Below are positions 1-64,000 of a stretch of 64,000 nucleotides of DNA, piece by piece (positions within the stretch are counted from its first letter, which is position 1; every line of letters begins with the position of its first letter). The notes under the pieces were generated by a model. The model saw nothing but the letters and a program-made list of their open reading frames with translations, made no database searches and had not been told where the DNA came from. The translations under genes and the position numbers were made by a program. The stretch lies in NCBI RefSeq assembly GCF_019222765.1, contig NZ_CP078145.1, forward strand, positions 1,426,001-1,490,000, in the 5' to 3' direction. Source of the DNA: Nocardia iowensis. Its GTDB lineage: Bacteria > Actinomycetota > Actinomycetes > Mycobacteriales > Mycobacteriaceae.

Positions 1-1
1 C

Positions 2-97
2 CCGGATTTCACGACTACGGCGACCGAGGGGGATTCCGATGGTGCGGACCGGATGGCGGTATACCTGGCGATCATGGGGTATGACCTCGTCGGTTGA
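2..97 (+). CDS. C-terminal fragment of an unidentified protein (cut by window edge)
   Basis: An open frame enters from the left edge and ends in TGA at 95-97. The last residues read GADRMAVYLAIMGYDLVG, an amphipathic, protein-like sequence rather than the Arg/Pro-rich text typical of shadow frames in this GC-rich DNA. Only 31 codons are visible and I do not recognise the family. If real, it is co-directional with birA, and its stop overlaps the earliest possible birA start (TTG at 94). That supports placing the birA start further downstream. It could still be a chance open frame. Confidence 0.35.
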   Translation, partial: PDFTTTATEGDSDGADRMAVYLAIMGYDLVG

Positions 98-126
98 GGC
101 ACCGGGCACCGAGTAGCCTGCCGGGT

Positions 127-927
127 GTGCACAGGCCCCCCTTGGATGCAGAGCAGTTGCGGCGCAGTCTCATCGATTCGCCCGAGCTGTCGTTCTTCCA
201 TCACATCGACGTGGTGGAGTCGACCGGGTCCACCAATGCGGACCTGATCGCGCGAGCAGGCGATCCGGACGCCGATCGCGCGGTACTCCTTGCAGAGGCG
301 CAGGAGCAAGGGCGCGGGAGACACGCACGTACCTGGGTCAGTCCGCCGCGGGCGCAGATCTCGATGTCGGTGCTGGTGCGCTTGCCCGGGATCGAGCCCG
401 CGGTGCTCGGCTGGCTGCCGCTGCTCACCGGCATCGCCGTGGTGGACGCACTGCGCGCGACGGCGGGCGTGCACGCGAACCTCAAGTGGCCCAATGATGT
501 GCTGGTCGATGGCCGCAAAGTGGCGGGCATCCTGGCGGAGGTCGCGGCGAGCGGCGAGGTGCCGGCGGTGGTCGTCGGGATGGGGCTGAACGTGAGCCTC
601 ACCGAGACGGAACTGCCGGTGCCGCACGCTATTTCGCTCACGCTGGCCGATGCGGCGGTCACCGACCGCACCCTGCTCGCGCAGGCGATGCTGACCGAAT
701 TCGCCCGCCGTTTCACCGCGTGGCGCGACGCGGGCTGGAAGACGGCCGACCTGGCCGCCGCCTACCGCGAGCGGTGCGCCACGCTCGGCGCGCAAGTCCG
801 TGCCGAACTTCCCGGCGGTCAGACGCTGACCGGCATCGCCACCGATATCGATGACGCGGGACGTCTGCTGATCGGCGACCGTGCCGTGTCGGCGGGTGAT
901 GTAACCCACTTGCGCGCCGAATACTGA
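127..927 (+). CDS. birA: Biotin--[acetyl-CoA-carboxylase] ligase BirA (group I, no DNA-binding domain)
   Basis: This enzyme activates biotin to biotinyl-AMP and transfers it to the lysine of biotin carboxyl carrier domains of acyl-CoA carboxylases in the cytoplasm. Visible motifs are the biotinyl-AMP loop GRGRHART (about residues 62-69), the catalytic KWPNDV (about 120-125) followed by RKVAGIL, and a small C-terminal beta domain ending in SAGDVTHL. There is no N-terminal helix-turn-helix, so it is the mono-functional class. From GTG 127 the protein has 266 residues, the length I recall for the M. tuberculosis enzyme, and begins with the family-like RPPLDAEQL. A TTG at 94 would add 11 unconvincing residues and overlap the upstream reading frame. 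It converges on the desaturase gene, with a long hairpin between them. Confidence 0.95.
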   Translation: MHRPPLDAEQLRRSLIDSPELSFFHHIDVVESTGSTNADLIARAGDPDADRAVLLAEAQEQGRGRHARTWVSPPRAQISMSVLVRLPGIEPAVLGWLPLLTGIAVVDALRATAGVHANLKWPNDVLVDGRKVAGILAEVAASGEVPAVVVGMGLNVSLTETELPVPHAISLTLADAAVTDRTLLAQAMLTEFARRFTAWRDAGWKTADLAAAYRERCATLGAQVRAELPGGQTLTGIATDIDDAGRLLIGDRAVSAGDVTHLRAEY

Positions 928-935
928 AATCGCCT

Positions 936-1013
936 CAGCCGCACACGCTTTGATTTCCCGCACCTGTAGTCACTCGTGAATCACGGTGCGGAAAGTCAAA
1001 ACGTATGCGGCTG
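936..1013. terminator. Long inverted repeat between convergent birA and desaturase genes, probable bidirectional terminator
   Basis: Two 29-nt arms (936-964 and 985-1013) are inverted copies with only four mismatches, all transitions, separated by a 20-nt loop. The outer ends are CAGCCGCA and TGCGGCTG, the inner ends CCCGCACC and GGTGCGG. In RNA from the minus strand (desaturase transcript) three of the four mismatches become G-U pairs, so the stem should be stronger there. No T-run follows on either side, so it would be an actinobacterial-type terminator without a U-tract. It starts 8 bp after the desaturase stop codon. Such a long stem is unusual and could also be a relic of a small mobile repeat. 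Confidence 0.7.
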
Positions 1014-1021
1014 TTGTCAAC

Positions 1022-1975
1022 TCACGCGGGCTGCAGCGCTGCCTTAGCGGCTTCCCTGGCGAACATCCGGTCGCGCTGTTCCTCGAATTTGAGCACGTCT
1101 TGCTCGAGCTTCTCGATGAACACGCCGAGCTCTTCACGCGCCTGCTCGCCGCGCGGCCCGAAGTCGGTGCGCTCGAAGATGTTCCACTGCTTGAGCACCG
1201 GCGCCACCACGTCCTCCAGGTGCTGGCGCAGGTCGTAGATGCCGTGCTTGGCCATCATCACGCTGTTGCGGCGGAAGTTGGGCATGCCCGCGCCCGGCAT
1301 GACGAAGTGGGTCAGGATCTTGGTGATCGCCATCATCGCCTGATCCGGCGCCAGGTCCAGGCCCGCACCGCACAGGGTGCGATAGAAGATCATGTGCAGA
1401 TTCTCGTCGGCGGCGATGCGCTGCAGCATGCGATCGGCGACGGGATCGTTGCACACCCGGCCCGTGTTGCGGTGGGAAACCCGGGTGGCCAGCTCTTGGA
1501 AGGTCACGTAGGCAACGTTTTCCAGGAACCCGCCCCAGTTGTCGGGGGAGTGCGCGCCATTGGTCATGTGGATCATCCGCGCCTCTTCGAGGGCGACCGG
1601 ATCGACGCCGCGGGTGACGACCAGGTAGTCGCGCATCACGATGCCGTGCCGGTTCTCCTCGGCGGTCCAGCGGCCCACCCAGGTACGCCACGCGCCGTCA
1701 GTGGAAAAGTTCTCCGAGATCTCGCGATGGTAGGAGGGCAGATTGTCCTCGGTGAGCAGGTTGGTGATCATCGCGATCTTGGCCACCTCACTCAGCTTCG
1801 ACTGCTCCGGCGCCCAGTCCTGCCCGCCCATCGCGGCGAAATTGCGGCCCTGGTCCCACGGGATGTAGTCGTGCGGGTGCCAGTCCTTCGCCAACGCCAG
1901 GTGCCGGTTCAGATTCTGCTCGGCCACCGGCTCGAGTTCGGTCAGGATTTCCAGCTGAGTCAGATCCTTGGTCAC
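1022..1975 (-). CDS. Acyl-ACP desaturase (DesA-type, soluble di-iron)
   Basis: This is a soluble stearoyl-ACP-desaturase-like enzyme that introduces a double bond into ACP-bound fatty or meromycolic chains using a di-iron centre and ferredoxin-supplied electrons. Both iron-binding signatures are present: EENRH (about residues 106-110) and DENLH (about 190-194), with TEDNLPSYH before the first. The sequence closely follows mycobacterial DesA proteins (HPHDYIPW, GGQDWAPEQSKL, SFQELATR-like FQELATRV). The start is taken as GTG 1975 because GGAGG lies 5 nt upstream, giving 317 residues; a GTG at 1987 would add four. DesA1 versus DesA2 equivalence cannot be decided from sequence alone. In M. tuberculosis the desaturase is not beside birA, so the context is lineage specific. 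Confidence 0.92.
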   Translation of the reverse strand: MTKDLTQLEILTELEPVAEQNLNRHLALAKDWHPHDYIPWDQGRNFAAMGGQDWAPEQSKLSEVAKIAMITNLLTEDNLPSYHREISENFSTDGAWRTWVGRWTAEENRHGIVMRDYLVVTRGVDPVALEEARMIHMTNGAHSPDNWGGFLENVAYVTFQELATRVSHRNTGRVCNDPVADRMLQRIAADENLHMIFYRTLCGAGLDLAPDQAMMAITKILTHFVMPGAGMPNFRRNSVMMAKHGIYDLRQHLEDVVAPVLKQWNIFERTDFGPRGEQAREELGVFIEKLEQDVLKFEEQRDRMFAREAAKAALQPA

Positions 1976-2158
1976 ACATGCCTCCACGGTCGTATTCGGC
2001 GACTTTGTACGAGCAGAGCTGCTTACGGACTACAGCGTCGAGCCAGATCGAGCGGAGAACTCCATGCGCGGTTGCGACACACGCAGGCAGACGATTGTGC
2101 AGCACGACGCGGTTCGGTGTCAGGCATTTCGGCATCTTCACGCGGTAGTGTTCCGGCC

Positions 2159-2707
2159 ATGGGTTATCCGGAGGACGTGCTTGCGCCGGAAGAGCAGCTG
2201 ATTCTTCATCGTCATCCACATTGGAAAATGCTGTTCTGGCCGATCGTGACGCTGATTGTCGGCACCGCGCTCGCCGGTTTCGCCGGGGGACTCGCTTCGC
2301 GCAAAGCTCCCGATGGCACCGCGCGGACGGCACTGCTGATCGCGGTGCTCGTCATCTGGCTGATCATCGTCGGATGGCGTTGTGTCGCACCGATGCTCAG
2401 CTGGAAGTCGACGCATTTCATCATCACCGACCGCCGCGTGCTGGTCCGGCAGGGAGTGCTCACGCACACCGGCATCGACATTCCGATGAGCCGCATTTCC
2501 AGCGTGCAGTTCCGGCACGGGATCTTCGACCGGATGCTCGGCACCGGAACGCTGATCATCGAGTCGTCCTCCTCGGAGCCGCTCGAGTTCGACGACATCC
2601 CGGCCGTGCAGCAGGTGCACGCGTTGCTCTATCACCAAGTCTTCGACGTCGAACAGGCCGGTAACGGCCGGGACGAGCGCTGGGACGAGCGCGGCGACTA
2701 CCGATGA
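2159..2707 (+). CDS. PH domain-containing membrane protein (bacterial PH, YdbS-like)
   Basis: A 182-residue membrane protein with a short N-terminal segment (MGYPEDVLAPEEQLILHRHPHWK), two adjacent transmembrane helices (about 24-46 and 59-80), and a C-terminal bacterial PH domain. The PH domain has the usual TDRRVLVRQGVL...IPMSRISSV pattern. It corresponds in position and character to the PH-domain protein beside birA in mycobacteria (Rv3278c). The function is unknown; bacterial PH domains are generally thought to be membrane-associated scaffolds. The frame stays open far upstream, but that extension is antisense to the desaturase and reads as shadow sequence, so ATG 2159 is the natural start. 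It precedes the two-component genes by 16 bp. Confidence 0.85.
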   Translation: MGYPEDVLAPEEQLILHRHPHWKMLFWPIVTLIVGTALAGFAGGLASRKAPDGTARTALLIAVLVIWLIIVGWRCVAPMLSWKSTHFIITDRRVLVRQGVLTHTGIDIPMSRISSVQFRHGIFDRMLGTGTLIIESSSSEPLEFDDIPAVQQVHALLYHQVFDVEQAGNGRDERWDERGDYR

Positions 2708-2723
2708 ACGTTAACCTGGTCAT

Positions 2724-3401
2724 ATGACGGCCGTACTGCTTGCAGAAGACGACGAGGCGATTGCCGCGCCGTTGTCGCGCGCACTGGGGCGCGAGGGCTA
2801 CTCGGTCACCGTCGAGCGGTTCGGTCCGGCCGTGCTCGAGCGGGCCCTGGAGGGCCATCACGATTTGCTCATCCTCGACCTCGGCCTGCCGGGCATGGAC
2901 GGGCTGGAGGTGTGTCGTCAGGTCCGGGCGCGCGGCGCCGATCTGGCCGTGCTGATGCTCACCGCGCGCACCGACGAGGTCGATTTCGTGGTCGGGCTGG
3001 ATGCGGGCGCCGACGATTACGTCGGTAAGCCGTTCCGGCTCGCCGAGCTGTTGGCCCGGGTGCGAGCGTTGTTGCGGCGCAGCGGAATCGGCGATGACAC
3101 GGTGGAGGTCGGCGGCATCCGGCTCGAGCCCGCCGCGCGGCGGGTGCTGGTGAACGGCGTCGAGATCGGCTTGGCCAACAAGGAGTACGAGCTGCTGAAG
3201 GTGCTGATCGACCGCGCGGGCCAGGTGGTGCCGCGCGAGACCATCCTGCGCGAGGTCTGGGGCGACGCCGAGCTGCGCGGCTCCAAGACGCTGGACATGC
3301 ACATGTCCTGGTTGCGTCGCAAGATCGGTGACGAGGGCCCGATGGCCGAGCGGCGCATCGTCACCGTGCGCGGTGTCGGATTCCGGCTGAACACCGACTG
3401 A
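2724..3401 (+). CDS. OmpR-family two-component response regulator
   Basis: A 225-residue cytoplasmic transcription regulator. The receiver domain spans about 1-115 with acidic pocket AEDDE (7-11), phospho-acceptor Asp52 (LLILDLGLPGMDG), conserved Thr80 and Lys102 (GKPF). A winged-helix DNA-binding domain follows (about 128-222, with RRVLVNG, LANKEYELL and TVRGVGFRL). It lies one base before the sensor kinase gene, so the two form a cognate pair. A possible -10 (TAACCT, 2712-2717) sits only 7 nt before ATG 2724, suggesting a leaderless transcript. The stimulus and target genes are not evident. Confidence 0.93.
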   Translation: MTAVLLAEDDEAIAAPLSRALGREGYSVTVERFGPAVLERALEGHHDLLILDLGLPGMDGLEVCRQVRARGADLAVLMLTARTDEVDFVVGLDAGADDYVGKPFRLAELLARVRALLRRSGIGDDTVEVGGIRLEPAARRVLVNGVEIGLANKEYELLKVLIDRAGQVVPRETILREVWGDAELRGSKTLDMHMSWLRRKIGDEGPMAERRIVTVRGVGFRLNTD

Positions 3402-3402
3402 C

Positions 3403-4710
3403 GTGCGACGCAGAATCCTGCGGTCCATGCTCACCGTGTTGACCCTCACCACGGTGGTGCTCGGGGTGCCGCTGATCTACACGGCCTGGCTGTGGGTGGA
3501 GGACATCACCCGCGACGACCTACAGAGCAAACTCGAACGGATCGCGGCCGCGATCATCGTCCAGGAGCACGGCGACGGCATGGTGCTCGGCGAACTCGAC
3601 ACCCGAGCCGTGGAACCGCTGCTACCGCAGGACGGCAAGCTCACCATCATCTATCCGGCCCCGCACGACAACGCCTCACGCGCGGACGTCGGCGTGGATC
3701 AGGTCTCCGACCCGCTGGTGGAGTCACTGTCGATGGGCACCAAAGGCTCACTCCGCCTGGAGGTGCCCGCCGCGCCGATGCACGCCAGGCAGCGCCAGGC
3801 CGTGGGCGTGGTGGCACTGGCAGTGCTCGCCTCGCTGGGGGCCGCGGTATCGGTCGCGGTGATCACCGCGCGCCGGGTCGCCGATCCGCTGCGCGATGTG
3901 GCGGCCAGGGCGGCCCGGCTGGCCATGGGCGACTTCCGGCCGGATCCGCGCAGGCACGGGATCTCCGAACTCGATCGGGTCTCCGACGTGCTCGACTCGG
4001 CCACCGTCGAGATCGCCGGTCGGCTGCAACGCGAGCACGCTCTGGTGGCGGATGTCTCACACCAACTGCGCAGCCGGCTCACCGCGGTCCGGCTGCGGCT
4101 GGACGAGCTGTCCACGCACGCCGATCCCGAGGTGGTGCACGAGGCCGAGGAGGCCATGGCGCAGGTGGATCGGCTCACCGAGGCGATCGACGACCTGGTC
4201 CGCGCCTCCCGCGACGAGGATGCCGCCGATCTCGATCCGGTGCCGGTGATGGAGGAACTGCGCGGTGTCGTGGCCGAGTGGACGCATCCGTTCAGCGAGG
4301 CGGGCCGCGAGCTGACGCTCACCGGGGACGAGTCGTTGCTGGCGCCGATCACCGGATCGCGCCTGCGCGAGGCGGTCGCGGTGCTCGTGGACAACGCGCT
4401 CATGCACGGCGGCGGGACCTGCACGGTGTCGGTGCGCACCGTGCGACCCGGGGTCGATCGGGAACCCCTGGTGTGTGTGGAGGTCGCCGACGAAGGCGAC
4501 GGGGTGCGTGACGAACTCGCGCCGCACATCTTCGACCGCGGCTTCTCCGCGGGCGGCTCGACCGGGGTCGGGCTGGCGCTGGCCCGAGCGCTGGTGGAGG
4601 CCGACGGCGGGCGGCTCGAATTGCAGCGGCGCAGGCCCGCGCTGTTCGCGGTGTTCCTCGGCTCGTCCGCGTCGCGCTCGCAGAATTCGGTGGTCGCGGA
4701 GCCGCGCTGA
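3403..4710 (+). CDS. Sensor histidine kinase (HAMP, HisKA, HATPase)
   Basis: A 435-residue membrane kinase paired with the preceding regulator. Helix 1 (about 10-31) and helix 2 (about 133-156) flank a roughly 100-residue extracytoplasmic sensor region. A HAMP segment follows, then the H-box with phospho-acceptor His220 (ADVSHQLRSRL). The ATPase domain has the N-box VDNALMHGGG (about 329-338) and a G-box with GVGLALARAL near the C-terminus. It starts at GTG 3403, one base after the regulator stop, implying translational coupling. The first base of its stop region lies in a hairpin shared with the convergent gtrA gene. The ligand is unknown. Confidence 0.93.
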   Translation: MRRRILRSMLTVLTLTTVVLGVPLIYTAWLWVEDITRDDLQSKLERIAAAIIVQEHGDGMVLGELDTRAVEPLLPQDGKLTIIYPAPHDNASRADVGVDQVSDPLVESLSMGTKGSLRLEVPAAPMHARQRQAVGVVALAVLASLGAAVSVAVITARRVADPLRDVAARAARLAMGDFRPDPRRHGISELDRVSDVLDSATVEIAGRLQREHALVADVSHQLRSRLTAVRLRLDELSTHADPEVVHEAEEAMAQVDRLTEAIDDLVRASRDEDAADLDPVPVMEELRGVVAEWTHPFSEAGRELTLTGDESLLAPITGSRLREAVAVLVDNALMHGGGTCTVSVRTVRPGVDREPLVCVEVADEGDGVRDELAPHIFDRGFSAGGSTGVGLALARALVEADGGRLELQRRRPALFAVFLGSSASRSQNSVVAEPR

Positions 4711-4730
4711 GCGAAGCGCTCAGTTGCGGC
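4701..4730. terminator. Compact hairpin over the convergent stop codons of the kinase and gtrA genes
   Basis: Inner arms CTGAGCG (4707-4713) and CGCTCAG (4717-4723) enclose a 3-nt loop. Outer arms GCCGC (4701-4705) and GCGGC (4726-4730) extend the stem with a small internal loop. Both stop codons lie inside it. There is no T-run, so terminator function is inferred from position and stem strength. Confidence 0.5.
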
Positions 4731-5259
4731 CGAATTCCTCTTCGACCAGGTCTTCGAATTCGGCGGCGATTTCGTTCATCTCATCGGGAAACACCCAGCG
4801 GCGCATCGCCCAGAACCGGAACGCCATCTGCAGCAAATTGCCGATGACGAAGGCGCTGATGAAGTCCGCGATGTTCTCGACGGTGAAGCTCACGTCGGGC
4901 TGGCGCAGATCGAAGACGTAGCTCGAGATCCACAGCGGGATAAAGGCGAGAACCACGCCGACGCCGCTGACCGCGAAGAAAAGCAAGGCCTCGTGATGCC
5001 GTTCCCGGCCACCCCGGTTCCGGAACGACCATTCGCGATTCAGGATGTAGGACGCGATAACCGCGATGACACCCGAGATGATCTTCGCGGTGACCGGCTT
5101 CTCGGAAAGTACCGTCCATTTCAGCGCGTAGAAGATGCCGCTATCGATCACAAATGTGGTCGCGCCGACGATGGCGAACTTGATCAGTTCCCGATGCCGG
5201 AGCGCGATCCTCGCGAGAGGCTTGGGAAGGACGCTCACCACGTCGTCGACGAATGACAC
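4720..5259 (-). CDS. GtrA family membrane protein
   Basis: A small polytopic membrane protein of the GtrA/DPMS3 type, a family linked to moving or flipping polyprenyl-linked sugars for cell-wall or surface glycan modification. Hydrophobic segments carry the family signatures FAIVGATTFVID, YILNREWSF and FRFWAMRRWVF. The C-terminus is acidic (EFEDLVEEEFGRN). The open frame extends upstream to 5433, but that part is Arg/Pro-rich and overlaps the purK promoter. GTG 5259 gives 179 residues beginning SFVDDVVSVLPKPL, like the mycobacterial neighbour of purK (Rv3277). It diverges from purK. Confidence 0.85.
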   Translation of the reverse strand: MSFVDDVVSVLPKPLARIALRHRELIKFAIVGATTFVIDSGIFYALKWTVLSEKPVTAKIISGVIAVIASYILNREWSFRNRGGRERHHEALLFFAVSGVGVVLAFIPLWISSYVFDLRQPDVSFTVENIADFISAFVIGNLLQMAFRFWAMRRWVFPDEMNEIAAEFEDLVEEEFGRN

Positions 5260-5370
5260 GCGGCCGAGTGTACCGGTACGCGGTCGGCCTGCCCGCGCTC
5301 GTCCGAGCGCACGCGGGGTCGAACGGACGCCTGCTGGCCGCGCCCGCCTGGGGGCATTCGCGCCGGACAT

Positions 5371-5382
5371 GACAATATTGTC
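5371..5382. promoter_or_regulatory. Perfect 12-bp palindrome at the purK 5' end
   Basis: GACAATATTGTC is a perfect palindrome between the divergent gtrA and purK genes. It contains a -10-like TATTGT (5376-5381) six nucleotides before GTG 5387, so it may combine a purK promoter for a leaderless mRNA with an operator. No regulator can be assigned. Confidence 0.4.
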
Positions 5383-5386
5383 CGAC

Positions 5387-6592
5387 GTGAGCAGCGCTCG
5401 TTCCTTCGATCCTTCCGCTATGCCCACCGTCACAATGATCGGTGGCGGTCAACTAGCGCGCATGACGCATCAGGCGGCCATCGCGCTCGGCCAGCGGCTA
5501 CGGGTACTCGCCGAGAACCCCGACGACCCGGCCGCACAGGTCAGCCCCGAGGTCGTGCTCGGTAGTCACACCGATCTGACGGCGCTGCGTAAGGCCGCCA
5601 TCGGGTCGCACGCGCTGACCTTCGACCACGAGGGCGTGCCGACCGAGCATCTGGCGGCGCTGGTCGCCGAGGGCGTGAACGTGCAGCCGCCGCCGAGTGC
5701 GCTGGTCTTCGCGCAGGACAAGCTGGCGATGCGCGTCAAGCTGTCCGAGCTCGGCCTGCCGGTGCCCGCGTTCGCGCCGGTCGCCGCGGTGGCCGACGCG
5801 GTGCGGTTCGGCGAGGAGCACGGCTGGCGGATCGTGCTCAAGGCGGTGCGTGGCGGTTACGACGGACGCGGCGTCTGGATGCCGGAGTCGGCCGACGAGG
5901 CCACGGCGATCGTGGCCGAACAACTCGCGCACGGCGGGCAACTGCTCGTCGAGGCGAAGGTGGATCTGAAGCGTGAGCTCTCGGCGATGGTGGCGCGCTC
6001 GCCGTTCGGGCAGGCCGCGACCTGGCCGGTGGTACAGACCGTGCAGCGCAACGGTCAGTGCGCCGTGGTGATCGCGCCCGCGCCGGACCTCGACGACGAT
6101 CTGGCCGCGGCAGCCGAGACGCTGGCGCTGAACCTGGCCAGGGAACTCGGCGTGGTCGGCGCGATGGCGGTGGAACTGTTCGAGACCCACGACGGCACGC
6201 TGCTGGTGAACGAGCTGGCGATGCGCCCGCACAACTCCGGGCACTGGGGCATGGACGGCGCCCGCACCGGGCAGTTCGAACAGCACCTGCGCGCTGTCCT
6301 GGACTACCCGCTCGGCGACACCAGTCCGCTGGCCCCCGTCACCGTGATGGCCAATATTCTCGGCGCGGCCGAGGCGCCCGCGATGTCGATGGACGAGCGG
6401 CTGCACCACCTGTTCGCGCGGATGCCCGACGCCAAGGTGCACATGTACGGCAAGGGTGAACGCCGGGACCGCAAGATCGGGCACGTCAACATTCTCGGTG
6501 ACGAGGTCGCCGCGGTGCGGGAAAAGGCTGAGCGGGCGGCGCATTGGATGTCGCACGCGGTATGGACCGACGGATGGGATCCCCATCAGTGA
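5387..6592 (+). CDS. purK: N5-carboxyaminoimidazole ribonucleotide synthase PurK
   Basis: An ATP-grasp enzyme of de novo purine synthesis that carboxylates AIR to N5-CAIR with ATP and bicarbonate. The N-terminal nucleotide-binding motif is MIGGGQLARM, followed by TFDHE, the ATP-grasp core KAVRGGYDGRG, the LVEAKVDLKRELS segment and the metal-site region LVNELAMRPHNSGHW. The sequence tracks the mycobacterial PurK almost end to end. Start choice is uncertain: GTG 5387 (401 residues) is preferred because a 12-bp palindrome with a -10-like hexamer lies just upstream. ATG 5369 (407 residues) and ATG 5420 (390 residues) are alternatives, and none has a good Shine-Dalgarno sequence. It is followed by purE after 18 bp. 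Confidence 0.95.
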   Translation: MSSARSFDPSAMPTVTMIGGGQLARMTHQAAIALGQRLRVLAENPDDPAAQVSPEVVLGSHTDLTALRKAAIGSHALTFDHEGVPTEHLAALVAEGVNVQPPPSALVFAQDKLAMRVKLSELGLPVPAFAPVAAVADAVRFGEEHGWRIVLKAVRGGYDGRGVWMPESADEATAIVAEQLAHGGQLLVEAKVDLKRELSAMVARSPFGQAATWPVVQTVQRNGQCAVVIAPAPDLDDDLAAAAETLALNLARELGVVGAMAVELFETHDGTLLVNELAMRPHNSGHWGMDGARTGQFEQHLRAVLDYPLGDTSPLAPVTVMANILGAAEAPAMSMDERLHHLFARMPDAKVHMYGKGERRDRKIGHVNILGDEVAAVREKAERAAHWMSHAVWTDGWDPHQ

Positions 6593-6610
6593 GCGAAGCG
6601 AGGCGCGGGA

Positions 6611-7111
6611 ATGAGTAACCCACAGGTCGGCCTGATCATGGGCAGCGACTCCGACTGGCCGACCATGGAAGCCGCCGCGGAAGCGCTGGCGGAGTTCGGC
6701 ATTCGCTTCGAGGTCGGCGTCGTCTCGGCGCACCGCACCCCCCAGCGCATGCTCGACTACGCTCGCGAGGCCGCGGGCCGCGGCCTCCAGGTCATCATCG
6801 CGGGCGCGGGCGGCGCCGCCCACCTCCCCGGCATGGTCGCCTCGGCCACCGCCCTCCCGGTCATCGGCGTCCCCGTCCCCCTCAAATACCTCGACGGCAT
6901 GGACTCCCTGCTCTCCATCGTCCAAATGCCCGCCGGCGTCCCCGTCGCCACCGTTTCCATCGGCGGCGCCCGCAACGCAGGCCTGCTGGCGGTCCGCATC
7001 CTCGCCGCCCACGACCCCACCCTGCGCACCCGCATGGAACAGTTCCAGACAGGCCTGGAGAAAATGGTCCTGGAAAAGGACAACGCCCTGCGCACCAAAC
7101 TCCTCGGCTAA
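6611..7111 (+). CDS. purE: N5-carboxyaminoimidazole ribonucleotide mutase PurE
   Basis: This enzyme converts N5-CAIR, the PurK product, to 4-carboxy-AIR. The 166 residues show the class I PurE motifs: [13 protein letters not shown] at the N-terminus, VVSAHRTP (active-site His about 44), [12 protein letters not shown] and [15 protein letters not shown]. It is co-transcribed with purK (18-bp gap, GCGGGA just before the ATG). A weak AGCCTC/GAGGCT hairpin at 7137-7161 could end the transcript. Confidence 0.97.
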
Positions 7112-7261
7112 CTCTCCGCCGCTGTTGATCTCACAGAGCCTCCGTACGGTTCACCGAGGCTACAAGCCCTGTGGACCGTATGAACTCGCTGTGCGACCTG
7201 CGCGAGAACGCATCGCCGTGGGCTGGCCCGGAGTGCTCGCGGGTCTCGCTACGGTGGGCGG

Positions 7262-7945
7262 GTGACTACTGGCGACACACGCCCGCGCAGCGGGGACGAC
7301 AACACGCAGTTTCGGCTGACAGTTGTCGATCAGGCGTTGCGGTTGTTTGCCGAGAAGGGGTACGAGGCGACGACTGTCGACGAGATCGCGGAGGCGGCGG
7401 GGATTTCCCGGCGGACATTCTTTCGGCAGTTCCGGTCGAAAGAGGATGTGATCTTCGCCGATCACGAGTCGCAGTTGGCGCAGGCGGCGGCGTTTCTCGC
7501 GGGGTCGCGGGCAGATCCGTGGGAGACGGTCTGCGAAGCCGTGGTTCAGGTGTTCGAGCGGTTCGCCCAGTGGCGGGAGATCGCGGCGCGGCGGTATCAG
7601 GTGGTGCGCCGGGTGCCCGCGCTGCGCGAGCGGGAGATCGTGACGGTGTTCCGGTACGAGCGGCTGTTCACCGATTATCTGCGCGATCAATTGCCCGAGG
7701 TGCCGGATCTGGCGCGGGTGCAGTACACCGCCGCGGTCACCGCGACGCACAACTATCTGCTGCGCCGGATGGTGCGCGGCGAGTCCGACGCCGGTGCGGC
7801 CGATCTGCGCGTGGAACTCGCGGCGATTCCGCGCGGCACCGGACGGCGTCCCGGCGCCGATGAACTGGTGGTCGCGGTGTTTCCGCGGGATACCCCACCC
7901 CGGCAGGTCGCCGATCTGGTGGCACGCAAACTCGGTAGTCTTTGA
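7262..7945 (+). CDS. TetR family transcriptional regulator upstream of fadE25
   Basis: A 227-residue one-component regulator. The N-terminal helix-turn-helix (about residues 20-66) has the usual TetR pattern ALRLFAEKGYEATTVDEIAEAAGISRRTFFRQF; the C-terminal part is the variable ligand-binding domain, rich in Arg and Glu. It starts at GTG 7262. It lies between purE and fadE25, which I recall as adjacent in M. tuberculosis, so this position appears to be a lineage-specific arrangement. Two near-identical palindromes follow it upstream of fadE25. The parsimonious reading is that it controls fadE25 in response to an acyl-CoA, but no ligand is visible in the sequence. Confidence 0.9.
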   Translation: MTTGDTRPRSGDDNTQFRLTVVDQALRLFAEKGYEATTVDEIAEAAGISRRTFFRQFRSKEDVIFADHESQLAQAAAFLAGSRADPWETVCEAVVQVFERFAQWREIAARRYQVVRRVPALREREIVTVFRYERLFTDYLRDQLPEVPDLARVQYTAAVTATHNYLLRRMVRGESDAGAADLRVELAAIPRGTGRRPGADELVVAVFPRDTPPRQVADLVARKLGSL

Positions 7946-7967
7946 TCTAGGTCAAGTGCGACCAATC

Positions 7968-7982
7968 TGACACTGAGTGCCA
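7968..7982. promoter_or_regulatory. Upstream operator-like palindrome of fadE25
   Basis: TGACACTGAGTGCCA is a near-perfect dyad (arms GACACT/AGTGCC around one base, one mismatch). It repeats 66 bp downstream as a perfect dyad, which argues for a specific protein-binding site. Confidence 0.6.
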
Positions 7983-8033
7983 GGAAGTATCCGCATGTAG
8001 CGGGCATTCCTGGGCGTATACTCAAGAACGGTG

Positions 8034-8048
8034 TGGCACTGAGTGCCG
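8034..8048. promoter_or_regulatory. Downstream operator-like palindrome of fadE25
   Basis: The core GGCACT-g-AGTGCC (8035-8047) is a perfect 6+1+6 dyad. It lies 12 bp after a possible -10 hexamer (TATACT, 8018-8023) and 30 bp before the fadE25 ATG, a position suited to repression. Confidence 0.65.
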
Positions 8049-8077
8049 ACATGTACCGACGACCAGGAGTGAGCCCC

Positions 8078-9235
8078 ATGGCGGGAAACCCCGATTTCGA
8101 CCTGTTCAAGCTCGAGGACTTCCACGACGAACTGCGTGCGGCCATCCGCGGTCTGGCGGAGAAGGAGATCGCGCCGCACGCCAAGGACGTCGACGGTAAC
8201 TCCCGCTTCCCCGACGAGGCGCTGACCGCGCTCAACGCCGCGGGCTTCAACGCGGTGCACGTGCCGGAGGCCTACGGCGGCCAGGGCGCCGACTCGGTGG
8301 CCACCTGCATCGTGATCGAAGAGGTCGCCCGCGTCTGCGGTTCCTCCTCGCTCATTCCCGCGGTCAACAAGCTCGGCACCATGGGCCTGATCCTCAACGG
8401 CTCCGAGGAGCTCAAGCAGCAGGTGCTCGCCGACATCGTCAACGGCGAAATGGCCTCCTACGCGCTGTCCGAGCGCGAGGCCGGTTCCGACGCCGCCAGC
8501 ATGCGCACCCGCGCGAAGCAGGAGGGCGACGACTGGATCCTCAACGGCTCCAAGTGCTGGATCACCAACGGCGGCAAGTCTTCCTGGTACACGGTCATGG
8601 CGGTGACCGATGCGGACAAGGGCGCCAACGGTATTTCGGCCTTCCTGGTGCACAAGGACGACGAGGGCTTCGTGGTCGGCCCGCTCGAGCACAAGCTCGG
8701 CATCAAGGGATCGCCCACGGCGGAGCTGTATTTCGAGAACTGCCGGGTGCCGGGTGACCGCATCGTCGGCGAGCCGGGCACCGGTTTCAAGACCGCGCTG
8801 CAGACCCTCGACCACACCCGCCCGACCATCGGCGCGCAGGCCGTCGGTCTCGCGCAGGGCGCACTGGACGCGGCCATCGCCTACACCAAGGACCGCAAGC
8901 AGTTCGGCAAGCCGATCGCCGACTTCCAGAACACCCAGTTCATGCTCGCCGACATGGCGATGAAGATCGAGGCGGCCCGCCTCATGGTCTACACCTCGGC
9001 TGCCCGTGCCGAGCGCGGCGAGAAGAACCTCGGCTTCATCTCGGCCGCCGCCAAGTGTTTCGCCTCGGATGTCGCCATGGAGGTGACCACCAACGCCGTC
9101 CAGCTGTTCGGTGGCGCGGGCTACACCACCGACTTCCCGGTGGAGCGCATGATGCGCGACGCCAAGATCACCCAGATCTACGAGGGCACCAACCAGATCC
9201 AGCGCGTCGTCATGTCCCGCGCGCTGCTGCGCTGA
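8078..9235 (+). CDS. fadE25: Acyl-CoA dehydrogenase FadE25
   Basis: An FAD-dependent acyl-CoA dehydrogenase that introduces the alpha-beta double bond, passing electrons to ETF. Typical motifs are YALSEREAGSDAASM, WITNGG, the FENCRVPGDRI loop, DRKQFGKPI and the C-terminal catalytic segment QIYEGTNQIQR. The protein has 385 residues and matches mycobacterial FadE25 nearly throughout. ATG 8078 is chosen because AGGAG (8065-8069) lies 8 nt upstream; the open frame extends to 8033, but that would place an operator inside the gene. Substrate specificity is not fixed by sequence; short or branched acyl-CoA is plausible. The gene ends at a strong terminator. Confidence 0.95.
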   Translation: MAGNPDFDLFKLEDFHDELRAAIRGLAEKEIAPHAKDVDGNSRFPDEALTALNAAGFNAVHVPEAYGGQGADSVATCIVIEEVARVCGSSSLIPAVNKLGTMGLILNGSEELKQQVLADIVNGEMASYALSEREAGSDAASMRTRAKQEGDDWILNGSKCWITNGGKSSWYTVMAVTDADKGANGISAFLVHKDDEGFVVGPLEHKLGIKGSPTAELYFENCRVPGDRIVGEPGTGFKTALQTLDHTRPTIGAQAVGLAQGALDAAIAYTKDRKQFGKPIADFQNTQFMLADMAMKIEAARLMVYTSAARAERGEKNLGFISAAAKCFASDVAMEVTTNAVQLFGGAGYTTDFPVERMMRDAKITQIYEGTNQIQRVVMSRALLR

Positions 9236-9254
9236 CTCGCGGAAATTTCGCGCG

Positions 9255-9292
9255 AACGGGTGGTCCGGGGTTCGCCTCGGGGCACCCGTTTT
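9255..9292. terminator. Rho-independent-type terminator between fadE25 and a GNAT gene
   Basis: Perfect 8-bp arms AACGGGTG (9255-9262) and CACCCGTT (9283-9290) with a GC-rich 20-nt loop, followed by TT on the plus strand. It sits between convergent genes and could serve both. Confidence 0.75.
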
Positions 9293-9301
9293 GGCGGGTG
9301 A

Positions 9302-9586
9302 TCAGGAGACCAGGTCGGCGTATTCGCGGTGTTCGGCGATGTACTTGTCGACGTACCAGCAGGTCGGGATGACGGAGTAGCCGCCGTCGCGGGAGTCCTT
9401 CAGCGCGTATTCGACCACTTCGGCGGCGACGCCGCGGCCCCGGAATTCGGGGAAGGTCATGGTGTGGTGGAAATCGCGGATCTTCTGTTCGGCGCGCTCG
9501 GCGTAATCGGCGTAGCCGGCGAGGGTGTCGTCGATGTAGATCTCGAAGCGGGTGTCCTCGACGTTGTGCTCGATCCTGGTGGTCAT
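9302..9586 (-). CDS. Small GNAT-like N-acetyltransferase (YjdJ type)
   Basis: A 94-residue single-domain protein of the short GNAT-related family. It has FEIYIDDTLAGYADYA at the N-terminus and the acetyl-CoA pyrophosphate-binding region FPEFRGRGVAAEVVEYAL (R-x-x-G-x-G/A pattern), followed by VIPTCWYVDKYIAEHREYADLV. These proteins probably acetylate small amines or protein termini; the substrate is unknown. It lies 46 bp downstream of the flavin oxidase gene on the same strand and may be co-transcribed. Confidence 0.88.
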   Translation of the reverse strand: MTTRIEHNVEDTRFEIYIDDTLAGYADYAERAEQKIRDFHHTMTFPEFRGRGVAAEVVEYALKDSRDGGYSVIPTCWYVDKYIAEHREYADLVS

Positions 9587-9632
9587 GGTCTGGTGAAACT
9601 CCTTCTCGGTCCGGGATGTTCCGTGCGGGCGG

Positions 9633-10985
9633 TCACAGGATCGCGCCCGGGTTGAGGATGCCGTGCGGGTCGAGCGCGTCCTTGATCCGGTGGGTCAATG
9701 CCATCACGTCCGCGCCGAGTTGATCGGGCAGCCACGCCTTCTTCAGCCGGCCGACACCGTGCTCGCCGGTGATGGTGCCGCCGAGCGCGATCGCCAGGTC
9801 CATGATTTCGCCGAAGGCGCGGTGCGCCCGCTCGGTCATGGCGGCGTCGTTCGGGTCGTGCACGATCAGCGGATGGGTGTTGCCGTCCCCGGCGTGCGCG
9901 ATCACCGAAACGGTCACGTCATTGCGTGCCGCGATCTCGGCGACACCGGTGACCAGGTCGCCGAGTCGCGGCAGCGGGACACCGACATCCTCGAGCAGCA
10001 GCGCACCCAGCTTCTCCACCGCCGGAATCGCGAATCGCCTTGCCGCGGTGAAGGCTTCGCCTTCTTCGGGGTCCTCGGTGTGGAAAACCTCTGTCGCGCC
10101 CGCCTTTTCGCACGCCGCCAGCATGATTTCGGCTTCCCGCAGCGCGTATTCGCCCGGCGCGTCCGACCGCGCGACCAGCAGTGCCGCCGCGCCGCGATCC
10201 AGCCCCATCCGCAGCTCGTTCTCGACCGCGTTGATCGACACCGAATCCATGAATTCCAGCATGGAGGGCCGTAATTCGCCGGTGATCGCGAGGATCGCGT
10301 CGATGGCGGCGGGCAACGTCGCGAAGGTCGCGACGACCGTGCTCTGCGGCGGTTGCGCGGGCAGCAGGCGCAGCGTCAGCTCGGTGATGATGCCGAGCGT
10401 GCCCTCGCTGCCGACGAACAGTTTGGTCAGCGAAAGCCCGGCCGAATCCTTGAGCCGTGGCCCGCCGAGCCGCAGCACCGTCCCGTCGGCGAGCACGACT
10501 TCCATGCCGAGCACGTAATCGGTGGTCACGCCGTACTTCACACAGCACAGCCCGCCCGCGTTGGTCGCGGCGTTCCCGCCGATCGAGCAGATCTCGAACG
10601 ACGAGGGGTCCGGCGGATACCAGAGCCCGTGCTCGGCGACCGCGCGTTTCACCTCGGCGTTCAGCAGGCCGGGCTGCACCACCGCGGTCCTGGTGACCGG
10701 GTCGACCGTGATCGCCCGCATCCGCTCGGTGCTCAGTACGAGCCCGCCGTCGACGGCGGTGGCACCGCCGGACAGCCCGGAACCCGCGCCGCGCGGCACC
10801 ACCGGCACTTTTCGCTCGTGCGCCCAGCGCAGCGTCGCCGCGACATCATCGGTACTGGTAGCGCGCACCACCGCGAGCGGCGTACCCGCCTCGGGATCCC
10901 GCGCCCAGTCCTGCCGGTACGTCGCGAGCAGGTCGGGGTCGGTGACTACCGCGCCATCGGGTAGCGCCTCGATCAGGTCGTGCAC
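9633..10985 (-). CDS. FAD-linked oxidase, GlcD/D-lactate dehydrogenase type
   Basis: A 450-residue flavoprotein of the PCMH/VAO family that oxidises 2-hydroxy acids such as glycolate or D-lactate. The FAD-binding N-terminal half shows VVPRGAGSGLSGGA (about 60-73), the GGNAATNAGG loop and FVGSEGTLGIITE. The FAD-linked oxidase C-terminal domain ends with GGTITGEHGVGRLKKAWL. It starts at GTG 10985. No Fe-S partner (GlcF-like) is adjacent, so it may act alone. It diverges from the second GtrA gene across a 191-bp AT-richer region. Confidence 0.88.
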   Translation of the reverse strand: MHDLIEALPDGAVVTDPDLLATYRQDWARDPEAGTPLAVVRATSTDDVAATLRWAHERKVPVVPRGAGSGLSGGATAVDGGLVLSTERMRAITVDPVTRTAVVQPGLLNAEVKRAVAEHGLWYPPDPSSFEICSIGGNAATNAGGLCCVKYGVTTDYVLGMEVVLADGTVLRLGGPRLKDSAGLSLTKLFVGSEGTLGIITELTLRLLPAQPPQSTVVATFATLPAAIDAILAITGELRPSMLEFMDSVSINAVENELRMGLDRGAAALLVARSDAPGEYALREAEIMLAACEKAGATEVFHTEDPEEGEAFTAARRFAIPAVEKLGALLLEDVGVPLPRLGDLVTGVAEIAARNDVTVSVIAHAGDGNTHPLIVHDPNDAAMTERAHRAFGEIMDLAIALGGTITGEHGVGRLKKAWLPDQLGADVMALTHRIKDALDPHGILNPGAIL

Positions 10986-11176
10986 GCCAGTCCGCCTCTC
11001 CGTGTCTTCAGGCCAGACCCGGGTGCCGCGACGGTGGCGTCGGCGGCCGACGGTGACGTGGTGGCTGAGTCAGCCCGTACCCGGCGAGTTACCCATGTGC
11101 GTCCGAAATCAGTCGTCCGATTGTAACTTTGCTGATTGATCATCTGACGTACACCTGCCGCTGGCAGGCTCGTGCC

Positions 11177-11680
11177 GTGCACGAGACGGCGAGGACCACC
11201 GATACCGTCGCGGACCGGTTCACCCGGTGGTGCGAATCCGTGGTCGCCCGGCTGCCGTGGGGTCTGAATCGCCTTGTCCCGGCGACCTTCCTCGGCTTCG
11301 CGCTGATCAACAGCTTCACCTTCGGCGTCGATCTAGTTCTGCTCACCGTGTTCCACGGCTGGTGGGGCCTGCCGGTGTGGCTGTCGGTCACCATCGCCTA
11401 TGTGTGCGCGTTCGGGCTGAGTTTCGTGCTCAACCGCACCTTCAACTTCCACTCGCACGCACCCGTCGGCAAGCAGGCCGCGGTGTACGGCGTGGTCGTC
11501 GCGATCAACTACGTCGCCTTCATCCTCGGTGTCGGCAGCGGCCTCACCGCGCTCGGCCTCGAATACCACCTGGCCAGGTTGCTGGCCGGGGCGTGCGAGG
11601 CCGTCTACATGTACAGCGCGATGCGCTGGGTGGTGTTCCGCCGCGACCCGAAGTCAGAACTTGCACCTCACGCGGCGTGA
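11177..11680 (+). CDS. GtrA family membrane protein (second copy)
   Basis: A 167-residue polytopic membrane protein with four predicted helices and GtrA-type features: a start-proximal VPATFLGFALINSFTFGVD helix, then FGLSFVLNRTFNFHSH and a C-terminal MYSAMRWVVFRRDP. It is diverged from the copy at 4720-5259. GTG 11177 is preferred; an upstream TTG at 11129 would add 16 polar residues. The last codons and stop overlap the operator and promoter of the following MerR gene, so transcription through this gene would cross that operator. Confidence 0.8.
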   Translation: MHETARTTDTVADRFTRWCESVVARLPWGLNRLVPATFLGFALINSFTFGVDLVLLTVFHGWWGLPVWLSVTIAYVCAFGLSFVLNRTFNFHSHAPVGKQAAVYGVVVAINYVAFILGVGSGLTALGLEYHLARLLAGACEAVYMYSAMRWVVFRRDPKSELAPHAA

Positions 11681-11691
11681 GGTTTTAGCGT
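11661..11691 (+). promoter_or_regulatory. MerR-type promoter with operator in a 19-bp spacer
   Basis: TTGCAC (-35, 11661-11666) and TAGCGT (-10, 11686-11691) are separated by exactly 19 bp, the signature of MerR-controlled promoters. The spacer region carries a perfect 9+1+9 dyad, ACCTCACGC-g-GCGTGAGGT (11665-11683). Transcription would start within a base or two of GTG 11699, so the message is probably leaderless. Confidence 0.85.
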
Positions 11692-11698
11692 CGTAGGT

Positions 11699-12493
11699 GT
11701 GGCGAACACCAACGGATACGTCAAGGTCGGCGAGCTGGCCACGGTCACCGGGCTGACCGTGCGCACCTTGCACTACTACGACGAGATCGGCCTGCTGTCG
11801 CCGTCCGGCCGCAGCGGCGCCGGGCACCGGTTGTACTCGAACGACGATGTCCAGCGGCTGTACCGGATCGGGCTGCTGCGCACTCTCGGGCTGCGCTTGG
11901 ACGAGGTGGCCGCCGCGCTGGACGATCCCGCCTGGGATCTGACCGGCGTGATGGTGCGGCACGTCGCCGAACTCGACCGCAGGCTCGCCGTCGGTCATCG
12001 GCTGCGCCAGCGCTTGACCACGATGGTCGCCACCGTCACCGACCAGCGCAGCCTCGACACTCGGGAGCTGCTGGACACATTGGAGGACATGGCCATGCTT
12101 GACACCAAAATCCAGCGTCGCATCCCGACGCTCGTCTACCGCGATATCGCCGCCGCGCACGACTACCTGACCACCGTGTTCGGCATGGAGCCCGGCCGGA
12201 TCAGCAGGGGCGAGGACGGCACCGTCCACCACGCGGAGGTCACCGCGGGCGACGGCGTGATCTGGTTGCATCAGGTCTCCGAGCAGTTCAAGCTGCAGTC
12301 GCCGATCACCCTCGGCGCCTGCACCGAGGGCATGTCGATCGTGGTCGAGGACGTGGATGCGCACTTCCGGCACGCGAAGGCGGCGGGCGCCGAAATCCTC
12401 TACGAGCCCACCGATCAGTTCTACGGCTATCGCGACTACAGCGCGCGCGACCTCGAACAGCGGCTGTGGTCGTTCATGACGCCGCTGGACTGA
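11699..12493 (+). CDS. MerR family regulator fused to a VOC (glyoxalase/bleomycin-resistance-like) domain
   Basis: A 264-residue regulator. The N-terminal MerR winged helix (about 8-75: VGELATVTGLTVRTLHYYDEIGLL) is followed by a dimerisation helix (about 85-115). A VOC domain occupies about 120-264 (RIPTLVYRDIAAAHDYLTTVFG, GMSIVVEDVDAHFRHAKAAGAEI, YGYRDYSARDLEQRLWSF). The C-terminal domain probably senses a small hydrophobic or toxic molecule and twists the DNA as MerR proteins do. A textbook MerR promoter with a 19-bp spacer lies directly upstream, so autoregulation is likely. No adjacent resistance gene is co-directional. Its 3' end overlaps the convergent peptidase gene by 20 bp. Confidence 0.9.
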   Translation: MANTNGYVKVGELATVTGLTVRTLHYYDEIGLLSPSGRSGAGHRLYSNDDVQRLYRIGLLRTLGLRLDEVAAALDDPAWDLTGVMVRHVAELDRRLAVGHRLRQRLTTMVATVTDQRSLDTRELLDTLEDMAMLDTKIQRRIPTLVYRDIAAAHDYLTTVFGMEPGRISRGEDGTVHHAEVTAGDGVIWLHQVSEQFKLQSPITLGACTEGMSIVVEDVDAHFRHAKAAGAEILYEPTDQFYGYRDYSARDLEQRLWSFMTPLD

Positions 12494-13127
12494 TCAGCAC
12501 CTCGGTCCGGTCACCGTCGACGACGATCGCGTCGTTGTCGGTGAGCGCCCAGTGGGCGATGCCCTCCGCGCGATAGAACTCGGCCAGCAGATCGCCTTGG
12601 CCGACCGGGTCGGTGGGGGAGTCGATGTGCGGCACGATGCGCCGGTCGACCAATCCCAGTCCGTCCCAGCGGGGTTCGATTCCGCAGGTCGACACGACCT
12701 CGGCGGGATCATCCGCCGACTCGAGGCCGTGCAGATCGGGCGTCATCACGCAGGCGCCCGCACTGTAGCCCGCGTACACCAGCGCATCGGCGGCGAGTAG
12801 CCGCGGTAGCACGAGATCGGCGCCGCTGCGGGCGAATTGGGCCCGCAGTACGAAGGTGTTGCCGCCGCGCACCCACACCATCGGGAAGCTCGCCAGCGTC
12901 CGCTCCAATTCCGCTGGACAACCGATGAAGTCGCGCAGGTCGACCGTCTCCGGCGCGTACCCCAGTTTGCGCAGCGGCACCACATCGCTGGTCACCGCCG
13001 ACTCCCACACATCGGGCCAGGAGTCACAAGCGTTGGGGATCAACGCGACTCGTCCCGGCTCGCCGACCAGTGCGGCGAGCCGATCGTAGTGCGCGCCGAA
13101 CCGGTAGCTGGACAGGAAGAGTCGCAT
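12474..13127 (-). CDS. Peptidase E (S51 family)-like protein
   Basis: A 217-residue protein of the peptidase S51 fold, related to alpha-aspartyl dipeptidase and cyanophycinase. It starts MRLFLSSYRFG, contains VWVRGGNTFVLR, and the nucleophile elbow AGYSAGACVM with the candidate catalytic Ser. HID in VPHIDSP follows. It probably cleaves N-terminal Asp-X dipeptides or a related substrate. It lies last in a minus-strand run with the mycothiol-dependent isomerase-like gene (2-bp gap) and a HIT gene, suggesting one operon. Its 3' end overlaps the MerR-VOC gene on the other strand. Confidence 0.85.
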   Translation of the reverse strand: MRLFLSSYRFGAHYDRLAALVGEPGRVALIPNACDSWPDVWESAVTSDVVPLRKLGYAPETVDLRDFIGCPAELERTLASFPMVWVRGGNTFVLRAQFARSGADLVLPRLLAADALVYAGYSAGACVMTPDLHGLESADDPAEVVSTCGIEPRWDGLGLVDRRIVPHIDSPTDPVGQGDLLAEFYRAEGIAHWALTDNDAIVVDGDRTEVLISPAAS

Positions 13128-13129
13128 TC

Positions 13130-13969
13130 TCAGATGGTGAAGGCCAGGTTGCGGACCAACCGCAGCCCGAGCTCCTGGTCGCCGGTGATCGTGATCGCGT
13201 CCAGATGCTCGTCCGCGGTCGAACGTCCGCCGCCGAGTCGGACGAAAACCTCGGAGGGCAGCCGAATTTCGACGGTGGCGGGCTCATCGAACGCGTCGAC
13301 GTAGTTCGCGCGCCCGGCTACCTGGATATGCAGGCTCCTGGCCAACGAGCCGGTCAGGGTGAAGGTGATCCGCGAACCGTCCGGTGCCCCACCCTTTTTC
13401 ACCACCACTCGCGGCACACCGCCGAGGAACTCGGTGAACGCGATCTCACCGCGCCGCCCGCCCTCGTCGACCCGGACGCCGAGCGCATCGGCGAGGTCGA
13501 GTTCGTGCATCCAGCAGTCGAACAGCCGCACCCGCATGAACCGGCCGTAGCTGACCTGCCCGATCGGGGACTGGGTTTGCGCCTGCCATTCGTCGTCACC
13601 CATGGCGGCGAGGGCTTTGCGCCTGCGGCCGATGACGTCGTGGAACATTTCCAGCAGCCGCGCGCCGGACAGCGGCCGCAGCCGGTCCACCCAGATCTCA
13701 TTGAGTACCGCGGTTTCGTTGCGCACGTGCGGCAGCGTGCGCACGTCGGTTTTCGGTGTGGTCGGATCGTGTGCGGGCGGGCGCTCACCGAGCAACCACG
13801 CTTCGGTGCCGACCACGTGCGCCACCACATCGAACACGCTCCAGCCCGGCAGCGATGTCGGTGCGCGCCACTGGTTTTCATCGATATCGACGACCAGTGC
13901 GGCGATCGCGTCCCACTGTTCGGACAATCGGGTCGGCAGCTCGGTCCGGTCCAGCGTCGGATCGGTCAT
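13130..13969 (-). CDS. Maleylpyruvate isomerase family mycothiol-dependent enzyme (DinB-like)
   Basis: A 279-residue protein with an N-terminal DinB/MDMPI four-helix domain: LPGWSVFDVVAHVVGTEAWL supplies the first metal-binding His, and LFDCWMHELDLADAL supplies the Glu/His pair. A C-terminal SCP2-like alpha-beta region follows (TFTLTGSLARSLHIQVAGRANY). Relatives use mycothiol, the actinobacterial thiol, as cofactor; the exact substrate cannot be inferred. It overlaps the upstream HIT gene by 4 nt, implying coupling. Confidence 0.88.
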   Translation of the reverse strand: MTDPTLDRTELPTRLSEQWDAIAALVVDIDENQWRAPTSLPGWSVFDVVAHVVGTEAWLLGERPPAHDPTTPKTDVRTLPHVRNETAVLNEIWVDRLRPLSGARLLEMFHDVIGRRRKALAAMGDDEWQAQTQSPIGQVSYGRFMRVRLFDCWMHELDLADALGVRVDEGGRRGEIAFTEFLGGVPRVVVKKGGAPDGSRITFTLTGSLARSLHIQVAGRANYVDAFDEPATVEIRLPSEVFVRLGGGRSTADEHLDAITITGDQELGLRLVRNLAFTI

Positions 13970-14457
13970 TCCTGGGCTCCTTCTTCCGGGCTTTCCATGC
14001 CCAGTCTCGCATTGTGGCCCAGCTTTTCGTCGCGTTCGAGCGCCGCGATCCCGGCCTGGATGGCGGCCGCGGTGGATTGTGCGTCGTGTGGGCGCCGCAG
14101 CACGACCCCTGCCGCGAACCGGAACTTGTCGCCGTGCTTGCGCGGGATCACGTGCAGGTGGACGTGCGAGACCGTCTGAAAGGCGGCGGTACCGTCGTTG
14201 AGCAGCAGGTTCGCGCCGTCGGCTGCGAGGCTGCTGCGCCGAACGGCCAGCGCGAGCCGATGCCCGGCACGGAACACGTAGGCGCCGAGTTCGGCGTCGA
14301 GGTCTTCCAGTTCGGCGGCGTGCTTTTTCGGGACCACCAGCATGTGGCCTCGGGCGATGGGCCGGATATCGAGGAAGGCGCAGAGGATGTCGTCCTCGTA
14401 CACCTTCGTAGCCGGAGCCTCGCCTGCCACGATGCGGCAGAAGACGCAGTCGTTCAC
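13966..14457 (-). CDS. HIT family protein (nucleotide-binding hydrolase)
   Basis: A 163-residue member of the histidine triad superfamily, hydrolysing nucleoside phosphoramidates or dinucleotides. The zinc-type CVFC pair (residues 4-7), CAFLDIRPIARGHMLVVPKKH and the triad HVHLH (98-102) are present. GTG 14457 matches the usual HIT N-terminus (NDCVFCRIVAGE); the frame continues upstream to 14613 but that part is unlike the family. It is first of a three-gene minus-strand group. A GGGGT-ac-ACCCC dyad (14488-14499) lies about 30 bp upstream of the start and may be regulatory. Confidence 0.9.
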   Translation of the reverse strand: MNDCVFCRIVAGEAPATKVYEDDILCAFLDIRPIARGHMLVVPKKHAAELEDLDAELGAYVFRAGHRLALAVRRSSLAADGANLLLNDGTAAFQTVSHVHLHVIPRKHGDKFRFAAGVVLRRPHDAQSTAAAIQAGIAALERDEKLGHNARLGMESPEEGAQE

Positions 14458-14676
14458 AAGCCAGGACCTTACGGCGTACGAGCGCCCGGGGTACACCCCC
14501 GCGGTGGAATCGCCATGATGCACGTCACTGTCCCGCCCCGGGACCACGTCCTGACCTGGAGTCCGACCTACGGGTAAGTAACGGACCTGCGAGTTCGCTC
14601 TTGTCGCGCTCACCTGCGACGACCACCATCAGAACCGGCGCGATGACGAACAACCGACAGCGCAGGAGGTAACCAG

Positions 14677-14835
14677 ATGTCTGCGAGGACCTTGCGAATC
14701 CGGCAAACCGGCGGAATCCGGCATGATCTTGTGACGGGCGTCTCAGCGGACCGCACAAAGCGCCGGGTACAGTTGCGAGGATTTGGGCGACCTTACTCTG
14801 AAGTAACATCGTCCGGCCGTCCATCTGATGCCTGA
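14677..14835 (+). CDS. Possible small protein or leader peptide upstream of pntAA
   Basis: A 52-codon frame starts at ATG 14677, 6 nt after a perfect AGGAGGT (14664-14670), one of the best ribosome binding sites in the window. The peptide is Arg/Thr/Ser rich (MSARTLRIRQTGGIRHDL...) with no membrane segment or known motif and ends 27 bp before pntAA. Composition is not clearly coding, so it may be a chance frame or a regulatory leader for the transhydrogenase operon. Confidence 0.3.
   Translation: MSARTLRIRQTGGIRHDLVTGVSADRTKRRVQLRGFGRPYSEVTSSGRPSDA
14793..14806. promoter_or_regulatory. TTACT-N4-AGTAA dyad upstream of pntAA
   Basis: Perfect 5-bp arms TTACT (14793-14797) and AGTAA (14802-14806), 57 bp before the pntAA start, in an otherwise GC-rich region. 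Candidate operator; the regulator is unknown. Confidence 0.4.
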
Positions 14836-14862
14836 AGCTCAGCACGAGAAGGAACTGACATA

Positions 14863-15981
14863 GTGGAGACAACGCAGAGCGTAGGCGACGAGTCGCCACG
14901 CGGCGCGCGTGTCGGAGTCGTTCGCGAGTCCAACGCGGGCGAACGACGTGTCGCATTGGTGCCGAAGATCATTCCGTCCCTGCTGAAGCAGGGCGTGCAG
15001 GTGGTGGTCGAGTCCGGAGCCGGGCTCGGCGCGCTCATTCCCGACAGCGCCTACGAAGCGGCGGGCGCGACGATCGGCGACCCGTGGTCGGCCGAGGTCA
15101 TCGCCAAGGTCGCGCCGCCCACCGATGCCGAGGTGGCGCGGCTGTCCGACGGGCAGACGCTGATCGGCTTCCTGGCCCCGCGCAACGCGGAAAACCAGAT
15201 CGGCAAACTGAAATCCGCTGGCGTGCAAGCCTTCGCGGTGGAGGCCATTCCGCGCATCTCGCGCGCGCAGGTGATGGACGCCCTGTCGTCGCAGGCCAAT
15301 GTCGCCGGTTACAAGGCCGTGCTGCTCGCCGCGTCCGAATCGACCCGCTTCTTTCCGATGCTCACCACCGCGGCGGGCACCGTGAAGCCCGCGACCGTGC
15401 TGGTGCTCGGCGTCGGTGTGGCGGGGCTGCAGGCACTGGCCACCGCCAAGCGTCTCGGCGGCCGCACCACCGGTTACGACGTGCGGCCCGAGGTCGCCGA
15501 CCAGGTGCGTTCGGTCGGTGCGCAGTGGCTCGACCTCGGCATCGACGCCGCTGGCGAGGGTGGCTACGCCCGGGAACTCACCGAGGCGGAGAAGGCCAAG
15601 CAGCAGCAGGCCTTGGAAGACGCGATCAAGGGCTTCGACGTGGTGATCACCACCGCATTGGTGCCGGGGCGGCCCGCGCCGCGCCTGGTCAATGCCGAGG
15701 CAGTAGCGGGCATGAAGCCCGGCAGCGTGATCGTCGACCTGGCCGGCGAGACCGGCGGCAACTGCGAGCTCACCGAGCCCGGCCAGACCGTGGTCAAGCA
15801 CCAGGTGACCATCGCCTCGCCGCTGAACCTGCCCGCGACCATGCCCGAGCACGCCTCCGAGCTGTACTCGAAAAACATTGCGGCGCTGCTGGAACTGATG
15901 CTGGTGGACGGGAAGCTCGCGCCCGACTTCAGCGATCAGGTGCTCGCCGATTCCTGCGTGACACGTGAGGTTGATGCCTGA
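14863..15981 (+). CDS. pntAA: NAD(P) transhydrogenase subunit alpha part 1 (PntAA)
   Basis: The cytoplasmic NAD(H)-binding domain I of proton-translocating transhydrogenase, which transfers hydride from NADH to NADP+ driven by the proton gradient. The 372-residue protein has RVGVVRESNAGERRVALVP at the N-terminus, the Rossmann motif VLVLGVGVAGLQALATAKRLG (GxGxxG about 184-189) and VIVDLAGETGGNCELT. The domain is encoded separately from the membrane segment, the three-gene arrangement typical of actinobacteria and Rhodospirillum. GTG 14863 is the start. Its stop overlaps the pntAB ATG. Confidence 0.96.
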   Translation: METTQSVGDESPRGARVGVVRESNAGERRVALVPKIIPSLLKQGVQVVVESGAGLGALIPDSAYEAAGATIGDPWSAEVIAKVAPPTDAEVARLSDGQTLIGFLAPRNAENQIGKLKSAGVQAFAVEAIPRISRAQVMDALSSQANVAGYKAVLLAASESTRFFPMLTTAAGTVKPATVLVLGVGVAGLQALATAKRLGGRTTGYDVRPEVADQVRSVGAQWLDLGIDAAGEGGYARELTEAEKAKQQQALEDAIKGFDVVITTALVPGRPAPRLVNAEAVAGMKPGSVIVDLAGETGGNCELTEPGQTVVKHQVTIASPLNLPATMPEHASELYSKNIAALLELMLVDGKLAPDFSDQVLADSCVTREVDA

Positions 15982-16298
15982 TGTATACGGAACTGCTTGC
16001 GAATATCGCGATCCTGGTGTTGTCGGGGTTCGTCGGGTTCGCCGTCATCTCCAAGGTCCCCAATACCCTGCACACCCCACTCATGTCGGGCACCAACGCC
16101 ATTCACGGCATCGTCGTGCTCGGCGCGCTCGTCGTGCTGGGTAATACGCAGGATCCCTCGATCTTGACCCAGATCATTCTGTTCGTCGCCGTCGTCTTCG
16201 GAACCCTGAACGTCATCGGCGGTTTCGTGGTGACCGACCGCATGCTCGGCATGTTCAAGGGCAAGAAGGCCACCGCGCCGGTTGAGGCGGAGAAGTGA
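15981..16298 (+). CDS. pntAB: NAD(P) transhydrogenase subunit alpha part 2 (PntAB)
   Basis: A 105-residue membrane subunit with three transmembrane helices (about 5-25, 34-56, 62-84), forming part of the proton channel domain II. TPLMSGTNAIHGIVVLGAL is the family signature. It begins with ATG at the last base of the pntAA stop and ends on the first base of pntB, so the three genes are translationally coupled. Confidence 0.96.
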   Translation: MYTELLANIAILVLSGFVGFAVISKVPNTLHTPLMSGTNAIHGIVVLGALVVLGNTQDPSILTQIILFVAVVFGTLNVIGGFVVTDRMLGMFKGKKATAPVEAEK

Positions 16299-17734
16299 TG
16301 CATACCTTCGACAATGTGACCTACCTGGTCAACGGCCTCTACATCGTGGCCTTCGGCATGTTCATCTACGGCCTGATGGGCCTGACCGGTCCCAAGACCG
16401 CGGTGCGCGGCAACCTGATCGCCGCCGCCGGGATGGTCATCGCCGTTGTGGCGACGCTGATTTCGATCCGGCACACCAACAACTGGATTCTGATCGTCGC
16501 CGGTTTGGTCGTCGGTATCGCGCTCGGTGTGCCGCCGGCGAAGTTCACCAAGATGACCGCGATGCCGCAGCTGGTCGCCGCGTTCAACGGTGTCGGTGGT
16601 GGCACCGTCGCGCTCATCGCGTGGTCGGAATTCATCAACAGTGACGGCTTCTCGCATTTCAAGCACGGCGAGGAACCCACCGTCCACATCGTCATCGGCT
16701 CGCTGTTCGCGGCGATCATCGGCTCGATCTCGTTCTGGGGCTCGCTGATCGCGTTCGGCAAGCTGCAGGAGATCCTGCCCGGCCGCCCGATCGGCCTCGG
16801 CAAGCTGCAGCAGCCGCTGAACCTGCTGCTGCTCATCGGTGCGATCGCCGCGGCCGTGGTGATCGGCATCGGCGCCACCGACGAGGGCGTCTCCCAGCTG
16901 TGGATGATCGCGGTGCTGGTGCTGGCCGGTGTGCTCGGCCTGGCCGTTGTGTTGCCGATCGGTGGCGCGGACATGCCAGTGGTCATCTCGCTGCTCAACG
17001 CGTTGACCGGATTGTCCGCTGCCGCAGCGGGTTTGGCGCTGAACAACACCGCGATGATCGTGGCGGGCATGATCGTCGGCGCGTCCGGCACCATCCTCAC
17101 CAACCTGATGGCCAAGGCGATGAACCGGTCCATCCCGGCCATCGTGGCAGGCGGATTCGGCGGTGGCGGAACGGCTCCCGGCGCCGGTGACGGCGAGCAG
17201 AAGACGGCCAAGGCCACCTCCGCCGCCGACGCCGCGATCCAGATGGCCTACGCCAATCAGGTGATCGTGGTGCCCGGTTACGGCATGGCCGTCGCCCAGG
17301 CGCAGCACGCGGTCAAGGAGATGGCCGCGCTGCTGGAGGCCAAGGGCGTCGAGGTCAAGTACGCCATCCACCCGGTCGCGGGTCGGATGCCCGGGCACAT
17401 GAACGTGCTGCTCGCCGAGGCCGAGGTCTCCTACGACGCGCTCAAGGAGATGGACGACATCAACGGCGAGTTCACTCGCACCGATGTCGCCCTGGTGATC
17501 GGCGCCAACGACGTCACCAACCCGGCCGCCCGCGAGGACGCCAGCAGCCCGATCTATGGCATGCCGGTCCTCAACGTCGACCAGGCCAAGAGCGTGATCG
17601 TGCTCAAGCGCTCGATGAACTCCGGCTTCGCCGGCATCGACAACCCGCTGTTCTACGCCGACCACACCTCCATGCTGTTCGGCGACGCGAAGAAGTCCGT
17701 CGGCGCGGTCACCGAGGAATTGAAGGCGCTGTAG
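16298..17734 (+). CDS. pntB: NAD(P) transhydrogenase subunit beta (PntB)
   Basis: A 478-residue subunit containing the remaining domain II helices (about residues 10-280) and the NADP(H)-binding domain III at the C-terminus. Domain III shows VIVVPGYGMAVAQAQHAV, IHPVAGRMPGHMNVLLAEA, VIGANDVTNPAA and VLKRSMNSGFAGIDNPLFY. ATG 16298 overlaps the pntAB stop (TGATG); a GTG immediately before it would add one residue. The operon ends at a strong hairpin. Confidence 0.97.
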   Translation: MHTFDNVTYLVNGLYIVAFGMFIYGLMGLTGPKTAVRGNLIAAAGMVIAVVATLISIRHTNNWILIVAGLVVGIALGVPPAKFTKMTAMPQLVAAFNGVGGGTVALIAWSEFINSDGFSHFKHGEEPTVHIVIGSLFAAIIGSISFWGSLIAFGKLQEILPGRPIGLGKLQQPLNLLLLIGAIAAAVVIGIGATDEGVSQLWMIAVLVLAGVLGLAVVLPIGGADMPVVISLLNALTGLSAAAAGLALNNTAMIVAGMIVGASGTILTNLMAKAMNRSIPAIVAGGFGGGGTAPGAGDGEQKTAKATSAADAAIQMAYANQVIVVPGYGMAVAQAQHAVKEMAALLEAKGVEVKYAIHPVAGRMPGHMNVLLAEAEVSYDALKEMDDINGEFTRTDVALVIGANDVTNPAAREDASSPIYGMPVLNVDQAKSVIVLKRSMNSGFAGIDNPLFYADHTSMLFGDAKKSVGAVTEELKAL

Positions 17735-17754
17735 CGACCCGCAACACCCGGCAG

Positions 17755-17787
17755 CGGCCCCTTGCTCAGCGCGAGCAGGGGCCGTTC
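17755..17787 (+). terminator. Terminator of the pnt operon
   Basis: A left arm at 17755-17767 pairs with GAGCAGGGGCCG (17773-17784) over 12 bp with one bulged T, around a 5-nt loop. It starts 20 bp after the pntB stop and is followed by TT only, so it is a strong stem without a full U-tract. Confidence 0.75.
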
Positions 17788-17828
17788 GCCGTTAATTGGG
17801 TGGACACGACGGGGCCGTAACCCTGATC

Positions 17829-18992
17829 ATGCTCGGAGTGTCCGCACGTAATGAGCCTCTTCGGTTGATCGACCCGAGTGCGCCCTCGGCCGATCTCGCC
17901 GAGCGGCTGCCGTGGGCGGTCACCGTCGATTCCGCCTACTCGCCCCGCGATGCGATCGATGCCCTCGCGGTGAGCCCGTTCCTGCGCGGCGATCAACCCT
18001 GCGCGCACATAGCGCGTTTCGAGCGGGCCGACCCGGACGCGCCGCTGCGACCCGAGCACGGGCAGGTGGTGCGGTCGGTGCACGAAGAAGACAGCACCGC
18101 GACCCTGGTGGTCGGCGTCGGCTGGTCGTTGCGTGCCGTCCGCTGGTCGGGTGGGTCGGCGATGGTCGAGGTGACCGCCGTGACCGACGAACTCGCCGCC
18201 AGTGTGCTCGCCGAGTCGATTCGGGGCGCGGCCGCGCAGCCTGCGGTCGGCGAGACGATCGAGATGGGATTCTGGCACATGGGCGGCCACGGGCCGCTGC
18301 GCCGAGGGCACGCCATCTCGGCGCCGGAGTGGCCCGCGATCCGCGGCAACTACGCCAGGGATGTCGCGGCGGCGCTGGACCGCCTGATGGGTTTGACGGC
18401 AGCGGACGTGCGCGGCCGCCTCGTGCTGCTGCACGGGCCGCCAGGGACCGGGAAGACCACCGCCCTGCGGGCCCTCGCGCGAGCATGGGCGCCGTGGTGC
18501 CAATTCGACTGTGTGCTCGACCCGGAGGTGATGTTCGGCAAGCCCGGCTACCTGATGGACGTGGCGGCGGGCGTCGACGGTGAAGACGACACCAAGCGCT
18601 GGCGCATGCTGGTGCTGGAGGACTGTGACGAGCTGATCCGGGGCGAGGCGAAAGAAGCGGCGGGGCAAGGCCTTTCCCGGCTGCTGAACCTGACCGACGG
18701 CATGCTCGGGCAGGGCAGGGACGTGCTGGTCGCGATCACCACCAACGAAGACCTGTCCCGGCTGCACCCCGCGGTGACCAGGCCGGGCCGCTGCCTGGCA
18801 CAGCTCGAGATCGGGCGGTTGTCGCCCGCGGAATCGGCGGACTGGCTCGCCAGGGAACGTCGTCCGGACACACCGGCCGACGCCGCCTGCCCCGACGGCG
18901 CGACGCTGGCCGAATTGGTGGCGCTGCGCGACGGCGACACCAAAATCCGATCGGTCGAGCAGGACTCCGTCAATCCAGGTCTCTACCTGTGA
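17829..18992 (+). CDS. AAA family ATPase with N-terminal DUF5925-like domain
   Basis: A 387-residue protein. The N-terminal half (about 1-165) resembles the DUF5925 module of actinobacterial ATPases. The C-terminal AAA domain has Walker A GPPGTGKTT (about 203-211), Walker B MLVLEDCDEL (about 260-269), sensor-1-like VAITTNEDLSRLHPAVTRPGRC and an arginine-finger region. It could remodel or unfold protein substrates; the partner is unknown. ATG 17829 is preferred; upstream TTG 17796 and downstream GTG 17838 are possible. Its 3' end overlaps the convergent MFS gene by 23 bp. Confidence 0.85.
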   Translation: MLGVSARNEPLRLIDPSAPSADLAERLPWAVTVDSAYSPRDAIDALAVSPFLRGDQPCAHIARFERADPDAPLRPEHGQVVRSVHEEDSTATLVVGVGWSLRAVRWSGGSAMVEVTAVTDELAASVLAESIRGAAAQPAVGETIEMGFWHMGGHGPLRRGHAISAPEWPAIRGNYARDVAAALDRLMGLTAADVRGRLVLLHGPPGTGKTTALRALARAWAPWCQFDCVLDPEVMFGKPGYLMDVAAGVDGEDDTKRWRMLVLEDCDELIRGEAKEAAGQGLSRLLNLTDGMLGQGRDVLVAITTNEDLSRLHPAVTRPGRCLAQLEIGRLSPAESADWLARERRPDTPADAACPDGATLAELVALRDGDTKIRSVEQDSVNPGLYL

Positions 18993-20217
18993 TCCGTGCC
19001 GGAGCGACGACTCCGGCATAGCGGCAGCACACCAGCAATGCGATAAGCGGGACGGCCATGGCGGCGGTGAGCGGCACCAGCTCGGTGAGCCAGCCGATCA
19101 CCGCCGGTCCGGCGAGCAGGCCGAGATAGCCGACGCTGAAGACGCGGGACATGTCGGTCGCGGCCTTGCCGGAACCGAGATTCCCTGCGGCGGTAAAGAT
19201 CTGCGGGACACTGCCGGACAGGCCGAGTCCCGTCAAGGCCCACCCGAGCAAGGTCAGTGGGACCCACGGCGACACGATGACCAGGGCCAGGCCGAGCGCC
19301 GAGACGAGCATGCCGTAGCGGACGACGGCCACCCGGCCGAACGCGCCGCTCACCCGGTCGGCGGCGAGGCGGCCCGCGGTCATGGTGACCGAGAAGGCGC
19401 CGAAAGCCAGTGCCGCGGTGGCCGCGTCGGCGCCGAGGTGCTCGCGCATCTGCAAGGTGCTCCAGTCGCCGGCCACGCCCTCGGCGAGCAGTACCGCGAA
19501 CGCGATTACGGCTAGCGCCAGCACTTTTCGGCTGTGCGCTCGCTCGCCGGGGTTCTTCCCGGTGGCAGGTCGAGACGCGGACTCGCCGCCGAACGAGTCC
19601 GCATCGGTCGAACCGAGGTGTAGCTCCACAGCCTGCTCGGGGCCGGTGTCCCTGAGCAGTCTCGGCAGTAGCGCGATGGTCAACGCCACGCAGCCGATCG
19701 CCGCCAGCGCCAACGTCATTCGCATATCCCACCCCGCCCGCAGGGTCGCCGCGCCGAGTAGCGAGCCGAGCAACCCACCGCCGGAGAACAGCGCGTGAAA
19801 GGCCGACATGATCGGGCGCCCATACGCTCGTTCCACATGCACCGCTTGGGTATTCATCGACACGTCCAGTGCGCCGTTGCCGAAACCGAAGCAGGTCAAC
19901 GCGAGCGCCAGGGTGACCGGGCCGGTAGCCAGACCGGGTCCGATCACCGCGATCGACATGAGGATCGCGGCGGCGGCGGCCAGTGTCCGGCTGCCGAACC
20001 GGTCGGCGAGCGGGCCCGCGATGCGCATGCCGACGACACCCGCCCCGGCCATCGACAGGATGAACATGCCGAGCGTCGACTTCTCGATGCCGGTCCGATC
20101 GGTGATCACCGGAATGTGCACGACCCACATGGCCAGCAGGAACCCGTTCAACCCGAACACCGCGAACACGGCAGCACGGGCGACCCGGATGGGGCGATCG
20201 ATGCTCGGACGCAACAT
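18970..20217 (-). CDS. MFS transporter
   Basis: A 415-residue major facilitator superfamily permease with about 12 hydrophobic segments. It has the motif-A-like GPLADRFGSR after helix 2 (about 65-74) and a central hydrophilic loop (about 190-220) containing HLGSTDADSFGGESASR. Substrate unknown; the family pattern is closest to fucose/YbjJ-type or drug transporters. The open frame extends upstream to 20520 with Arg/Pro-rich residues; ATG 20217 directly precedes the first helix and is the natural start. Confidence 0.85.
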   Translation of the reverse strand: MLRPSIDRPIRVARAAVFAVFGLNGFLLAMWVVHIPVITDRTGIEKSTLGMFILSMAGAGVVGMRIAGPLADRFGSRTLAAAAAILMSIAVIGPGLATGPVTLALALTCFGFGNGALDVSMNTQAVHVERAYGRPIMSAFHALFSGGGLLGSLLGAATLRAGWDMRMTLALAAIGCVALTIALLPRLLRDTGPEQAVELHLGSTDADSFGGESASRPATGKNPGERAHSRKVLALAVIAFAVLLAEGVAGDWSTLQMREHLGADAATAALAFGAFSVTMTAGRLAADRVSGAFGRVAVVRYGMLVSALGLALVIVSPWVPLTLLGWALTGLGLSGSVPQIFTAAGNLGSGKAATDMSRVFSVGYLGLLAGPAVIGWLTELVPLTAAMAVPLIALLVCCRYAGVVAPARITGRDLD

Positions 20218-20404
20218 CAGTCCGACGGTACCGATGATCGTTTCGGTGCGCCCACCCCCTCCGTGCCGATGCGAGGCGCGGCCCCGCGGAATCCGGGCCA
20301 GGACATCGTCGGCCTGGTGCGTCCGGATAGCCGGATCGCGTCGTTGCGATCGGTTCCCGCGGGTTGTCTGCACAGCCTCTGTTTGTTCCAACCGCGAACC
20401 GGCG

Positions 20405-21244
20405 CTAGATGTTCCAGATTCCCGAGGCGGCGGTCTCGCGTGCGTATTCGGTGAAATCCTTTGGCTCCCGGCCCAAGGCGCGTTGCACGCCGTCGGTGGT
20501 CTTGCTGTTCCTCCCGTCAAGCACCGTGCCGAAGAGATAGTCGAGCAGGCTCACCGCGTCGGCGGGCACCTGGTATTCGGTCAGCGCCGCAACGAATTCC
20601 GTCCGGGATATCGGAAGGAAGGCGATGTCGCGTCCGGTCGCCTCGGCGATCTCCGCGACCGCCTCGGCGAAGGTGAGCGCGCGTGGCCCGGTCAGCTCGT
20701 ATACCTCGCCGTGGTGCCCGTCCTCGGTGAGCGCGCGGACGGCGACATCGGCGATGTCGTCGGCGTGTACGAACGGTTCCGGCACGTCACCGTTGGGCAG
20801 CGCCACCTCTCCGGCCAGGATGTATTCGGTGAACGCGCCTTCGCTGAAGTTCTGCGCGAAGAAGCTGCACCGCACGATGGTCCAGTCGAGGCCGGATTCC
20901 TGCACGAACTCCTCGCATTCCACCGCCTCCGGCTCGCCACGGCCGGACAGCAGCACCAGCCGGTGCACGCCGCTCTGCTTCGCCACGGCCGCGAACGCGC
21001 GCAGCGTTTCGGGAGCGCCGGGCACCGCCAGGTCGGGCTGGTACGCCAGGTAGGCGGCATGCACGCCGGCCAGGGCCGCGGGCCAGGTGTCGCGGTCGGC
21101 CCAGCTGAACGGGATCTCCGCCGAGCGCGAGCCGAGGCGGACCGGGTGGCCCGCCGCGGTGAGCCGGGCGGCGACCCGGCTGCCGGTCTTGCCGGTGCCG
21201 CCGGTGACGAGGGTGAGGTGCTGGGATGCGGTGCTGTTTGTCAT
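20405..21244 (-). CDS. NAD(P)H-binding NmrA-like oxidoreductase
   Basis: A 279-residue atypical short-chain dehydrogenase/NmrA-type protein. The N-terminal Rossmann motif is LVTGGTGKTGSRVAARL (GGTGxTG about 11-17), followed by LLSGRGEPEAVECEEFVQESGLDWTIVR and the FVHADDIADVAVRAL segment seen in quinone oxidoreductase/azoreductase-like members. ATG 21244 (MTNSTASQHL) is the start; the frame continues upstream into the AraC promoter. It is divergent from an AraC regulator, a common arrangement for inducible reductases. Confidence 0.87.
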   Translation of the reverse strand: MTNSTASQHLTLVTGGTGKTGSRVAARLTAAGHPVRLGSRSAEIPFSWADRDTWPAALAGVHAAYLAYQPDLAVPGAPETLRAFAAVAKQSGVHRLVLLSGRGEPEAVECEEFVQESGLDWTIVRCSFFAQNFSEGAFTEYILAGEVALPNGDVPEPFVHADDIADVAVRALTEDGHHGEVYELTGPRALTFAEAVAEIAEATGRDIAFLPISRTEFVAALTEYQVPADAVSLLDYLFGTVLDGRNSKTTDGVQRALGREPKDFTEYARETAASGIWNI

Positions 21245-21295
21245 GGTTCGAGTACACCGGCAGAAGCCGAGACGGAACATGGTTCAGCAGCTCAT

Positions 21296-21309
21296 GATCA
21301 TGCGTGATC
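21296..21309. promoter_or_regulatory. GATCA-N4-TGATC dyad between divergent NmrA-like and AraC genes
   Basis: Perfect 5-bp arms (21296-21300 and 21305-21309) lie 16 bp upstream of the AraC GTG start, in the short 81-bp divergent region. Candidate AraC-controlled or autoregulatory site. Confidence 0.35.
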
Positions 21310-21325
21310 GTCTACTGTTGGTGGC

Positions 21326-22279
21326 GTGGATGCGCTCGCCAGTCTGCTCGAAGGTCCACGTGCCCGAGGCGCGTTTCTGATGTGCTCGTTGCTGAAGCCG
21401 CCGTGGTCGCTGCGCATTCAGGACGAGGCTCCGCTCACCGTGGTGGCGATGGTCCGTGGCGGCGCGTGGGTGATGATGGGCCAGAACGCGCCGCGGCAGT
21501 TGAGCGAAGGCGACGTCGCGATCTTCCGCGGTCCCGATCACTACACGGTCGCCGACACGCCGACCACCGAGCCGCAGATCATCATCCATCCCGGCAATGT
21601 GACGAAGACGCCGGACGGCGAAGCCCTCTGCGAGACATTGAGTCTCGGCGTTCGCCAGTGGGGCACCGACGCCGACGGCGCCACCATGCTGGTCACCGGA
21701 ACCTACGAGTCGGCGGGTGCGGCCAGCCAGCGTCTGCTGCGCGCCCTACCGCCGCTGATCGTGCTGCAGCGCGGCGACTTCGACACCCGCCTGCTCGACA
21801 TCCTGGTCGACGAGGCCGTCCGGGACGAGCCCGCCCAAGGCGCCGTGCTCGACCGGCTGCTGGACATGGTGCTGATCGCCGCCCTGCGGGCTTGGTTCGC
21901 CCGCAACGACGCCCCCGCCTGGTACCACGCCTACAGCGACCCGCTGGTCGGCAAGGCGCTGCGGCTGCTGCAACACAATCCCGCGCACGGCTGGACCGTA
22001 GCGGGCCTGGCCGAGGCGGTCGGGGTGTCCAGGGCCGCGCTCGCCCGCCGCTTCACCGATCTGGTCGGCGAGCCGCCGATGTCCTTCCTCACCGAGTGGC
22101 GGCTCGCGCTGGCCGCCGACCTACTCGCCGAATCCGACGCCACCATCGAAGCCATTGCCCGGCAAGTCGGTTACGGCAGCGCCTTCGCCCTGAGCACCGC
22201 CTTCAAACGCCACTTCGGGGTGAGCCCGCGCGACCACCGGCAGGGCGCCACCCCCGCTGAGCTATCGTCGGCCGGGTGA
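21326..22279 (+). CDS. AraC family regulator with N-terminal cupin domain
   Basis: A 317-residue regulator. The N-terminal cupin-type sensor (about 1-170) begins MDALASLLEGPRARGAFLMCSLLKPPWSLRI, typical of the AraC-binding-like cupin_6 group. The C-terminal double helix-turn-helix (about 205-300) shows TVAGLAEAVGVSRAALARRFTDLVG and IEAIARQVGYGSAFALSTAFKRHFGVSPRDHR. It starts at GTG 21326. It probably controls the divergent NmrA-like oxidoreductase. The thioesterase gene overlaps its stop by 4 nt. Confidence 0.92.
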   Translation: MDALASLLEGPRARGAFLMCSLLKPPWSLRIQDEAPLTVVAMVRGGAWVMMGQNAPRQLSEGDVAIFRGPDHYTVADTPTTEPQIIIHPGNVTKTPDGEALCETLSLGVRQWGTDADGATMLVTGTYESAGAASQRLLRALPPLIVLQRGDFDTRLLDILVDEAVRDEPAQGAVLDRLLDMVLIAALRAWFARNDAPAWYHAYSDPLVGKALRLLQHNPAHGWTVAGLAEAVGVSRAALARRFTDLVGEPPMSFLTEWRLALAADLLAESDATIEAIARQVGYGSAFALSTAFKRHFGVSPRDHRQGATPAELSSAG

Positions 22280-22698
22280 CGCAGCAGTATCCGGTGCTCT
22301 GGCCGATGCCGACCCGCTGGGCCGACAACGACCACTACGGGCACGTGAACAACGTGACGTACTACTCGTACTTCGACACCGCGGTCAACGCGTGGTTGAT
22401 GCACGCCACCGGCACCGACATCCGTGAGCTGCCCGCACTCGGCGTCGTCGCGCAGACCTCGTGCCAGTACGTCGGTTCACTCAGCTTCCCGGACCAGTTG
22501 CAGGTCGGCCTGCGCATCTCCCGCCTCGGCCGCTCCAGCATCACCTACGACCTGGCGATCTTCCGGGAGGCCGACGGCGACCTCGAACTCGCCGCCACCG
22601 GCACCTTCGTGCACGTCTACGTCGACGCCGAAACCCGCAAACCCGTCGAGATCCCCGCCGTCATCCGCACCGCCGCCACCGCACTCGTCACCGACTGA
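22276..22698 (+). CDS. Acyl-CoA thioesterase (hotdog fold, YbgC/FadM-like)
   Basis: A 140-residue 4-hydroxybenzoyl-CoA-thioesterase-type hotdog protein that hydrolyses acyl-CoA thioesters. The active-site helix reads RWADNDHYGHVNNVTYYSYFD, with the Asp and the HVNN motif. Its GTG start overlaps the AraC stop (GTGA), so it is co-translated with the regulator. It converges on the bkd operon with a 6-bp gap. Confidence 0.92.
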   Translation: MTQQYPVLWPMPTRWADNDHYGHVNNVTYYSYFDTAVNAWLMHATGTDIRELPALGVVAQTSCQYVGSLSFPDQLQVGLRISRLGRSSITYDLAIFREADGDLELAATGTFVHVYVDAETRKPVEIPAVIRTAATALVTD

Positions 22699-22704
22699 CC
22701 GCAG

Positions 22705-24213
22705 TCAGATCCGGCTCAGCAGGGTGAGGGGGTCCTCGAGCAGGCTCGCGGTGGTGGCGAGGAAGCGGGAGGCGAGTTCGCCGTCGATCATCCGGTGATC
22801 GAAGCTGATGCCGAGCGTGGTGACCCAGCGGATCGCTAGTTCGTCGCGGAATACCCAGGGGCGCTTACGGATCGAGCCCAAGCACAGGATCGCCGCCTCG
22901 CCCGGATTGACCAGCGGCACGCCGGTGTCCACCCCGAACACGCCGACATTGGTGATGGTGAAGGTACCGCCGCGCAGGTCGGTCGGGCTCGCGCCACCCG
23001 AGCGCGCGGTCTCGGCCAGCCAGCCGATCTCGCGGGTCAGGTCGCGCAGGCTCAGTGACTGCGCTTCTTTGATGTTCGGCACCAGCAGTCCACGGTCGGC
23101 AGCGACCGCGATGCCGAGGTTCACGTAGTGCTTGGTGACGATCTCCTGATTCGCCTCGTCCCAGTAGGTATTGATGCCGGGGAATTCGGCGATCGCCGCC
23201 AGCGCGGACTTCGCCACCAGGGCCAGTGGCGTAAGTGTCAGTCCGGCAAAAGATTTGGTCGTCCGCAGGTGGTCGAGCAGCTCCATCGACGCGGTGCAAT
23301 CCACGGTGACGAAGGTGCTGGCCTGCGGGATGGACCGAGCACTGGCCAGCATGGCCGCCGCCGTGCGCTTGCGAATGCCGCTGACGGGTGTGCGCACCTC
23401 CCGCGCCGGTGGGCTGACGCCGTCGCCGGAAGCGGGGACGGCGGGTGGGGTCGCGGTCGACTCGGCCTGACTCGCCATCGTGCGCGATTGCGATACCGGG
23501 ACCGCGCCGCGCACGTCCTCGACGGTGACCGCACCGTCCGGACCGGAGCCCGCGACGAACCAGAGATCGATGCCGAGCTCGCGCGCGAGCCTGCGGGCGG
23601 CGGGAGTCGCGGCTGGTCTGGTGGTGGACAGTTGCGGCCGCGCGTTTCCCGACATGGTCTCCGCGGCAGTGGATTCGGCGTGTTGCGGACTTGGACCCGA
23701 CTCGGTATCCGGCGAATCAGGCTGCGCGGCAGCGGTTTCCGATGAAAACTCCGCCGACGTCTCGGGTTTCGGAGCCGCGGGCCTTCGCCGCCGCGACGCG
23801 GTCTCGCCTTCCGGCCCATAGCCAACCAGCACCGCCGTTCGCCCGGTGCCGTTCGTCTCGTTCCCGTTCGCCGCGCTCTCCTGAGTCGCGGCCGCCTGCG
23901 CCGTCCGGCTCGTGTCCGGCTGCGCCGTCGCGGTAGGCGCTTCGTCGTTCTGCACCCGGATCAGCGGCGCCCCGACCAGCACGGTCTCGCCGGGTTGCGC
24001 GAGCAACTCGACCACCCGCCCGGCGAACGGCGACGGCAGCGCCACCACCGCCTTCGCCGTCTCGACCTCGGCGATCGTCTGATTCAAGGCCACCTCGTCG
24101 CCGACGCCGACCGACCAGGACACCAACTCGGCGTCAGCCAGCCCTTCGCCGAGGTCGGGTAGCCGGAATTCCAGAACGTTCCCTTGGCTTTGCTGGGGTG
24201 CGCGATCTTCCAC
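22705..24213 (-). CDS. bkdC: Branched-chain 2-oxoacid dehydrogenase E2 (dihydrolipoyl acyltransferase)
   Basis: The core of the BCKDH complex, transferring isobutyryl, isovaleryl or 2-methylbutyryl groups from lipoyl to CoA. The 502-residue protein contains one lipoyl domain (Lys54 in EVETAKAVV), a long Ala/Pro/Thr/Glu-rich linker (about 95-205), a peripheral-subunit-binding domain (ARRLARELGIDLWFV...GAVTVEDVRG) and the catalytic domain. The active site is SFDHRMIDGE (His473, Asp477). GTG 24213 has AAAGG 7 nt upstream. It is the last gene of E1a-E1b-E2; no E3 is encoded here, so a general lipoamide dehydrogenase must be supplied elsewhere. Confidence 0.95.
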   Translation of the reverse strand: MEDRAPQQSQGNVLEFRLPDLGEGLADAELVSWSVGVGDEVALNQTIAEVETAKAVVALPSPFAGRVVELLAQPGETVLVGAPLIRVQNDEAPTATAQPDTSRTAQAAATQESAANGNETNGTGRTAVLVGYGPEGETASRRRRPAAPKPETSAEFSSETAAAQPDSPDTESGPSPQHAESTAAETMSGNARPQLSTTRPAATPAARRLARELGIDLWFVAGSGPDGAVTVEDVRGAVPVSQSRTMASQAESTATPPAVPASGDGVSPPAREVRTPVSGIRKRTAAAMLASARSIPQASTFVTVDCTASMELLDHLRTTKSFAGLTLTPLALVAKSALAAIAEFPGINTYWDEANQEIVTKHYVNLGIAVAADRGLLVPNIKEAQSLSLRDLTREIGWLAETARSGGASPTDLRGGTFTITNVGVFGVDTGVPLVNPGEAAILCLGSIRKRPWVFRDELAIRWVTTLGISFDHRMIDGELASRFLATTASLLEDPLTLLSRI

Positions 24214-24243
24214 GGTGGAGCCTTTCCCTACGGCGGACCGGCG

Positions 24244-25227
24244 TCAGGCGGCGAGCGTTCGATCGACCGCGGCGAGGATGCGGTCGGGGTCGGGCAGATG
24301 GAACTTTTCGAGCTTGGCCGGGGGATATGGGATGTCGAACCCGCCGACGCGCAGCACCGGCGCCTCCAGATAGTAGAAGCAGCGTTCGGTGATCCGCGCC
24401 GCGATTTCCGCGCCGAGACCGGCGAAAACCGGTGCCTCATGGGTGATCACCAGCCTGCCGGTCTTGGCGACCGATTCCGCGATCGTGTCGAAATCGATCG
24501 GCGACAGGCTGCGCAGATCGATCACCTCGAGTGAATGCCCTTCCTCCCCAGCAATTTTCGCGGCGGAGAGCGCGGTGGCCACGGTGCCGCCATAGGCGAC
24601 GATCGTGGCGTCGGTACCGGTGGCGCACACCCGGGCGCGGTCGGCGGGCAGCCCGCCGTCGCGGTCCAGTGCGACGAAGTCGACGTCGGCCTTGTCCCAG
24701 TAGCGCCGCTTGGGTTCGAAGAAGATCACCGGGTCGTCCAACGCGATCGCCTGACGGATCATCGAATACGCGTCGGCGGGCGTGCTCGGCGTCATCACCC
24801 GCAACCCGGCGGTGTGCGCGAAATAGGCTTCCGGCGATTCCGAGTGGTGTTCCACCGAGCCGATCCCGCCGCCGAACGGAATGCGAATCGTGATGGGCGC
24901 GTGCACCTTTCCTTGTGTCCGGTAGTGGATCTTCGCCACGTGCGAGACGATCTGATCGAAGGCCGGATAGACGAACCCGTCGAACTGGATCTCACACACC
25001 GGCCGATATCCGCGCAGCGCCATGCCGAAAGCCGTTCCCACGATGCCGGATTCGGCAAGCGGGGTGTCGACGACCCGGTTGTTGCCGAAGTCCTTCTGCA
25101 GGGCGTCGGTCACCCGGAACACACCACCGAGGCGGCCGATGTCCTCGCCCATGAGAATGACCTTGGGGTCGTCCTCCAGGGCGCGGCGCAGCCCGGTGTT
25201 CAGTGCGCCGGCGAAGGTCGTGATCAT
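24244..25227 (-). CDS. bkdB: Branched-chain 2-oxoacid dehydrogenase E1 beta
   Basis: The beta subunit of the thiamine-dependent decarboxylase. The 327-residue protein shows VILMGEDIGRLGGVFRVT, DTPLAESGIVGTAFGMALRG, VEHHSESPEAYFAHTAGL and the C-terminal transketolase fold with YLEAPVLRVGG-D. ATG 25227 is chosen because AGGAG lies 8 nt upstream and the N-terminus MITTFAGALNTGL fits the family; the much longer open frame is antisense-like. It overlaps E1 alpha by 4 nt (ATGA). Confidence 0.95.
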   Translation of the reverse strand: MITTFAGALNTGLRRALEDDPKVILMGEDIGRLGGVFRVTDALQKDFGNNRVVDTPLAESGIVGTAFGMALRGYRPVCEIQFDGFVYPAFDQIVSHVAKIHYRTQGKVHAPITIRIPFGGGIGSVEHHSESPEAYFAHTAGLRVMTPSTPADAYSMIRQAIALDDPVIFFEPKRRYWDKADVDFVALDRDGGLPADRARVCATGTDATIVAYGGTVATALSAAKIAGEEGHSLEVIDLRSLSPIDFDTIAESVAKTGRLVITHEAPVFAGLGAEIAARITERCFYYLEAPVLRVGGFDIPYPPAKLEKFHLPDPDRILAAVDRTLAA

Positions 25228-26336
25228 GAAGGGACTCCTTCCGGTCGCGCGGCAGCCTCGCTGGGATCGCCAGCCAAGTACTCCGCGTATGCCCGCCGCT
25301 CTTCGGTGATGAGCGCGTGCGGGGCGGCATAGACGTGCTCGAACAGGTCCATCGGTCCTGGGTCCGGCATTTCGATGGTCGAGGTGCGCACCTGGCGGGC
25401 CACCTCGTCGGCCCGGTCGGCGACCGATCGCTGGAACGACGAGTCGAACAGCGACTCGCGTTCCAGCAGCCTGCGCAGCCGGTCGATCGGATCGCGGCGG
25501 GCCCACTGCTCGGTCTCCGCGGACGAGCGGTAGCGGGTGGGGTCGTCGGCCGTGGTGTGCGGGCCCATCCGGTAGGTGATCGCCTCGATGAAGGACGGGC
25601 CGCCGCCGGAGCGGGCGCGCGCCACCGCCTGCCGCGTCACGGCGAGCACCGCGAGCGCGTCGTTGCCGTCGACCTGCACGCCGGGGATGCCGTAGCCGTA
25701 GGCGCGGCGCACGATCGGCGTCTGACTCTGCACCCGGACCGGTTCGCTGATCGCCCAGTGATTGTTCTGGCACAGGAACACCACCGGGGCGCTCCAACTC
25801 GACGCGAAGCCGAGCGCCTCGGCGATATCGCCCTGACTGCTGGCGCCGTCACCGAAGTAGGCGATGGTCGCGATCTCGGCGCCGTCCAGGTGGGCGGCGT
25901 AGGCGTAGCCGGTCGCGTGCAGGCCCTGCGAGCCGACGATGATGTTCGGATTGGTCATATTGACCGCGCTCGGATCCCAGCAGGAATGTGCGACGCCGCG
26001 CCACAGCCGGGTGATCTCGCTGGGATTCACCCCCCGGCAATAGGCGACGGCGGCCTCGCGATAGCTGCAGAACACGTAGTCGTCGGGATACAGAGCGTGC
26101 GCCGAGCCCACCTGGGTGGCCTCCTGCCCGAGCAGCGGAGCCCATAGCCCGAGTTGACCCTGCCGTTGCAACGCGGTCGCCTCGGTGTCGATGCGCCGGG
26201 TGACGACCATGTCCTCATACATCTTGCGTAGCAACTCGGGCCCGACGTCCGCGACCAGGGCGGCGTGCTCTCGATCGAGCACACGGCGACCGTCGGGCTG
26301 GACCAATTGCACCGGATACTCGACCTTGTCTGGCAT
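25224..26336 (-). CDS. bkdA: Branched-chain 2-oxoacid dehydrogenase E1 alpha
   Basis: The alpha subunit carries most of the thiamine diphosphate site. The 370-residue protein has the TPP motif GDGASSQGDIAEALGFAS...CQNN, the phosphorylation-loop-like YRMGPHTTADDPTRYRS, and LWAPLLGQEATQVGSA. ATG 26336 follows GAGGAGG at 9 nt spacing; a start at 26354 would add six residues. It is first of the bkd operon, which feeds isobutyryl-CoA into the pathway encoded at 51-57 kb, and is divergent from an Lrp/AsnC regulator. Confidence 0.95.
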   Translation of the reverse strand: MPDKVEYPVQLVQPDGRRVLDREHAALVADVGPELLRKMYEDMVVTRRIDTEATALQRQGQLGLWAPLLGQEATQVGSAHALYPDDYVFCSYREAAVAYCRGVNPSEITRLWRGVAHSCWDPSAVNMTNPNIIVGSQGLHATGYAYAAHLDGAEIATIAYFGDGASSQGDIAEALGFASSWSAPVVFLCQNNHWAISEPVRVQSQTPIVRRAYGYGIPGVQVDGNDALAVLAVTRQAVARARSGGGPSFIEAITYRMGPHTTADDPTRYRSSAETEQWARRDPIDRLRRLLERESLFDSSFQRSVADRADEVARQVRTSTIEMPDPGPMDLFEHVYAAPHALITEERRAYAEYLAGDPSEAAARPEGVPS

Positions 26337-26364
26337 CGGTGACCGCCTCCTCACCTGACCCGCG

Positions 26365-26437
26365 AATGCGCGTGTGTCCTACCTCACAGCATCCACGAGA
26401 ATGCGATGTGCGCAAGTGATCGACGCGTAAATGCGCA
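26365..26437. promoter_or_regulatory. Repeated AATGCG / TGCGCA elements in the bkd-lrp divergent region
   Basis: AATGCG occurs three times in 71 bp (26365, 26400, 26430) and the self-palindrome TGCGCA twice (26409-26414, 26432-26437, 23 bp apart). Periodic half-sites are typical of Lrp/AsnC-type control, and the regulator is encoded next door. The binding assignment is inferred. Confidence 0.45.
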
Positions 26438-26481
26438 GAATGCTCAATTCTTACCCGGACCCGAATGTCATACTGCGTTGT

Positions 26482-26973
26482 ATGACCAGAGAGACGGTCG
26501 ACGTGACCTTGGACGCCACCGACGCCAGGCTCTTGCTGGAACTGGTCGCCAATCCGAGAGCGACCGGCGTGGAGCTGGCCGCCCGGCTCGGGCTGTCCCG
26601 CAACACCGTCCAGGCCCGCCTGGCTCGCTGGGAGGCGGGTGGGGTGCTCGGCAGTTTCGAGCGCCGGGTGCAGCCGCGCGCGCTGGGGTATCCGCTGGCC
26701 GCGTTCGTCGCGGTGGTCGTCGATCAGCACCAATTGGATTCGGTGGTAGACGAACTCGCCAAAGTGCCCGAGGTGACCGAGGTGTGCGGCATGACCGGAC
26801 TCACCGACCTGACGGTCCGCGTGGTCGCCAGGGACGCCGACGATTTGTATCGAATTGCCGGGCAGATATTGAAGATTCCCGGGGTGGAGCGCACCAATAT
26901 GGCGCTGGTGATGCGCGAGCTGGTCGGGCCGCGGACCGCGCCGCTGCTCGATCGACTATCCCGCGGCGGCTGA
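26482..26973 (+). CDS. Lrp/AsnC family regulator, probable regulator of the bkd operon
   Basis: A 163-residue feast/famine regulator. The N-terminal helix-turn-helix (about 10-60) reads DARLLLELVANPRATGVELAARLGLSRNTVQARL; the C-terminal RAM ligand domain shows EVTEVCGMTGLTDLTVRVVARDADDL. ATG 26482 is preferred; the frame opens at 26431 but lies inside the repeat-rich promoter. A TGTCATACT extended -10 is 8 nt upstream, suggesting leaderless transcription. It is divergent from bkdABC, and Lrp-type proteins commonly sense branched-chain amino acids or oxoacids. Confidence 0.9.
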   Translation: MTRETVDVTLDATDARLLLELVANPRATGVELAARLGLSRNTVQARLARWEAGGVLGSFERRVQPRALGYPLAAFVAVVVDQHQLDSVVDELAKVPEVTEVCGMTGLTDLTVRVVARDADDLYRIAGQILKIPGVERTNMALVMRELVGPRTAPLLDRLSRGG

Positions 26974-27021
26974 TCTGTGCGGTGCGGTGGCGGCGCCTCG
27001 GTGCGGCGATAGGGTGCGGGA

Positions 27022-27828
27022 ATGGAGATTTCGGGCAAGGTTGCGATCGTCACGGGGGCCGGAGCGGGGATCGGTGCGGCATTGGCCCGCAAGCTGGTCG
27101 ACGGCGGGGCCCGGGTGGTGCTCGCCGATCTCGATGCCGACGGCGCGACGCGGGTTGCCGAATCCCTCGGCGGCGCAGCGGTCGCGGTCGGCGGAGACGT
27201 CGCCGACGAGCAGGTGATCCGCGGCTTGATCGAGCGCGCCGAGACCGAATTCGGGCCGGTGGATCTGTATTTCGCGAACGCGGGCATCGGCGGAGGCGGC
27301 GGGCTCGACAGCACGGATGCGCAATGGGCGGCGGCGCTGGAGGTCAATGTGCTCGCCCACGTCCGCGCCGCGCGGCTGCTGGTGCCCGGCTGGCTGGCCC
27401 GGGGGACCGGCTACTTCGTGTCCACCGCCTCGGCGGCGGGCTTGCTCACTCAGCTCGGTTCCGCACCATACGCGGTCACCAAGCACGCTGCTGTCGGATT
27501 CGCCGAATGGTTGTCGGTCACCTACGGGGACAAAGGAATTCGAGTGAGCTGCCTATGCCCGATGGGCGTTGATACGCAATTGTTGCGCACCGGCCTTGCC
27601 CCGGCGGAGCAGGCCGCCGACGCGGAGCTCGCGGTCAAGGCGGTCACCACCGCGGGCGCGGTGCTCTCCCCGGACCAGGTCGCCGAGGTCGTGGTCGCCG
27701 GTGTCGAAGCCGAACACTTCCTGATCCTGCCGCACCCCGAGGTACTGAAGATGTACCGCTACAAGGGCTCCGACTACGACCGCTGGCTCGACGGCATGCG
27801 CCGCTTCCAAGCCGCGCTGCGCGGCTGA
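27022..27828 (+). CDS. SDR family NAD(P)-dependent oxidoreductase
   Basis: A 268-residue classical short-chain dehydrogenase. The cofactor motif is TGAGAGIG (about 11-18), followed by NAG in FANAGIGGGGG (about 88-90), an SxASAAG Ser, and the catalytic Tyr150/Lys154 (PYAVTKHA). The C-terminal half is variable (LPHPEVLKMYRYKGSDYDRWLDGM). Substrate unknown. It is co-directional with the Lrp gene (48-bp gap) and the nucleobase permease but no clear pathway link is visible. Confidence 0.9.
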   Translation: MEISGKVAIVTGAGAGIGAALARKLVDGGARVVLADLDADGATRVAESLGGAAVAVGGDVADEQVIRGLIERAETEFGPVDLYFANAGIGGGGGLDSTDAQWAAALEVNVLAHVRAARLLVPGWLARGTGYFVSTASAAGLLTQLGSAPYAVTKHAAVGFAEWLSVTYGDKGIRVSCLCPMGVDTQLLRTGLAPAEQAADAELAVKAVTTAGAVLSPDQVAEVVVAGVEAEHFLILPHPEVLKMYRYKGSDYDRWLDGMRRFQAALRG

Positions 27829-27910
27829 GCCGCGCACTGTCCGCTGTGATGTCACGCGGGTGAAACATTGCGGGGGTTGCGCGTAAAGAACGGCGGCTAG
27901 TTCTGTAGCT

Positions 27911-29251
27911 ATGGCAGTTGCAGCGCATCCCGTCGATACCCGGTTGCCGTTCGGGCGGCAGCTCACCTTCGGCATTCAGCACGTTCTGATCATGTACACC
28001 GGGTGCGTCACGGTGCCGCTGGTGTTCGGCGCCGCCGCGGGGCTGGACCGGGGCACCGTCGGGCTGCTGATCAGCGCGGATCTGCTGATCGCCGGGGTCA
28101 TCACGCTGATACAGAGCCTCGGCGTGGCCAAGCTCGCCGGTGCGCGGTTGCCGATCGTCTGCGGCGCCACCTTCGTCGGGCTCAACCCGATGATCCTGAT
28201 CGCCGCGGAATACGGCCTGCAGGCGGTCTACGGATCGATGATGGTCGGCGGTGTGGTCGGTGTGGCACTGGCCTGGCCGTTCGCCAGGATGGTGCGGTTC
28301 TTTCCGCCGCTGGTCACCGGGACCGTGCTGACCGTCGTCGGCATCTCGCTGATCGGGGTGGCCGGTGGGTTGATCATCGGCGCCGATCCGACGGCGTCGT
28401 CGTTCGCCGCGCCGTCGCATATCGGGTTGGCCGCCGTGGTGGTCGTGATCGCCGTGGGATTTCTGTGCCTCGGCCGCGGTGTGTGGTCGCAACTGGGTGT
28501 GCTGATCGCCCTGGTGGCCGGGATCGTGATCGCCATACCGATGGGGTTGGTGGACACCGGCGGCATCGGGGCCACCGACTGGGTGGGCCTGCCGCGGCCG
28601 TTCCACTTCGGCGCGCCGGAGTTCCCGATCACCGCGGTGGTCGCGATGAGCATTGTGATGGCAGTGGTGTTCGCCGAGTCCACCGCGAGCATGCTGGCGA
28701 TCAGTGAGATCACCGGAAAACCGCTCGGCAAGGGCGATTTGGCGCGCGGCCTGGTCGGTGACGGGCTCTCCGGTGTACTCGGCGGCATCTGCACCGCGTT
28801 CATCGACACGATCTTCAACCAGAACGTCGGCTCCGTCGCGGCGACCCGGGTGTACAGCCGCTATGTCACCGCCACCAGCGGGGCCATCCTGGTGCTGCTC
28901 GGCGTGCTGCCCCGATTCGGCGCGATCGTCGCGGCGGTCCCCGAGCCGGTGGTCGGCGGCGTCGGCCTGGTGTTGTTCGCCACCGTCGCGATCGTCGGCG
29001 TCGACACCCTGCGCAAGGCCGATCTCGCCGACCGGGTCAACGCCACCATTGTCGCCACCGCCCTCGGTGTCGGTCTGCTGCCGGTCATGGCGAAGGACAT
29101 GTTCGTCAAGTTCCCCGACTCCGCGCAAATCCTGCTTACCAGCGGCGTAACCCTGGGCGCGGCAACAGCTTTCGTACTCAACCTGCTGTTCAACCACACC
29201 AGGCTCGGTGTCCTCGCCCGTGGCGTTGTGCCACCCCGCGTTTCGTTGTGA
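27911..29251 (+). CDS. Nucleobase:cation symporter-2 (uracil-xanthine permease) family protein
   Basis: A 446-residue polytopic membrane protein of the NCS2 family, proton-coupled uptake of xanthine, uric acid or uracil. Signatures are LTFGIQHVLIMYTGCVTVPL (the QH motif), PIVCGATFVGLNPM, FAESTASMLAISEITGKPL (functional Glu region) and FNQNVGSVAATRVYSRYV. About 13 hydrophobic segments are visible. ATG 27911 stands 8 nt after a TAGTTC -10-like hexamer. It converges on the benE gene with a 5-bp gap. The exact base transported is not determined. Confidence 0.92.
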   Translation: MAVAAHPVDTRLPFGRQLTFGIQHVLIMYTGCVTVPLVFGAAAGLDRGTVGLLISADLLIAGVITLIQSLGVAKLAGARLPIVCGATFVGLNPMILIAAEYGLQAVYGSMMVGGVVGVALAWPFARMVRFFPPLVTGTVLTVVGISLIGVAGGLIIGADPTASSFAAPSHIGLAAVVVVIAVGFLCLGRGVWSQLGVLIALVAGIVIAIPMGLVDTGGIGATDWVGLPRPFHFGAPEFPITAVVAMSIVMAVVFAESTASMLAISEITGKPLGKGDLARGLVGDGLSGVLGGICTAFIDTIFNQNVGSVAATRVYSRYVTATSGAILVLLGVLPRFGAIVAAVPEPVVGGVGLVLFATVAIVGVDTLRKADLADRVNATIVATALGVGLLPVMAKDMFVKFPDSAQILLTSGVTLGAATAFVLNLLFNHTRLGVLARGVVPPRVSL

Positions 29252-29256
29252 CGCGG

Positions 29257-30483
29257 TCAGTCGCGGTGCGTCAGTACTTTGCGGACCACCAGTCCGGCGA
29301 GCAGAGCCCAGAACGCCGCGCCGATGCCGAGGAAACCCACGCCGGAGGCGGCGATCAGGAAGGTGACCACGCCTGCTTCGCGGTGCTGTTCGGAACGTAG
29401 GGCTCCGGTCAGGGCGGCCGCCAGGGTCGCAAGGAGGGCAAGGCCCGCAACGGTTTCCAGGGTGCCTTTGGGAGCGGCAGCGATGAGGGTGACCAGGGCT
29501 GCTGAGCCGAGGGCGAGCACCAGGTAGCCCGCGCCCGAGGTGAAGGACGCGATCCAGCGCTTCTTCGGATCGGGGTGGGCCGAGGGGGCCGCCGAGAGCG
29601 CGGCGCTGATCGCGGCCAGGTTGATGGCGTGGCCGCCCGCGGGGGCGCCGACCATGGTGCCGATGCCGGTGACGGTCATGGCCGCCCGCCACGGGACTTC
29701 GTAACCGAAGGACTTCATGACCGCGGTTCCCGGAATGTTCTGTGAGGCCATGGTGACGATGTAGAGCGGTATCGCGACGCCGATCATCGCCTGCCAATTC
29801 CAGTGCGGCAGTGTCAGTTCCACCGATGGCACCATGGCCGCGAAGTCGAGCTGCCTGTGCTGCACGGCGATGCTGATGCCCGAGCCGATCGCCGCCGTGG
29901 CGAACGCGGCGATCACCGCCAAGCGCTTGGCCACCCGCTGCAGCACCAGCCACACCAGGATCACCGGAACGACCACCGCCGGACTGGACTGCACGGCCTG
30001 CACCGGCGCTAGGCACAGCGGCAGCAGCACCCCGGCCAGCATGGCCTGCGCGATCTCCACCGGTATCGCGGCGACCAGATTCCCGAGCCGCTGCCACAGG
30101 CCGGTGATCACGATCAACACCCCGGCGAGCGCGAACGCGCCGACCGCGGCGGGCCAGCCACCGGCCACCGCACCCGTGCTGGCCAGCAGTGCGGCGCCGG
30201 GGGTGGACCAGGCCAGCGTGATCGGCATCCGATACCGGTAGCTGAGCAGCATCATGCCGACCGCCTGCGTCACGCACACCGCCAGCAGTCCCGACGCCGC
30301 CTGCGCCGCGTTCGCGCCGACCGCGGTGAGCCCGCTGAGCACCACGGCGAACGCGCTGGTGAAACCGACGAGTGCGGTAACGACACCGGCGCCGAGCGGC
30401 TGGGCGAGGCCGGCCGCGGGAGCGACCGTGGATTCGGGATGGGGTACGGCGGGTGCCTCGGGCGCCGAGGAAACGTTCGACAT
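29257..30483 (-). CDS. benE: BenE family benzoate/proton symporter
   Basis: A 408-residue membrane protein with about 11-12 hydrophobic segments matching the BenE family: GLLAVCVTQAVGMMLLSYRYRMPITLAWSTPGAALLA near the N-terminus, then ASQNIPGTAVMKSFGYEVPWRAAMTVTG and APAGGHAINLAAISAAL. BenE imports benzoate with protons in Acinetobacter. No benzoate catabolic genes are in the window, so the physiological substrate is open. Confidence 0.88.
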   Translation of the reverse strand: MSNVSSAPEAPAVPHPESTVAPAAGLAQPLGAGVVTALVGFTSAFAVVLSGLTAVGANAAQAASGLLAVCVTQAVGMMLLSYRYRMPITLAWSTPGAALLASTGAVAGGWPAAVGAFALAGVLIVITGLWQRLGNLVAAIPVEIAQAMLAGVLLPLCLAPVQAVQSSPAVVVPVILVWLVLQRVAKRLAVIAAFATAAIGSGISIAVQHRQLDFAAMVPSVELTLPHWNWQAMIGVAIPLYIVTMASQNIPGTAVMKSFGYEVPWRAAMTVTGIGTMVGAPAGGHAINLAAISAALSAAPSAHPDPKKRWIASFTSGAGYLVLALGSAALVTLIAAAPKGTLETVAGLALLATLAAALTGALRSEQHREAGVVTFLIAASGVGFLGIGAAFWALLAGLVVRKVLTHRD

Positions 30484-30709
30484 TGTGGCGATCCTGCCCG
30501 CAACTGGACTGCTCCGTCACGGGCCAGTCGGCCGAAACTGGACCGAATTGGCGGCGCTGGTCATGGTGGACCGTGCTCGCTGGTTCGTCCGACCGGTCGG
30601 CCGTCGCTACCGGCGAGTAGCGCTGGGGTGCAGCCACATTCCCCTGTTCAGGTGCGTAGTCTGAGGGGTATTCGGTGCGCGAGGGTGCGATTCTGAACTA
30701 GGAGCTGGG

Positions 30710-31528
30710 TTGAGCGCGGTACTGATCTCGCCGGAAGAGCTTCGGGAAGTGTTGTCGGACAAGCGGGTTCGCCTGCTGGATGTCCGATGGGCGCTGGGTG
30801 ACCCGGACGGCCCGCAACACTATCTTGACGGCCACATCCCGGGCGCGGTGTTCGTCGACATGGAAACCGAGCTGGCCGCGCCGCCGTCGCCCACCCGCGG
30901 CAGGCATCCGCTGCCCGACCTCGCGCAGCTGGAGAAGTGCGCGCGCAGCTGGGGCATTCGCAACGGGGATCCGGTGGTCGTCTACGACGCGACCGGCGGT
31001 ATGGCGGCCGCCCGCGCTTGGTGGCTGCTGCGCTGGGCGGGCATCGCCGACGTGCGGATCCTCGATGGCGGCTTGCCCGCCTGGACGAACACCGGCGGTG
31101 AGCTCGCCACCGGCACCGAACCCGACCCCGAACCCGGGGACGTCGAACTGAGCCCCGGACACCTGAAAGTTATCGATGCCGACGCGGCCGCCCGCTGGCC
31201 TGGCGTGCTGCTCGACGCCCGCGCGGGCGAGCGCTATCGCGGCGACGTCGAGCCGATCGATCCGCGGGCCGGTCACATCCCCGGCGCCATCAGCGCGCCC
31301 ACCGCCGAAAACCTGGACGCCCAAGGGCGTTTCCGCGACCCGGCCGAATTGCGCGAACGTTTCGCCGGATTCGGCACCGAACCGATCGCGGTCTACTGCG
31401 GCTCCGGCGTGACAGCGGCCCATCAGGTGGCCGCGCTGGCGGTGGTCGGTATCGACGCCGCCTTGTACCCGGGCTCGTGGTCCCAATGGTCGAACGATCC
31501 GAAGCGGCCCGTCGCGACCGGAAGCTGA
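30710..31528 (+). CDS. sseA: Thiosulfate/3-mercaptopyruvate sulfurtransferase (tandem rhodanese)
   Basis: A 272-residue enzyme with two rhodanese modules. The N-terminal one (about 5-135) lacks the catalytic Cys (VVVYDATGGMAAARAWWLLRW), as usual; the C-terminal one (about 155-265) carries the active-site loop YCGSGVTA with Cys230. It transfers sulfane sulfur to cyanide or other acceptors. The TTG start at 30710 is supported by GGAG 5 nt upstream. The upstream 226 bp contain only a weak promoter-like TAGTCT near 30657. Confidence 0.92.
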   Translation: MSAVLISPEELREVLSDKRVRLLDVRWALGDPDGPQHYLDGHIPGAVFVDMETELAAPPSPTRGRHPLPDLAQLEKCARSWGIRNGDPVVVYDATGGMAAARAWWLLRWAGIADVRILDGGLPAWTNTGGELATGTEPDPEPGDVELSPGHLKVIDADAAARWPGVLLDARAGERYRGDVEPIDPRAGHIPGAISAPTAENLDAQGRFRDPAELRERFAGFGTEPIAVYCGSGVTAAHQVAALAVVGIDAALYPGSWSQWSNDPKRPVATGS

Positions 31529-31551
31529 ACCCGATTCGGCGCACCCGATAT

Positions 31552-32256
31552 TCAGGGACAGGTCCGGGCGACACCCTGCAACGCCATGGTGTCGGCGGTG
31601 GTCAACGGCAGGTCGTATTGGACGGCCGCGGTGAGGTACTTGCCCGCGTAGAAACAGTGGTTCGCGCGGGCGGGCGGTAGCCAGTCCTCGGGCGTCTTGT
31701 CGCCCTTGGCCTGGTTGATCCGTCCTTCGGTGGCGAGCAGGTTGAAGTCGACGTCGTTGGCGAACCGGATCCGACGCTCGGGCGGCCAGAAGGCCGCGCC
31801 CATGTCCCAGGCGGCGGCCAGCGAATACACGTGGTCGATCTGCACCTGGTCGGCGTCGGCCTTGGTGAAGGGGATCTGCTTGCCCGTGTACGGATCGTTC
31901 AAGGTGCCGCCGACCACAACGCAGTCATTGGTTCCCGGCCGGAAACTCACCCCGATGAGCTGCTTGGCCAGCACGTTGTTGCGGGTGTCGCAGCCGTCGT
32001 GCCCGCCGGGACCGTCGTAGTCGTCGGTCCAGGCGGGTCCGAACACGCATTTCTGTCCGGCCTTGCAACCACGGTCGTAGCCACCGGGATGCGGCCGATC
32101 CGCAATGACCCGCACACCGGCCAGCAGCCGCTCCAACTCGACCCGGGTCGGGCTACCCGGCGCGGGCGCCACCGGGGCCGTACCGATCTGGGCGCACCCC
32201 GCCGCGGACAGCACGACGAGCACGCCGACGAGCCATCGCCGAATGTCCGCACCCAT
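31552..32256 (-). CDS. Secreted lipoprotein with HNH nuclease (DUF1524/GmrSD C-terminal-like) domain
   Basis: A 234-residue predicted lipoprotein. The signal peptide MGADIRRWLVGVLVVLSAAGC ends in a lipobox with Cys21, reached from ATG 32256; the frame could start ten residues earlier. The mature part resembles the HNH module of DUF1524 proteins: QIDHVYSLAAAWDMGAAFW (His-metal motif), RIRFANDVDFNLLATEG and QAKGDKTPEDWLPP. Such proteins are proposed extracytoplasmic nucleases; nutrient DNA use or competition are possible roles. Cys pairs (CKAGQKC, CDTRNN) could form disulfides outside the cell. Confidence 0.82.
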   Translation of the reverse strand: MGADIRRWLVGVLVVLSAAGCAQIGTAPVAPAPGSPTRVELERLLAGVRVIADRPHPGGYDRGCKAGQKCVFGPAWTDDYDGPGGHDGCDTRNNVLAKQLIGVSFRPGTNDCVVVGGTLNDPYTGKQIPFTKADADQVQIDHVYSLAAAWDMGAAFWPPERRIRFANDVDFNLLATEGRINQAKGDKTPEDWLPPARANHCFYAGKYLTAAVQYDLPLTTADTMALQGVARTCP

Positions 32257-32336
32257 GGCGCCAGGTGTACACGGATGGACCGACATGCGTAGAACCCGAA
32301 GAAAGAGCAGTTGTCAGGAGCGGAGTGGAACAACCC

Positions 32337-32699
32337 TCACAACCAGGCACGCGCGAGCAGGTCGTCATCGGCGACCTCGCTCGCCCTCGGCGGGAACCGG
32401 GTGGCCGAAATCGACTCGGTGTTCGCGCCGTCGTGCCCGATCAGCCACGAGCCGCCGCGTTCCTCGCACTCGGCGAGCTTGGCGAAGGTGGCGAGCAGGA
32501 AGGTGATGGCCTCGTTCGGGTCGAGAGTTCGAGCCAGGCGCTGGGATTCACCAGGGCGGGACAGGTCCAGCCACACGCCGGACTGACCGTCCAGGCGCAT
32601 ACCGACGATCTTCTCGGCGTTGATGAAGGTGAATTTGCGTCGCTCCCACGGCGTCGTCGGCGTGAAGCTCTGCTCGAGAACCTGGAGCAGAATCGTCAT
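32337..32699 (-). CDS. Uncharacterised 120-residue protein divergent from the SNF2 helicase
   Basis: No family recognised. The start is well supported: GGAGG lies 5 nt before ATG 32699. The sequence is globular and soluble-looking (TFINAEKIVGMRLDGQSGVWLDL, LLATFAKLAECEERGGSWL) without signal peptide or membrane segments; the C-terminus is acidic. It shares a 115-bp divergent region with the SNF2 helicase. A functional link to the helicase/SWIM pair is possible but unproven. Confidence 0.7.
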   Translation of the reverse strand: MTILLQVLEQSFTPTTPWERRKFTFINAEKIVGMRLDGQSGVWLDLSRPGESQRLARTLDPNEAITFLLATFAKLAECEERGGSWLIGHDGANTESISATRFPPRASEVADDDLLARAWL

Positions 32700-32814
32700 G
32701 ATTGCCTCCGTTGACCAGCGGATATTCAAGTATGTTCCGCCCGGCCCGAGAAATCCATAGCGGCCGGGTCGCCGCCGCTGGATCGCTGTCGGACCCACCT
32801 GCTTGGATGGGCTG

Positions 32815-35808
32815 ATGCTGCACGGTCTGTGGTCGCCGGGATCCGGGTTGCTGCTCTGGCACGACGCGCCCCTTACCGCGCTGCCCGACCCATTGGGCAG
32901 CGTGTTGAGCGCGTCCAAATTCCGGCACCGGGCCGACGTGCTGGTCAGCGGTCCGGACGGCACCGCGACCGAACAGGTCCGCGCGCACGCGATGGTCCCG
33001 GCGGCCGCGGCGGAGGCGCTGCGGCAGCGCCTTCCCGCCGCGGCGGTGGCCGGTGATCTGCGCTTCCTGGCGCACGTCGCGCACGGTGTCGAGCGGTGGG
33101 TGCGGGCCGGTCGGATCGTGCCGGAACTGCGCCGGGAAGACGGCCAGTGGTGGGTGCGCTGGCGGCTGGTCGGCAGCGAGCGGCAGCGGGCCTGGCTGGC
33201 CGAGTTGGCGGTGGCCATGCCCGCCGCGCTGCGGGTGGCGGGTCGGCCGACCGTGCTGCTCGACGACCTGGTCAGCGAACTCACCGACCCGATCGCGCGG
33301 GCGTTGATCGACCTGCCGGGCTCGTCGCATCCGCTGGTCGATGCCCTGGTCCGGGATGTCCCGCTGGACGGCGGCAGCTACCAGGTGGCCGAGGTGCTGG
33401 AGCGGTGGCGGGCCACCCTGACCGGCGACGAGCCGGAACTGGTACTCCGCCTGCTCGAGCCGGACGGCGAGGTCGGCACCGCGGACGAGTCGGTGGCGCT
33501 GTGGCGGCTGCAGGTCTGCCTGCGGGTCGACGGCGAGGCCCCGAATCCCGTGCTGTTGCAAGGTGATCCGAATTTGCTCCGGAACGCGGTGGAGCAGCTC
33601 GGCGAGGCACAGCGCGCGTATCCGCGGCTGCGTGAACTGCCGAGCGACCCACAGTCGTTGGATCTACTGCTGCCGACCGAGGTCGTCGTCGATTTGGTCG
33701 AGCATGGGGCGCACGCGTTGCGGGCGGCAGGGGTCCCGTTGCTGCTGCCGCGCGCCTGGAATGTCAGCGCGCCGACCATGCGGCTGCGAGTGGAAAGCGC
33801 GGTGCCCGCGGCCGAAAGCATCGTCGGCATGCCGGGACTCGTCTCCTACCGATGGGAACTCGCGCTCGGCGACACCATCCTGACCAAGGCGGAGATGGAA
33901 CGGCTGGTCCGCAGCAAGTCGGACCTGGTCCAGCTGCGCGGCGACTGGGTGCAGGCCGACCACAAAGTGCTGGCCGCCGCCGCCCGTTACGTCGCCGCGC
34001 ACACCGACACCTCCGAAATCACCTTCGCCGACCTGATCGGCGAACTCGCGGGCGGTCGCGTCGAACAGGTGCCGATCACCGAGGTCACCGCCACCGGCTG
34101 GGCGGCCGACATCCTGGATCGGACCCGCGAGCTGGCCCCGATCGAGCCCCCGGTCGGGCTGAAAGCGCAACTGCGGCCCTACCAGGAACGCGGCCTCGCA
34201 TGGCTGGCGACCATGAGCCACATGGGTTTCGGGGCGATCCTGGCCGACGACATGGGCCTCGGTAAGACCGTGCAGGTGCTCGCGCTGTTGGTACACGAGC
34301 GCGAGGCGGCCCGCACGGTGCGAGACCAGCGGCCCGGAAATCATCAGGCGGCGTCGACAAGTCGGGATCGCACCTCGGCGGATGCGAGTTTCGATGGCGC
34401 AGTGGTCATTTCGCTCGACGCCGCGCGGCGTCGCAAGGCCGGAGTTGCCGACGGCGGCATCGGCCGGCAGCACGCTCTCCGGCAGACAGCGGAAAACTCG
34501 CGTCCGGACGGCATGCCGGGGCCCACCTTGCTGGTGTGCCCGATGTCGGTGGTCGGCAACTGGCAGCGCGAGACCGAGCGTTTCGCGCCGGATCTACGCG
34601 TCTGGGTCCACCACGGCGCGGGCCGGCGCTCCGGCGCGGAGTTGGACGCGGCGGTGGCCGAGGCGGATCTGGTGATCACGACGTATTCGCTGCTCGCGCG
34701 CGATCTCGACGAGTTGAAGCGGCAGACCTGGGACCGCATCGTGCTCGACGAGGCACAACACATCAAGAATGCCGCCACCAGGCAGTCGCGCGCGGCGCGT
34801 GCGCTGCCCGCGCGACATCGGCTGGCGCTCACCGGAACTCCGGTGGAGAACCGGCTGGAGGAACTGCGCTCGATCATGGATTTCGCGGTGCCGAAGGTGC
34901 TCGGTAGCCCGCAGACCTTCCGCGCCCGCTTCGCCGTGCCCATCGAGCGCGAGCGGGACGAGAACGCGATCAGCAGGCTGCGGATGATCACGCAGCCGTT
35001 CGTGCTGCGCCGTGTGAAGACCGATCCAGCGGTGATCTCCGATCTGCCGGACAAGCTGGAGATGACGGTGCGCGCCAACCTGACCGTCGAGCAGGCCGCG
35101 CTGTACCAGGCGGTGGTCGACGACATGCTGGCCAAGATCAAGGACGCGAAAGGTATGGCGCGCAAGGGCGCCGTGCTCGGCGCGCTGACCAGGCTGAAGC
35201 AGGTGTGCAATCACCCGGCGCACTTCCTCGGCGACGGCTCCGCCGTGCTGCACCGCGGCGGCCATCGCTCCGGCAAGCTCGCCCTGGTGGAGGACGTGCT
35301 CGACGCGGTGCTCGCGGACGGCGAGAAAGCATTGCTGTTCACCCAGTTTCGCGAGTTCGGCGAGCTCGTCGCGCCCTACCTGGCCGAGCGGTTCGGTACC
35401 GAGATCCCGTTCCTACACGGCGGGGTGCCAAAGCAGCGGCGCGACACCATGGTCACCCGCTTCCAGGAGCCGGACGGTCCCCCGCTGATGCTGTTGTCGC
35501 TCAAGGCCGGTGGCACCGGTCTGAACCTTACCGCCGCCAATCATGTTGTGCACCTGGATCGCTGGTGGAATCCGGCAGTGGAGAACCAGGCCACCGACCG
35601 CGCGTACCGAATCGGCCAGCAGCGCAATGTTCAGGTGCGCAAACTGGTCTGCGTCGACACCATCGAAGAGCGGATCGACGAAATGATCAAGGGTAAAAGG
35701 CAACTGGCCGACTTGGCGGTCGGTGCGGGGGAGAACTGGATTACCGAGCTCAGCACCGACGACCTGCGTGAGCTGTTCACCCTTGGGGCGGAGGCGGTCG
35801 GCGAGTGA
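32815..35808 (+). CDS. SNF2/DEAD-box-type helicase (HelZ-like)
   Basis: A 997-residue SNF2-family ATPase that probably translocates on duplex DNA and displaces bound proteins. A long N-terminal region (about 1-440) precedes motif I ADDMGLGKT (about 475-483), motif II LDEAQH (about 643), motif III LTGTPVENRLEEL and the C-terminal helicase domain (LFTQFREFGEL, LHGGVPKQRRD, LSLKAGGTGLNLTAANHVVHLDRWWNPAVENQATDRAYRIGQ). It resembles M. tuberculosis HelZ (Rv2101). An unusual Ser/Arg/Gln-rich segment of about 70 residues (34300-34510) separates motif I from motif Ia. ATG 32815 is used; TTG 32803 adds four residues. It overlaps the SWIM gene by 4 nt. Confidence 0.93.
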   Translation: MLHGLWSPGSGLLLWHDAPLTALPDPLGSVLSASKFRHRADVLVSGPDGTATEQVRAHAMVPAAAAEALRQRLPAAAVAGDLRFLAHVAHGVERWVRAGRIVPELRREDGQWWVRWRLVGSERQRAWLAELAVAMPAALRVAGRPTVLLDDLVSELTDPIARALIDLPGSSHPLVDALVRDVPLDGGSYQVAEVLERWRATLTGDEPELVLRLLEPDGEVGTADESVALWRLQVCLRVDGEAPNPVLLQGDPNLLRNAVEQLGEAQRAYPRLRELPSDPQSLDLLLPTEVVVDLVEHGAHALRAAGVPLLLPRAWNVSAPTMRLRVESAVPAAESIVGMPGLVSYRWELALGDTILTKAEMERLVRSKSDLVQLRGDWVQADHKVLAAAARYVAAHTDTSEITFADLIGELAGGRVEQVPITEVTATGWAADILDRTRELAPIEPPVGLKAQLRPYQERGLAWLATMSHMGFGAILADDMGLGKTVQVLALLVHEREAARTVRDQRPGNHQAASTSRDRTSADASFDGAVVISLDAARRRKAGVADGGIGRQHALRQTAENSRPDGMPGPTLLVCPMSVVGNWQRETERFAPDLRVWVHHGAGRRSGAELDAAVAEADLVITTYSLLARDLDELKRQTWDRIVLDEAQHIKNAATRQSRAARALPARHRLALTGTPVENRLEELRSIMDFAVPKVLGSPQTFRARFAVPIERERDENAISRLRMITQPFVLRRVKTDPAVISDLPDKLEMTVRANLTVEQAALYQAVVDDMLAKIKDAKGMARKGAVLGALTRLKQVCNHPAHFLGDGSAVLHRGGHRSGKLALVEDVLDAVLADGEKALLFTQFREFGELVAPYLAERFGTEIPFLHGGVPKQRRDTMVTRFQEPDGPPLMLLSLKAGGTGLNLTAANHVVHLDRWWNPAVENQATDRAYRIGQQRNVQVRKLVCVDTIEERIDEMIKGKRQLADLAVGAGENWITELSTDDLRELFTLGAEAVGE

Positions 35809-36572
35809 GTCCCTACATCGACTACAGCGAGTACGGCAAACGCCGCCCGGTGCGCGGTGGCGTCGAGGCGCGCAGTCGGCGTGGGGGTTTCGGGCGTACC
35901 TGGTGGGGTAAGGCGTTGATCGACCTGGTCGAGCAGATGGCCGATGGAGGGCGCATGTCGCGCGGCCGCACCTACGCCCGGGCCGGGCAGGTGGTCAGCT
36001 ACCGGATCGAGCCGGGCTCGGTGACCGCGGAAGTGCAGGGCAGTCAACCTCGCCCGTTCACCGCGGTGTTCACGGTCCGGCCGCTGCGTGCGGAAGAAAT
36101 CGAACTGCTCATCGAGACGATCCGCGACGCGCCGGGCATGCTCGCCGAGATCGCTTCCGGCGCACTGCCGACCGCCCTCGGGCCACTGCTGCTGCCGACC
36201 ACCGCGGCCGATCTGGATTTCACCTGCAGCTGCCCCGACCCTGGTTGGCCGTGCAAGCATGTGGCCGCGGTCTGCTACCTGCTCGCCGAACGGCTCGACG
36301 AGCGCCCCCGCGAGATTCTCGCGCTGCGCGGACTCGACTTGGACACCCTCATCGGCGGCATCGAACGTGACCCGCGCGCAACGGATTCCGGCGATCCGTA
36401 CGGCAACGAAGCCGAGCTGCCGAACCTGCCGAAGGTCGAATTCCATCCTGCCCCCGAGGATCTGGATCCGCTGCTGTTGCGCAAGGCGATGCGGATGACC
36501 TCGGCCGAGGAGTCGATCGCCGCGACCGGGCTGCGCGAATTCACCGCGCTGTATCGCATGTTCGACGGCTGA
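35805..36572 (+). CDS. SWIM zinc finger protein coupled to the SNF2 helicase
   Basis: A 255-residue protein whose centre contains a SWIM zinc finger: CxCx6CxH formed by Cys141, Cys143, Cys150 and His152 (CSCPDPGWPCKH). The N-terminus FGRTWWGKALIDLVEQM is typical of bacterial SWIM proteins found beside SNF2 helicases. GTG 35805 overlaps the helicase stop (GTGA), so the two are translated together and probably act as one complex on DNA or RNA. The biological role of the pair is not established. Confidence 0.92.
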   Translation: MSPYIDYSEYGKRRPVRGGVEARSRRGGFGRTWWGKALIDLVEQMADGGRMSRGRTYARAGQVVSYRIEPGSVTAEVQGSQPRPFTAVFTVRPLRAEEIELLIETIRDAPGMLAEIASGALPTALGPLLLPTTAADLDFTCSCPDPGWPCKHVAAVCYLLAERLDERPREILALRGLDLDTLIGGIERDPRATDSGDPYGNEAELPNLPKVEFHPAPEDLDPLLLRKAMRMTSAEESIAATGLREFTALYRMFDG

Positions 36573-36768
36573 GCGAGCTGTGGTGGGCACCCGGCGTCGG
36601 GGCTTACGGTTGCCGCCGGACTCCTTGGGGCGGGATCAGGTCCGGCTGCACAGGGACCGGGACTTCCCGACACCGGATGCCTCACCCAGTCTGCGCGCGC
36701 CGGACCCGCCTCGGAACTGCCCGAGGGTTGCCCGACCACTGCCCTTGCATCGAAGGCGGGGGCAGCGT

Positions 36769-37242
36769 TCAGGCCGTCCGCCGGTTACCGGCCACCAGTA
36801 CCGCCGCGAAGCACAGCGTGGCAAGTCCGGACGCCACGATGGCCAGCTCGGGGAAATACAGGCAGGCGATCCAGAACATCCCGCCCGCCGCTGCCAGGCA
36901 GATCGCGTTGAACAGCGACCACCGGGCGATCAGCTGGGGCGCGGCACGCACCGCGACGATCGCCAGCAGGCCGAAAAGCAGAGCCAACAGGCCCATTCCG
37001 ACGCTGTAGCCGGTGTTCAGGCCGAAGACGGTCACCTGCCTACTGCCGTCGAACATCGATGTGGATACCTGTGCCGACAACTCGTTGACGACCTCTTCGG
37101 CGGGGGAGTCGTTGCCGTTGAAGACGTGCAAGCCCAGCAGGTGCGCCAGGCCGATGAAGCCGAGCAGCGCCGACCCGGTGAGGTGGACCGGGGTGGCCCA
37201 GCGGGCGGAGCGGATGGTGGACGAGGGTGTCATCGCGGTCAT
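36769..37242 (-). CDS. DUF4383-like four-helix membrane protein
   Basis: A 157-residue membrane protein with four predicted helices (about 20-42, 75-97, 103-122, 128-150) and a short extracytoplasmic loop containing NGNDSPAEEVVNEL. No enzymatic motif. GGAGG lies 5 nt before ATG 37242, supporting the start. A CTGCCC/GGGCAG hairpin (36739-36765) directly follows its stop. The 196 bp on its 3' side (36573-36768) hold nothing else that I recognise. Function unknown. Confidence 0.75.
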   Translation of the reverse strand: MTAMTPSSTIRSARWATPVHLTGSALLGFIGLAHLLGLHVFNGNDSPAEEVVNELSAQVSTSMFDGSRQVTVFGLNTGYSVGMGLLALLFGLLAIVAVRAAPQLIARWSLFNAICLAAAGGMFWIACLYFPELAIVASGLATLCFAAVLVAGNRRTA

Positions 37243-37315
37243 CGCGACCTCCGTAACTCGGGCCGAGCCAGCATTCCGCCGAACAGAACAAAAGTTACGC
37301 TATAGGCTCGCGAAC

Positions 37316-37453
37316 GTGGCAGACAAGAGTTCATGGCTCGCTGCGCGGCAGCTGGCACAGCTCCTCTACCTGCTGGTACTCGGCGCGGACTGCACGCTTC
37401 CCGCAGTGCCGCCGGATGGACTGCGCGTGCTCGCCCTTCGGGTCCCGTCATGA
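37316..37453 (+). CDS. Possible 45-residue small protein coupled to the cobalamin-binding-like gene
   Basis: GTG 37316 opens a 45-codon frame ending in TGA 37451-37453, which overlaps the ATG of the next gene (ATGA). A TATAGG -10 (37301-37306) lies 9 nt before the GTG, giving a plausible leaderless start. The peptide (SSWLAARQLAQLLYLLVLGAD...) has a Leu-rich amphipathic centre. The overlap and promoter placement suggest a translated leader or small protein; no homologue is recalled. Confidence 0.45.
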   Translation: MADKSSWLAARQLAQLLYLLVLGADCTLPAVPPDGLRVLALRVPS

Positions 37454-38217
37454 CCGGCGGCGACGATCTTGGCACCGTTGTCGCGCTCACCGAGCCGCCG
37501 CGCCGGGTGGTATCCCTGGTGCCCTCGTTGACCGAAGCGGTTGCCGCGACCTGCCCGGAACGTCTGCTGGCCGCGACCGAATGGTGTACGCATCCAAAAG
37601 ATCTCGCTGTCGAACGGGTGCGCGGCACGAAGAACCCGGATGTGCGCCGCATCATCGAGCTCGCACCCGACCTGGTGCTGTGCAACAAGGAGGAGAACCG
37701 GCGCATCGATGTCGATCGTCTCCGCAACGCCGGAATTCCGGTGTGGGTCACCAGAATCGAAACCGTGGACGAGGCACTCGCCTCGCTGGCTCGTCTCTGC
37801 ACCGTCGCCCTCCGCACCGGCATTCCACCCTGGCTCACCGCGGCCGAATCCGTCTGGGCGCCACCGCCGCCGACACCACCGCGCAATGCGGTGATCCCCA
37901 TCTGGCGCAATCCCTGGATGGTGGTCGGCCGCAACACCTTCACCGGCGACCTGGCGGGGCGCCTCGGTCTGCGCCTCGTGCATGCCGACCGCCCGGACCG
38001 TTATCCCCGTCTCACCCAGGACGAACTGACCGCCGGAATCGACCTCGCCGTCCTGCCGGACGAGCCGTACGTCTTCACCAGAACCGATGGCCCCGATGCC
38101 TTTCCGGGAACGCCGGTCGCCCTGGTGGAAGGCCGCAGCCTCACCTGGTACGGCCCGTCCTTGGTCACCGCCCGGGAAACCCTCACCCGGCAACTCGCTC
38201 AGGCTTTTCTCCCGTGA
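37450..38217 (+). CDS. Cobalamin-binding protein-like (BtuF-type helical-backbone metal receptor)
   Basis: A 255-residue protein of the periplasmic-binding-like BtuF/TroA fold: RRVVSLVPSLTEAVAATCPERLLAATEWCTHP, then VRGTKNPDVRRIIELAPDLVLCNKEENR, and a second lobe with IPIWRNPWMVVGRNTFTGDLAGRLGL. BtuF-like proteins bind vitamin B12 or metal chelates. No signal peptide or lipobox is visible from ATG 37450, and no ABC permease is adjacent, so it may act in the cytoplasm. Cobalamin relevance would fit the B12-dependent IcmF encoded 5 kb away, but this is only context. Confidence 0.85.
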   Translation: MTGGDDLGTVVALTEPPRRVVSLVPSLTEAVAATCPERLLAATEWCTHPKDLAVERVRGTKNPDVRRIIELAPDLVLCNKEENRRIDVDRLRNAGIPVWVTRIETVDEALASLARLCTVALRTGIPPWLTAAESVWAPPPPTPPRNAVIPIWRNPWMVVGRNTFTGDLAGRLGLRLVHADRPDRYPRLTQDELTAGIDLAVLPDEPYVFTRTDGPDAFPGTPVALVEGRSLTWYGPSLVTARETLTRQLAQAFLP

Positions 38218-38238
38218 ATTGGGCTGCTGGCGCGCGGC

Positions 38239-39732
38239 CTAAGCCGAGGTCGCGAACCGGTAGTCGGCCAGGTCGAAATGTCCACTGCGCCATGCCGCCT
38301 CGACCGTGGTCGACGGCCGCAACGGCACATCGCCGTGCTTGTCGAAGTAGTAGCTGTTGGACAGCGCGCAGCTGTCCTGCCAGAACACCTGGCCGCCACG
38401 GCGGGCGAGCATTTCCCGGAAGTACCGGTCGTTGGCCTCCCGGGTCACTTCGACGACTGTCGCCTTGCCCGCGCGGGCGTGGCGCAGACAGCGCAGGATG
38501 TGCCTGGTCTGGTTCTCGATCAGCGCGAAGTAGGACGAGCCGTTGTAGCCGTACGGACCGATCATCGAGAAGAAGTTCGGGAAGCCGGGAACGCTGACAC
38601 CCTCGTAAGCCTGCAGCCGGTTCTCGTCCCACCACTTCTCCAGGTCGAGGCCGCCGAGACCGCGCAGGTGATAGGTCGGCATATTGCCGGACTCCATCAC
38701 CTTGAAACCGGTCGCCAGAATCAGGACGTCGACCGGGTATTCGGTGCCGGTGGCGGTGCGCACGCCGGTGCTGGTGATCTGTTCGATCGGGTCGGTCTCC
38801 AGCACGACATTGTCGCGGTTGAACGTGGCCAGGTAGTCGTTCGAGAAGCTGGGTCGCTTGCAGCCCAAAGCGTAACGTGGCGTGAGCTTTTCGCGGACGA
38901 CCGGATCCTGCACCTGACTGCGCAGAAAGGAGAGGCCAAGGCGCTCGCCGAGCGCGGCCGTCGGCAAACTCTTGTGGTAGTGCGCGGCGATCGGGAAGGT
39001 GAGCTCGACGTACGTCTGGCTGATCAGCCGGGTCAATGACCGCGCGCCGGGCACCCGCAGCGCCCACTGCACCGGCTTGGGCAGCGGCAGGTCCAACCGG
39101 GGCAGGCACCAGATCGGCGTGCGCTGGAAGACGACGAGTTGCTCGACATCCGGCGCCGTCTCCGGAATCACCTGCACCGCGGACGCTCCCGTGCCGATGA
39201 TGGCCACCCGCTTGCCGCGCAGGTCCTGCCGATGATCCCAGCGCGAGGTGTGCATGGTGACCCCGGTGAAGTCCTCGACGCCCTGGATCTCGGGCAGCTT
39301 GGGTCGGGTCAGCACCCCGGTAGCACTGATCACGAATCGGGACCGCAGCTCGCCACCGTCGGCGGTGTGCAGCCGCCACCGGCAGCCATCCTCATCGAAC
39401 TCGGCTTCGGTGATGTTGGTGTTGAACCGGATTCGGGGCCGCAGTTGGTACTTGTCCACGCAGGACTCGGCATAGGCCTTCAGCTCATGGCCCGGCGCGT
39501 ACGTCCGTGACCAGCCGGCCCGCTGCTCGAAGGAGAACTGGTAGCTGAACGACGGAATATCCACGGCGATACCGGGATAGGTGTTCCAGTGCCACGTTCC
39601 ACCGACGCCGTCGGCCTCGTCGACGATGAGGAAATCGTCGAACCCGGCCTCCCGCAACTTGATCGCGACGCCGATCCCGGAGAACCCGGCGCCAACGATG
39701 ATCACCTCATGATCGACTCCATTGTCGTTCAT
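38239..39732 (-). CDS. Baeyer-Villiger-type flavin monooxygenase
   Basis: A 497-residue FAD/NADPH monooxygenase that inserts oxygen next to a ketone. It shows the FAD motif GAGFSG (14-19), GGTWHWNTYPG (44-54), the type I BVMO fingerprint FTGVTMHTSRWD (155-166) and the NADP motif GTGASA (180-185), followed by ATGF near 355. AGGAGG lies 5 nt before ATG 39732. It is divergent from a TetR regulator with an inverted repeat between them, so it is probably ligand induced. The natural substrate is unknown; steroid, terpenoid or alicyclic ketones are typical for relatives. Confidence 0.93.
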   Translation of the reverse strand: MNDNGVDHEVIIVGAGFSGIGVAIKLREAGFDDFLIVDEADGVGGTWHWNTYPGIAVDIPSFSYQFSFEQRAGWSRTYAPGHELKAYAESCVDKYQLRPRIRFNTNITEAEFDEDGCRWRLHTADGGELRSRFVISATGVLTRPKLPEIQGVEDFTGVTMHTSRWDHRQDLRGKRVAIIGTGASAVQVIPETAPDVEQLVVFQRTPIWCLPRLDLPLPKPVQWALRVPGARSLTRLISQTYVELTFPIAAHYHKSLPTAALGERLGLSFLRSQVQDPVVREKLTPRYALGCKRPSFSNDYLATFNRDNVVLETDPIEQITSTGVRTATGTEYPVDVLILATGFKVMESGNMPTYHLRGLGGLDLEKWWDENRLQAYEGVSVPGFPNFFSMIGPYGYNGSSYFALIENQTRHILRCLRHARAGKATVVEVTREANDRYFREMLARRGGQVFWQDSCALSNSYYFDKHGDVPLRPSTTVEAAWRSGHFDLADYRFATSA

Positions 39733-39844
39733 GCCACCTCCTGTATGCGGTGCGGCGTCCCCGCCCGCGCAATCGCCTGTGCGTCATGAGCCGTATCCGC
39801 GGCGAAGACGGCGGAGCCGACCCGGTGTGCGTGCCGCCGATTCG

Positions 39845-39872
39845 CTAATTGGCCGCACATGCCACCAATTAG
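39845..39872. promoter_or_regulatory. TetR operator candidate between monooxygenase and TetR genes
   Basis: Perfect 8-bp arms CTAATTGG (39845-39852) and CCAATTAG (39865-39872) are separated by 12 bp. A -10-like TACTTT (39886-39891) follows 8 nt before the TetR ATG, so the right arm covers the -35 region of the regulator gene. Confidence 0.75.
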
Positions 39873-39898
39873 GCGCGCGGTGCGGTACTTTGTCAACC

Positions 39899-40555
39899 AT
39901 GAGCCTGCGCGTACCGGTCCGCACCTGGGGCGGCCGCACCACCGAGGAGCGGCGCGCCGAACGCCGGGCGCGGCTGATCGATGCCGCCCTCGACATCTGG
40001 ATCGAAAACGGCTGGGCGGCCGTGACAATGCGCGGCGTCTGCCAGCGCACCGCGCTCAATGACCGCTACTTCTACGAACACTTCACTGACCGTGACGCGC
40101 TGCTCGGCGACGCCTGGGACGCCGTGTGCGCCGAGGTCTACGCCGACCTGGCGGCGATCGCCGCCGAACACATCGAGCAGCCGCCACTGGAGATCTTGCG
40201 TGCGGCGGTGACCGGCGTAGTGCGCCTACAGTCCGACGATCGCGGGCGCGCCCGCATCCTGCTGGCCGATCACGCGGGCAGCGCCGTGCTCGAGCAGCGC
40301 CGCAAGACAATGCTCACCGACGCCACCGACCTGCTCATCGCCACCGCACGGCCGTACCTGCGCCCGGATACCGACGAGAGCGAGTTCCGGATGAGCACGC
40401 TCGTCGGCATCGGCGGCTTCATCGAACTGCTCACCGCATGGCGCACCGGTGCGCTGGATATCGACGGCGCCCGCATCATCGAACACATCTGCCGGATCGG
40501 CGCGCTGCTCGGTACGCTGTATCTGCCGCCGGAGGTCATTCCGCCTGCGCGATAA
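39899..40555 (+). CDS. TetR family regulator of the divergent monooxygenase
   Basis: A 218-residue regulator with the N-terminal helix-turn-helix at about 18-62 (RLIDAALDIWIENGWAAVTMRGVCQRTALNDRYFYEHF) and a variable C-terminal ligand domain. ATG 39899 is favoured over upstream starts because the promoter and operator lie immediately before it; the transcript is probably leaderless. The perfect inverted repeat in the divergent region suggests it represses both itself and the monooxygenase. Confidence 0.9.
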   Translation: MSLRVPVRTWGGRTTEERRAERRARLIDAALDIWIENGWAAVTMRGVCQRTALNDRYFYEHFTDRDALLGDAWDAVCAEVYADLAAIAAEHIEQPPLEILRAAVTGVVRLQSDDRGRARILLADHAGSAVLEQRRKTMLTDATDLLIATARPYLRPDTDESEFRMSTLVGIGGFIELLTAWRTGALDIDGARIIEHICRIGALLGTLYLPPEVIPPAR

Positions 40556-40573
40556 GGGGTTTCATCGGGAACC

Positions 40574-41656
40574 TCAGCTTGTCGGGTCTTCGATTCGATA
40601 CACGCGTCGAGCGGTATTCCGGAAAATCTGCTCCAGTTCCGGCTGTCCGCCGCCATGACCGGTGACCGCCGCGGCGACCGCCTCGACGCTGTTGGCGATG
40701 CTGGTAATCGGTTTGTCCACCGGGAAATTCGAGCCCCACAGCAGCCGGTCGGCACCGAAGAACTCGAGCGCGTGCCCGATCATCGGACCGATGCGATCCA
40801 GTAGCACCGGAACGGGAGTGGCGGTGCCGCGCGGCGGGACCGGATGGCCGAGAATCGGCATCGTCAGGCCACTCACCTTCGCGACCACGTTGGCATTGGC
40901 GGCCACGGCGGCGACGTCGTCGCGCCAGCGCACGAACAACTCGCGGCGCAGGCTCGGGTTCGTCCCGGTGTGTTTGCCGACGGGACCGAAAAGGCCTGCG
41001 GGAGTACCGAGATGGTTGAGCACGATGGGGACCTCGGGGTAGCGCTCGGCGAGTTCGGCGACGTCGGGCAGCTGGTGCGAATACACCCATGCCTCGAACG
41101 AGAGGTCCTGCTCGGCCAGGTTCGCGAAGCCGTCCAGAAATTCCTTGCTGACGAGGGCGTGCTCGGTCTGGGTGAACGGCCGGACATCCGGGTCCGGATG
41201 GAGTGCGGTCAAGGTTCGGATCCCGCGCAGCAGCGGCGAGGCCGAACGGTGCGCGTCGAGCAGTTCGGCGAACCCGGCCGCTGACGGATCACCTGCGCCG
41301 ATGATCGCGCCCAGCGCGGGAGTGTCCACGCCGAACGGCAGGCTGGCCACCCACCTGGTCTCATTGGCCTGGGCGGTGCCGCCCTTGTCCGACCAATCGG
41401 CCTCGATGTGCACGATCGCCTCGACCGGTACGGCGCCTGTGTCCGCGCGATAGTTCGCGGGCAGGTACGGCTGCGCGTATGCCGTGGGATCGCCGACGAA
41501 CTGCCGGTCGCGGCGTGGCGCGAGCCGGGCGGCGACACCGAGGGGGATCGGCAGTACCCGGAATACCTTCGCCATGCTGCTGAAGACCCGTGGCGTCGTG
41601 AACGGGTCCCACTGATGGATGTGTGCGTCGATGATCCGAAGACCGGTGAGATCCAT
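40574..41656 (-). CDS. Amidohydrolase family (amidohydrolase_2) metal-dependent hydrolase
   Basis: A 360-residue TIM-barrel hydrolase. It begins with the metal motif IIDAHIHQWDP (His12, His14), continues with IVHIEADWSD, VPIVLNHLGTP and the C-terminal DRLLWGSNFPVDKP with the last metal-ligand Asp. Relatives hydrolyse sugar lactones or decarboxylate aromatic acids. A BVMO makes lactones or esters, so a lactonase role beside the monooxygenase is attractive, but the genes are separated by the TetR gene on the other strand. ATG 41656 is the start; the frame extends to 42052 only as antisense. Confidence 0.85.
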   Translation of the reverse strand: MDLTGLRIIDAHIHQWDPFTTPRVFSSMAKVFRVLPIPLGVAARLAPRRDRQFVGDPTAYAQPYLPANYRADTGAVPVEAIVHIEADWSDKGGTAQANETRWVASLPFGVDTPALGAIIGAGDPSAAGFAELLDAHRSASPLLRGIRTLTALHPDPDVRPFTQTEHALVSKEFLDGFANLAEQDLSFEAWVYSHQLPDVAELAERYPEVPIVLNHLGTPAGLFGPVGKHTGTNPSLRRELFVRWRDDVAAVAANANVVAKVSGLTMPILGHPVPPRGTATPVPVLLDRIGPMIGHALEFFGADRLLWGSNFPVDKPITSIANSVEAVAAAVTGHGGGQPELEQIFRNTARRVYRIEDPTS

Positions 41657-41730
41657 GTCCGCCGTCCCAACTCGCGCCGATGGCTCTGACCCGGCGATTG
41701 TCACACGATGGTGGTGCGCCCGGTCCGGGT

Positions 41731-42360
41731 TCAGTGGGATCCGAACGCGGACAGGAAAGTACGGACGGCCGCGTCGGCGATCTGCCGGATCTCGATGTCG
41801 GGGACCGCGCGGGTGCCGAGTCTGGAACGCGCCTCCAGCGGCGCGGTGAGCAGGGCGAGCAATTGCTCCGCGGCCTGCGCCGGATCGTTCGTCCGCAAGT
41901 CGCCCGCCAAGGCCAGTCGCGCCAGCCGATCCGCCAGCGCCTCGGCAATGCGCTGTGACGTCCGTTCCAGCACCGCGTCGGTGAGCTCGGGGAACGCCGC
42001 GAGCTGTGCGTAGGTCAGCGCGCGGAGGGCGCGGGCGCGCTCGGTCGAGCACACCCGGAGCAGGTCCTCGGCGACGTCCGCCAGTACCGTGCGGAGGTCG
42101 TCGCCGGGCGTCCTGAGCCGATCGGTGATCGCGAGGGTCTCCGCGGCCACCGCGTCGGCCGCGGCCAGCACGGCGTGCCGGAAGAGGGTTTGCTTGTCGG
42201 TGAGGTGGTTGTACACCGTGGGTTTCGCGACGCCCGCCTCGTCGGCGATCTCTTGGACGCAGGTCTTGTCGTAGCCGCGCCGGGCGAAGACGGTGAACGC
42301 GACGTCGAGGATCGCCTGCCGCTTGTCGATCCGCCCTCGCGCCGCCGTTGCTCCCGTCAC
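41731..42360 (-). CDS. TetR family regulator divergent from the Dabb gene
   Basis: A 209-residue regulator with the helix-turn-helix at about 14-58 (AILDVAFTVFARRGYDKTCVQEIADEAGVAKPTVYNHL) and a C-terminal domain of the TetR_C type ending FLSAFGSH. GTG 42360 is the start. Two TGAAC-N6-GTTCA dyads lie in the divergent region, one on each side of the putative Dabb promoter, so it probably represses the Dabb gene and itself. Confidence 0.9.
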   Translation of the reverse strand: MTGATAARGRIDKRQAILDVAFTVFARRGYDKTCVQEIADEAGVAKPTVYNHLTDKQTLFRHAVLAAADAVAAETLAITDRLRTPGDDLRTVLADVAEDLLRVCSTERARALRALTYAQLAAFPELTDAVLERTSQRIAEALADRLARLALAGDLRTNDPAQAAEQLLALLTAPLEARSRLGTRAVPDIEIRQIADAAVRTFLSAFGSH

Positions 42361-42391
42361 CCCTGCATGTTAGCGCTTCCAGACGACGAAA

Positions 42392-42407
42392 TGAACTTGC
42401 TGGTTCA
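42392..42407. promoter_or_regulatory. Operator-like dyad A, TGAAC-N6-GTTCA
   Basis: Arms at 42392-42396 and 42403-42407, 32 bp from the TetR start on the other strand. It repeats with identical arms and spacer length 48 bp downstream. Confidence 0.7.
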
Positions 42408-42438
42408 CTCTTGTGGATCTACTGAACAGTTGTCTAGA

Positions 42439-42877
<439 letters not shown>

Positions 42878-42881
<4 letters not shown>

Positions 42882-45800
42882 ACGTTGCGGCGGTATTGGC
42901 CGCCGACGGTGAAGAAGGTGTCGGTGACCTGCTGCAGGGTGCAGACGCGGGCGGCGTCCATCAGCACCTCGAAGATGTTGTCGTCGGTGCGGGCGACGGC
43001 CTCGAGGCGGGCGAGGGCGGCATGCGCGGGATCGCGGTGCCGGTGCTGGAATTCGCGGACCCGACGCAGTTGGGACTGCTTCTCTTCCTCGGTGCCGCGG
43101 GCCAGTTCGATGTCGTGGTGCGGCTCGCCGTGCGGGTTGCGGAAGGTATTGACGCCGATGATGGGCAGCGAGCCGTCGTGTTTCCGGTGCTCGTAGCGCA
43201 TCGACTCGTCCTGGATCTTGCCGCGCTGGTATCCGGTTTCCATCGCGCCGAGCACGCCGCCGCGTTCGCTGATCCGGTCGAATTCGACCAGCACGGCCTC
43301 CTCCACCAGATCGGTGAGTTCGTCGATGAGAAAGCTGCCCTGCAAGGGGTTTTCGTTCATCGCCACGCCCCACTCGCGGTTGATGATGAGCTGGATGGCC
43401 AGCGCCCTGCGCACCGAATCCTCGGTGGGGGTGGTCACCGCCTCGTCATAGGCGTTGGTGTGCAGGCTGTTGCAGTTGTCGTAGATGGCGATGAGCGCCT
43501 GCAGGGTGGTGCGGATGTCGTTGAAGCTCATCTCCTGCGCGTGTAGCGACCGGCCGGAGGTCTGGATGTGGTACTTCAGCTTCTGCGAACGATCGTTGGC
43601 GCCGTAGCGCTCTCGCATGGCGATGGCCCAGATCCGCCGGGCCACCCGCCCGATCACCGAGTACTCCGGATCCATGCCGTTGGAGAAGAAGAACGACAGG
43701 TTCGGCGCGAAGTCGTCGATCTTCATGCCGCGTGCGAGATAGGCCTCGACATAGGTGAATCCGTTGGCGAGGGTGAAGGCGAGCTGGCTGATCGGGTTCG
43801 CGCCGGCCTCGGCGATGTGGTATCCGGATATCGACACCGAGTAGAAGTTGCGAACGCCGTTGCGTACGAACCATTCCTGGATGTCGGCCATCATCCGCAG
43901 GCTGAACTCGGTGGAGAAGATGCAGGTGTTCTGGCCCTGATCCTCCTTGAGGATGTCGGCCTGCACCGTGCCGCGCACCGTCGCCAGGGTTTTCGCCCGG
44001 ATCTCGGCGGCCTCGTCCGCGGTCGGCGCCCGGCCCTCCGCGGCCGAGAACCGTTCCAGCGCTTGGTCTATCGCGGTATTGAGGAAGTAGGCCAGGATGG
44101 TCGGAGCCGGGCCGTTGATGGTCATCGACACCGAGGTCGTCGGTGCCGTCAGGTCGAAGCCGTCGTAGAGCACCTTCATATCGTCGAGCGAGGCGATCGA
44201 CACACCCGAGGTGCCGACCTTGCCGTAGATGTCGGGTCGTTCGGCGGGATCGTGGCCGTAGAGCGTCACCGAGTCGAAGGCGGTGGAAAGCCGTTTCGCG
44301 TCGGAATGTTCGCTGAGCACCTTGAAGCGCCGGTTGGTGCGGAACGGGTCACCCTCGCCGGCGAACATTCTGGCCGGGTCCTCGTTGTCCCGCTTGAACG
44401 GGAAAACCCCCGCGGTGTACGGGAAGCGACCCGGCAGGTTCTCCGCGCGCAGGAACCGAAGCAACTCACCGTGATCGGTGTAGCGGGGCAGCGCGACGCG
44501 CGGGATCGAGTTGCCGGACAGCGACTCCCGGCGCAGCGGAGTGTGGATTTCGCGGTCGCGTACCCGTACCACCTGCTCGTCGCCCCGGTAGGACTCGGCG
44601 AGTGCGGGCCACTCGGCCAGCAACGCGGCATTGTCGGCGGTCAGCTCCGTGCTGGCCGCGTCGGCCAGCTCGGCGACGGCTCGGTCGTCGGGCAGTTCCG
44701 CGGCCACCTGTTCGATGCGCTGGAGCCGTTGTGCGGCAACGACTTGCGCGGCCGTGTGTGCGTGATAGTCGCGTACGGTCGCGGCGATCTCGGCCAGGTA
44801 GCGCACCCGGGCAGGTGGGATGATCTGCGCGAACCGGGTGGACACCCGGGTGTTCACCCTGGGCAGCGCACCCTGCTCCAATCGCAACCCATGGTCGGCC
44901 AGTAGTCCGGCCAGATGCTGGTACAGCGCGGTGACGCCGTCGTCGTTGAATGTCGCCGCGCTGGTGCCGAATACCGGCATGTCCTCCGGTGCTGCGGTGA
45001 ACTCCTCGCGATTGCGGATCAACTGGCGCGACACATCCCGCAGCGCGTCGGCGGCACCGCGGCGCTCGAACTTGTTGATCGCCACCACATCCGCGTAATC
45101 CAGCATGTCGATCTTCTCCAGCTGGGAGGCGGCGCCGAATTCCGGGGTCATCACATACATGGACACATCGACGTGGTCGGTGACCGCCGCGTCGCCCTGG
45201 CCGATACCCGGCGTTTCCAGGATCACCAGGTCGTAACCCGCTGCCTTGCAGGCGGTCACGATCAACTCGATATTGTTCGGCAGTTCCCGTCCACCCCTGG
45301 TGGCCAGCGAGCGGAAGAAGATGTGGTCGCCGTCGAGGGCGTTCATCCGGATGCGGTCGCCGAGCAGAGCGCCACCGCCGCGTCGCCGGGTCGGATCGAC
45401 CGCGAGGATCGCGACGCGCAGCTTGTCCTGCTGGTCTGAACGCAGCCTGCGCACCAATTCGTCGGTGAGCGAGGACTTTCCGGAGCCGCCCGTGCCGGTG
45501 ATGCCGAGCACCGGAACGGTGCGCGCGGCCGCGGCCTGCGTCAATGCCTGCCGGTCGGTGTCGGGCAGGGCGCCCTGCTGGATGCAGGTGATCGCGCGGG
45601 CCAGCGCGGCGCGTTCGCCGGACAGCACCGCGTCCAGGACCGGCGGTTCGGTGGAAAGGTCGATGTCGCAGGCGCGAATGAGCTGATTGATCATGCCGGG
45701 CAGGCCGAGTCGCTGGCCGTCTTCGGGGGAGAAGATGGTCACGCCGGATTCGGCGAGTCGCGCGATTTCCTCGGCGACGATGACGCCGCCACCACCGCCG

Positions 45801-46096
45801 AATATCCGAACATGTTCCGCTCCGGCCTTTTTCAGCGCGTCGGCGAGATATTCGAAGTACTCGACATGCCCGCCCTGATAGGAGCTGACCGCCACACCTT
45901 GCGCGTCCTCGGTGAGCACCGCGTCGACCACTTCGCTGACCGCGCGATTGTGTCCGAGGTGGATCACCTCCGCGCCTTGCGCCTGCAGGATCCGGCGCAT
46001 GATGTTGATCGCCGCGTCGTGCCCGTCGAACAGAGCCGCGGAGGTCACGAAACGAACGGGGTTGGTCGGCGTATGAAGTGCGCTGCTGTCGGCCAC
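42878..46096 (-). CDS. icmF: Fused isobutyryl-CoA mutase / G-protein chaperone IcmF
   Basis: A 1072-residue adenosylcobalamin-dependent enzyme that interconverts isobutyryl-CoA and n-butyryl-CoA (some homologues also isomerise pivalyl- or isovaleryl-CoA). Domain order is diagnostic: B12-binding domain (about 15-140) with FDGHDAAIN and lower-ligand His26; MeaI-type GTPase (about 195-420) with P-loop GTGGSGKSS (201-209) and a G4 motif reading NKFE; a linker; then the mutase TIM barrel (about 550-1072) with SVSISGYHIAEAGANPISQLAF. GTG 46096 is preceded by GGAGG at 5 nt. It complements the valine pathway at 51-57 kb and shares an upstream element with mmsA. Confidence 0.96.
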
Positions 46097-46128
46097 GGGT
46101 TCCTCCCGGCAATTCCAGTTGGCGCCCG

Positions 46129-46147
46129 ATACTAGGACGTCAAACTA
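46129..46147. promoter_or_regulatory. icmF copy of the shared GGACGTC element
   Basis: The plus strand reads ATACTAGGACGTCAAACTA, 33-51 bp upstream of the icmF start. It matches ATACATGGACGTCCAACTA upstream of mmsA at 16 of 19 positions. The shared, roughly palindromic element suggests one regulator for both loci of isobutyryl-CoA metabolism. Confidence 0.6.
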
Positions 46148-46329
46148 ATCCTACGGTGATGCCGATCACAGCGCCAGGGAGAACACGCCCGGCCAATTCG
46201 GCGGAGTCGGGGGTACGGATTCCGCTCATGGTGAATGCAAAGGGCGACAACGGTCCGGGCTCGAGTTCCGATGAGACGCGATGCCCTGAAACCGAAATCT
46301 ATCTGCGCAAATCCACCAAAGGACACCTC

Positions 46330-47319
46330 ATGGGACGGAACTCTTATCGGCTCACCGCCGCGGTAGCCGCCCTCGCCCTCGGCACGCTCGCGGCACCGTT
46401 CGCGCATGCCGAACCCGCGCCGCTGAACGGGCTGTTCGCACTGGCCCCTGGCGTCTGCTCGGGCGGCGCGGTGACCGGCAGTTTCTTCCGGATGATCCTG
46501 CCGACGGGTGACGCGGGCGGTCCCTACCTGGCGAACAGCGACTCGGGTTGCAGCGACCAGACGGTGACGACGCTGTCCGCGGGCAGCGACGGCGGCCTGG
46601 TCAGCGGCACTTATCAGCCGCAGCCCGCCGCCGCATTCGACGCCGCGGGCAATGCGCAGTCGGGCCGGGTCACCCGGCCGGTCCGCTTCTACGGCGTCGA
46701 CTTCGCCACCGCGACCAACCCCACCGATCCGCAGACCGGCGGCGGCACCGGAGTGCCGCAGCTGTTCTCCGACGGCGGGCAGCTCTCCGGCGATCTGAGC
46801 AGCCTCGGGGTCACCTGGAACAACCAGGTGTTCAACCAGGGCGCACCGAAACCCGGCGGTGGACTGCCCGGCAAGACCAGTCCGGTGCACGGCACCATCG
46901 ACGGCTCGGGCAATTTCGTGATCGAGTGGACCAGCCAGATCGTCGGCGGTCCGTTCAACAATTTCACCGGCCTGTGGCATCTGGCCGGGCAATACCGTGG
47001 CGGCAGTGTTCCGCAGGCCGCACCGGCGGCCGCACCTATCGCACCAGCGCCCGCCGCCGCCCCGCCCGCTCCCGGTGCTCCGGCGGCACCTGCTCCGCCC
47101 GCTGCGCCTGCTCCGGCGGCCGCACCGGATGCCGTGCCGGTAGCGCAGGGTCAGGCACCGGCCGCCCGCACCGATCCGGTGCTGGCGTCCAAGACGATCG
47201 AGGTCCCGCGCGGACGGCACACCCCGGCCTGGGTGGTGCCGACGCTGTTCGTCGTGGCGGTCGCGGCGGCCGGAGTGTTCTTCAACGCGGACCGGATCGT
47301 CCGTCGGCAACGGCAGTGA
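46330..47319 (+). CDS. Exported, C-terminally membrane-anchored protein (paralogue 1 of a pair)
   Basis: A 329-residue protein with a Sec signal peptide (MGRNSYRLTAAVAALALGTL, likely cleavage after AHA at residue 27). The globular domain spans about 30-225, with an Ala/Pro-rich stalk at about 232-290 and a C-terminal transmembrane anchor (WVVPTLFVVAVAAAGVFF) followed by a basic tail. No known family recognised. The globular domain is clearly homologous to the lipoprotein two genes downstream, sharing WN-Q-FNQGAPKP and GPFN-FTG-WHL. AAAGGA lies 6 nt before ATG 46330. The gene heads a tightly coupled operon diverging from icmF. Confidence 0.8.
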   Translation: MGRNSYRLTAAVAALALGTLAAPFAHAEPAPLNGLFALAPGVCSGGAVTGSFFRMILPTGDAGGPYLANSDSGCSDQTVTTLSAGSDGGLVSGTYQPQPAAAFDAAGNAQSGRVTRPVRFYGVDFATATNPTDPQTGGGTGVPQLFSDGGQLSGDLSSLGVTWNNQVFNQGAPKPGGGLPGKTSPVHGTIDGSGNFVIEWTSQIVGGPFNNFTGLWHLAGQYRGGSVPQAAPAAAPIAPAPAAAPPAPGAPAAPAPPAAPAPAAAPDAVPVAQGQAPAARTDPVLASKTIEVPRGRHTPAWVVPTLFVVAVAAAGVFFNADRIVRRQRQ

Positions 47320-48377
47320 CCACCGTGTCGGGGCTGCCCACCTATTCGGAGTTCGTCTCGAATCCGGAACCCGCGCCCCCACGGCCCGCGAAGCGGTGGC
47401 CGTTCGTGCTGATCATCGTGCTCGGCGCGCTCTTGGTCCTCGCCCCCGTCGGCACCGGCATGTTTCCGCGAGCGGCCAAGGGGGAGGCGATGATCGACGC
47501 GTTCGGGCCGTATATGACGCGGTCGAGTATCGACGGCTACCGCCACGATCTCCAGGTGCTCGACGATGCCAGGACGAACGTGGTCACGCTGCAGCAACGT
47601 GGGCAGCAGCCGGGGAGCTACGACCGGGTCGACCAGTTCGCCCGTGACTACCCGGAGATCCACTACCACATGTCCGGGATGATCGGCGCGATCGATGACA
47701 ATCGGAACAACTACGAAAAGCTCTCCGGGGTAGTACCTTTCGGTACCTTGCCGTGGTTGTTCGCGCTGCCCGGTGTGGTTCTCGCCGGTGCAGGCGTGCT
47801 GGGATTCCGGCGCGCGCAGGCCGGGAAGCAGGCCTTGGCCTGGCGTTCGTTCGCCGCACTCGCCGCGCTCGGCTTGATCGCCGTGCCGCTGTTCGGTGGG
47901 CTGTTCCCCGCCTCGCCCGCGGCCCAACCGCTGATCAATGACCTGCGCCCGATCCTCACCCATGACGAGGTCCGAAAGTTGCAGGGCTATTTCGTCACTC
48001 TCGTCGCGGCCGACGGCGAACTCAACAGCCGCTACACCGCCGCCGTCCGCACCGCCCACCCGGACGCCGACCTCACCGGCATCACCACCCTCGAAACCCG
48101 TTGGCAGCCGATGACTTCCCGGCTCGCAGCGCTCATCGGGGCGATGAACGACAACGTCCGCAACTTCGATGCCGTTGTCGCGCTGAACGACTCGACGCGC
48201 CCGTTGGGCTTCGGTGCATTTCGCGGTTTGGGCTTCTTTTACCTGGTTCCGGGCATCTTCGCGCTCGCCGCCACGGTGGAGGGCCTTCGGCTGCCGACTC
48301 GACCGAGGGGAAACGGCGGCACGGCTGTGGCCGACGCGGCCAGAGCGCCCACTTCACCTGGCGGTGAGCAGAAATGA
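47316..48377 (+). CDS. Four-helix membrane protein with internal duplication, unknown function
   Basis: A 353-residue protein made of two related halves. Half 1: helix 29-48, extracytoplasmic loop 49-145, helix 146-165. Half 2: helix 178-198, loop 199-300, helix 302-323. The loops share MFPxxxxGExxID/LFPxxxxAQPLIN openings and closings IGAIDDNRNNYEKL (123-136) versus IGAMNDNVRNFDAV (274-287). No family recognised. GTG 47316 overlaps the stop of the previous gene (GTGA), and its own stop lies 36 bp before the chosen start of the next gene. It probably forms an envelope complex with the two flanking exported paralogues. Confidence 0.75.
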   Translation: MTTVSGLPTYSEFVSNPEPAPPRPAKRWPFVLIIVLGALLVLAPVGTGMFPRAAKGEAMIDAFGPYMTRSSIDGYRHDLQVLDDARTNVVTLQQRGQQPGSYDRVDQFARDYPEIHYHMSGMIGAIDDNRNNYEKLSGVVPFGTLPWLFALPGVVLAGAGVLGFRRAQAGKQALAWRSFAALAALGLIAVPLFGGLFPASPAAQPLINDLRPILTHDEVRKLQGYFVTLVAADGELNSRYTAAVRTAHPDADLTGITTLETRWQPMTSRLAALIGAMNDNVRNFDAVVALNDSTRPLGFGAFRGLGFFYLVPGIFALAATVEGLRLPTRPRGNGGTAVADAARAPTSPGGEQK

Positions 48378-48415
48378 GCACGGTCGACACCGAACGAAGC
48401 AGGAGGCGATCCGGC

Positions 48416-49231
48416 ATGAGCGCACGGCAATTGATCGCGGTGACAATGCTTGCCGCACTGGCGCTGGTGGTGTCCGGATGTTCGAGTGGTGATGACGCTT
48501 CCTCGTCGAGCGGTCCCGAGCCGCTGGTCGGCTTGCTCCGGTTCACACCGGGTTCGGTGTCCGGGGACAGCGTCGCCGGTACCTGGTTCCGGATGGTTCA
48601 GCCCGGTGGCACGCCGGATAAAGGTCCCTACATGCCCAACGGTGATTCGCCCGCGCAAGGCGGCTCGACGACCCTGCTGGAGCCGGGTACTGCGGGCGGC
48701 CTGCGCACCGGCGGATACCAGAGCGAACCGAAGCCCGGCTTCGCACAAGGGAATTCGTTATCAGCGTCGATCACCAAGCCGACCAAGTTCTTCGCGGTCG
48801 AGTTCGGCATCTCCACCAATCCGGTGGACCCGCAGACCCAGCGCAGAGTGCCGCCGCCGACGGTGACCAACGACGGCGGCAAGTTGACGGCGGACGTGTC
48901 GTCCTGGGCGGCCTCGTGGAACGACCAGGAGTTCAATCAGGGCGCGCCGAAGCCGCCGGAAAAGCAGGACGCCCAGGTGGCGGGCGCCGAACAGGTGCAG
49001 AAGGTGTGGGACTGGGTCGCCAAGCAGTGGTTCGACAAGCCGACCTCCGATGCCGCCCAAGGTCCTTCGGCCACCGGCAGTTACGACGCGAAAACTCGCA
49101 AGTTCACCCTCCAGTGGACCAGCCTCATCGTCGGGGGGCCGTTCAACGGCTTCACCGGCGTCTGGCACCTGGAGGGGGTATTCGAACCAGCCGCCGCCGC
49201 ACCGAATTCGCCTGCGCCGTCGGTCAAATAG
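48416..49231 (+). CDS. Lipoprotein (paralogue 2 of the exported pair)
   Basis: A 271-residue lipoprotein with signal peptide MSARQLIAVTMLAALALVV and lipobox VSGC (Cys22). Its domain matches the protein encoded at 46330-47319: TWFRMVQPGG versus SFFRMILPTG, STNPVDPQTQ versus ATNPTDPQTG, WNDQEFNQGAPKP, and TSLIVGGPFNGFTGVWHLEG near the C-terminus. A 40-residue insert with VWDWVAKQWFDKP is unique. AGGAGG 9 nt upstream supports ATG 48416; ATG 48374 overlaps the preceding stop (ATGA), adds 14 residues, and remains possible. Membrane-tethered outside the cytoplasm; function unknown. Confidence 0.78.
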   Translation: MSARQLIAVTMLAALALVVSGCSSGDDASSSSGPEPLVGLLRFTPGSVSGDSVAGTWFRMVQPGGTPDKGPYMPNGDSPAQGGSTTLLEPGTAGGLRTGGYQSEPKPGFAQGNSLSASITKPTKFFAVEFGISTNPVDPQTQRRVPPPTVTNDGGKLTADVSSWAASWNDQEFNQGAPKPPEKQDAQVAGAEQVQKVWDWVAKQWFDKPTSDAAQGPSATGSYDAKTRKFTLQWTSLIVGGPFNGFTGVWHLEGVFEPAAAAPNSPAPSVK

Positions 49232-49253
49232 ACATCAGAAGGAGTACGGTCCG

Positions 49254-50189
49254 ATGAGTTCTCGCACGACGTCCCGGCCGGCGCTGGCCAGTGCCATCCG
49301 CGCGGTAGCCGCGCTGACGGTCATCGGCAGCGCCGTCGCGGCTACCGCGCTGACGGTCCGCCAAGACGATGACGTCACCGCCGTGGTAGTCACCCAGGAG
49401 CAGACGGCCGCCGGCGCACGGCCCGCCGCGCCGCAGGCCCCGGCCGATCCACCGGGTGCCCCGGCTCCGGCAGCCCCGGCTCCGAACGCCCCCGCACCGG
49501 GCGGGCCCGCGCCCGCTACCTCGGTACCGCTGGGCTCGGGCGGTGCACCCACCGCCGTCGCCATCAACCCGGGTGCGGGCACACCAGCCGCGCCGTCGGC
49601 ACCGGGTGCCGGTGCGCCGAACAGTTCCGTACCACTGGGTGCGGGCGCGCCGAACAGTTCCGTCCCGCTCGGCGGCTCGGGGGCCACCAACCCGTTCGCG
49701 GCCGCCCCCGTCGGCACGCAGCCCGCGTGCCCCCTCGGCTGGCCTGCCCCGAAGCAGCAGGGCGGGCTCGCCTCGCTGATCGGGCTCGCGCCGCTGGCCG
49801 GTCCGTTCTCCTCGGAAGCGTTCGCTCTCGGCTCGGTCTATCAGCCGATCCTGCAACTGGCGGGCCCGGTCCTGGCCGAGGTCGCCCCGGTGATCGCGCA
49901 CTACCAGCCAGCGATCGATCCGTTCATCACTCAGGTGCAGGGTGTGGAAGCCGTTGTCCTGCAAGCGATCCTGCCCTACTACGGGCCCTACCGGGACCAG
50001 CTCATCGCCGCCGAGGGTGAGCTCGCCAAGGTGCTGGCCCCCATCCTCACCCGCGCCTACAACAGCGAAATCGCCTCCTGCTTCGTCGCCTGGCAAGGCC
50101 AGATCATCGACCAGGCGAAGGGCGGCCACATCACCGTTGCCTCCCTCGCCCACCCTGGCACCGTCGTAGAACTCGGCCCCGAGTCCTGA
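49254..50189 (+). CDS. Pro/Ala-rich exported protein with C-terminal globular domain
   Basis: A 311-residue protein with an N-terminal hydrophobic segment (about 12-34), probably a signal anchor. A Pro/Ala/Gly-rich low-complexity region (about 48-160) contains a tandem repeat of GAGAPNSSVPL. A C-terminal helical domain (about 165-311) has two Cys (ACPLGWP and SCFVAWQ) that could form a disulfide. AAGGAG lies 9 nt before ATG 49254. It is fourth in the operon with the two exported paralogues and the duplicated membrane protein. The stalk-like region suggests it spans the cell wall. Family not recognised. Confidence 0.75.
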   Translation: MSSRTTSRPALASAIRAVAALTVIGSAVAATALTVRQDDDVTAVVVTQEQTAAGARPAAPQAPADPPGAPAPAAPAPNAPAPGGPAPATSVPLGSGGAPTAVAINPGAGTPAAPSAPGAGAPNSSVPLGAGAPNSSVPLGGSGATNPFAAAPVGTQPACPLGWPAPKQQGGLASLIGLAPLAGPFSSEAFALGSVYQPILQLAGPVLAEVAPVIAHYQPAIDPFITQVQGVEAVVLQAILPYYGPYRDQLIAAEGELAKVLAPILTRAYNSEIASCFVAWQGQIIDQAKGGHITVASLAHPGTVVELGPES

Positions 50190-50331
50190 CTCCGCGCACC
50201 TCCTGGTGTCCCGCGCACGGATTCGCCGTACATTTCGAACGCGGCATGACGGGACGTGCGCGGGCGACGGCGCTGGTGCGCGGGATCGGTGATCTCCGGT
50301 TGCGGCGCGGGTAGCCGGACATAATGGGCGC

Positions 50332-51276
50332 ATGGCGACAGACCATCGGGTGGCTGTGCGGAAGCTGGTCGAGCAGGGCGTGCTGACCGAGGCGCAGTTC
50401 GAGGCGGTCATGGGGACGCTGGCGGCGGACGAGCAGCGGCCGCGGGGGAAGATTGTGGCCGAGATCGCGGCGTATATCGGTGCCGGGCTGGTGTTCGGTG
50501 GGATCGCACTGGTGATCGGGTCGTCCTGGGACGGTCTTTCCCGCGGTGGACAGGTCGCGGTGCTGATCGCCGTGTCGATCGGGCTCGTCCTCGGTGCGCT
50601 CGCGCTGGTCGGTGGGCCGTCCCAGCTGTTCGGACGGGCCGCACCCGGCTCCAGGGTCCGGCTCGCGGCCGCCTTGCTCGCGCTCGCCACCGGATCGATC
50701 GCCGGGACGGTGGGGACCGCATTGGACAACGGTTCCACCGACGCGGGGAAATGGGCGGTGCTCGCCGGTTTGGCGGCGGCCGTGCTCGGTTATGTCGCCG
50801 TGCCGTCAGTGATCGGCATGCTCGTCTGCGGGGTTTTCAGCGCCGCGGTGATACCGAGCGTGCTCGGTGATCGAACAGGTGTCGCCGAGGTGTGGATCGG
50901 ACTCGGCATGCTCGTGGTCGGCGGAATATGGTTCGCGCTCAGCCGGATCGGCGGCTTCGTCGAGACCTGGCTGGGATATGCGATCGGGGTCGGTATCTCG
51001 CTGATCGGTGCGCTGGTCGTCGATGTCGATGACTGGTGGTGGGCGTTTTTGCTCAGCCTGCTGGTGGCCGCGGTCTGCTTCGCGCTGTTCGCTCAGCAGC
51101 GTTCGACGGTGCTCGTCGTCGGCGGCGGCCTCGCGGTCGCGCTCGCGACGGGTCAGGCGGTTACCGAGTGGACCGACAGCGTGCTGGCCGCCGCGGTCGC
51201 GGTGCTGGTGGTCGGCGCCGTGGTGCTCGGGATCGGCGCGTACCTACTCACCAAGGCGCCGAAACCGGCGGCCTAG
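50332..51276 (+). CDS. DUF2157-like polytopic membrane protein
   Basis: A 314-residue protein. A short soluble N-terminus (VRKLVEQGVLTEAQFEAVMGTLAADE) resembles the DUF2157 start, followed by eight or nine transmembrane helices rich in Gly/Ala/Val. No catalytic motif. A CATAAT -10 (50320-50325) 6 nt before the ATG suggests a leaderless transcript independent of the preceding operon, from which it is separated by 142 bp. Function unknown. Confidence 0.8.
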   Translation: MATDHRVAVRKLVEQGVLTEAQFEAVMGTLAADEQRPRGKIVAEIAAYIGAGLVFGGIALVIGSSWDGLSRGGQVAVLIAVSIGLVLGALALVGGPSQLFGRAAPGSRVRLAAALLALATGSIAGTVGTALDNGSTDAGKWAVLAGLAAAVLGYVAVPSVIGMLVCGVFSAAVIPSVLGDRTGVAEVWIGLGMLVVGGIWFALSRIGGFVETWLGYAIGVGISLIGALVVDVDDWWWAFLLSLLVAAVCFALFAQQRSTVLVVGGGLAVALATGQAVTEWTDSVLAAAVAVLVVGAVVLGIGAYLLTKAPKPAA

Positions 51277-51327
51277 GACCGTTCGCTCACTGTGCGCTGC
51301 CTGACGTGGGATGAATCACATCGGTTA

Positions 51328-51349
51328 TATACATGGACGTCCAACTATA
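51328..51349. promoter_or_regulatory. mmsA operator candidate: TGGACGTCCA palindrome with flanking TATA
   Basis: A perfect 10-bp palindrome TGGACGTCCA (51334-51343) is flanked symmetrically by TATA on both sides (51328-51331, 51346-51349). It overlaps a TATAGG -10-like hexamer 55 bp before the mmsA ATG. The 19-nt segment 51329-51347 recurs upstream of icmF. Confidence 0.7.
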
Positions 51350-51403
51350 GGATGACCGCATACCGCTCCGCGGTGTCATGGTCGGCTACGAGACAGGACT
51401 GGC

Positions 51404-52903
51404 ATGGTTCGCGAACTCACTCACTTCATCGGCGGGCAGCACGTCGCGGGTACCTCCGGCAACTTCGGTGACGTCTTCGACCCGAATCTCGGCCAGGTGC
51501 AGGCGCGCGTGCCGCTGGCGAGCAAGGCCGAGGTCGCGGCGGTCATCGCCAATGCCGAAGCGGCGCAGCAGGTGTGGGCCGCATTCAACCCGCAGAAGCG
51601 GGCCAGGGTGCTGATGCGCTTCCTCGCGCTGGTGCAGGACGAGATGGATTCGCTCGCCGCGCTGCTCTCTTCGGAGCACGGCAAGACCATTGCCGATGCC
51701 AAGGGCGATATCCAGCGCGGTCTGGAAGTCATCGAGTTCGCCACCGGCATCCCGCACCTGCTCAAGGGCGAGTACACCGAGAGCGCGGGCACCGGCATCG
51801 ACGTCTACTCGATGCGCCAGCCGCTCGGCGTCGTCGCGGGCATCACCCCGTTCAACTTCCCCGCCATGATCCCGCTGTGGAAGGCGGGCCCCGCGCTGGC
51901 CACCGGAAACGCGTTCGTGCTCAAGCCGTCCGAGCGCGACCCGTCGGTGCCGCTGCGGCTGGCCGAGCTGTTCCTCGAGGCCGGACTGCCGCCCGGTGTG
52001 TTCAACGTCGTCAACGGCGACAAGGTGGCCGTCGACGCGCTGCTGCACGACCCGAGGATCAAGGCCGTCGGCTTCGTCGGCTCCACCCCGATCGCCCAGT
52101 ACATCTACGAGACCGCGACCGCGAACGGCAAGCGCGCCCAGTGCTTCGGCGGCGCCAAGAACCACGCGATCGTCATGCCGGACGCCGACCTCGACGATGT
52201 CGCCGACCAATTGATCGGCGCCGGTTACGGTTCCGCGGGCGAGCGGTGCATGGCCATCTCGGTGGCCGTGCCGGTCGGCGAGGAGACCGCGGACCGTCTG
52301 CTGGCCAAGCTCACCGAGCGGGTGCACAAGCTCAACATCGGCCGCTCCGACGATCCCGGCGCCGACTACGGCCCGCTGGTCGGCAAGGACGGCGTGGACC
52401 GGGTGAACAACTACGTCCAGATCGGCATCGATGAGGGGGCCGAGCTGGTGGTGGATGGACGCGGCGTGACCGTCGCGGGTGCCGAGGACGGGTACTTCGT
52501 CGGCGCAACGCTTTTCGACAAGGTCACCCCGGAAATGCGGATCTACCGGGAAGAGATCTTCGGCCCCGTGTTGGCCGTGGTCCGGGCCAAGGACTACGAG
52601 GAAGGCCTGCGCCTGGCCAACGAGCACGAATACGGCAACGGCGTAGCGATTTTCACCCGCGACGGCGACACCGCCCGGGACTTCGCGGCCCGCGTGCAGG
52701 TCGGCATGGTCGGCATCAACGTGCCGATCCCGGTCCCGATCGCGTACTACACGTTCGGTGGGTGGAAGCGTTCCGGCTTCGGCGACCTCAATCAGCACGG
52801 CCCGGACTCGATCCGCTTCTACACCAAGACCAAGACCGTCACGCAGCGCTGGCCCTCCGGCCTCAAGGAGAGCAACGCGTTCGTCATCCCGACGATGGAC
52901 TGA
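51404..52903 (+). CDS. mmsA: CoA-acylating methylmalonate-semialdehyde dehydrogenase MmsA
   Basis: An aldehyde dehydrogenase family enzyme converting methylmalonate semialdehyde to propionyl-CoA with NAD+ and CoA, the last step of valine catabolism. The 499-residue protein has PFNFPAMIPLW, the NAD-binding FVGSTPIAQYI, the catalytic GSAGERCMAIS with Cys282, and the diagnostic C-terminal GGWKRSGFGDLNQHG. It is first in a five-gene operon with spacings of 4 bp or overlaps. A palindrome in its promoter is shared with icmF. Confidence 0.96.
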   Translation: MVRELTHFIGGQHVAGTSGNFGDVFDPNLGQVQARVPLASKAEVAAVIANAEAAQQVWAAFNPQKRARVLMRFLALVQDEMDSLAALLSSEHGKTIADAKGDIQRGLEVIEFATGIPHLLKGEYTESAGTGIDVYSMRQPLGVVAGITPFNFPAMIPLWKAGPALATGNAFVLKPSERDPSVPLRLAELFLEAGLPPGVFNVVNGDKVAVDALLHDPRIKAVGFVGSTPIAQYIYETATANGKRAQCFGGAKNHAIVMPDADLDDVADQLIGAGYGSAGERCMAISVAVPVGEETADRLLAKLTERVHKLNIGRSDDPGADYGPLVGKDGVDRVNNYVQIGIDEGAELVVDGRGVTVAGAEDGYFVGATLFDKVTPEMRIYREEIFGPVLAVVRAKDYEEGLRLANEHEYGNGVAIFTRDGDTARDFAARVQVGMVGINVPIPVPIAYYTFGGWKRSGFGDLNQHGPDSIRFYTKTKTVTQRWPSGLKESNAFVIPTMD

Positions 52904-52907
52904 TCGC

Positions 52908-54047
52908 ATGTTCACCCTCGACGAAGACGAGAAGGCGATCCGCGACACCGCGCGTGGTTTCGCGGACGAGTTCCTCGCGCCGAACGCGCTGGAATGGGAT
53001 GAGCAGAAGCACTTTCCGGTCGACGTGCTGCGCAAGGCGGGGCCGCTGGGCCTCGGCGGCATCTACGTCCAGGAGGACGTAGGCGGTTCGGGTCTGCGCA
53101 GGCTCGATGCCGTGCGTATCTTCGAGCAGCTCGCCACCGGTTGCCCGGCCATCGCGGCCTACATCTCCATCCACAACATGGCCAGCTGGATGATCGACAG
53201 TTACGGCAACGACGCGCAGCGCCACCACTGGCTGCCGCGGCTGACGTCGATGGAGCTGTTGGCGAGCTACGCACTGACCGAACCAAATGTCGGCTCGGAC
53301 GCGGCGGCGCTGAGCACCAAGGCCGTTCGGGACGGTGACGCCTACATCTTCAACGGCGCAAAGCAATTCATCTCCGGCGCGGGCGCCACCGATGTGTACG
53401 TGGTCATGGCGCGCACGGCCGACGCGGGCGCACGCGGCGTTTCGGCGTTCATCGTGCCCGCCGATACTCCTGGAGTCTCGTTCGGCGCCAACGAAAGAAA
53501 GATGGGCTGGCACGCACAGCCCACCCGTCAGGTGCTCTTCGACGACGCCAGGGTGCCCGCGGCGAACCTGCTCGGCGCCGAGGGCGACGGCTTCCGTATC
53601 GCGATGAACGGCCTCAACGGCGGGCGGTTGAATATTGCCGCCTGCTCGGTCGGCGGTGCGCAGGCGGCGCTGGACAAGACCGTGCCGTATCTGGCCGAAC
53701 GCCGCGCGTTCGGCAAGCCGTTGCTGGACAACGACGCACTGCGGTTCGACCTCGCCGATATGCGTACCGAATTGGAGGCCGCCCGCACCCTGCTGTGGCG
53801 GGCCGCGGCGGCGCTCGATGCCGACGCGCCGGACAAGGTCGAGTTGTGCGCCATGGCCAAGCTGTTCGCGACCGACGCCGGTTTCGAGGTCGCCAACAAG
53901 GCGCTTCAACTGCACGGCGGCTACGGTTACCTGGCCGAGTACGGCCTGGAGAAAATCGTCCGGGATCTGCGGGTGCACCAGATCCTCGAAGGCACCAACG
54001 AAATCATGCGGGTGGTTGTCTCCCGCGCGGTGGCAGGAGCGGCATGA
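52908..54047 (+). CDS. Acyl-CoA dehydrogenase, probable isobutyryl-CoA dehydrogenase
   Basis: A 379-residue acyl-CoA dehydrogenase. Motifs: SYALTEPNVGSDAAAL, FISGAGATDVYVVMARTA, NERKMGWHAQPTRQV, ERRAFGKPL, LHGGYGYLAEYGLEKIVRDLRV and the catalytic-end LEGTNEIMRVVV. It oxidises isobutyryl-CoA to methacrylyl-CoA if context is a guide: it lies between mmsA and the 3-hydroxyisobutyryl-CoA hydrolase gene. ATG 52908 is 4 bp after the mmsA stop; the longer open frame is a shadow of mmsA. Its stop overlaps the next ATG (ATGA). Confidence 0.93.
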   Translation: MFTLDEDEKAIRDTARGFADEFLAPNALEWDEQKHFPVDVLRKAGPLGLGGIYVQEDVGGSGLRRLDAVRIFEQLATGCPAIAAYISIHNMASWMIDSYGNDAQRHHWLPRLTSMELLASYALTEPNVGSDAAALSTKAVRDGDAYIFNGAKQFISGAGATDVYVVMARTADAGARGVSAFIVPADTPGVSFGANERKMGWHAQPTRQVLFDDARVPAANLLGAEGDGFRIAMNGLNGGRLNIAACSVGGAQAALDKTVPYLAERRAFGKPLLDNDALRFDLADMRTELEAARTLLWRAAAALDADAPDKVELCAMAKLFATDAGFEVANKALQLHGGYGYLAEYGLEKIVRDLRVHQILEGTNEIMRVVVSRAVAGAA

Positions 54048-55102
54048 CCGAACCGGAAGTTCTCCTCGAGAAGCAGGATGGCTTGGGGCTCATCACCTTG
54101 AACCGCCCCAAGGCCATCAACGCGCTCAATCACTCGATGGCACTTGCCATCAGCGATGCGCTGCGGACCTGGGCAACGGATGACGAGGTGCGCACCGTCG
54201 TCGTCACCGGGGCCGGTGAGCGCGGGCTGTGCGCGGGCGGCGACATCGTCGCCATTCACACCGACGCCAAGAGCGGTGCGGCGGGCGCAGATTCGCCCAC
54301 CGGCCGCTTCTGGCGCGACGAGTACGTACTCAACGCGCTGATCGGCCGCTACCCGAAGCCCTACGTGGTGGTGATGGACGGCATCGTGATGGGCGGCGGG
54401 GTCGGCCTGTCCGGCCACGGCAGCCACCGGATCGTCACCGAACGATCCAAGATCGGCATGCCCGAGGTCGGCATCGGCTTCATCCCGGATGTCGGTGGCA
54501 CCTACCTGCTTTCGCGCACACCCGGTGAGATCGGCACGCACGTCGCGCTGACCACGGCCCGGATGGGTGCGGGTGACGCCATCGCGGCCGGCTTCGCGGA
54601 CTACTACGTCGCCGCCGAACACCTTCCGGCACTGCTGGACACGCTGCGCACCGAGCCCGCGGAGATCGCGATCGCCAAGTTCGCCACGGCCGCACCGGAA
54701 TCCGGCCTGGTCGCGCAGCGGGACTGGATCGACGCCTGCTACCGCGCCGACAGTGTCGAGGAGATCGTCGCCCGCCTGCAGGCGCACGATTCGCCCGAAG
54801 CCGCCAAGGCGGCCGCGGATATTCTCACGAAATCGCCTGTCGCGTTGAAGGTCACGCTACGGTCGTTGCGCTCGGCACGGACCGCGCCGAGCCTGGAAGC
54901 GGTGCTGAACGAGGAGTACCGGGTCTCCATCGCGGCGCTGTCCTCGTCCGATCTGGTGGAGGGCATCCGCGCGCAGGTGATCGACAAGGACCGCAATCCG
55001 CGGTGGTCGCCGGCGACCCTCGCCGACGTCAGCACCGCGCAGGTCGACGCATACTTCGCCGAATTGGGCGATCAGGAACTGGGTTTGGTGAGCAATGACT
55101 GA
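54044..55102 (+). CDS. 3-hydroxyisobutyryl-CoA hydrolase (enoyl-CoA hydratase/isomerase family)
   Basis: A 352-residue crotonase-fold protein with the longer C-terminal extension that marks 3-hydroxyisobutyryl-CoA hydrolases. Motifs: LNRPKAINALNHSM, GLCAGGDIVAIH, VVMDGIVMGGGVGLSGHG and KIGMPEVGIGFIPDVGGTYLLSR with the catalytic Glu. The C-terminal region (SPVALKVTLRSLRSARTAPSLEAVLNEEYRVS) is diagnostic for HIBCH-type enzymes. It releases 3-hydroxyisobutyrate for MmsB. Overlaps neighbours by 4 nt upstream and 8 nt downstream. Confidence 0.93.
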   Translation: MTEPEVLLEKQDGLGLITLNRPKAINALNHSMALAISDALRTWATDDEVRTVVVTGAGERGLCAGGDIVAIHTDAKSGAAGADSPTGRFWRDEYVLNALIGRYPKPYVVVMDGIVMGGGVGLSGHGSHRIVTERSKIGMPEVGIGFIPDVGGTYLLSRTPGEIGTHVALTTARMGAGDAIAAGFADYYVAAEHLPALLDTLRTEPAEIAIAKFATAAPESGLVAQRDWIDACYRADSVEEIVARLQAHDSPEAAKAAADILTKSPVALKVTLRSLRSARTAPSLEAVLNEEYRVSIAALSSSDLVEGIRAQVIDKDRNPRWSPATLADVSTAQVDAYFAELGDQELGLVSND

Positions 55103-55988
55103 GAAGATCGGATTCCTCGGCCTCGGCCACATGGGCGCGCCGATGGCGGCAAACCTGGTCAAGGCCGGATATGAAGTGCTGGCCTACGATCCGGTGCCCG
55201 CCGCGCAGGAGCAGGCCAGCCGGGACGGCGCCACCGTGGTGAGCACGGCCGCCGAAGCGGCGGCCGCCGGCGTCGTCATCACCATGCTGCCCAACGGGAA
55301 ACTGGTTCTCGACGTCTACGCCGAACTGCTACCCGCCGCCAAGCCGGGCACCCTGTTCATCGACTGCTCCACCATCGACGTCGCCGACGCCAAGTCCGCC
55401 GCCGTCCTCGCCATCGGCGCGGGCCACCGTGCCCTGGACGCGCCCGTCTCGGGCGGCGTCGCCGGTGCGGCGGCAGGCACCCTGACCTTCATGGTCGGTG
55501 GTGGCGCCGAAGACTTCGCCGCGGCCCTGCCGCTGCTCGAGGTGATGGGCGGCAAGGTCGTGCACTGCGGCGGCTCCGGCGTCGGCCAGGCCGCCAAGAT
55601 CTGCAACAACATGCTCCTCGGCGTCTCCATGATCGCGCTGTCCGAAGCCCTGGTCCTCGGCGAGAAACTCGGCCTGAGCCACCAGTCGTTCTTCGACGTC
55701 GTCTCCACCGCCTCCGGCCAGAGCTGGGCGCTGACCAGCTACTGTCCCGTCCCCGGCCCGGTCCCCACCAGCCCCGCCAACAACGACTATCAGCCCGGTT
55801 TCGCCACCGCGCTGATGAACAAAGACCTCGGCCTCGCCGCAAACGCATTGCGCGAGAACGGCATCGACGGGCAGGTCGGCCTGCTCGCCGCGGAGATCTA
55901 CAACCGGTTCAACCAGACGTCCGGCGGACGGGACTTCTCCGCTATCGTCGAGGAAATCCGTAACCGTTCCGACCGAGAAGGTGCCTAA
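55095..55988 (+). CDS. mmsB: 3-hydroxyisobutyrate dehydrogenase MmsB
   Basis: A 297-residue NAD-dependent beta-hydroxyacid dehydrogenase converting 3-hydroxyisobutyrate to methylmalonate semialdehyde. The N-terminal GFLGLGHMGAPMAANL binds NAD, ALDAPVSGGVAGAAAGTL binds substrate, and Lys168 in GQAAKICNNMLLG is the catalytic Lys. It overlaps the upstream gene by 8 nt, consistent with coupled translation in the valine operon. Confidence 0.96.
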   Translation: MTEKIGFLGLGHMGAPMAANLVKAGYEVLAYDPVPAAQEQASRDGATVVSTAAEAAAAGVVITMLPNGKLVLDVYAELLPAAKPGTLFIDCSTIDVADAKSAAVLAIGAGHRALDAPVSGGVAGAAAGTLTFMVGGGAEDFAAALPLLEVMGGKVVHCGGSGVGQAAKICNNMLLGVSMIALSEALVLGEKLGLSHQSFFDVVSTASGQSWALTSYCPVPGPVPTSPANNDYQPGFATALMNKDLGLAANALRENGIDGQVGLLAAEIYNRFNQTSGGRDFSAIVEEIRNRSDREGA

Positions 55989-55991
55989 AAG

Positions 55992-56801
55992 ATGGACGCA
56001 TCGCGTAGCGATTCTGTGGGGGGCGGGCCCGAGTTCGAGACGATTCTGCTGGAGCGCAAGGGCCGGGTCGGCTGGATCACGCTGAACCGTCCGAAGGCGC
56101 TCAACGCGCTCAACGCGCAGGTCCTCGATGACGTGATCGCCGCGCTGGACGAGCTGGAGCGCGACGACGAGATCGGAGCGGTGGTCATCACCGGGTCGGA
56201 CCGGGCCTTCGCGGCCGGTGCCGACATCAAGGAGATGCAGCCGAAGTCGTACATGGACATGTTCCTGAACGACTATTTCGCGCGCTGGGACCGGCTCGCC
56301 CAGTTCCGCAAGCCCACCATTGCCGCGGTCGCCGGGTACGCCCTCGGCGGCGGCTGTGAGCTGGCCATGATCTGCGACATCCTGATCGCGGCGGACACGG
56401 CGAAGTTCGGCCAGCCGGAGATCAAGCTCGGCGTCATTCCCGGCATCGGTGGCTCGCAGCGGCTCACCCGCGCGGTCGGCAAGGCCAAGGCGATGGATCT
56501 GGTGCTCACTGGTCGCAACATGGACGCCGAGGAGGCAGAGCGCGCGGGACTGGTTTCGCGCATCGTGCCCGCGGGTGAACTGCTCGACACCGCGCTCGAG
56601 GTGGCCGAGACGATCGCGTCGATGTCGTTGCCGGTCACCATGATTGCGAAGGAGGCGGTCAACCGTTCCTTCGAGACCACGCTCGCCGAGGGGCTGCGCT
56701 TCGAACGCCGGGTGTTCCACTCGCTGTTCGCCATCGATGATCAGAAGGAAGGCATGACCGCCTTCGTTGAGAAGCGTCCGGCGAAGTTCACCAACCGCTG
56801 A
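55992..56801 (+). CDS. echA8: Enoyl-CoA hydratase (EchA8-like)
   Basis: A 269-residue crotonase that hydrates enoyl-CoA, here probably methacrylyl-CoA to 3-hydroxyisobutyryl-CoA. Motifs: [41 protein letters not shown] (first catalytic Glu) and [20 protein letters not shown] (second Glu). The sequence closely follows mycobacterial EchA8. It starts 3 bp after mmsB and closes the operon, with GC-rich repeats beyond its stop. Confidence 0.94.
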
Positions 56802-56831
56802 TCGGTGCTCCGCCGGTCCGAGTTGCTGCCG

Positions 56832-56880
56832 GGCGGGCGGGGCAATCGCCCGAAAGGCGGGGGCAATCGCGCGAAAGCCG
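56832..56880. repeat. Imperfect 21-bp tandem repeat with hairpin potential after echA8
   Basis: GGCAATCGC occurs at 56841-56849 and 56862-56870 in a 21-bp repeat unit (GGGGCAATCGC-CGAAAG). The first unit can fold as CGGGCG...CGCCCG around a 7-nt loop. It lies between the convergent valine operon and the Hsp70-like gene and may terminate transcription. Confidence 0.45.
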
Positions 56881-56928
56881 GGGCGGCCCCGGCAGAATGC
56901 GGATCCACTTAGCTCGGATGTTCGCCCG

Positions 56929-57987
56929 CTATCCGAAATGCGACGGCGACGGTACGACGATCTCCATCGGCGTCGGCGTGGTGCCATGGTTCGGTTCGGC
57001 CGAACTCTTGTCCATGGCAAGGATTCCCGCGATGGTCGCGCCGAGCGCCGCCGTCACCGCGACGGCGGCGATGAGCTTGCGGCGGTCCACCGGGCCGTGC
57101 ACCAGCGAGGCCGACAGCGCCGCACCCGCCCGGGCGCGCGGCATCCGCACATCGCCGCTGTGCCGCTCGGCGGCGAGCAATACCGCGCCGCGCGCCGAAA
57201 CGTAGTCCGGCTCCGGGTCATAGATGATCGGCAGGTCGATCAGCTCGGCCAGTTCCTCCCGAATGCTCGGATTGCGGGTGCAGCCGCCGAGCAGCACCAG
57301 TGCCTTGGGCTCGACGCCGCTCTCCTCGATCAGCTGGTGCACGAACGAGGCCGAATGATGAATGCTCGCGGCGCACAATTCGGCCAGGTCACTGCGGGTG
57401 ACCACCTCACGGCCGCCGGAAATCGGGTCGATCGCGGTGACCACTCGCTCGCTGCTCAACGCCTCCCGATGCCTGCGGCTGGTCAGCTTGTCGGTGAGCA
57501 CGCCGCCGCGCGCGAGCTGCCAGCGCAGCAGGGCGTCGTAGCCGTCGCCGCCGAGCACCGTACTGCGTTTGCCTGCCAGGATGGTGTCGGTGCGGCAGTC
57601 GGCGTGCGTGATGGTCAGCCCGGACGTGCCGAGGTCGTAGAGGAGCACTGAGCCCTCGTCGGGCAACTGCCCGGTAAACCGCAGATAGCGCAGCTGGGCC
57701 AGCGGTTCGTCGACGATGGTGAGGCGGTTGCGGCCCGCGACGGACCGGATGGCGTCGGCGTGCATGGTGCAGCGGCAGGTCACGGCGGTTCCGGTGACCA
57801 ATTCGTCGCGCCGGTCCGCGGCGCCACGCATCTGGCGGATCGCCTCGAAAACGGGTTCTTCGACGCCGCCACCGGCGCGGCGCGGTACCTCGCAGCGGTC
57901 GATCGGGGGGAGGTGTGGCTGATCGGAATGCGTCAGCATCGCGCGTGCGCCGCCAGCGCCCGCCGACACCCCCAAGACCAGCACCAT
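56929..57987 (-). CDS. Hsp70/actin-fold-like protein with C-terminal membrane anchor
   Basis: A 352-residue protein resembling the ATPase half of Hsp70: VLLYDLGTSGLTITHADCRTD (phosphate-2-like), TVLGGDGYDALLRWQLAR, and VLLGGCTRNPSIREELAELI (adenosine motif). The N-terminal phosphate-1 loop is degenerate (VLVLGVSAGAGGARAML) and no peptide-binding domain follows; instead there is a transmembrane helix (about 307-329) and a short Pro/Ser tail. It is probably a membrane-bound actin-like ATPase or a pseudo-ATPase. An AUG-stop pair lies immediately upstream of its ATG. Confidence 0.78.
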   Translation of the reverse strand: MVLVLGVSAGAGGARAMLTHSDQPHLPPIDRCEVPRRAGGGVEEPVFEAIRQMRGAADRRDELVTGTAVTCRCTMHADAIRSVAGRNRLTIVDEPLAQLRYLRFTGQLPDEGSVLLYDLGTSGLTITHADCRTDTILAGKRSTVLGGDGYDALLRWQLARGGVLTDKLTSRRHREALSSERVVTAIDPISGGREVVTRSDLAELCAASIHHSASFVHQLIEESGVEPKALVLLGGCTRNPSIREELAELIDLPIIYDPEPDYVSARGAVLLAAERHSGDVRMPRARAGAALSASLVHGPVDRRKLIAAVAVTAALGATIAGILAMDKSSAEPNHGTTPTPMEIVVPSPSHFG

Positions 57988-58008
57988 GGTTTACATGGTG
58001 AACCCTTT
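57988..58008 (-). promoter_or_regulatory. Ribosome binding site followed by a start-stop codon pair before the Hsp70-like gene
   Basis: AAAGGG (58003-58008) is 6 nt from ATG 57996, which is followed at once by TAA; the gene's own ATG (57987) comes 3 nt later (ATGTAAACCATG). The best-spaced start for this ribosome binding site is therefore the aborted one, so the gene may rely on reinitiation. Confidence 0.5.
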
Positions 58009-58123
58009 CTGGCCCGCTGCCAAGACAACAGGCTGGGAAATTCGCTAGTTGGATGCCGGACCGTTACCGGTTGGTCAATCGGAGCGTGTATTGGACCGTC
58101 CAGTACGGCCGTCGCGTGCCGGG

Positions 58124-58666
58124 CTAGGTCGCGGACCAGTGCGCCTGTTCATCACCGGTGTCGAAGTCGCCTGCGGCATGTCGGAATTCCGCCAATAGCT
58201 GTAGCAGGGTGTGCAGCCGATCCGGCGGCAGGCCGGGCAGTGCGAAGACCTTGGTATTGAGTTCCTCGGTCGCCTGCGCGACCAATTCCCTTCCGGCGTC
58301 GGTGATCTCGATCAAGGTCGCGCGCCGGTCGGTGGGGTGCGGCACCCGCTCGACCAGCTTCGCCGCCTCGAGTCGATCGACGGTATTGGTCACGCTGGTG
58401 GGGTGCACCTGCAACCGTGCGCTGGCCTTCGCCATCGGTAGCGCGCCGGTCTTGCTGAAGCTCAGCAGCATGAGCAGTTCGTACCGGGAGAAGGTCAAAC
58501 CGGTCGGTTTCAGTGCCTCGTCCACTCGCGCCATCACGATTTGCTGGGCCCGCACCAGGGAGGTCACCGCGGCCATGCCATCGGCCACGTCCCCCCAGCC
58601 GTGGCCGACCCATTGGCGATGGGCCTCCTCGATCGGATCGAGCGGAAGTGGGCGTGGCCGAGACAT
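58124..58666 (-). CDS. MarR family transcriptional regulator
   Basis: A 180-residue winged-helix regulator. The DNA-binding domain (about 45-130) shows LTFSRYELLMLLSFSKTGALPMAKASARLQVHPTSVTNTVDRLEAAKLVERVPHPTDRRATLIEIT, with the typical wing DRRATL. The N-terminal helix includes DPIEEAHRQWVGHGWGD, seen in actinobacterial MarR proteins near fatty-acid genes. It is upstream of the Hsp70-like gene on the same strand (136-bp gap). A cluster of palindromes near 58740 may be its autoregulatory site. Confidence 0.92.
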   Translation of the reverse strand: MSRPRPLPLDPIEEAHRQWVGHGWGDVADGMAAVTSLVRAQQIVMARVDEALKPTGLTFSRYELLMLLSFSKTGALPMAKASARLQVHPTSVTNTVDRLEAAKLVERVPHPTDRRATLIEITDAGRELVAQATEELNTKVFALPGLPPDRLHTLLQLLAEFRHAAGDFDTGDEQAHWSAT

Positions 58667-58733
58667 GTTCCGATCATTCCATGCGGGTGGGCGCGGATCG
58701 GGGACATCCAGGGGGACTTCGGATCACACTGTC

Positions 58734-58757
58734 TTCGAATCGAACGCGTTCTTCGAA
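58734..58757. promoter_or_regulatory. Palindrome cluster upstream of the MarR gene
   Basis: A perfect palindrome GAACGCGTTC (58742-58751) is bracketed by two copies of TTCGAA (58734-58739, 58752-58757). It is 68 bp upstream of the MarR start and 58 bp before tRNA-Cys. Candidate MarR operator. Confidence 0.45.
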
Positions 58758-58814
58758 TCAGAGTGAGCGCAAGGGTGGGCCGGAGCGCCAGTTCGGGGCA
58801 CTATCAATCGCGAG

Positions 58815-58889
58815 GCGGGCGTGGCTGAGTGGTTGAGGCAACGGTCTGCAAAGCCGTTTACGCGGGTTCAATTCCCGCCGCTCGCTCCA
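58815..58889 (+). tRNA. tRNA-Cys (anticodon GCA), CCA encoded
   Basis: The acceptor stem GCGGGCG (58815-58821) pairs with CGCTCGC (58879-58885) with one G-U. The anticodon stem ACGGT/GCCGT encloses loop CTGCAAA with anticodon GCA. The T-arm is GCGGG-TTCAATT-CCCGC. Discriminator T58886 is followed by an encoded CCA (58887-58889). No integrase or direct repeat marks it as an insertion site. Confidence 0.93.
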
Positions 58890-58908
58890 ACCGGGTTCGA
58901 GGGTCGCC

Positions 58909-59970
58909 TCAGGCGACGACGCTCGGTTCGGCGTACGCCACCGCCGAACCGAGCACCTCGAGTCGCACGCGCTGGCCGACGGCCGGGGCGGCGACGCTGG
59001 CCCGGCGCACGCGTACCGCGTCGCCGCGGCCGTCCAGTGCGATGGTGAGCATTACGTCGGCGCCACGGAATTCGACCTCCCTGACCACGCCACTGTCCGC
59101 GTCGCCATTCGAAACGACATGGGCGACAAGCTGTTCCGGGCGCATCATGATGGTCGCCTGGCCACTGGGCGCGGACTTCTGCACGGGGATCCGGCCGAGC
59201 ACGCACTCGGCCACCTCGTCGGCCACCACCGCGTCCAGCAGCACGCAATCGCCGAGGAAGCGGGCGGTGAACAGGTCCTTCGGCGCGGCGTAGACCTGTT
59301 CTGGCGCGCCGACCTGGGTGAACCGGCCGTCCCGCATCACCGCGACCTGCTCGGCGAAGCACAGCGCCTCTTCCTGGTCGTGGGTGACCAGGATGCTGGT
59401 CATGCCCGCCGCGCGCAGCGTATCGGCGACGGCCTGCCTGGTCGTCGCGCGCAGTCCGGCGTCGAGCGCGCTGAACGGTTCGTCCAGCAGCATCACATCG
59501 GGCTTGCGGGCCAGCGCGCGGGCCAGTGCGACGCGCTGCTGCTGGCCACCGGAGAGCTGGTGCGGGCGGCGGTCGGCGTAGGAGGGGTCCAGCGAGACCA
59601 TCTCGAGGAGCTCATCGACCCGGCGCTTGCCAGCGCGCCACCCGGTGAACCCGTTGCGCAGTCCGTAGGCGATGTTCTGGCCGACTGTCAGATGCGGAAA
59701 CAATGCGCCGTCCTGGGCGACGTAACCGATATTGCGGCGCTGCGGCGGCACCGAGAATCCGTCGCGGGCAACGGTTTCCGAGCCGATCGCGACCGATCCC
59801 GCGTCCGGCGTCTCGAATCCGGCAACGACCCGCAGCAGCGTCGTCTTCCCGCAGCCGGAGGAGCCAACCACCGCGGTCGACGTCCGATCCGGCACCGCGA
59901 GGGTGATCCCGTCGAGCACGCGGTGACGGCTGAACGTCTTCGAAACATTCTCGACGACAAGCTGACTCAT
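58909..59970 (-). CDS. ABC transporter ATP-binding protein, iron(III) type (FbpC/FutC-like)
   Basis: The 353-residue nucleotide-binding subunit. Walker [10 protein letters not shown] (about 37-45), Q-loop AQDGAL, signature LSGGQQQR (about 143-150), Walker [10 protein letters not shown]-loop VTHDQEE. A C-terminal TOBE-type domain (about 270-353) contains MMRPEQLVA. It energises import of ferric iron or a ferric complex by the co-transcribed permease. ATG 59970 overlaps the permease stop by 4 nt. GTCGC/GCGAC (58903-58917) can form a small hairpin at its end. Confidence 0.92.
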
Positions 59971-61520
59971 ATACCGGCCGCCTTCCGGGATTGGGTGAAC
60001 AGCAGATAGGTCACCGGCACCGCCGCGACGATCATGATCAGCGCGTAGGGTGCGGCAGCCGCGTAGTCCAATTCGCCGGAAAGCGACCAGAACCGCATGG
60101 CCAGCGTGCGAGTCCCGTTGGGCGCCAACAGCAGCGTCGCGGTCAATTCGGTCGCGACCGCGACGAATACCAGCGCGGCGGCCGAGGCGGCGGCGGGTGC
60201 GGTGAGCCGCAGGGTGACTCGCACGAAGGTGGCCGGGCCGGACTTACCGAGCGAGCGTGACACCTCTTCCAGTCCGATCGGCACCTGCGCGAGCCCGGCC
60301 CGCACGCTGACCAGCGCGCGGGGCAGAAACAGCAGCACGTAGGCGGCGACCACCATGGTCACCGTCTGATAGAGCGGCGGCGCCCACCGGATGGTCACCG
60401 TCACCATCGCCAGCGCGATGACGATGCCGGGCAGCGAACTGGTGATGTAGTTGGCGCCCTCCACCATTCGGGCGAACACCGAGGTGGACCGGACCGCGAT
60501 CCAGGCGACCGGGAACGCGCACAGCGTGGTGAGCAACGCCGCCGCCGCGGCGAGCCCGACGGTCTGTCCGAGCGCCTCGCCGATCTCGGTGAAATCCCAC
60601 ACCTGCGCGCCGCCGATGCGCAGCCACCGGCCGATCGTCCACAGCGGGACACCGAGCGCGCCGATGGTCACCACGGCGAGCGCGGCCAGCACCGGAATCG
60701 TGCCGGACCCCAACCGGATCCGCGCGGTGGCCCGCGGCGCACCACTGCCGATCCTGGCGTAGCGGGCCCGGCCGCGCAGCCCCGCCTCACCCGCGAGCAG
60801 CACCAGACAACACAGCACGAGAACACCGGCCAGCATGCTGCCCGCGGGACCGGCGAAACTGGACTGGTACTGCTCGAAGATCGCGGTGGTGAAGGTGTCG
60901 AAGCGAATCATCACGAACGCGCCGTACTCGGCGAGCAGGTGCAGCGCGATGAGCAGCCCGCCACCCAGAATGGCCAACCGCAACTGCGGCAACACGATTC
61001 GCGCGAACACCGCCACCGGCCCGGACCCGAGTGCCCGCGCGGACTCCTCCACCGCGGGGTCGAGGCGGCGTAGCGTGGCCGCCGCGGGCAGATAGACCAG
61101 CGGGAAGTACGACATGGTGGCGATGACCACCCCGGCCGAGAGGCCGTGCATGGTCGGGAACGCGCTGACCCAGGCGTAGCTGTTCACGAACGCCGGTACC
61201 GCCAGCGGCGCCGCGAATATCGGCCCCCACCAAGCCTTTCCGGGCACATTGGTGCGTTCGACCACCCAGGCGAGGCCGACCCCAAGCAGCACGCAGATGG
61301 GCACCGTGCACACCACCAGGCCGACCGTATTGGCCAGCAGCTGACCGACTCTGGGCCGGAACACCAGCTCCGCCGCCTGACTCGGCCCGGTCGCGAAGAT
61401 CTCGGACACGATGTAGCCCAGCGGCACGAACGTCGCCGCCACCAGCAGCAGGGCGACGGTCGTGACGAGGGGCCCCGGTCGGCCGACCCGGGGCCCGGCG
61501 ACAACGGTCCGAAGGGCCAC
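59967..61520 (-). CDS. ABC transporter permease, iron(III) type (FbpB-like, fused double domain)
   Basis: A 517-residue permease with two BPD_transp_1 domains and about 12 transmembrane helices. Each half carries an EAA-type loop: [23 protein letters not shown] (about 160-182) and [21 protein letters not shown] (about 420-440). The two-domain single-polypeptide layout is typical of FbpB/FutB ferric iron transporters. GTG 61520 is 2 bp after the binding-protein stop. Confidence 0.92.
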
Positions 61521-61522
61521 GG

Positions 61523-62545
61523 CTAGAGCAGGCCCGCCTCGGTCATCAGCGCGGTGACCTTCTTGGCGTCCAGCTCGGACGGATCGACGACGGGCGCCTG
61601 CAGGTCGGCCAGCGGCGGCAGGGCCGGATTTGCGGCGACATCACTGGCGACCGGGTACTCCATCGAGTCGCCGTCGCGCAGCACCTGCTGGCCCGCCTTG
61701 CCGACGATGAACGCCAGGAACTTCTGCGCCGACTCCTGCTTCTTGCTCGACTTCAGCACGCCGCCGCCGGAGACGCTGACGAACGCGCCGGGATCCTGGT
61801 TCTTGAAGTAGTGCAGCGCGGTGTGGCTGCTGCTCTCCTTGGTCTTGGCCTGGTCGCGGTACCAGTAGTAGTGATAGATCACGCCGCCGTCCGGATTGCC
61901 CGAATCGACCGCCTTCATGGTGGCCACATTGTTCGGAAAGGCGGTCGCGTTCTCCTTCATGCCCTTCAGCCAGGCGCGGGTGGCGTCCTCGCCCTTCAGC
62001 GCGAGCAGGGCGGCCACGATGGCCTGGAAATCGGCGCCGGAGACGCCCGCGCCCCAGCGTCCCTTCCACTGCGGCTGCGCGAGGTCGAGCAGCGAGGCGG
62101 GCAGCTGGTCGGCCGCCACCTTGTCCTTGTTGTAGACGAAAACCGTTGAGCGGGCGGCGACTCCGGTCCATTTGCCGGTGGACGGACGGAATTGCGCTGG
62201 CACCTGGTCGAGCGTCGGCTTGTCCACGTCGGCGAACAGACCGGCGTTTTCCACCAGTGCCATGGCGGGGGAATTCTCGGTGAGGAAGACGTCGGCGGGC
62301 GATGCGCCGCCCTCGGCGACGAGCTGGTTGCCCAGCGCCGTATCGCCGCCCTGCCGCAACGTGACCTTGATGCCGGTCTCCTTGGTGAACGCGGCCACCC
62401 ACTCTTTGGTGAGCGATTCGTGTTGCGCGTTGTAGACCGTGATGTCTTTCGCGTCGTCGTCGGAGGAATTCGAGCATGCCTGGATGCTCAGCGTCGCTAC
62501 CGTGACTGCCAGTACTACGGAGATCTTTTTCCAACCGACGGGCAT
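61523..62545 (-). CDS. Iron(III) ABC transporter substrate-binding lipoprotein (FbpA/FutA-like)
   Basis: A 340-residue extracytoplasmic solute-binding protein. The signal peptide [20 protein letters not shown] leads to a lipobox with Cys24. The mature protein starts [16 protein letters not shown] and has the Tyr cluster [11 protein letters not shown] expected for Fe(III) ligands in FbpA/FutA. ATG 62545 is preferred; the longer frame upstream covers the iron-box-like sequence. It is first of the binding protein-permease-ATPase operon, and an IdeR-like site lies 36-54 bp upstream. Confidence 0.92.
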
Positions 62546-62580
62546 CAGCTCGGTCCTTCCGCGTCGAATTCCCCATACAT

Positions 62581-62599
62581 GTTGATGAGGCTTACCTAA
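62581..62599. promoter_or_regulatory. IdeR/DtxR iron-box-like sequence upstream of the iron ABC operon
   Basis: On the coding (minus) strand the 19 bp read TTAGGTAAGCCTCATCAAC, matching 13 of 19 positions of the IdeR consensus TTAGGTTAGGCTAACCTAA, with one half-site nearly perfect. The position just upstream of a ferric transporter fits iron-dependent repression. Confidence 0.55.
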
Positions 62600-62669
62600 G
62601 GAACATACCGCGTCCGACGTGCGCGGATGATATCGGTCCTGCAGCGGCGCGGCCGAAATTCCGGTGCGG

Positions 62670-64000
62670 TTATTCGAGTCCCGAGAAATCGCGTAGCACA
62701 ACGTGATTGCGGTCCGCGGTGGTGCCGAGGGTGTAATCGGGGAGTAGGCCGAAGTATTCGCCCCTGGTGGTGGCGCTCCAGCGGCGGGCGGCGTCGGTGC
62801 GGGTCTTGTAGAAGTTGACCATGTAGCCGCCTTCGTACAGGCGGAGCAGGCTGTATCCGCCCGGGTATTCCTTCACCGCGGCGACTTCCAGGAATTCGAC
62901 GGCGCACGCGGTGTCGGGGCGGGTGCGCCGATTGCGGTGGGTGTGGCCGCTGTGCTGGAGGAAAACGCCAGGGGAGCGCGCGTACCTGGCTTGGAGTTCG
63001 GCGCTGTCGCGGCCGTTCAGCACGAAACCCGGGCCGGCAAGATTGGTGAAGCCGGATTCGATAGTGACCGGGTGGTGGCCGAAGACCAGGGTCGGCCGGT
63101 CCGGGTCGTCGCGCAGCCGGTCGGTGAACTGGTCGAATTGCGGGCGGTCGATGGTGCCGCCGGAGCCGTCGAGTTCACTGGTGTCTAGGCCGAGCAGGCG
63201 CAGGCCGCCGACCTCGTGCTCGATCAGCTGCTGGCGTGGGGTGAACGCCTCGGCAAAGCAGTCGTGATGGTCGGCGGGTGCGGGAGGACAACCGGCATAG
63301 TCCGGTCCGACGTGCGGACGATCGTGGTTGCCGCGCACGACCAGGTAGTCGCTGCCCATGGTGCCCCAGTCGTCGAGTTGCGCGCGGACGCCACGGGCAT
63401 CCGGCAAGGACGCTTCGTCGGTGAGATCACCGGCGATCAGCAGCAACTCGGCGCCACGGTCGGGGCGGCGCAGGTCGTCGAGCATGGCCGCCAGCATCAC
63501 CTCGGGGTATGGCGGCACATCCTGGCGGAAGCCGGGTGGCAGTCCGGCGACGAGCAGGCCGCTGACCTCTTCGCCGTAGTGCACGTCGTTGGCCAGGGCG
63601 AGGGTGCGCAGCGGGCGGCCGGGCGGCGGCACCAAGGTGGTGAATTCGCCGGTGGATTCGGGAGTTCCTGGGCTCAGTGTCGTCAAGGAAAGGGCCGGTA
63701 TCGCGCGCACGCCGTGCGACCACGCCTCGAAACGGTAAGTGCGGCCGGGTTCGAGGCCGCCGATCTCCGCGTAGTGGAAGGGCGTCGGTCGCGGGTCGGC
63801 GTGCACCGGAACCGGCGTGCGCGCCGAATCAGCCGGAGCCAGGCGAACTTCCGCGTCGGCATCCACCGGCATGAGCCGTCCGGCGAGGTCGGGTGCCACC
63901 GTCGTCCAGGTGAGGATCGCCGACCGGTCGGTGATGGTGACCACTTCCAGATCGGTCGCGATCAGCGGATGCGGTTGGGCCCGAGCCGAACTCGGTCGCG
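62670..64000 (-). CDS. Metallophosphoesterase, purple-acid-phosphatase-like (5' end outside window)
   Basis: A minus-strand gene that runs off the right edge; 443 codons are visible. The N-terminal part is fibronectin-III-like (VTITDRSAILTWTTVAPDL, YRFEAWSHG). The phosphoesterase domain follows, with metal motifs ALANDVHYGEE, LLIAGDLTD, VVRGNHDRPH, VFGHHPV and HSGHTHRN. The frame stays open and protein-like to the window edge (PHPLIATDLEV precedes GTG 63944), so that GTG is probably internal and the true start, likely with an export signal, lies beyond 64000. Substrate unknown; secreted phosphatases of this type hydrolyse phosphomonoesters or cyclic nucleotides. Confidence 0.88.
   Translation of the reverse strand, partial: RPSSARAQPHPLIATDLEVVTITDRSAILTWTTVAPDLAGRLMPVDADAEVRLAPADSARTPVPVHADPRPTPFHYAEIGGLEPGRTYRFEAWSHGVRAIPALSLTTLSPGTPESTGEFTTLVPPPGRPLRTLALANDVHYGEEVSGLLVAGLPPGFRQDVPPYPEVMLAAMLDDLRRPDRGAELLLIAGDLTDEASLPDARGVRAQLDDWGTMGSDYLVVRGNHDRPHVGPDYAGCPPAPADHHDCFAEAFTPRQQLIEHEVGGLRLLGLDTSELDGSGGTIDRPQFDQFTDRLRDDPDRPTLVFGHHPVTIESGFTNLAGPGFVLNGRDSAELQARYARSPGVFLQHSGHTHRNRRTRPDTACAVEFLEVAAVKEYPGGYSLLRLYEGGYMVNFYKTRTDAARRWSATTRGEYFGLLPDYTLGTTADRNHVVLRDFSGLE

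Follow-up and report, generated by a model that had tools for sequence, protein, structure and literature searches.

The window, i.e. the whole 64-kb stretch of DNA analysed here, contains two similar 19-nt elements, one upstream of icmF and the other upstream of mmsA. Both genes belong to routes that lead away from isobutyryl-CoA. At this branch point valine breakdown meets the supply of butyryl- and propionyl-CoA for polyketides. The question is whether a single regulator reads both elements, and which protein it could be. The genes concerned are the following:

42878-46096, minus strand: icmF, fused isobutyryl-CoA mutase/GTPase (NF045497, 1913 bits, cut-off 1500)
51404-52903, plus strand: mmsA, methylmalonate-semialdehyde dehydrogenase, first gene of the mms operon (TIGR01722, 653 bits, cut-off 448.5)
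52908-54047, plus strand: acyl-CoA dehydrogenase, also in the mms operon (matches to models of this family all below cut-off; ATG start chosen by eye)
54044-55102, plus strand: probable 3-hydroxyisobutyryl-CoA hydrolase or enoyl-CoA hydratase-like protein of the mms operon (name suggested by the translation; ATG chosen by eye)
55095-55988, plus strand: mmsB, 3-hydroxyisobutyrate dehydrogenase (TIGR01692, 359.5 bits, cut-off 291.6)
55992-56801, plus strand: probable enoyl-CoA hydratase-like protein, last gene of the mms operon (name suggested by the translation)
58124-58666, minus strand: candidate regulator of the MarR family, 180 aa, orthologue of the 4b8x (Sco5413) type (4b8x at E 1e-40)

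The two sites and their rarity

The elements occupy positions 46129-46147 (ATACTAGGACGTCAAACTA) and 51329-51347 (ATACATGGACGTCCAACTA). Re-reading of the window sequence confirmed these positions and the identity of the two copies at 16 of 19 positions. The icmF-side copy lies 33-51 bp upstream of the GTG start of icmF (46096, minus strand), and the mmsA-side copy ends 56 bp before the ATG of mmsA (51404). We designate the 18-bp core of the element as the putative operator; its consensus, TACTAGGACGTCCTAGTA, is palindromic at 18 of 18 positions. The mmsA copy had been described in the original prediction as a perfect palindrome with TATA flanks, which is not exact: pairing holds for the 10-bp core TGGACGTCCA and for the flanking TATA, and two base pairs between them are broken (18 of 22 positions). 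The sites and the neighbouring promoter elements, with promoter boxes picked by eye, are listed below:

46130-46147, minus strand: putative operator upstream of icmF, read towards icmF TAGTTTGACGTCCTAGTA (best match of the genome; matrix score 31.8; kept at icmF promoters throughout the genus)
51330-51347, plus strand: putative operator upstream of mmsA, TACATGGACGTCCAACTA (matrix score 26.8)
46129-46134, minus strand: candidate -10 box TAGTAT of icmF, inside the operator end (the same or a similar hexamer in most icmF loci compared)
46148-46153, minus strand: second candidate -10 box of icmF, TAGGAT (from the sequence)
51348-51353, plus strand: candidate -10 box of mmsA, TAGGAT, immediately following the operator (this hexamer recurs in the majority of icmF-bearing genomes of the genus)
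46155-46170, minus strand: CRP-like site TGTGATCGGCATCACC upstream of icmF, a second shared element (1 mismatch to TGTGAN6TCACA)
51305-51320, plus strand: weaker CRP-like site CGTGGGATGAATCACA upstream of mmsA (2 mismatches to TGTGAN6TCACA)

A degenerate pattern derived from both copies has four matches with up to three mismatches in the window, with 0.10 expected. Three of them are the two sites themselves (one is matched on both strands), and the fourth, at 31132, has three mismatches. In the complete 8.95-Mb genome only the icmF and mmsA sites match a degenerate pattern of the element with 0-1 mismatch. With up to three mismatches, the counts were 67/78 for the pattern vs 92/106 for the reversed pattern; the weaker matches are therefore regarded as background, being no commoner than those of the control. 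A looser symmetric pattern (0-1 mismatch) finds 7 places in the genome vs 4 for its reversed control, and the five places other than our two sites have a matrix score of at most 12.6. Further operators in this genome were rejected on these grounds. Strong matches are confined to two places and do not show the random scatter through coding DNA that would speak against a specific element.

The score matrix was built from 39 training sites, some of which come from genomes counted below among 115 icmF genomes. When only sites of other genera were used, the icmF and mmsA sites still ranked first and second in the 64 kb (30.0 and 23.5); the third place scored 9.0, and the maximum over 20 shuffles was 15.7. 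Among the matches listed, 28 further places of the genome were scored. The highest score, 16.4, belongs to L024, which falls within long open frames; next come L184 (12.6) and L005 (12.4), the latter immediately in front of an ORF.

The site is conserved in the genus and coupled to a MarR gene across actinobacteria

Within the genus, with counts referring to genomes that hold the close orthologue, the site is kept at 26 of 26 icmF orthologues. A site scoring at least 18 is present at 35 of 35 mmsA orthologues, including all 10 genomes that have no icmF; an example is the mmsA promoter of G006, with TACTAGGATGTCCAATAG at -77 (score 18.1). Both genes are on one contig in 20 genomes of the genus; in 12 of these they are directly divergent, less than 300 bp apart. 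The conservation in related species that had been proposed as a test is thus borne out, and a common regulator for icmF and the mms operon, as originally predicted, is supported by the genus-wide and the wider sequence comparison.

The original prediction noted that no regulator gene stands beside either site. Indeed none touches them, and two are nearby: a TetR-family gene at 41731-42360 and the MarR gene at 58124-58666, the latter 1.3 kb past the last mms gene and 12 kb from icmF. An orthologue of the MarR gene was found in 36 of 36 genomes of the genus.

We examined this association in 115 genomes of actinobacteria whose icmF start was usable. The MarR orthologue lies within 1.5 kb of icmF in 79 of them. 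The site is found upstream of icmF in 103 of the 109 genomes with MarR (96 scoring at least 15, and 7 scoring 8-15) and in none of the 6 genomes without it. Since chance places reach about 15, and 16.4 at L024, the weakest of the sites counted are individually unsafe. The association is significant by Fisher's test (p 3e-7 by genome, 5e-6 by genus), with shared ancestry otherwise left in; site and MarR gene are inherited together, so the counts are not independent. The six genomes with MarR beside icmF and no site found are five members of family f90 and G297. The spacing between the site and the beginning of the icmF match ranges from about 40 to more than 150 bp, and the site can be read in either direction.

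From a set of 116 icmF genomes 98 were used. The 18 dropped were the genome of the window, a further member of the genus, and 16 genomes whose matches were partial or split or whose upstream sequence was too short. Three partial matches were dropped from a second set (19 genomes with icmF). Among the 7 genomes of a third set that lie outside the genus, G046 and G059, with matches starting at residue 149 or 154, were dropped; a site-like stretch is seen upstream in both. G048, whose contig ends early, is counted among the genomes with the site, which was seen there by separate inspection; Fisher's test rests on the table with this count.

The coupling is also visible from the side of the regulator. 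The surroundings of the MarR gene were inspected at 40 loci, and 29 of them contain a site scoring at least 14. In 24 loci it stands between MarR and a split mutase gene; the remaining five sites lie upstream of icmF (1), of an mms-type operon (3) or of another acyl-CoA dehydrogenase gene (1). No site was found at the other 11 loci, three of which (L200, L217, L221) have a mutase gene beside MarR. In 80 loci of named Streptomyces there are 79 sites, all between the MarR gene and the split mutase gene, and the lone locus without a site has no mutase either. These Streptomyces loci (1.09 Mb) contain no other match of at least 12, and their reversed sequence contains none. No training site of the matrix came from the 80 Streptomyces loci or from 39 of the 40 MarR loci (all but L197).

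Genus g27 has the same MarR-mutase layout as the named Streptomyces. In 5 of its 6 icmF-bearing genomes the site is present at both the split mutase and an unlinked icmF, which argues for a trans-acting factor; the sixth has no mutase beside MarR and has the site at icmF.

The candidate regulator and the proposed switch

We suggest, with a probability of roughly 0.8, that the element is the operator of a Sco5413-type MarR repressor encoded at 58124-58666. The window protein contains a MarR winged-helix domain (PF12802, 47.2 bits, cut-off 27; PF01047, 36.6 bits, cut-off 24.6). It resembles the Sco5413-type group over its full length, including the conserved N-terminal and HTH stretches of a 17-sequence alignment. 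In this alignment D10, A15, W19, H86, S89, V90 and T91 are invariant, and the stretch VHPTSVT, where the recognition helix is expected, shows little or no variation. We take PDB entry 4b8x to be Sco5413 of Streptomyces coelicolor, and SCO5415 to be icmA. By its title, the 4b8x protein is a MarR-family member "of unknown function". The protein of locus L187 (genus g27), which is encoded beside a site and a mutase, matches 4b8x at E 1e-84 and is 92-98% identical to the proteins of the 80 named Streptomyces. The window protein shares about 51% identity with that of L187, and its gene adjoins the mms operon rather than a split mutase.

A MarR homodimer would bind the pseudo-palindrome. At icmF the site would cover the region of the -10 box and the start point, and at mmsA it would fill the space just upstream of the -10 box, so a bound regulator would be expected to block both promoters. 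During valine or isobutyrate breakdown the repressor may be released by an intermediate of the pathway; isobutyryl-CoA, or an acyl-CoA derived from it, would be the simplest choice. Both exits from isobutyryl-CoA would then be switched on: IcmF would isomerise it to butyryl-CoA, and the mms enzymes would oxidise it to propionyl-CoA. The promoter of the MarR gene itself (220 bp) has no site in any of the 30 loci of the genus examined, i.e. no signature of autoregulation, and autoregulation in the genus was rejected. The lack of this signature speaks against the proposed switch, as do the six genomes and 11 MarR loci in which no site was found and the two broken pairs of the mmsA site.

A wider reading is favoured somewhat less strongly and remains fairly probable in our opinion. 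The Sco5413-type MarR may be a dedicated, probably acyl-CoA-sensing repressor of actinobacterial B12-dependent isobutyryl-CoA mutases, with one operator serving either the split mutase or the fused IcmF. In the lineage of the window it would have taken over the mms operon as well, placing both exits under one signal. In this reading the crystallised form would also be missing a conserved stretch at the N-terminus, which the true protein probably contains.

It is unlikely that the same MarR protein reads the site as an activator or with a non-CoA ligand. Activators do exist among MarR proteins, according to excerpts of PMC4737184, and the upstream CRP-like site makes activation by some factor at these promoters plausible. 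However, the position of the site, overlapping the candidate -10 boxes or right next to them, is the one usual for repression, and CouR, a MarR regulator of CoA-linked catabolism, is in the same excerpts a repressor released by an acyl-CoA.

Still less likely is another regulator, such as the TetR-family protein at 41731-42360. Its gene lies beyond the end of icmF, about 0.5 kb downstream, and in branched-chain catabolism palindromes of comparable length are the targets of TetR proteins, BkaR among them (excerpts of PMC3920632). But only 3 of 21 other loci of the genus, and no loci of other genera, have this TetR gene within 1.5 kb of icmF, whereas the site is present at all 21. The BkaR core given in that source, GTTA(N)T(N4)A(N)TAAC, differs in sequence and was absent from both window sites by inspection. 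We rejected this TetR candidate because its linkage to icmF is not conserved in the 1.5-kb flanks searched.

That the element is a conserved promoter or RNA feature and not a protein-binding operator is very improbable: it does sit at promoters, where one part of it could also serve as a -10 box, but its spacing and reading direction vary, its consensus is fully palindromic, and it is absent from all six genomes with icmF and without MarR.

Relation to known systems

If the MarR repressor reading is correct, a widespread MarR protein with a solved structure and no known function would gain an operator, a set of targets and a testable class of ligands. Control of isobutyryl-CoA would be under one switch in actinobacteria, including antibiotic producers. 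The operator and regulator would also make a ready pair for sensing short branched acyl-CoA.

A full-text literature search for the core GGACGTCC gave no paper on such an operator, as judged by title and the start of the abstract. No paper assigning the Sco5413-type regulator was found among the literature matches listed. In the text passages available, SCO5413 appears in reference lists, in a tree legend and in one line of a table from a carbon-catabolite transcriptome.

Two known systems are comparable. BkaR (Rv2506) and PccD are TetR repressors of branched-chain keto-acid and propionyl-CoA genes; according to excerpts of PMC3920632 and PMC11596240, they share a palindromic operator and pathway-specific branched-chain/propionyl-CoA control in actinobacteria with the system proposed here, and they differ in fold, in the part of the pathway and, for BkaR, in the operator. 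The word mmsA is absent from the text of both papers. The other is CouR of Rhodococcus jostii, described in excerpts of PMC4737184 as a MarR repressor of CoA-thioester catabolism that is released by p-coumaroyl-CoA and has inverted-repeat operators at several promoters. Its operator (cATTGA, a 5-bp spacer, TCAATg) is different, however, and its substrate is aromatic. In sequence, CouR (5cyv) and the window MarR are only distantly similar (E 2e-9).

Sites upstream of icmF and the mms operon

The following features of the window are considered:

42878-46096 (-), icmF
46130-46147 (-), operator (18-bp core of the 19-nt element) before icmF
46155-46170, CRP-like palindrome TGTGAN6TCACA upstream of the operator at icmF
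51305-51320, CRP-like palindrome TGTGAN6TCACA on the mmsA side
51330-51347 (+), operator core before mmsA
51404-56801 (+), mms operon, from mmsA to an enoyl-CoA hydratase-like gene
58124-58666 (-), MarR gene of the Sco5413 type, the candidate regulator

The two 19-mers reported earlier were found at their coordinates and differ at three positions. One lies 33-51 bp upstream of icmF, which matches the profile NF045497 with 1913 bits, and the other upstream of mmsA, which matches TIGR01722 with 653 bits. The mmsA copy had been described as a TATA-flanked perfect palindrome, which holds for the 10-bp core and the TATA flanks and fails for the remainder. Throughout the 8.95 Mb genome the degenerate pattern with zero or one mismatch occurs at these two places only. 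A looser symmetric pattern (at most one mismatch) occurs at seven places versus four for the reversed pattern, and the five further places have weight-matrix scores of 12.6 or less. A weak site elsewhere in the genome, TAATTGGACATCCCAATG (L005:1501-1518, score 12.4), stands immediately before an ORF and is a possible third target.

In the window icmF and mmsA are separated by about 5.3 kb holding other genes, and each keeps its own site. The genes between them (46150-51300) have no obvious link to valine metabolism; by eye, two of them are similar and secreted-protein-like.

Conservation of the operator and its co-occurrence with the MarR gene

Among 60 sampled genomes, 36 of them from the genus, icmF was found in 33 (26 of the genus), and a close mmsA orthologue is present in 35 of the 36. 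The expected conservation in related genomes was observed: at least one site is present in all 26 icmF promoter regions of the genus (22 extracted loci, G019 seen from the mmsA side, and G001, G011 and G027) and in all 35 mmsA promoters (30 loci, four others, and G006, which has the weakest site, score 18.1). The mmsA site is kept in 10/10 genus genomes that have mmsA without icmF. Both genes lie on the same contig in 20 genus genomes; judging from gene places, 12 of these pairs are directly divergent and less than 300 bp apart. Several divergent genomes carry both an icmF-type and an mmsA-type site, and three (G001, G025, G027) have a single site.

Further families of the order also have the operator before icmF. 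In one genome (L054) icmF and a MarR gene are divergently arranged, and the protein encoded by the latter is orthologous to the window MarR, which has orthologues in 36/36 sampled genus genomes. We found icmF in 19/296 genomes of a phylum sample and in 116/393 of a class sample, and tabulated the 115 genomes whose icmF start was usable. In 79 of them the distance from icmF to the MarR gene, which may be upstream, downstream or divergent, is no more than 1.5 kb. A site precedes icmF in 103/109 genomes with the MarR (score at least 15 in 96, 8 to 15 in seven) and in 0/6 genomes without it, where the best scores do not exceed 3.7. The Fisher p value is 3e-7 with genomes as units and 5e-6 with genera as units (44 genera have the MarR, 41 have the site, six have a MarR-less icmF genome), which removes relatedness only partly. 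The six genomes with the MarR and no icmF site are G297 and five of one family, coded f90; in all six, MarR and icmF remain adjacent and divergent (f90 loci L316, L318, L328, L340, L351). These f90 genomes have 3 to 5 MarR relatives each.

The original prediction of a common regulator for icmF and the mms operon is thus supported and extended by the sites kept across the genus and by the MarR-site co-occurrence. We rate the element as a true shared operator with a probability of about 0.9, and it is quite probably read by the MarR encoded at 58124-58666, as the sequence comparisons suggest. As a MarR regulator-operator pair it is ordinary; what it adds is a function for an orphan MarR family and a connection of icmF with the mms operon. 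Among the literature matches listed, none assigns this MarR or this operator, though earlier reports may exist.

Split mutases and the MarR protein

A site of score at least 14 was found in 29 of 40 stretches around the MarR gene. In 24 of them the site is flanked by the MarR gene and a separate gene for an acyl-CoA mutase large subunit; in the remaining five it precedes icmF (one), an mms-type operon (L202, L203, L223) or another acyl-CoA dehydrogenase gene (L224). No site was seen in 11/40 stretches, in three of which the mutase gene adjoins MarR. The best 80 of 591 candidate named MarR loci, all Streptomyces, have a site of score at least 20 in 79 cases, always with the MarR gene on one side and the mutase on the other; the exception, L271, has no mutase there. 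These loci (1.09 Mb) contain no other position that reaches score 12, and none in reversed sequence.

Three split mutases checked match TIGR00641 well above its cut-off and do not reach the methylmalonyl-CoA mutase equivalog cut-off. In methylmalonyl-CoA mutase an arginine holds the carboxylate; the split mutases have at its place a glutamine, in the stretch EYIAQKEWLF, which in the light of mutase enzymology would point to isobutyryl-CoA-type substrates. In the genus coded g27, presumably Streptomyces from its gene order, the site occurs at each of two unlinked genes, icmF and the split mutase, in 5/6 icmF-bearing genomes, which argues for a diffusible regulator and an operator that tracks function, not gene family. 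The sixth (G240) has no mutase beside MarR and a site at icmF alone.

The closest solved structure to the MarR is 4b8x, which we take to be Sco5413; SCO5415 is presumably icmA. The N-terminal stretch is conserved, with D10, A15 and W19 invariant in a 17-sequence alignment (A1), and lies ahead of the segment present in the crystallised 147-aa chain, whose alignment begins at residue 25 of the 169-aa protein of a g27 locus (L187:6134-6640). The annotated Sco5413 start may be too far downstream.

Candidate mechanism and a second shared element

The site overlaps a putative -10 box of icmF and adjoins that of mmsA, a position that suits a repressor; the MarR would thus repress both promoters. CouR, itself a MarR repressor acting on CoA-linked catabolism, is released by the acyl-CoA of its pathway (PMC4737184). 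By this analogy, isobutyryl-CoA or one of its close products would serve as the signal, though the ligand is a guess.

The CRP-like palindrome has a match with at most two mismatches within 180 bp at 22/22 genus icmF loci and at 18/20 mmsA loci of icmF-bearing genus genomes. At mmsA of genus genomes without icmF there are four mismatches in 9/10, and control coding windows give three to four. This pattern suggests a second shared input to icmF and mmsA. Where the two genes form a divergent pair, one CRP-like site can serve both.
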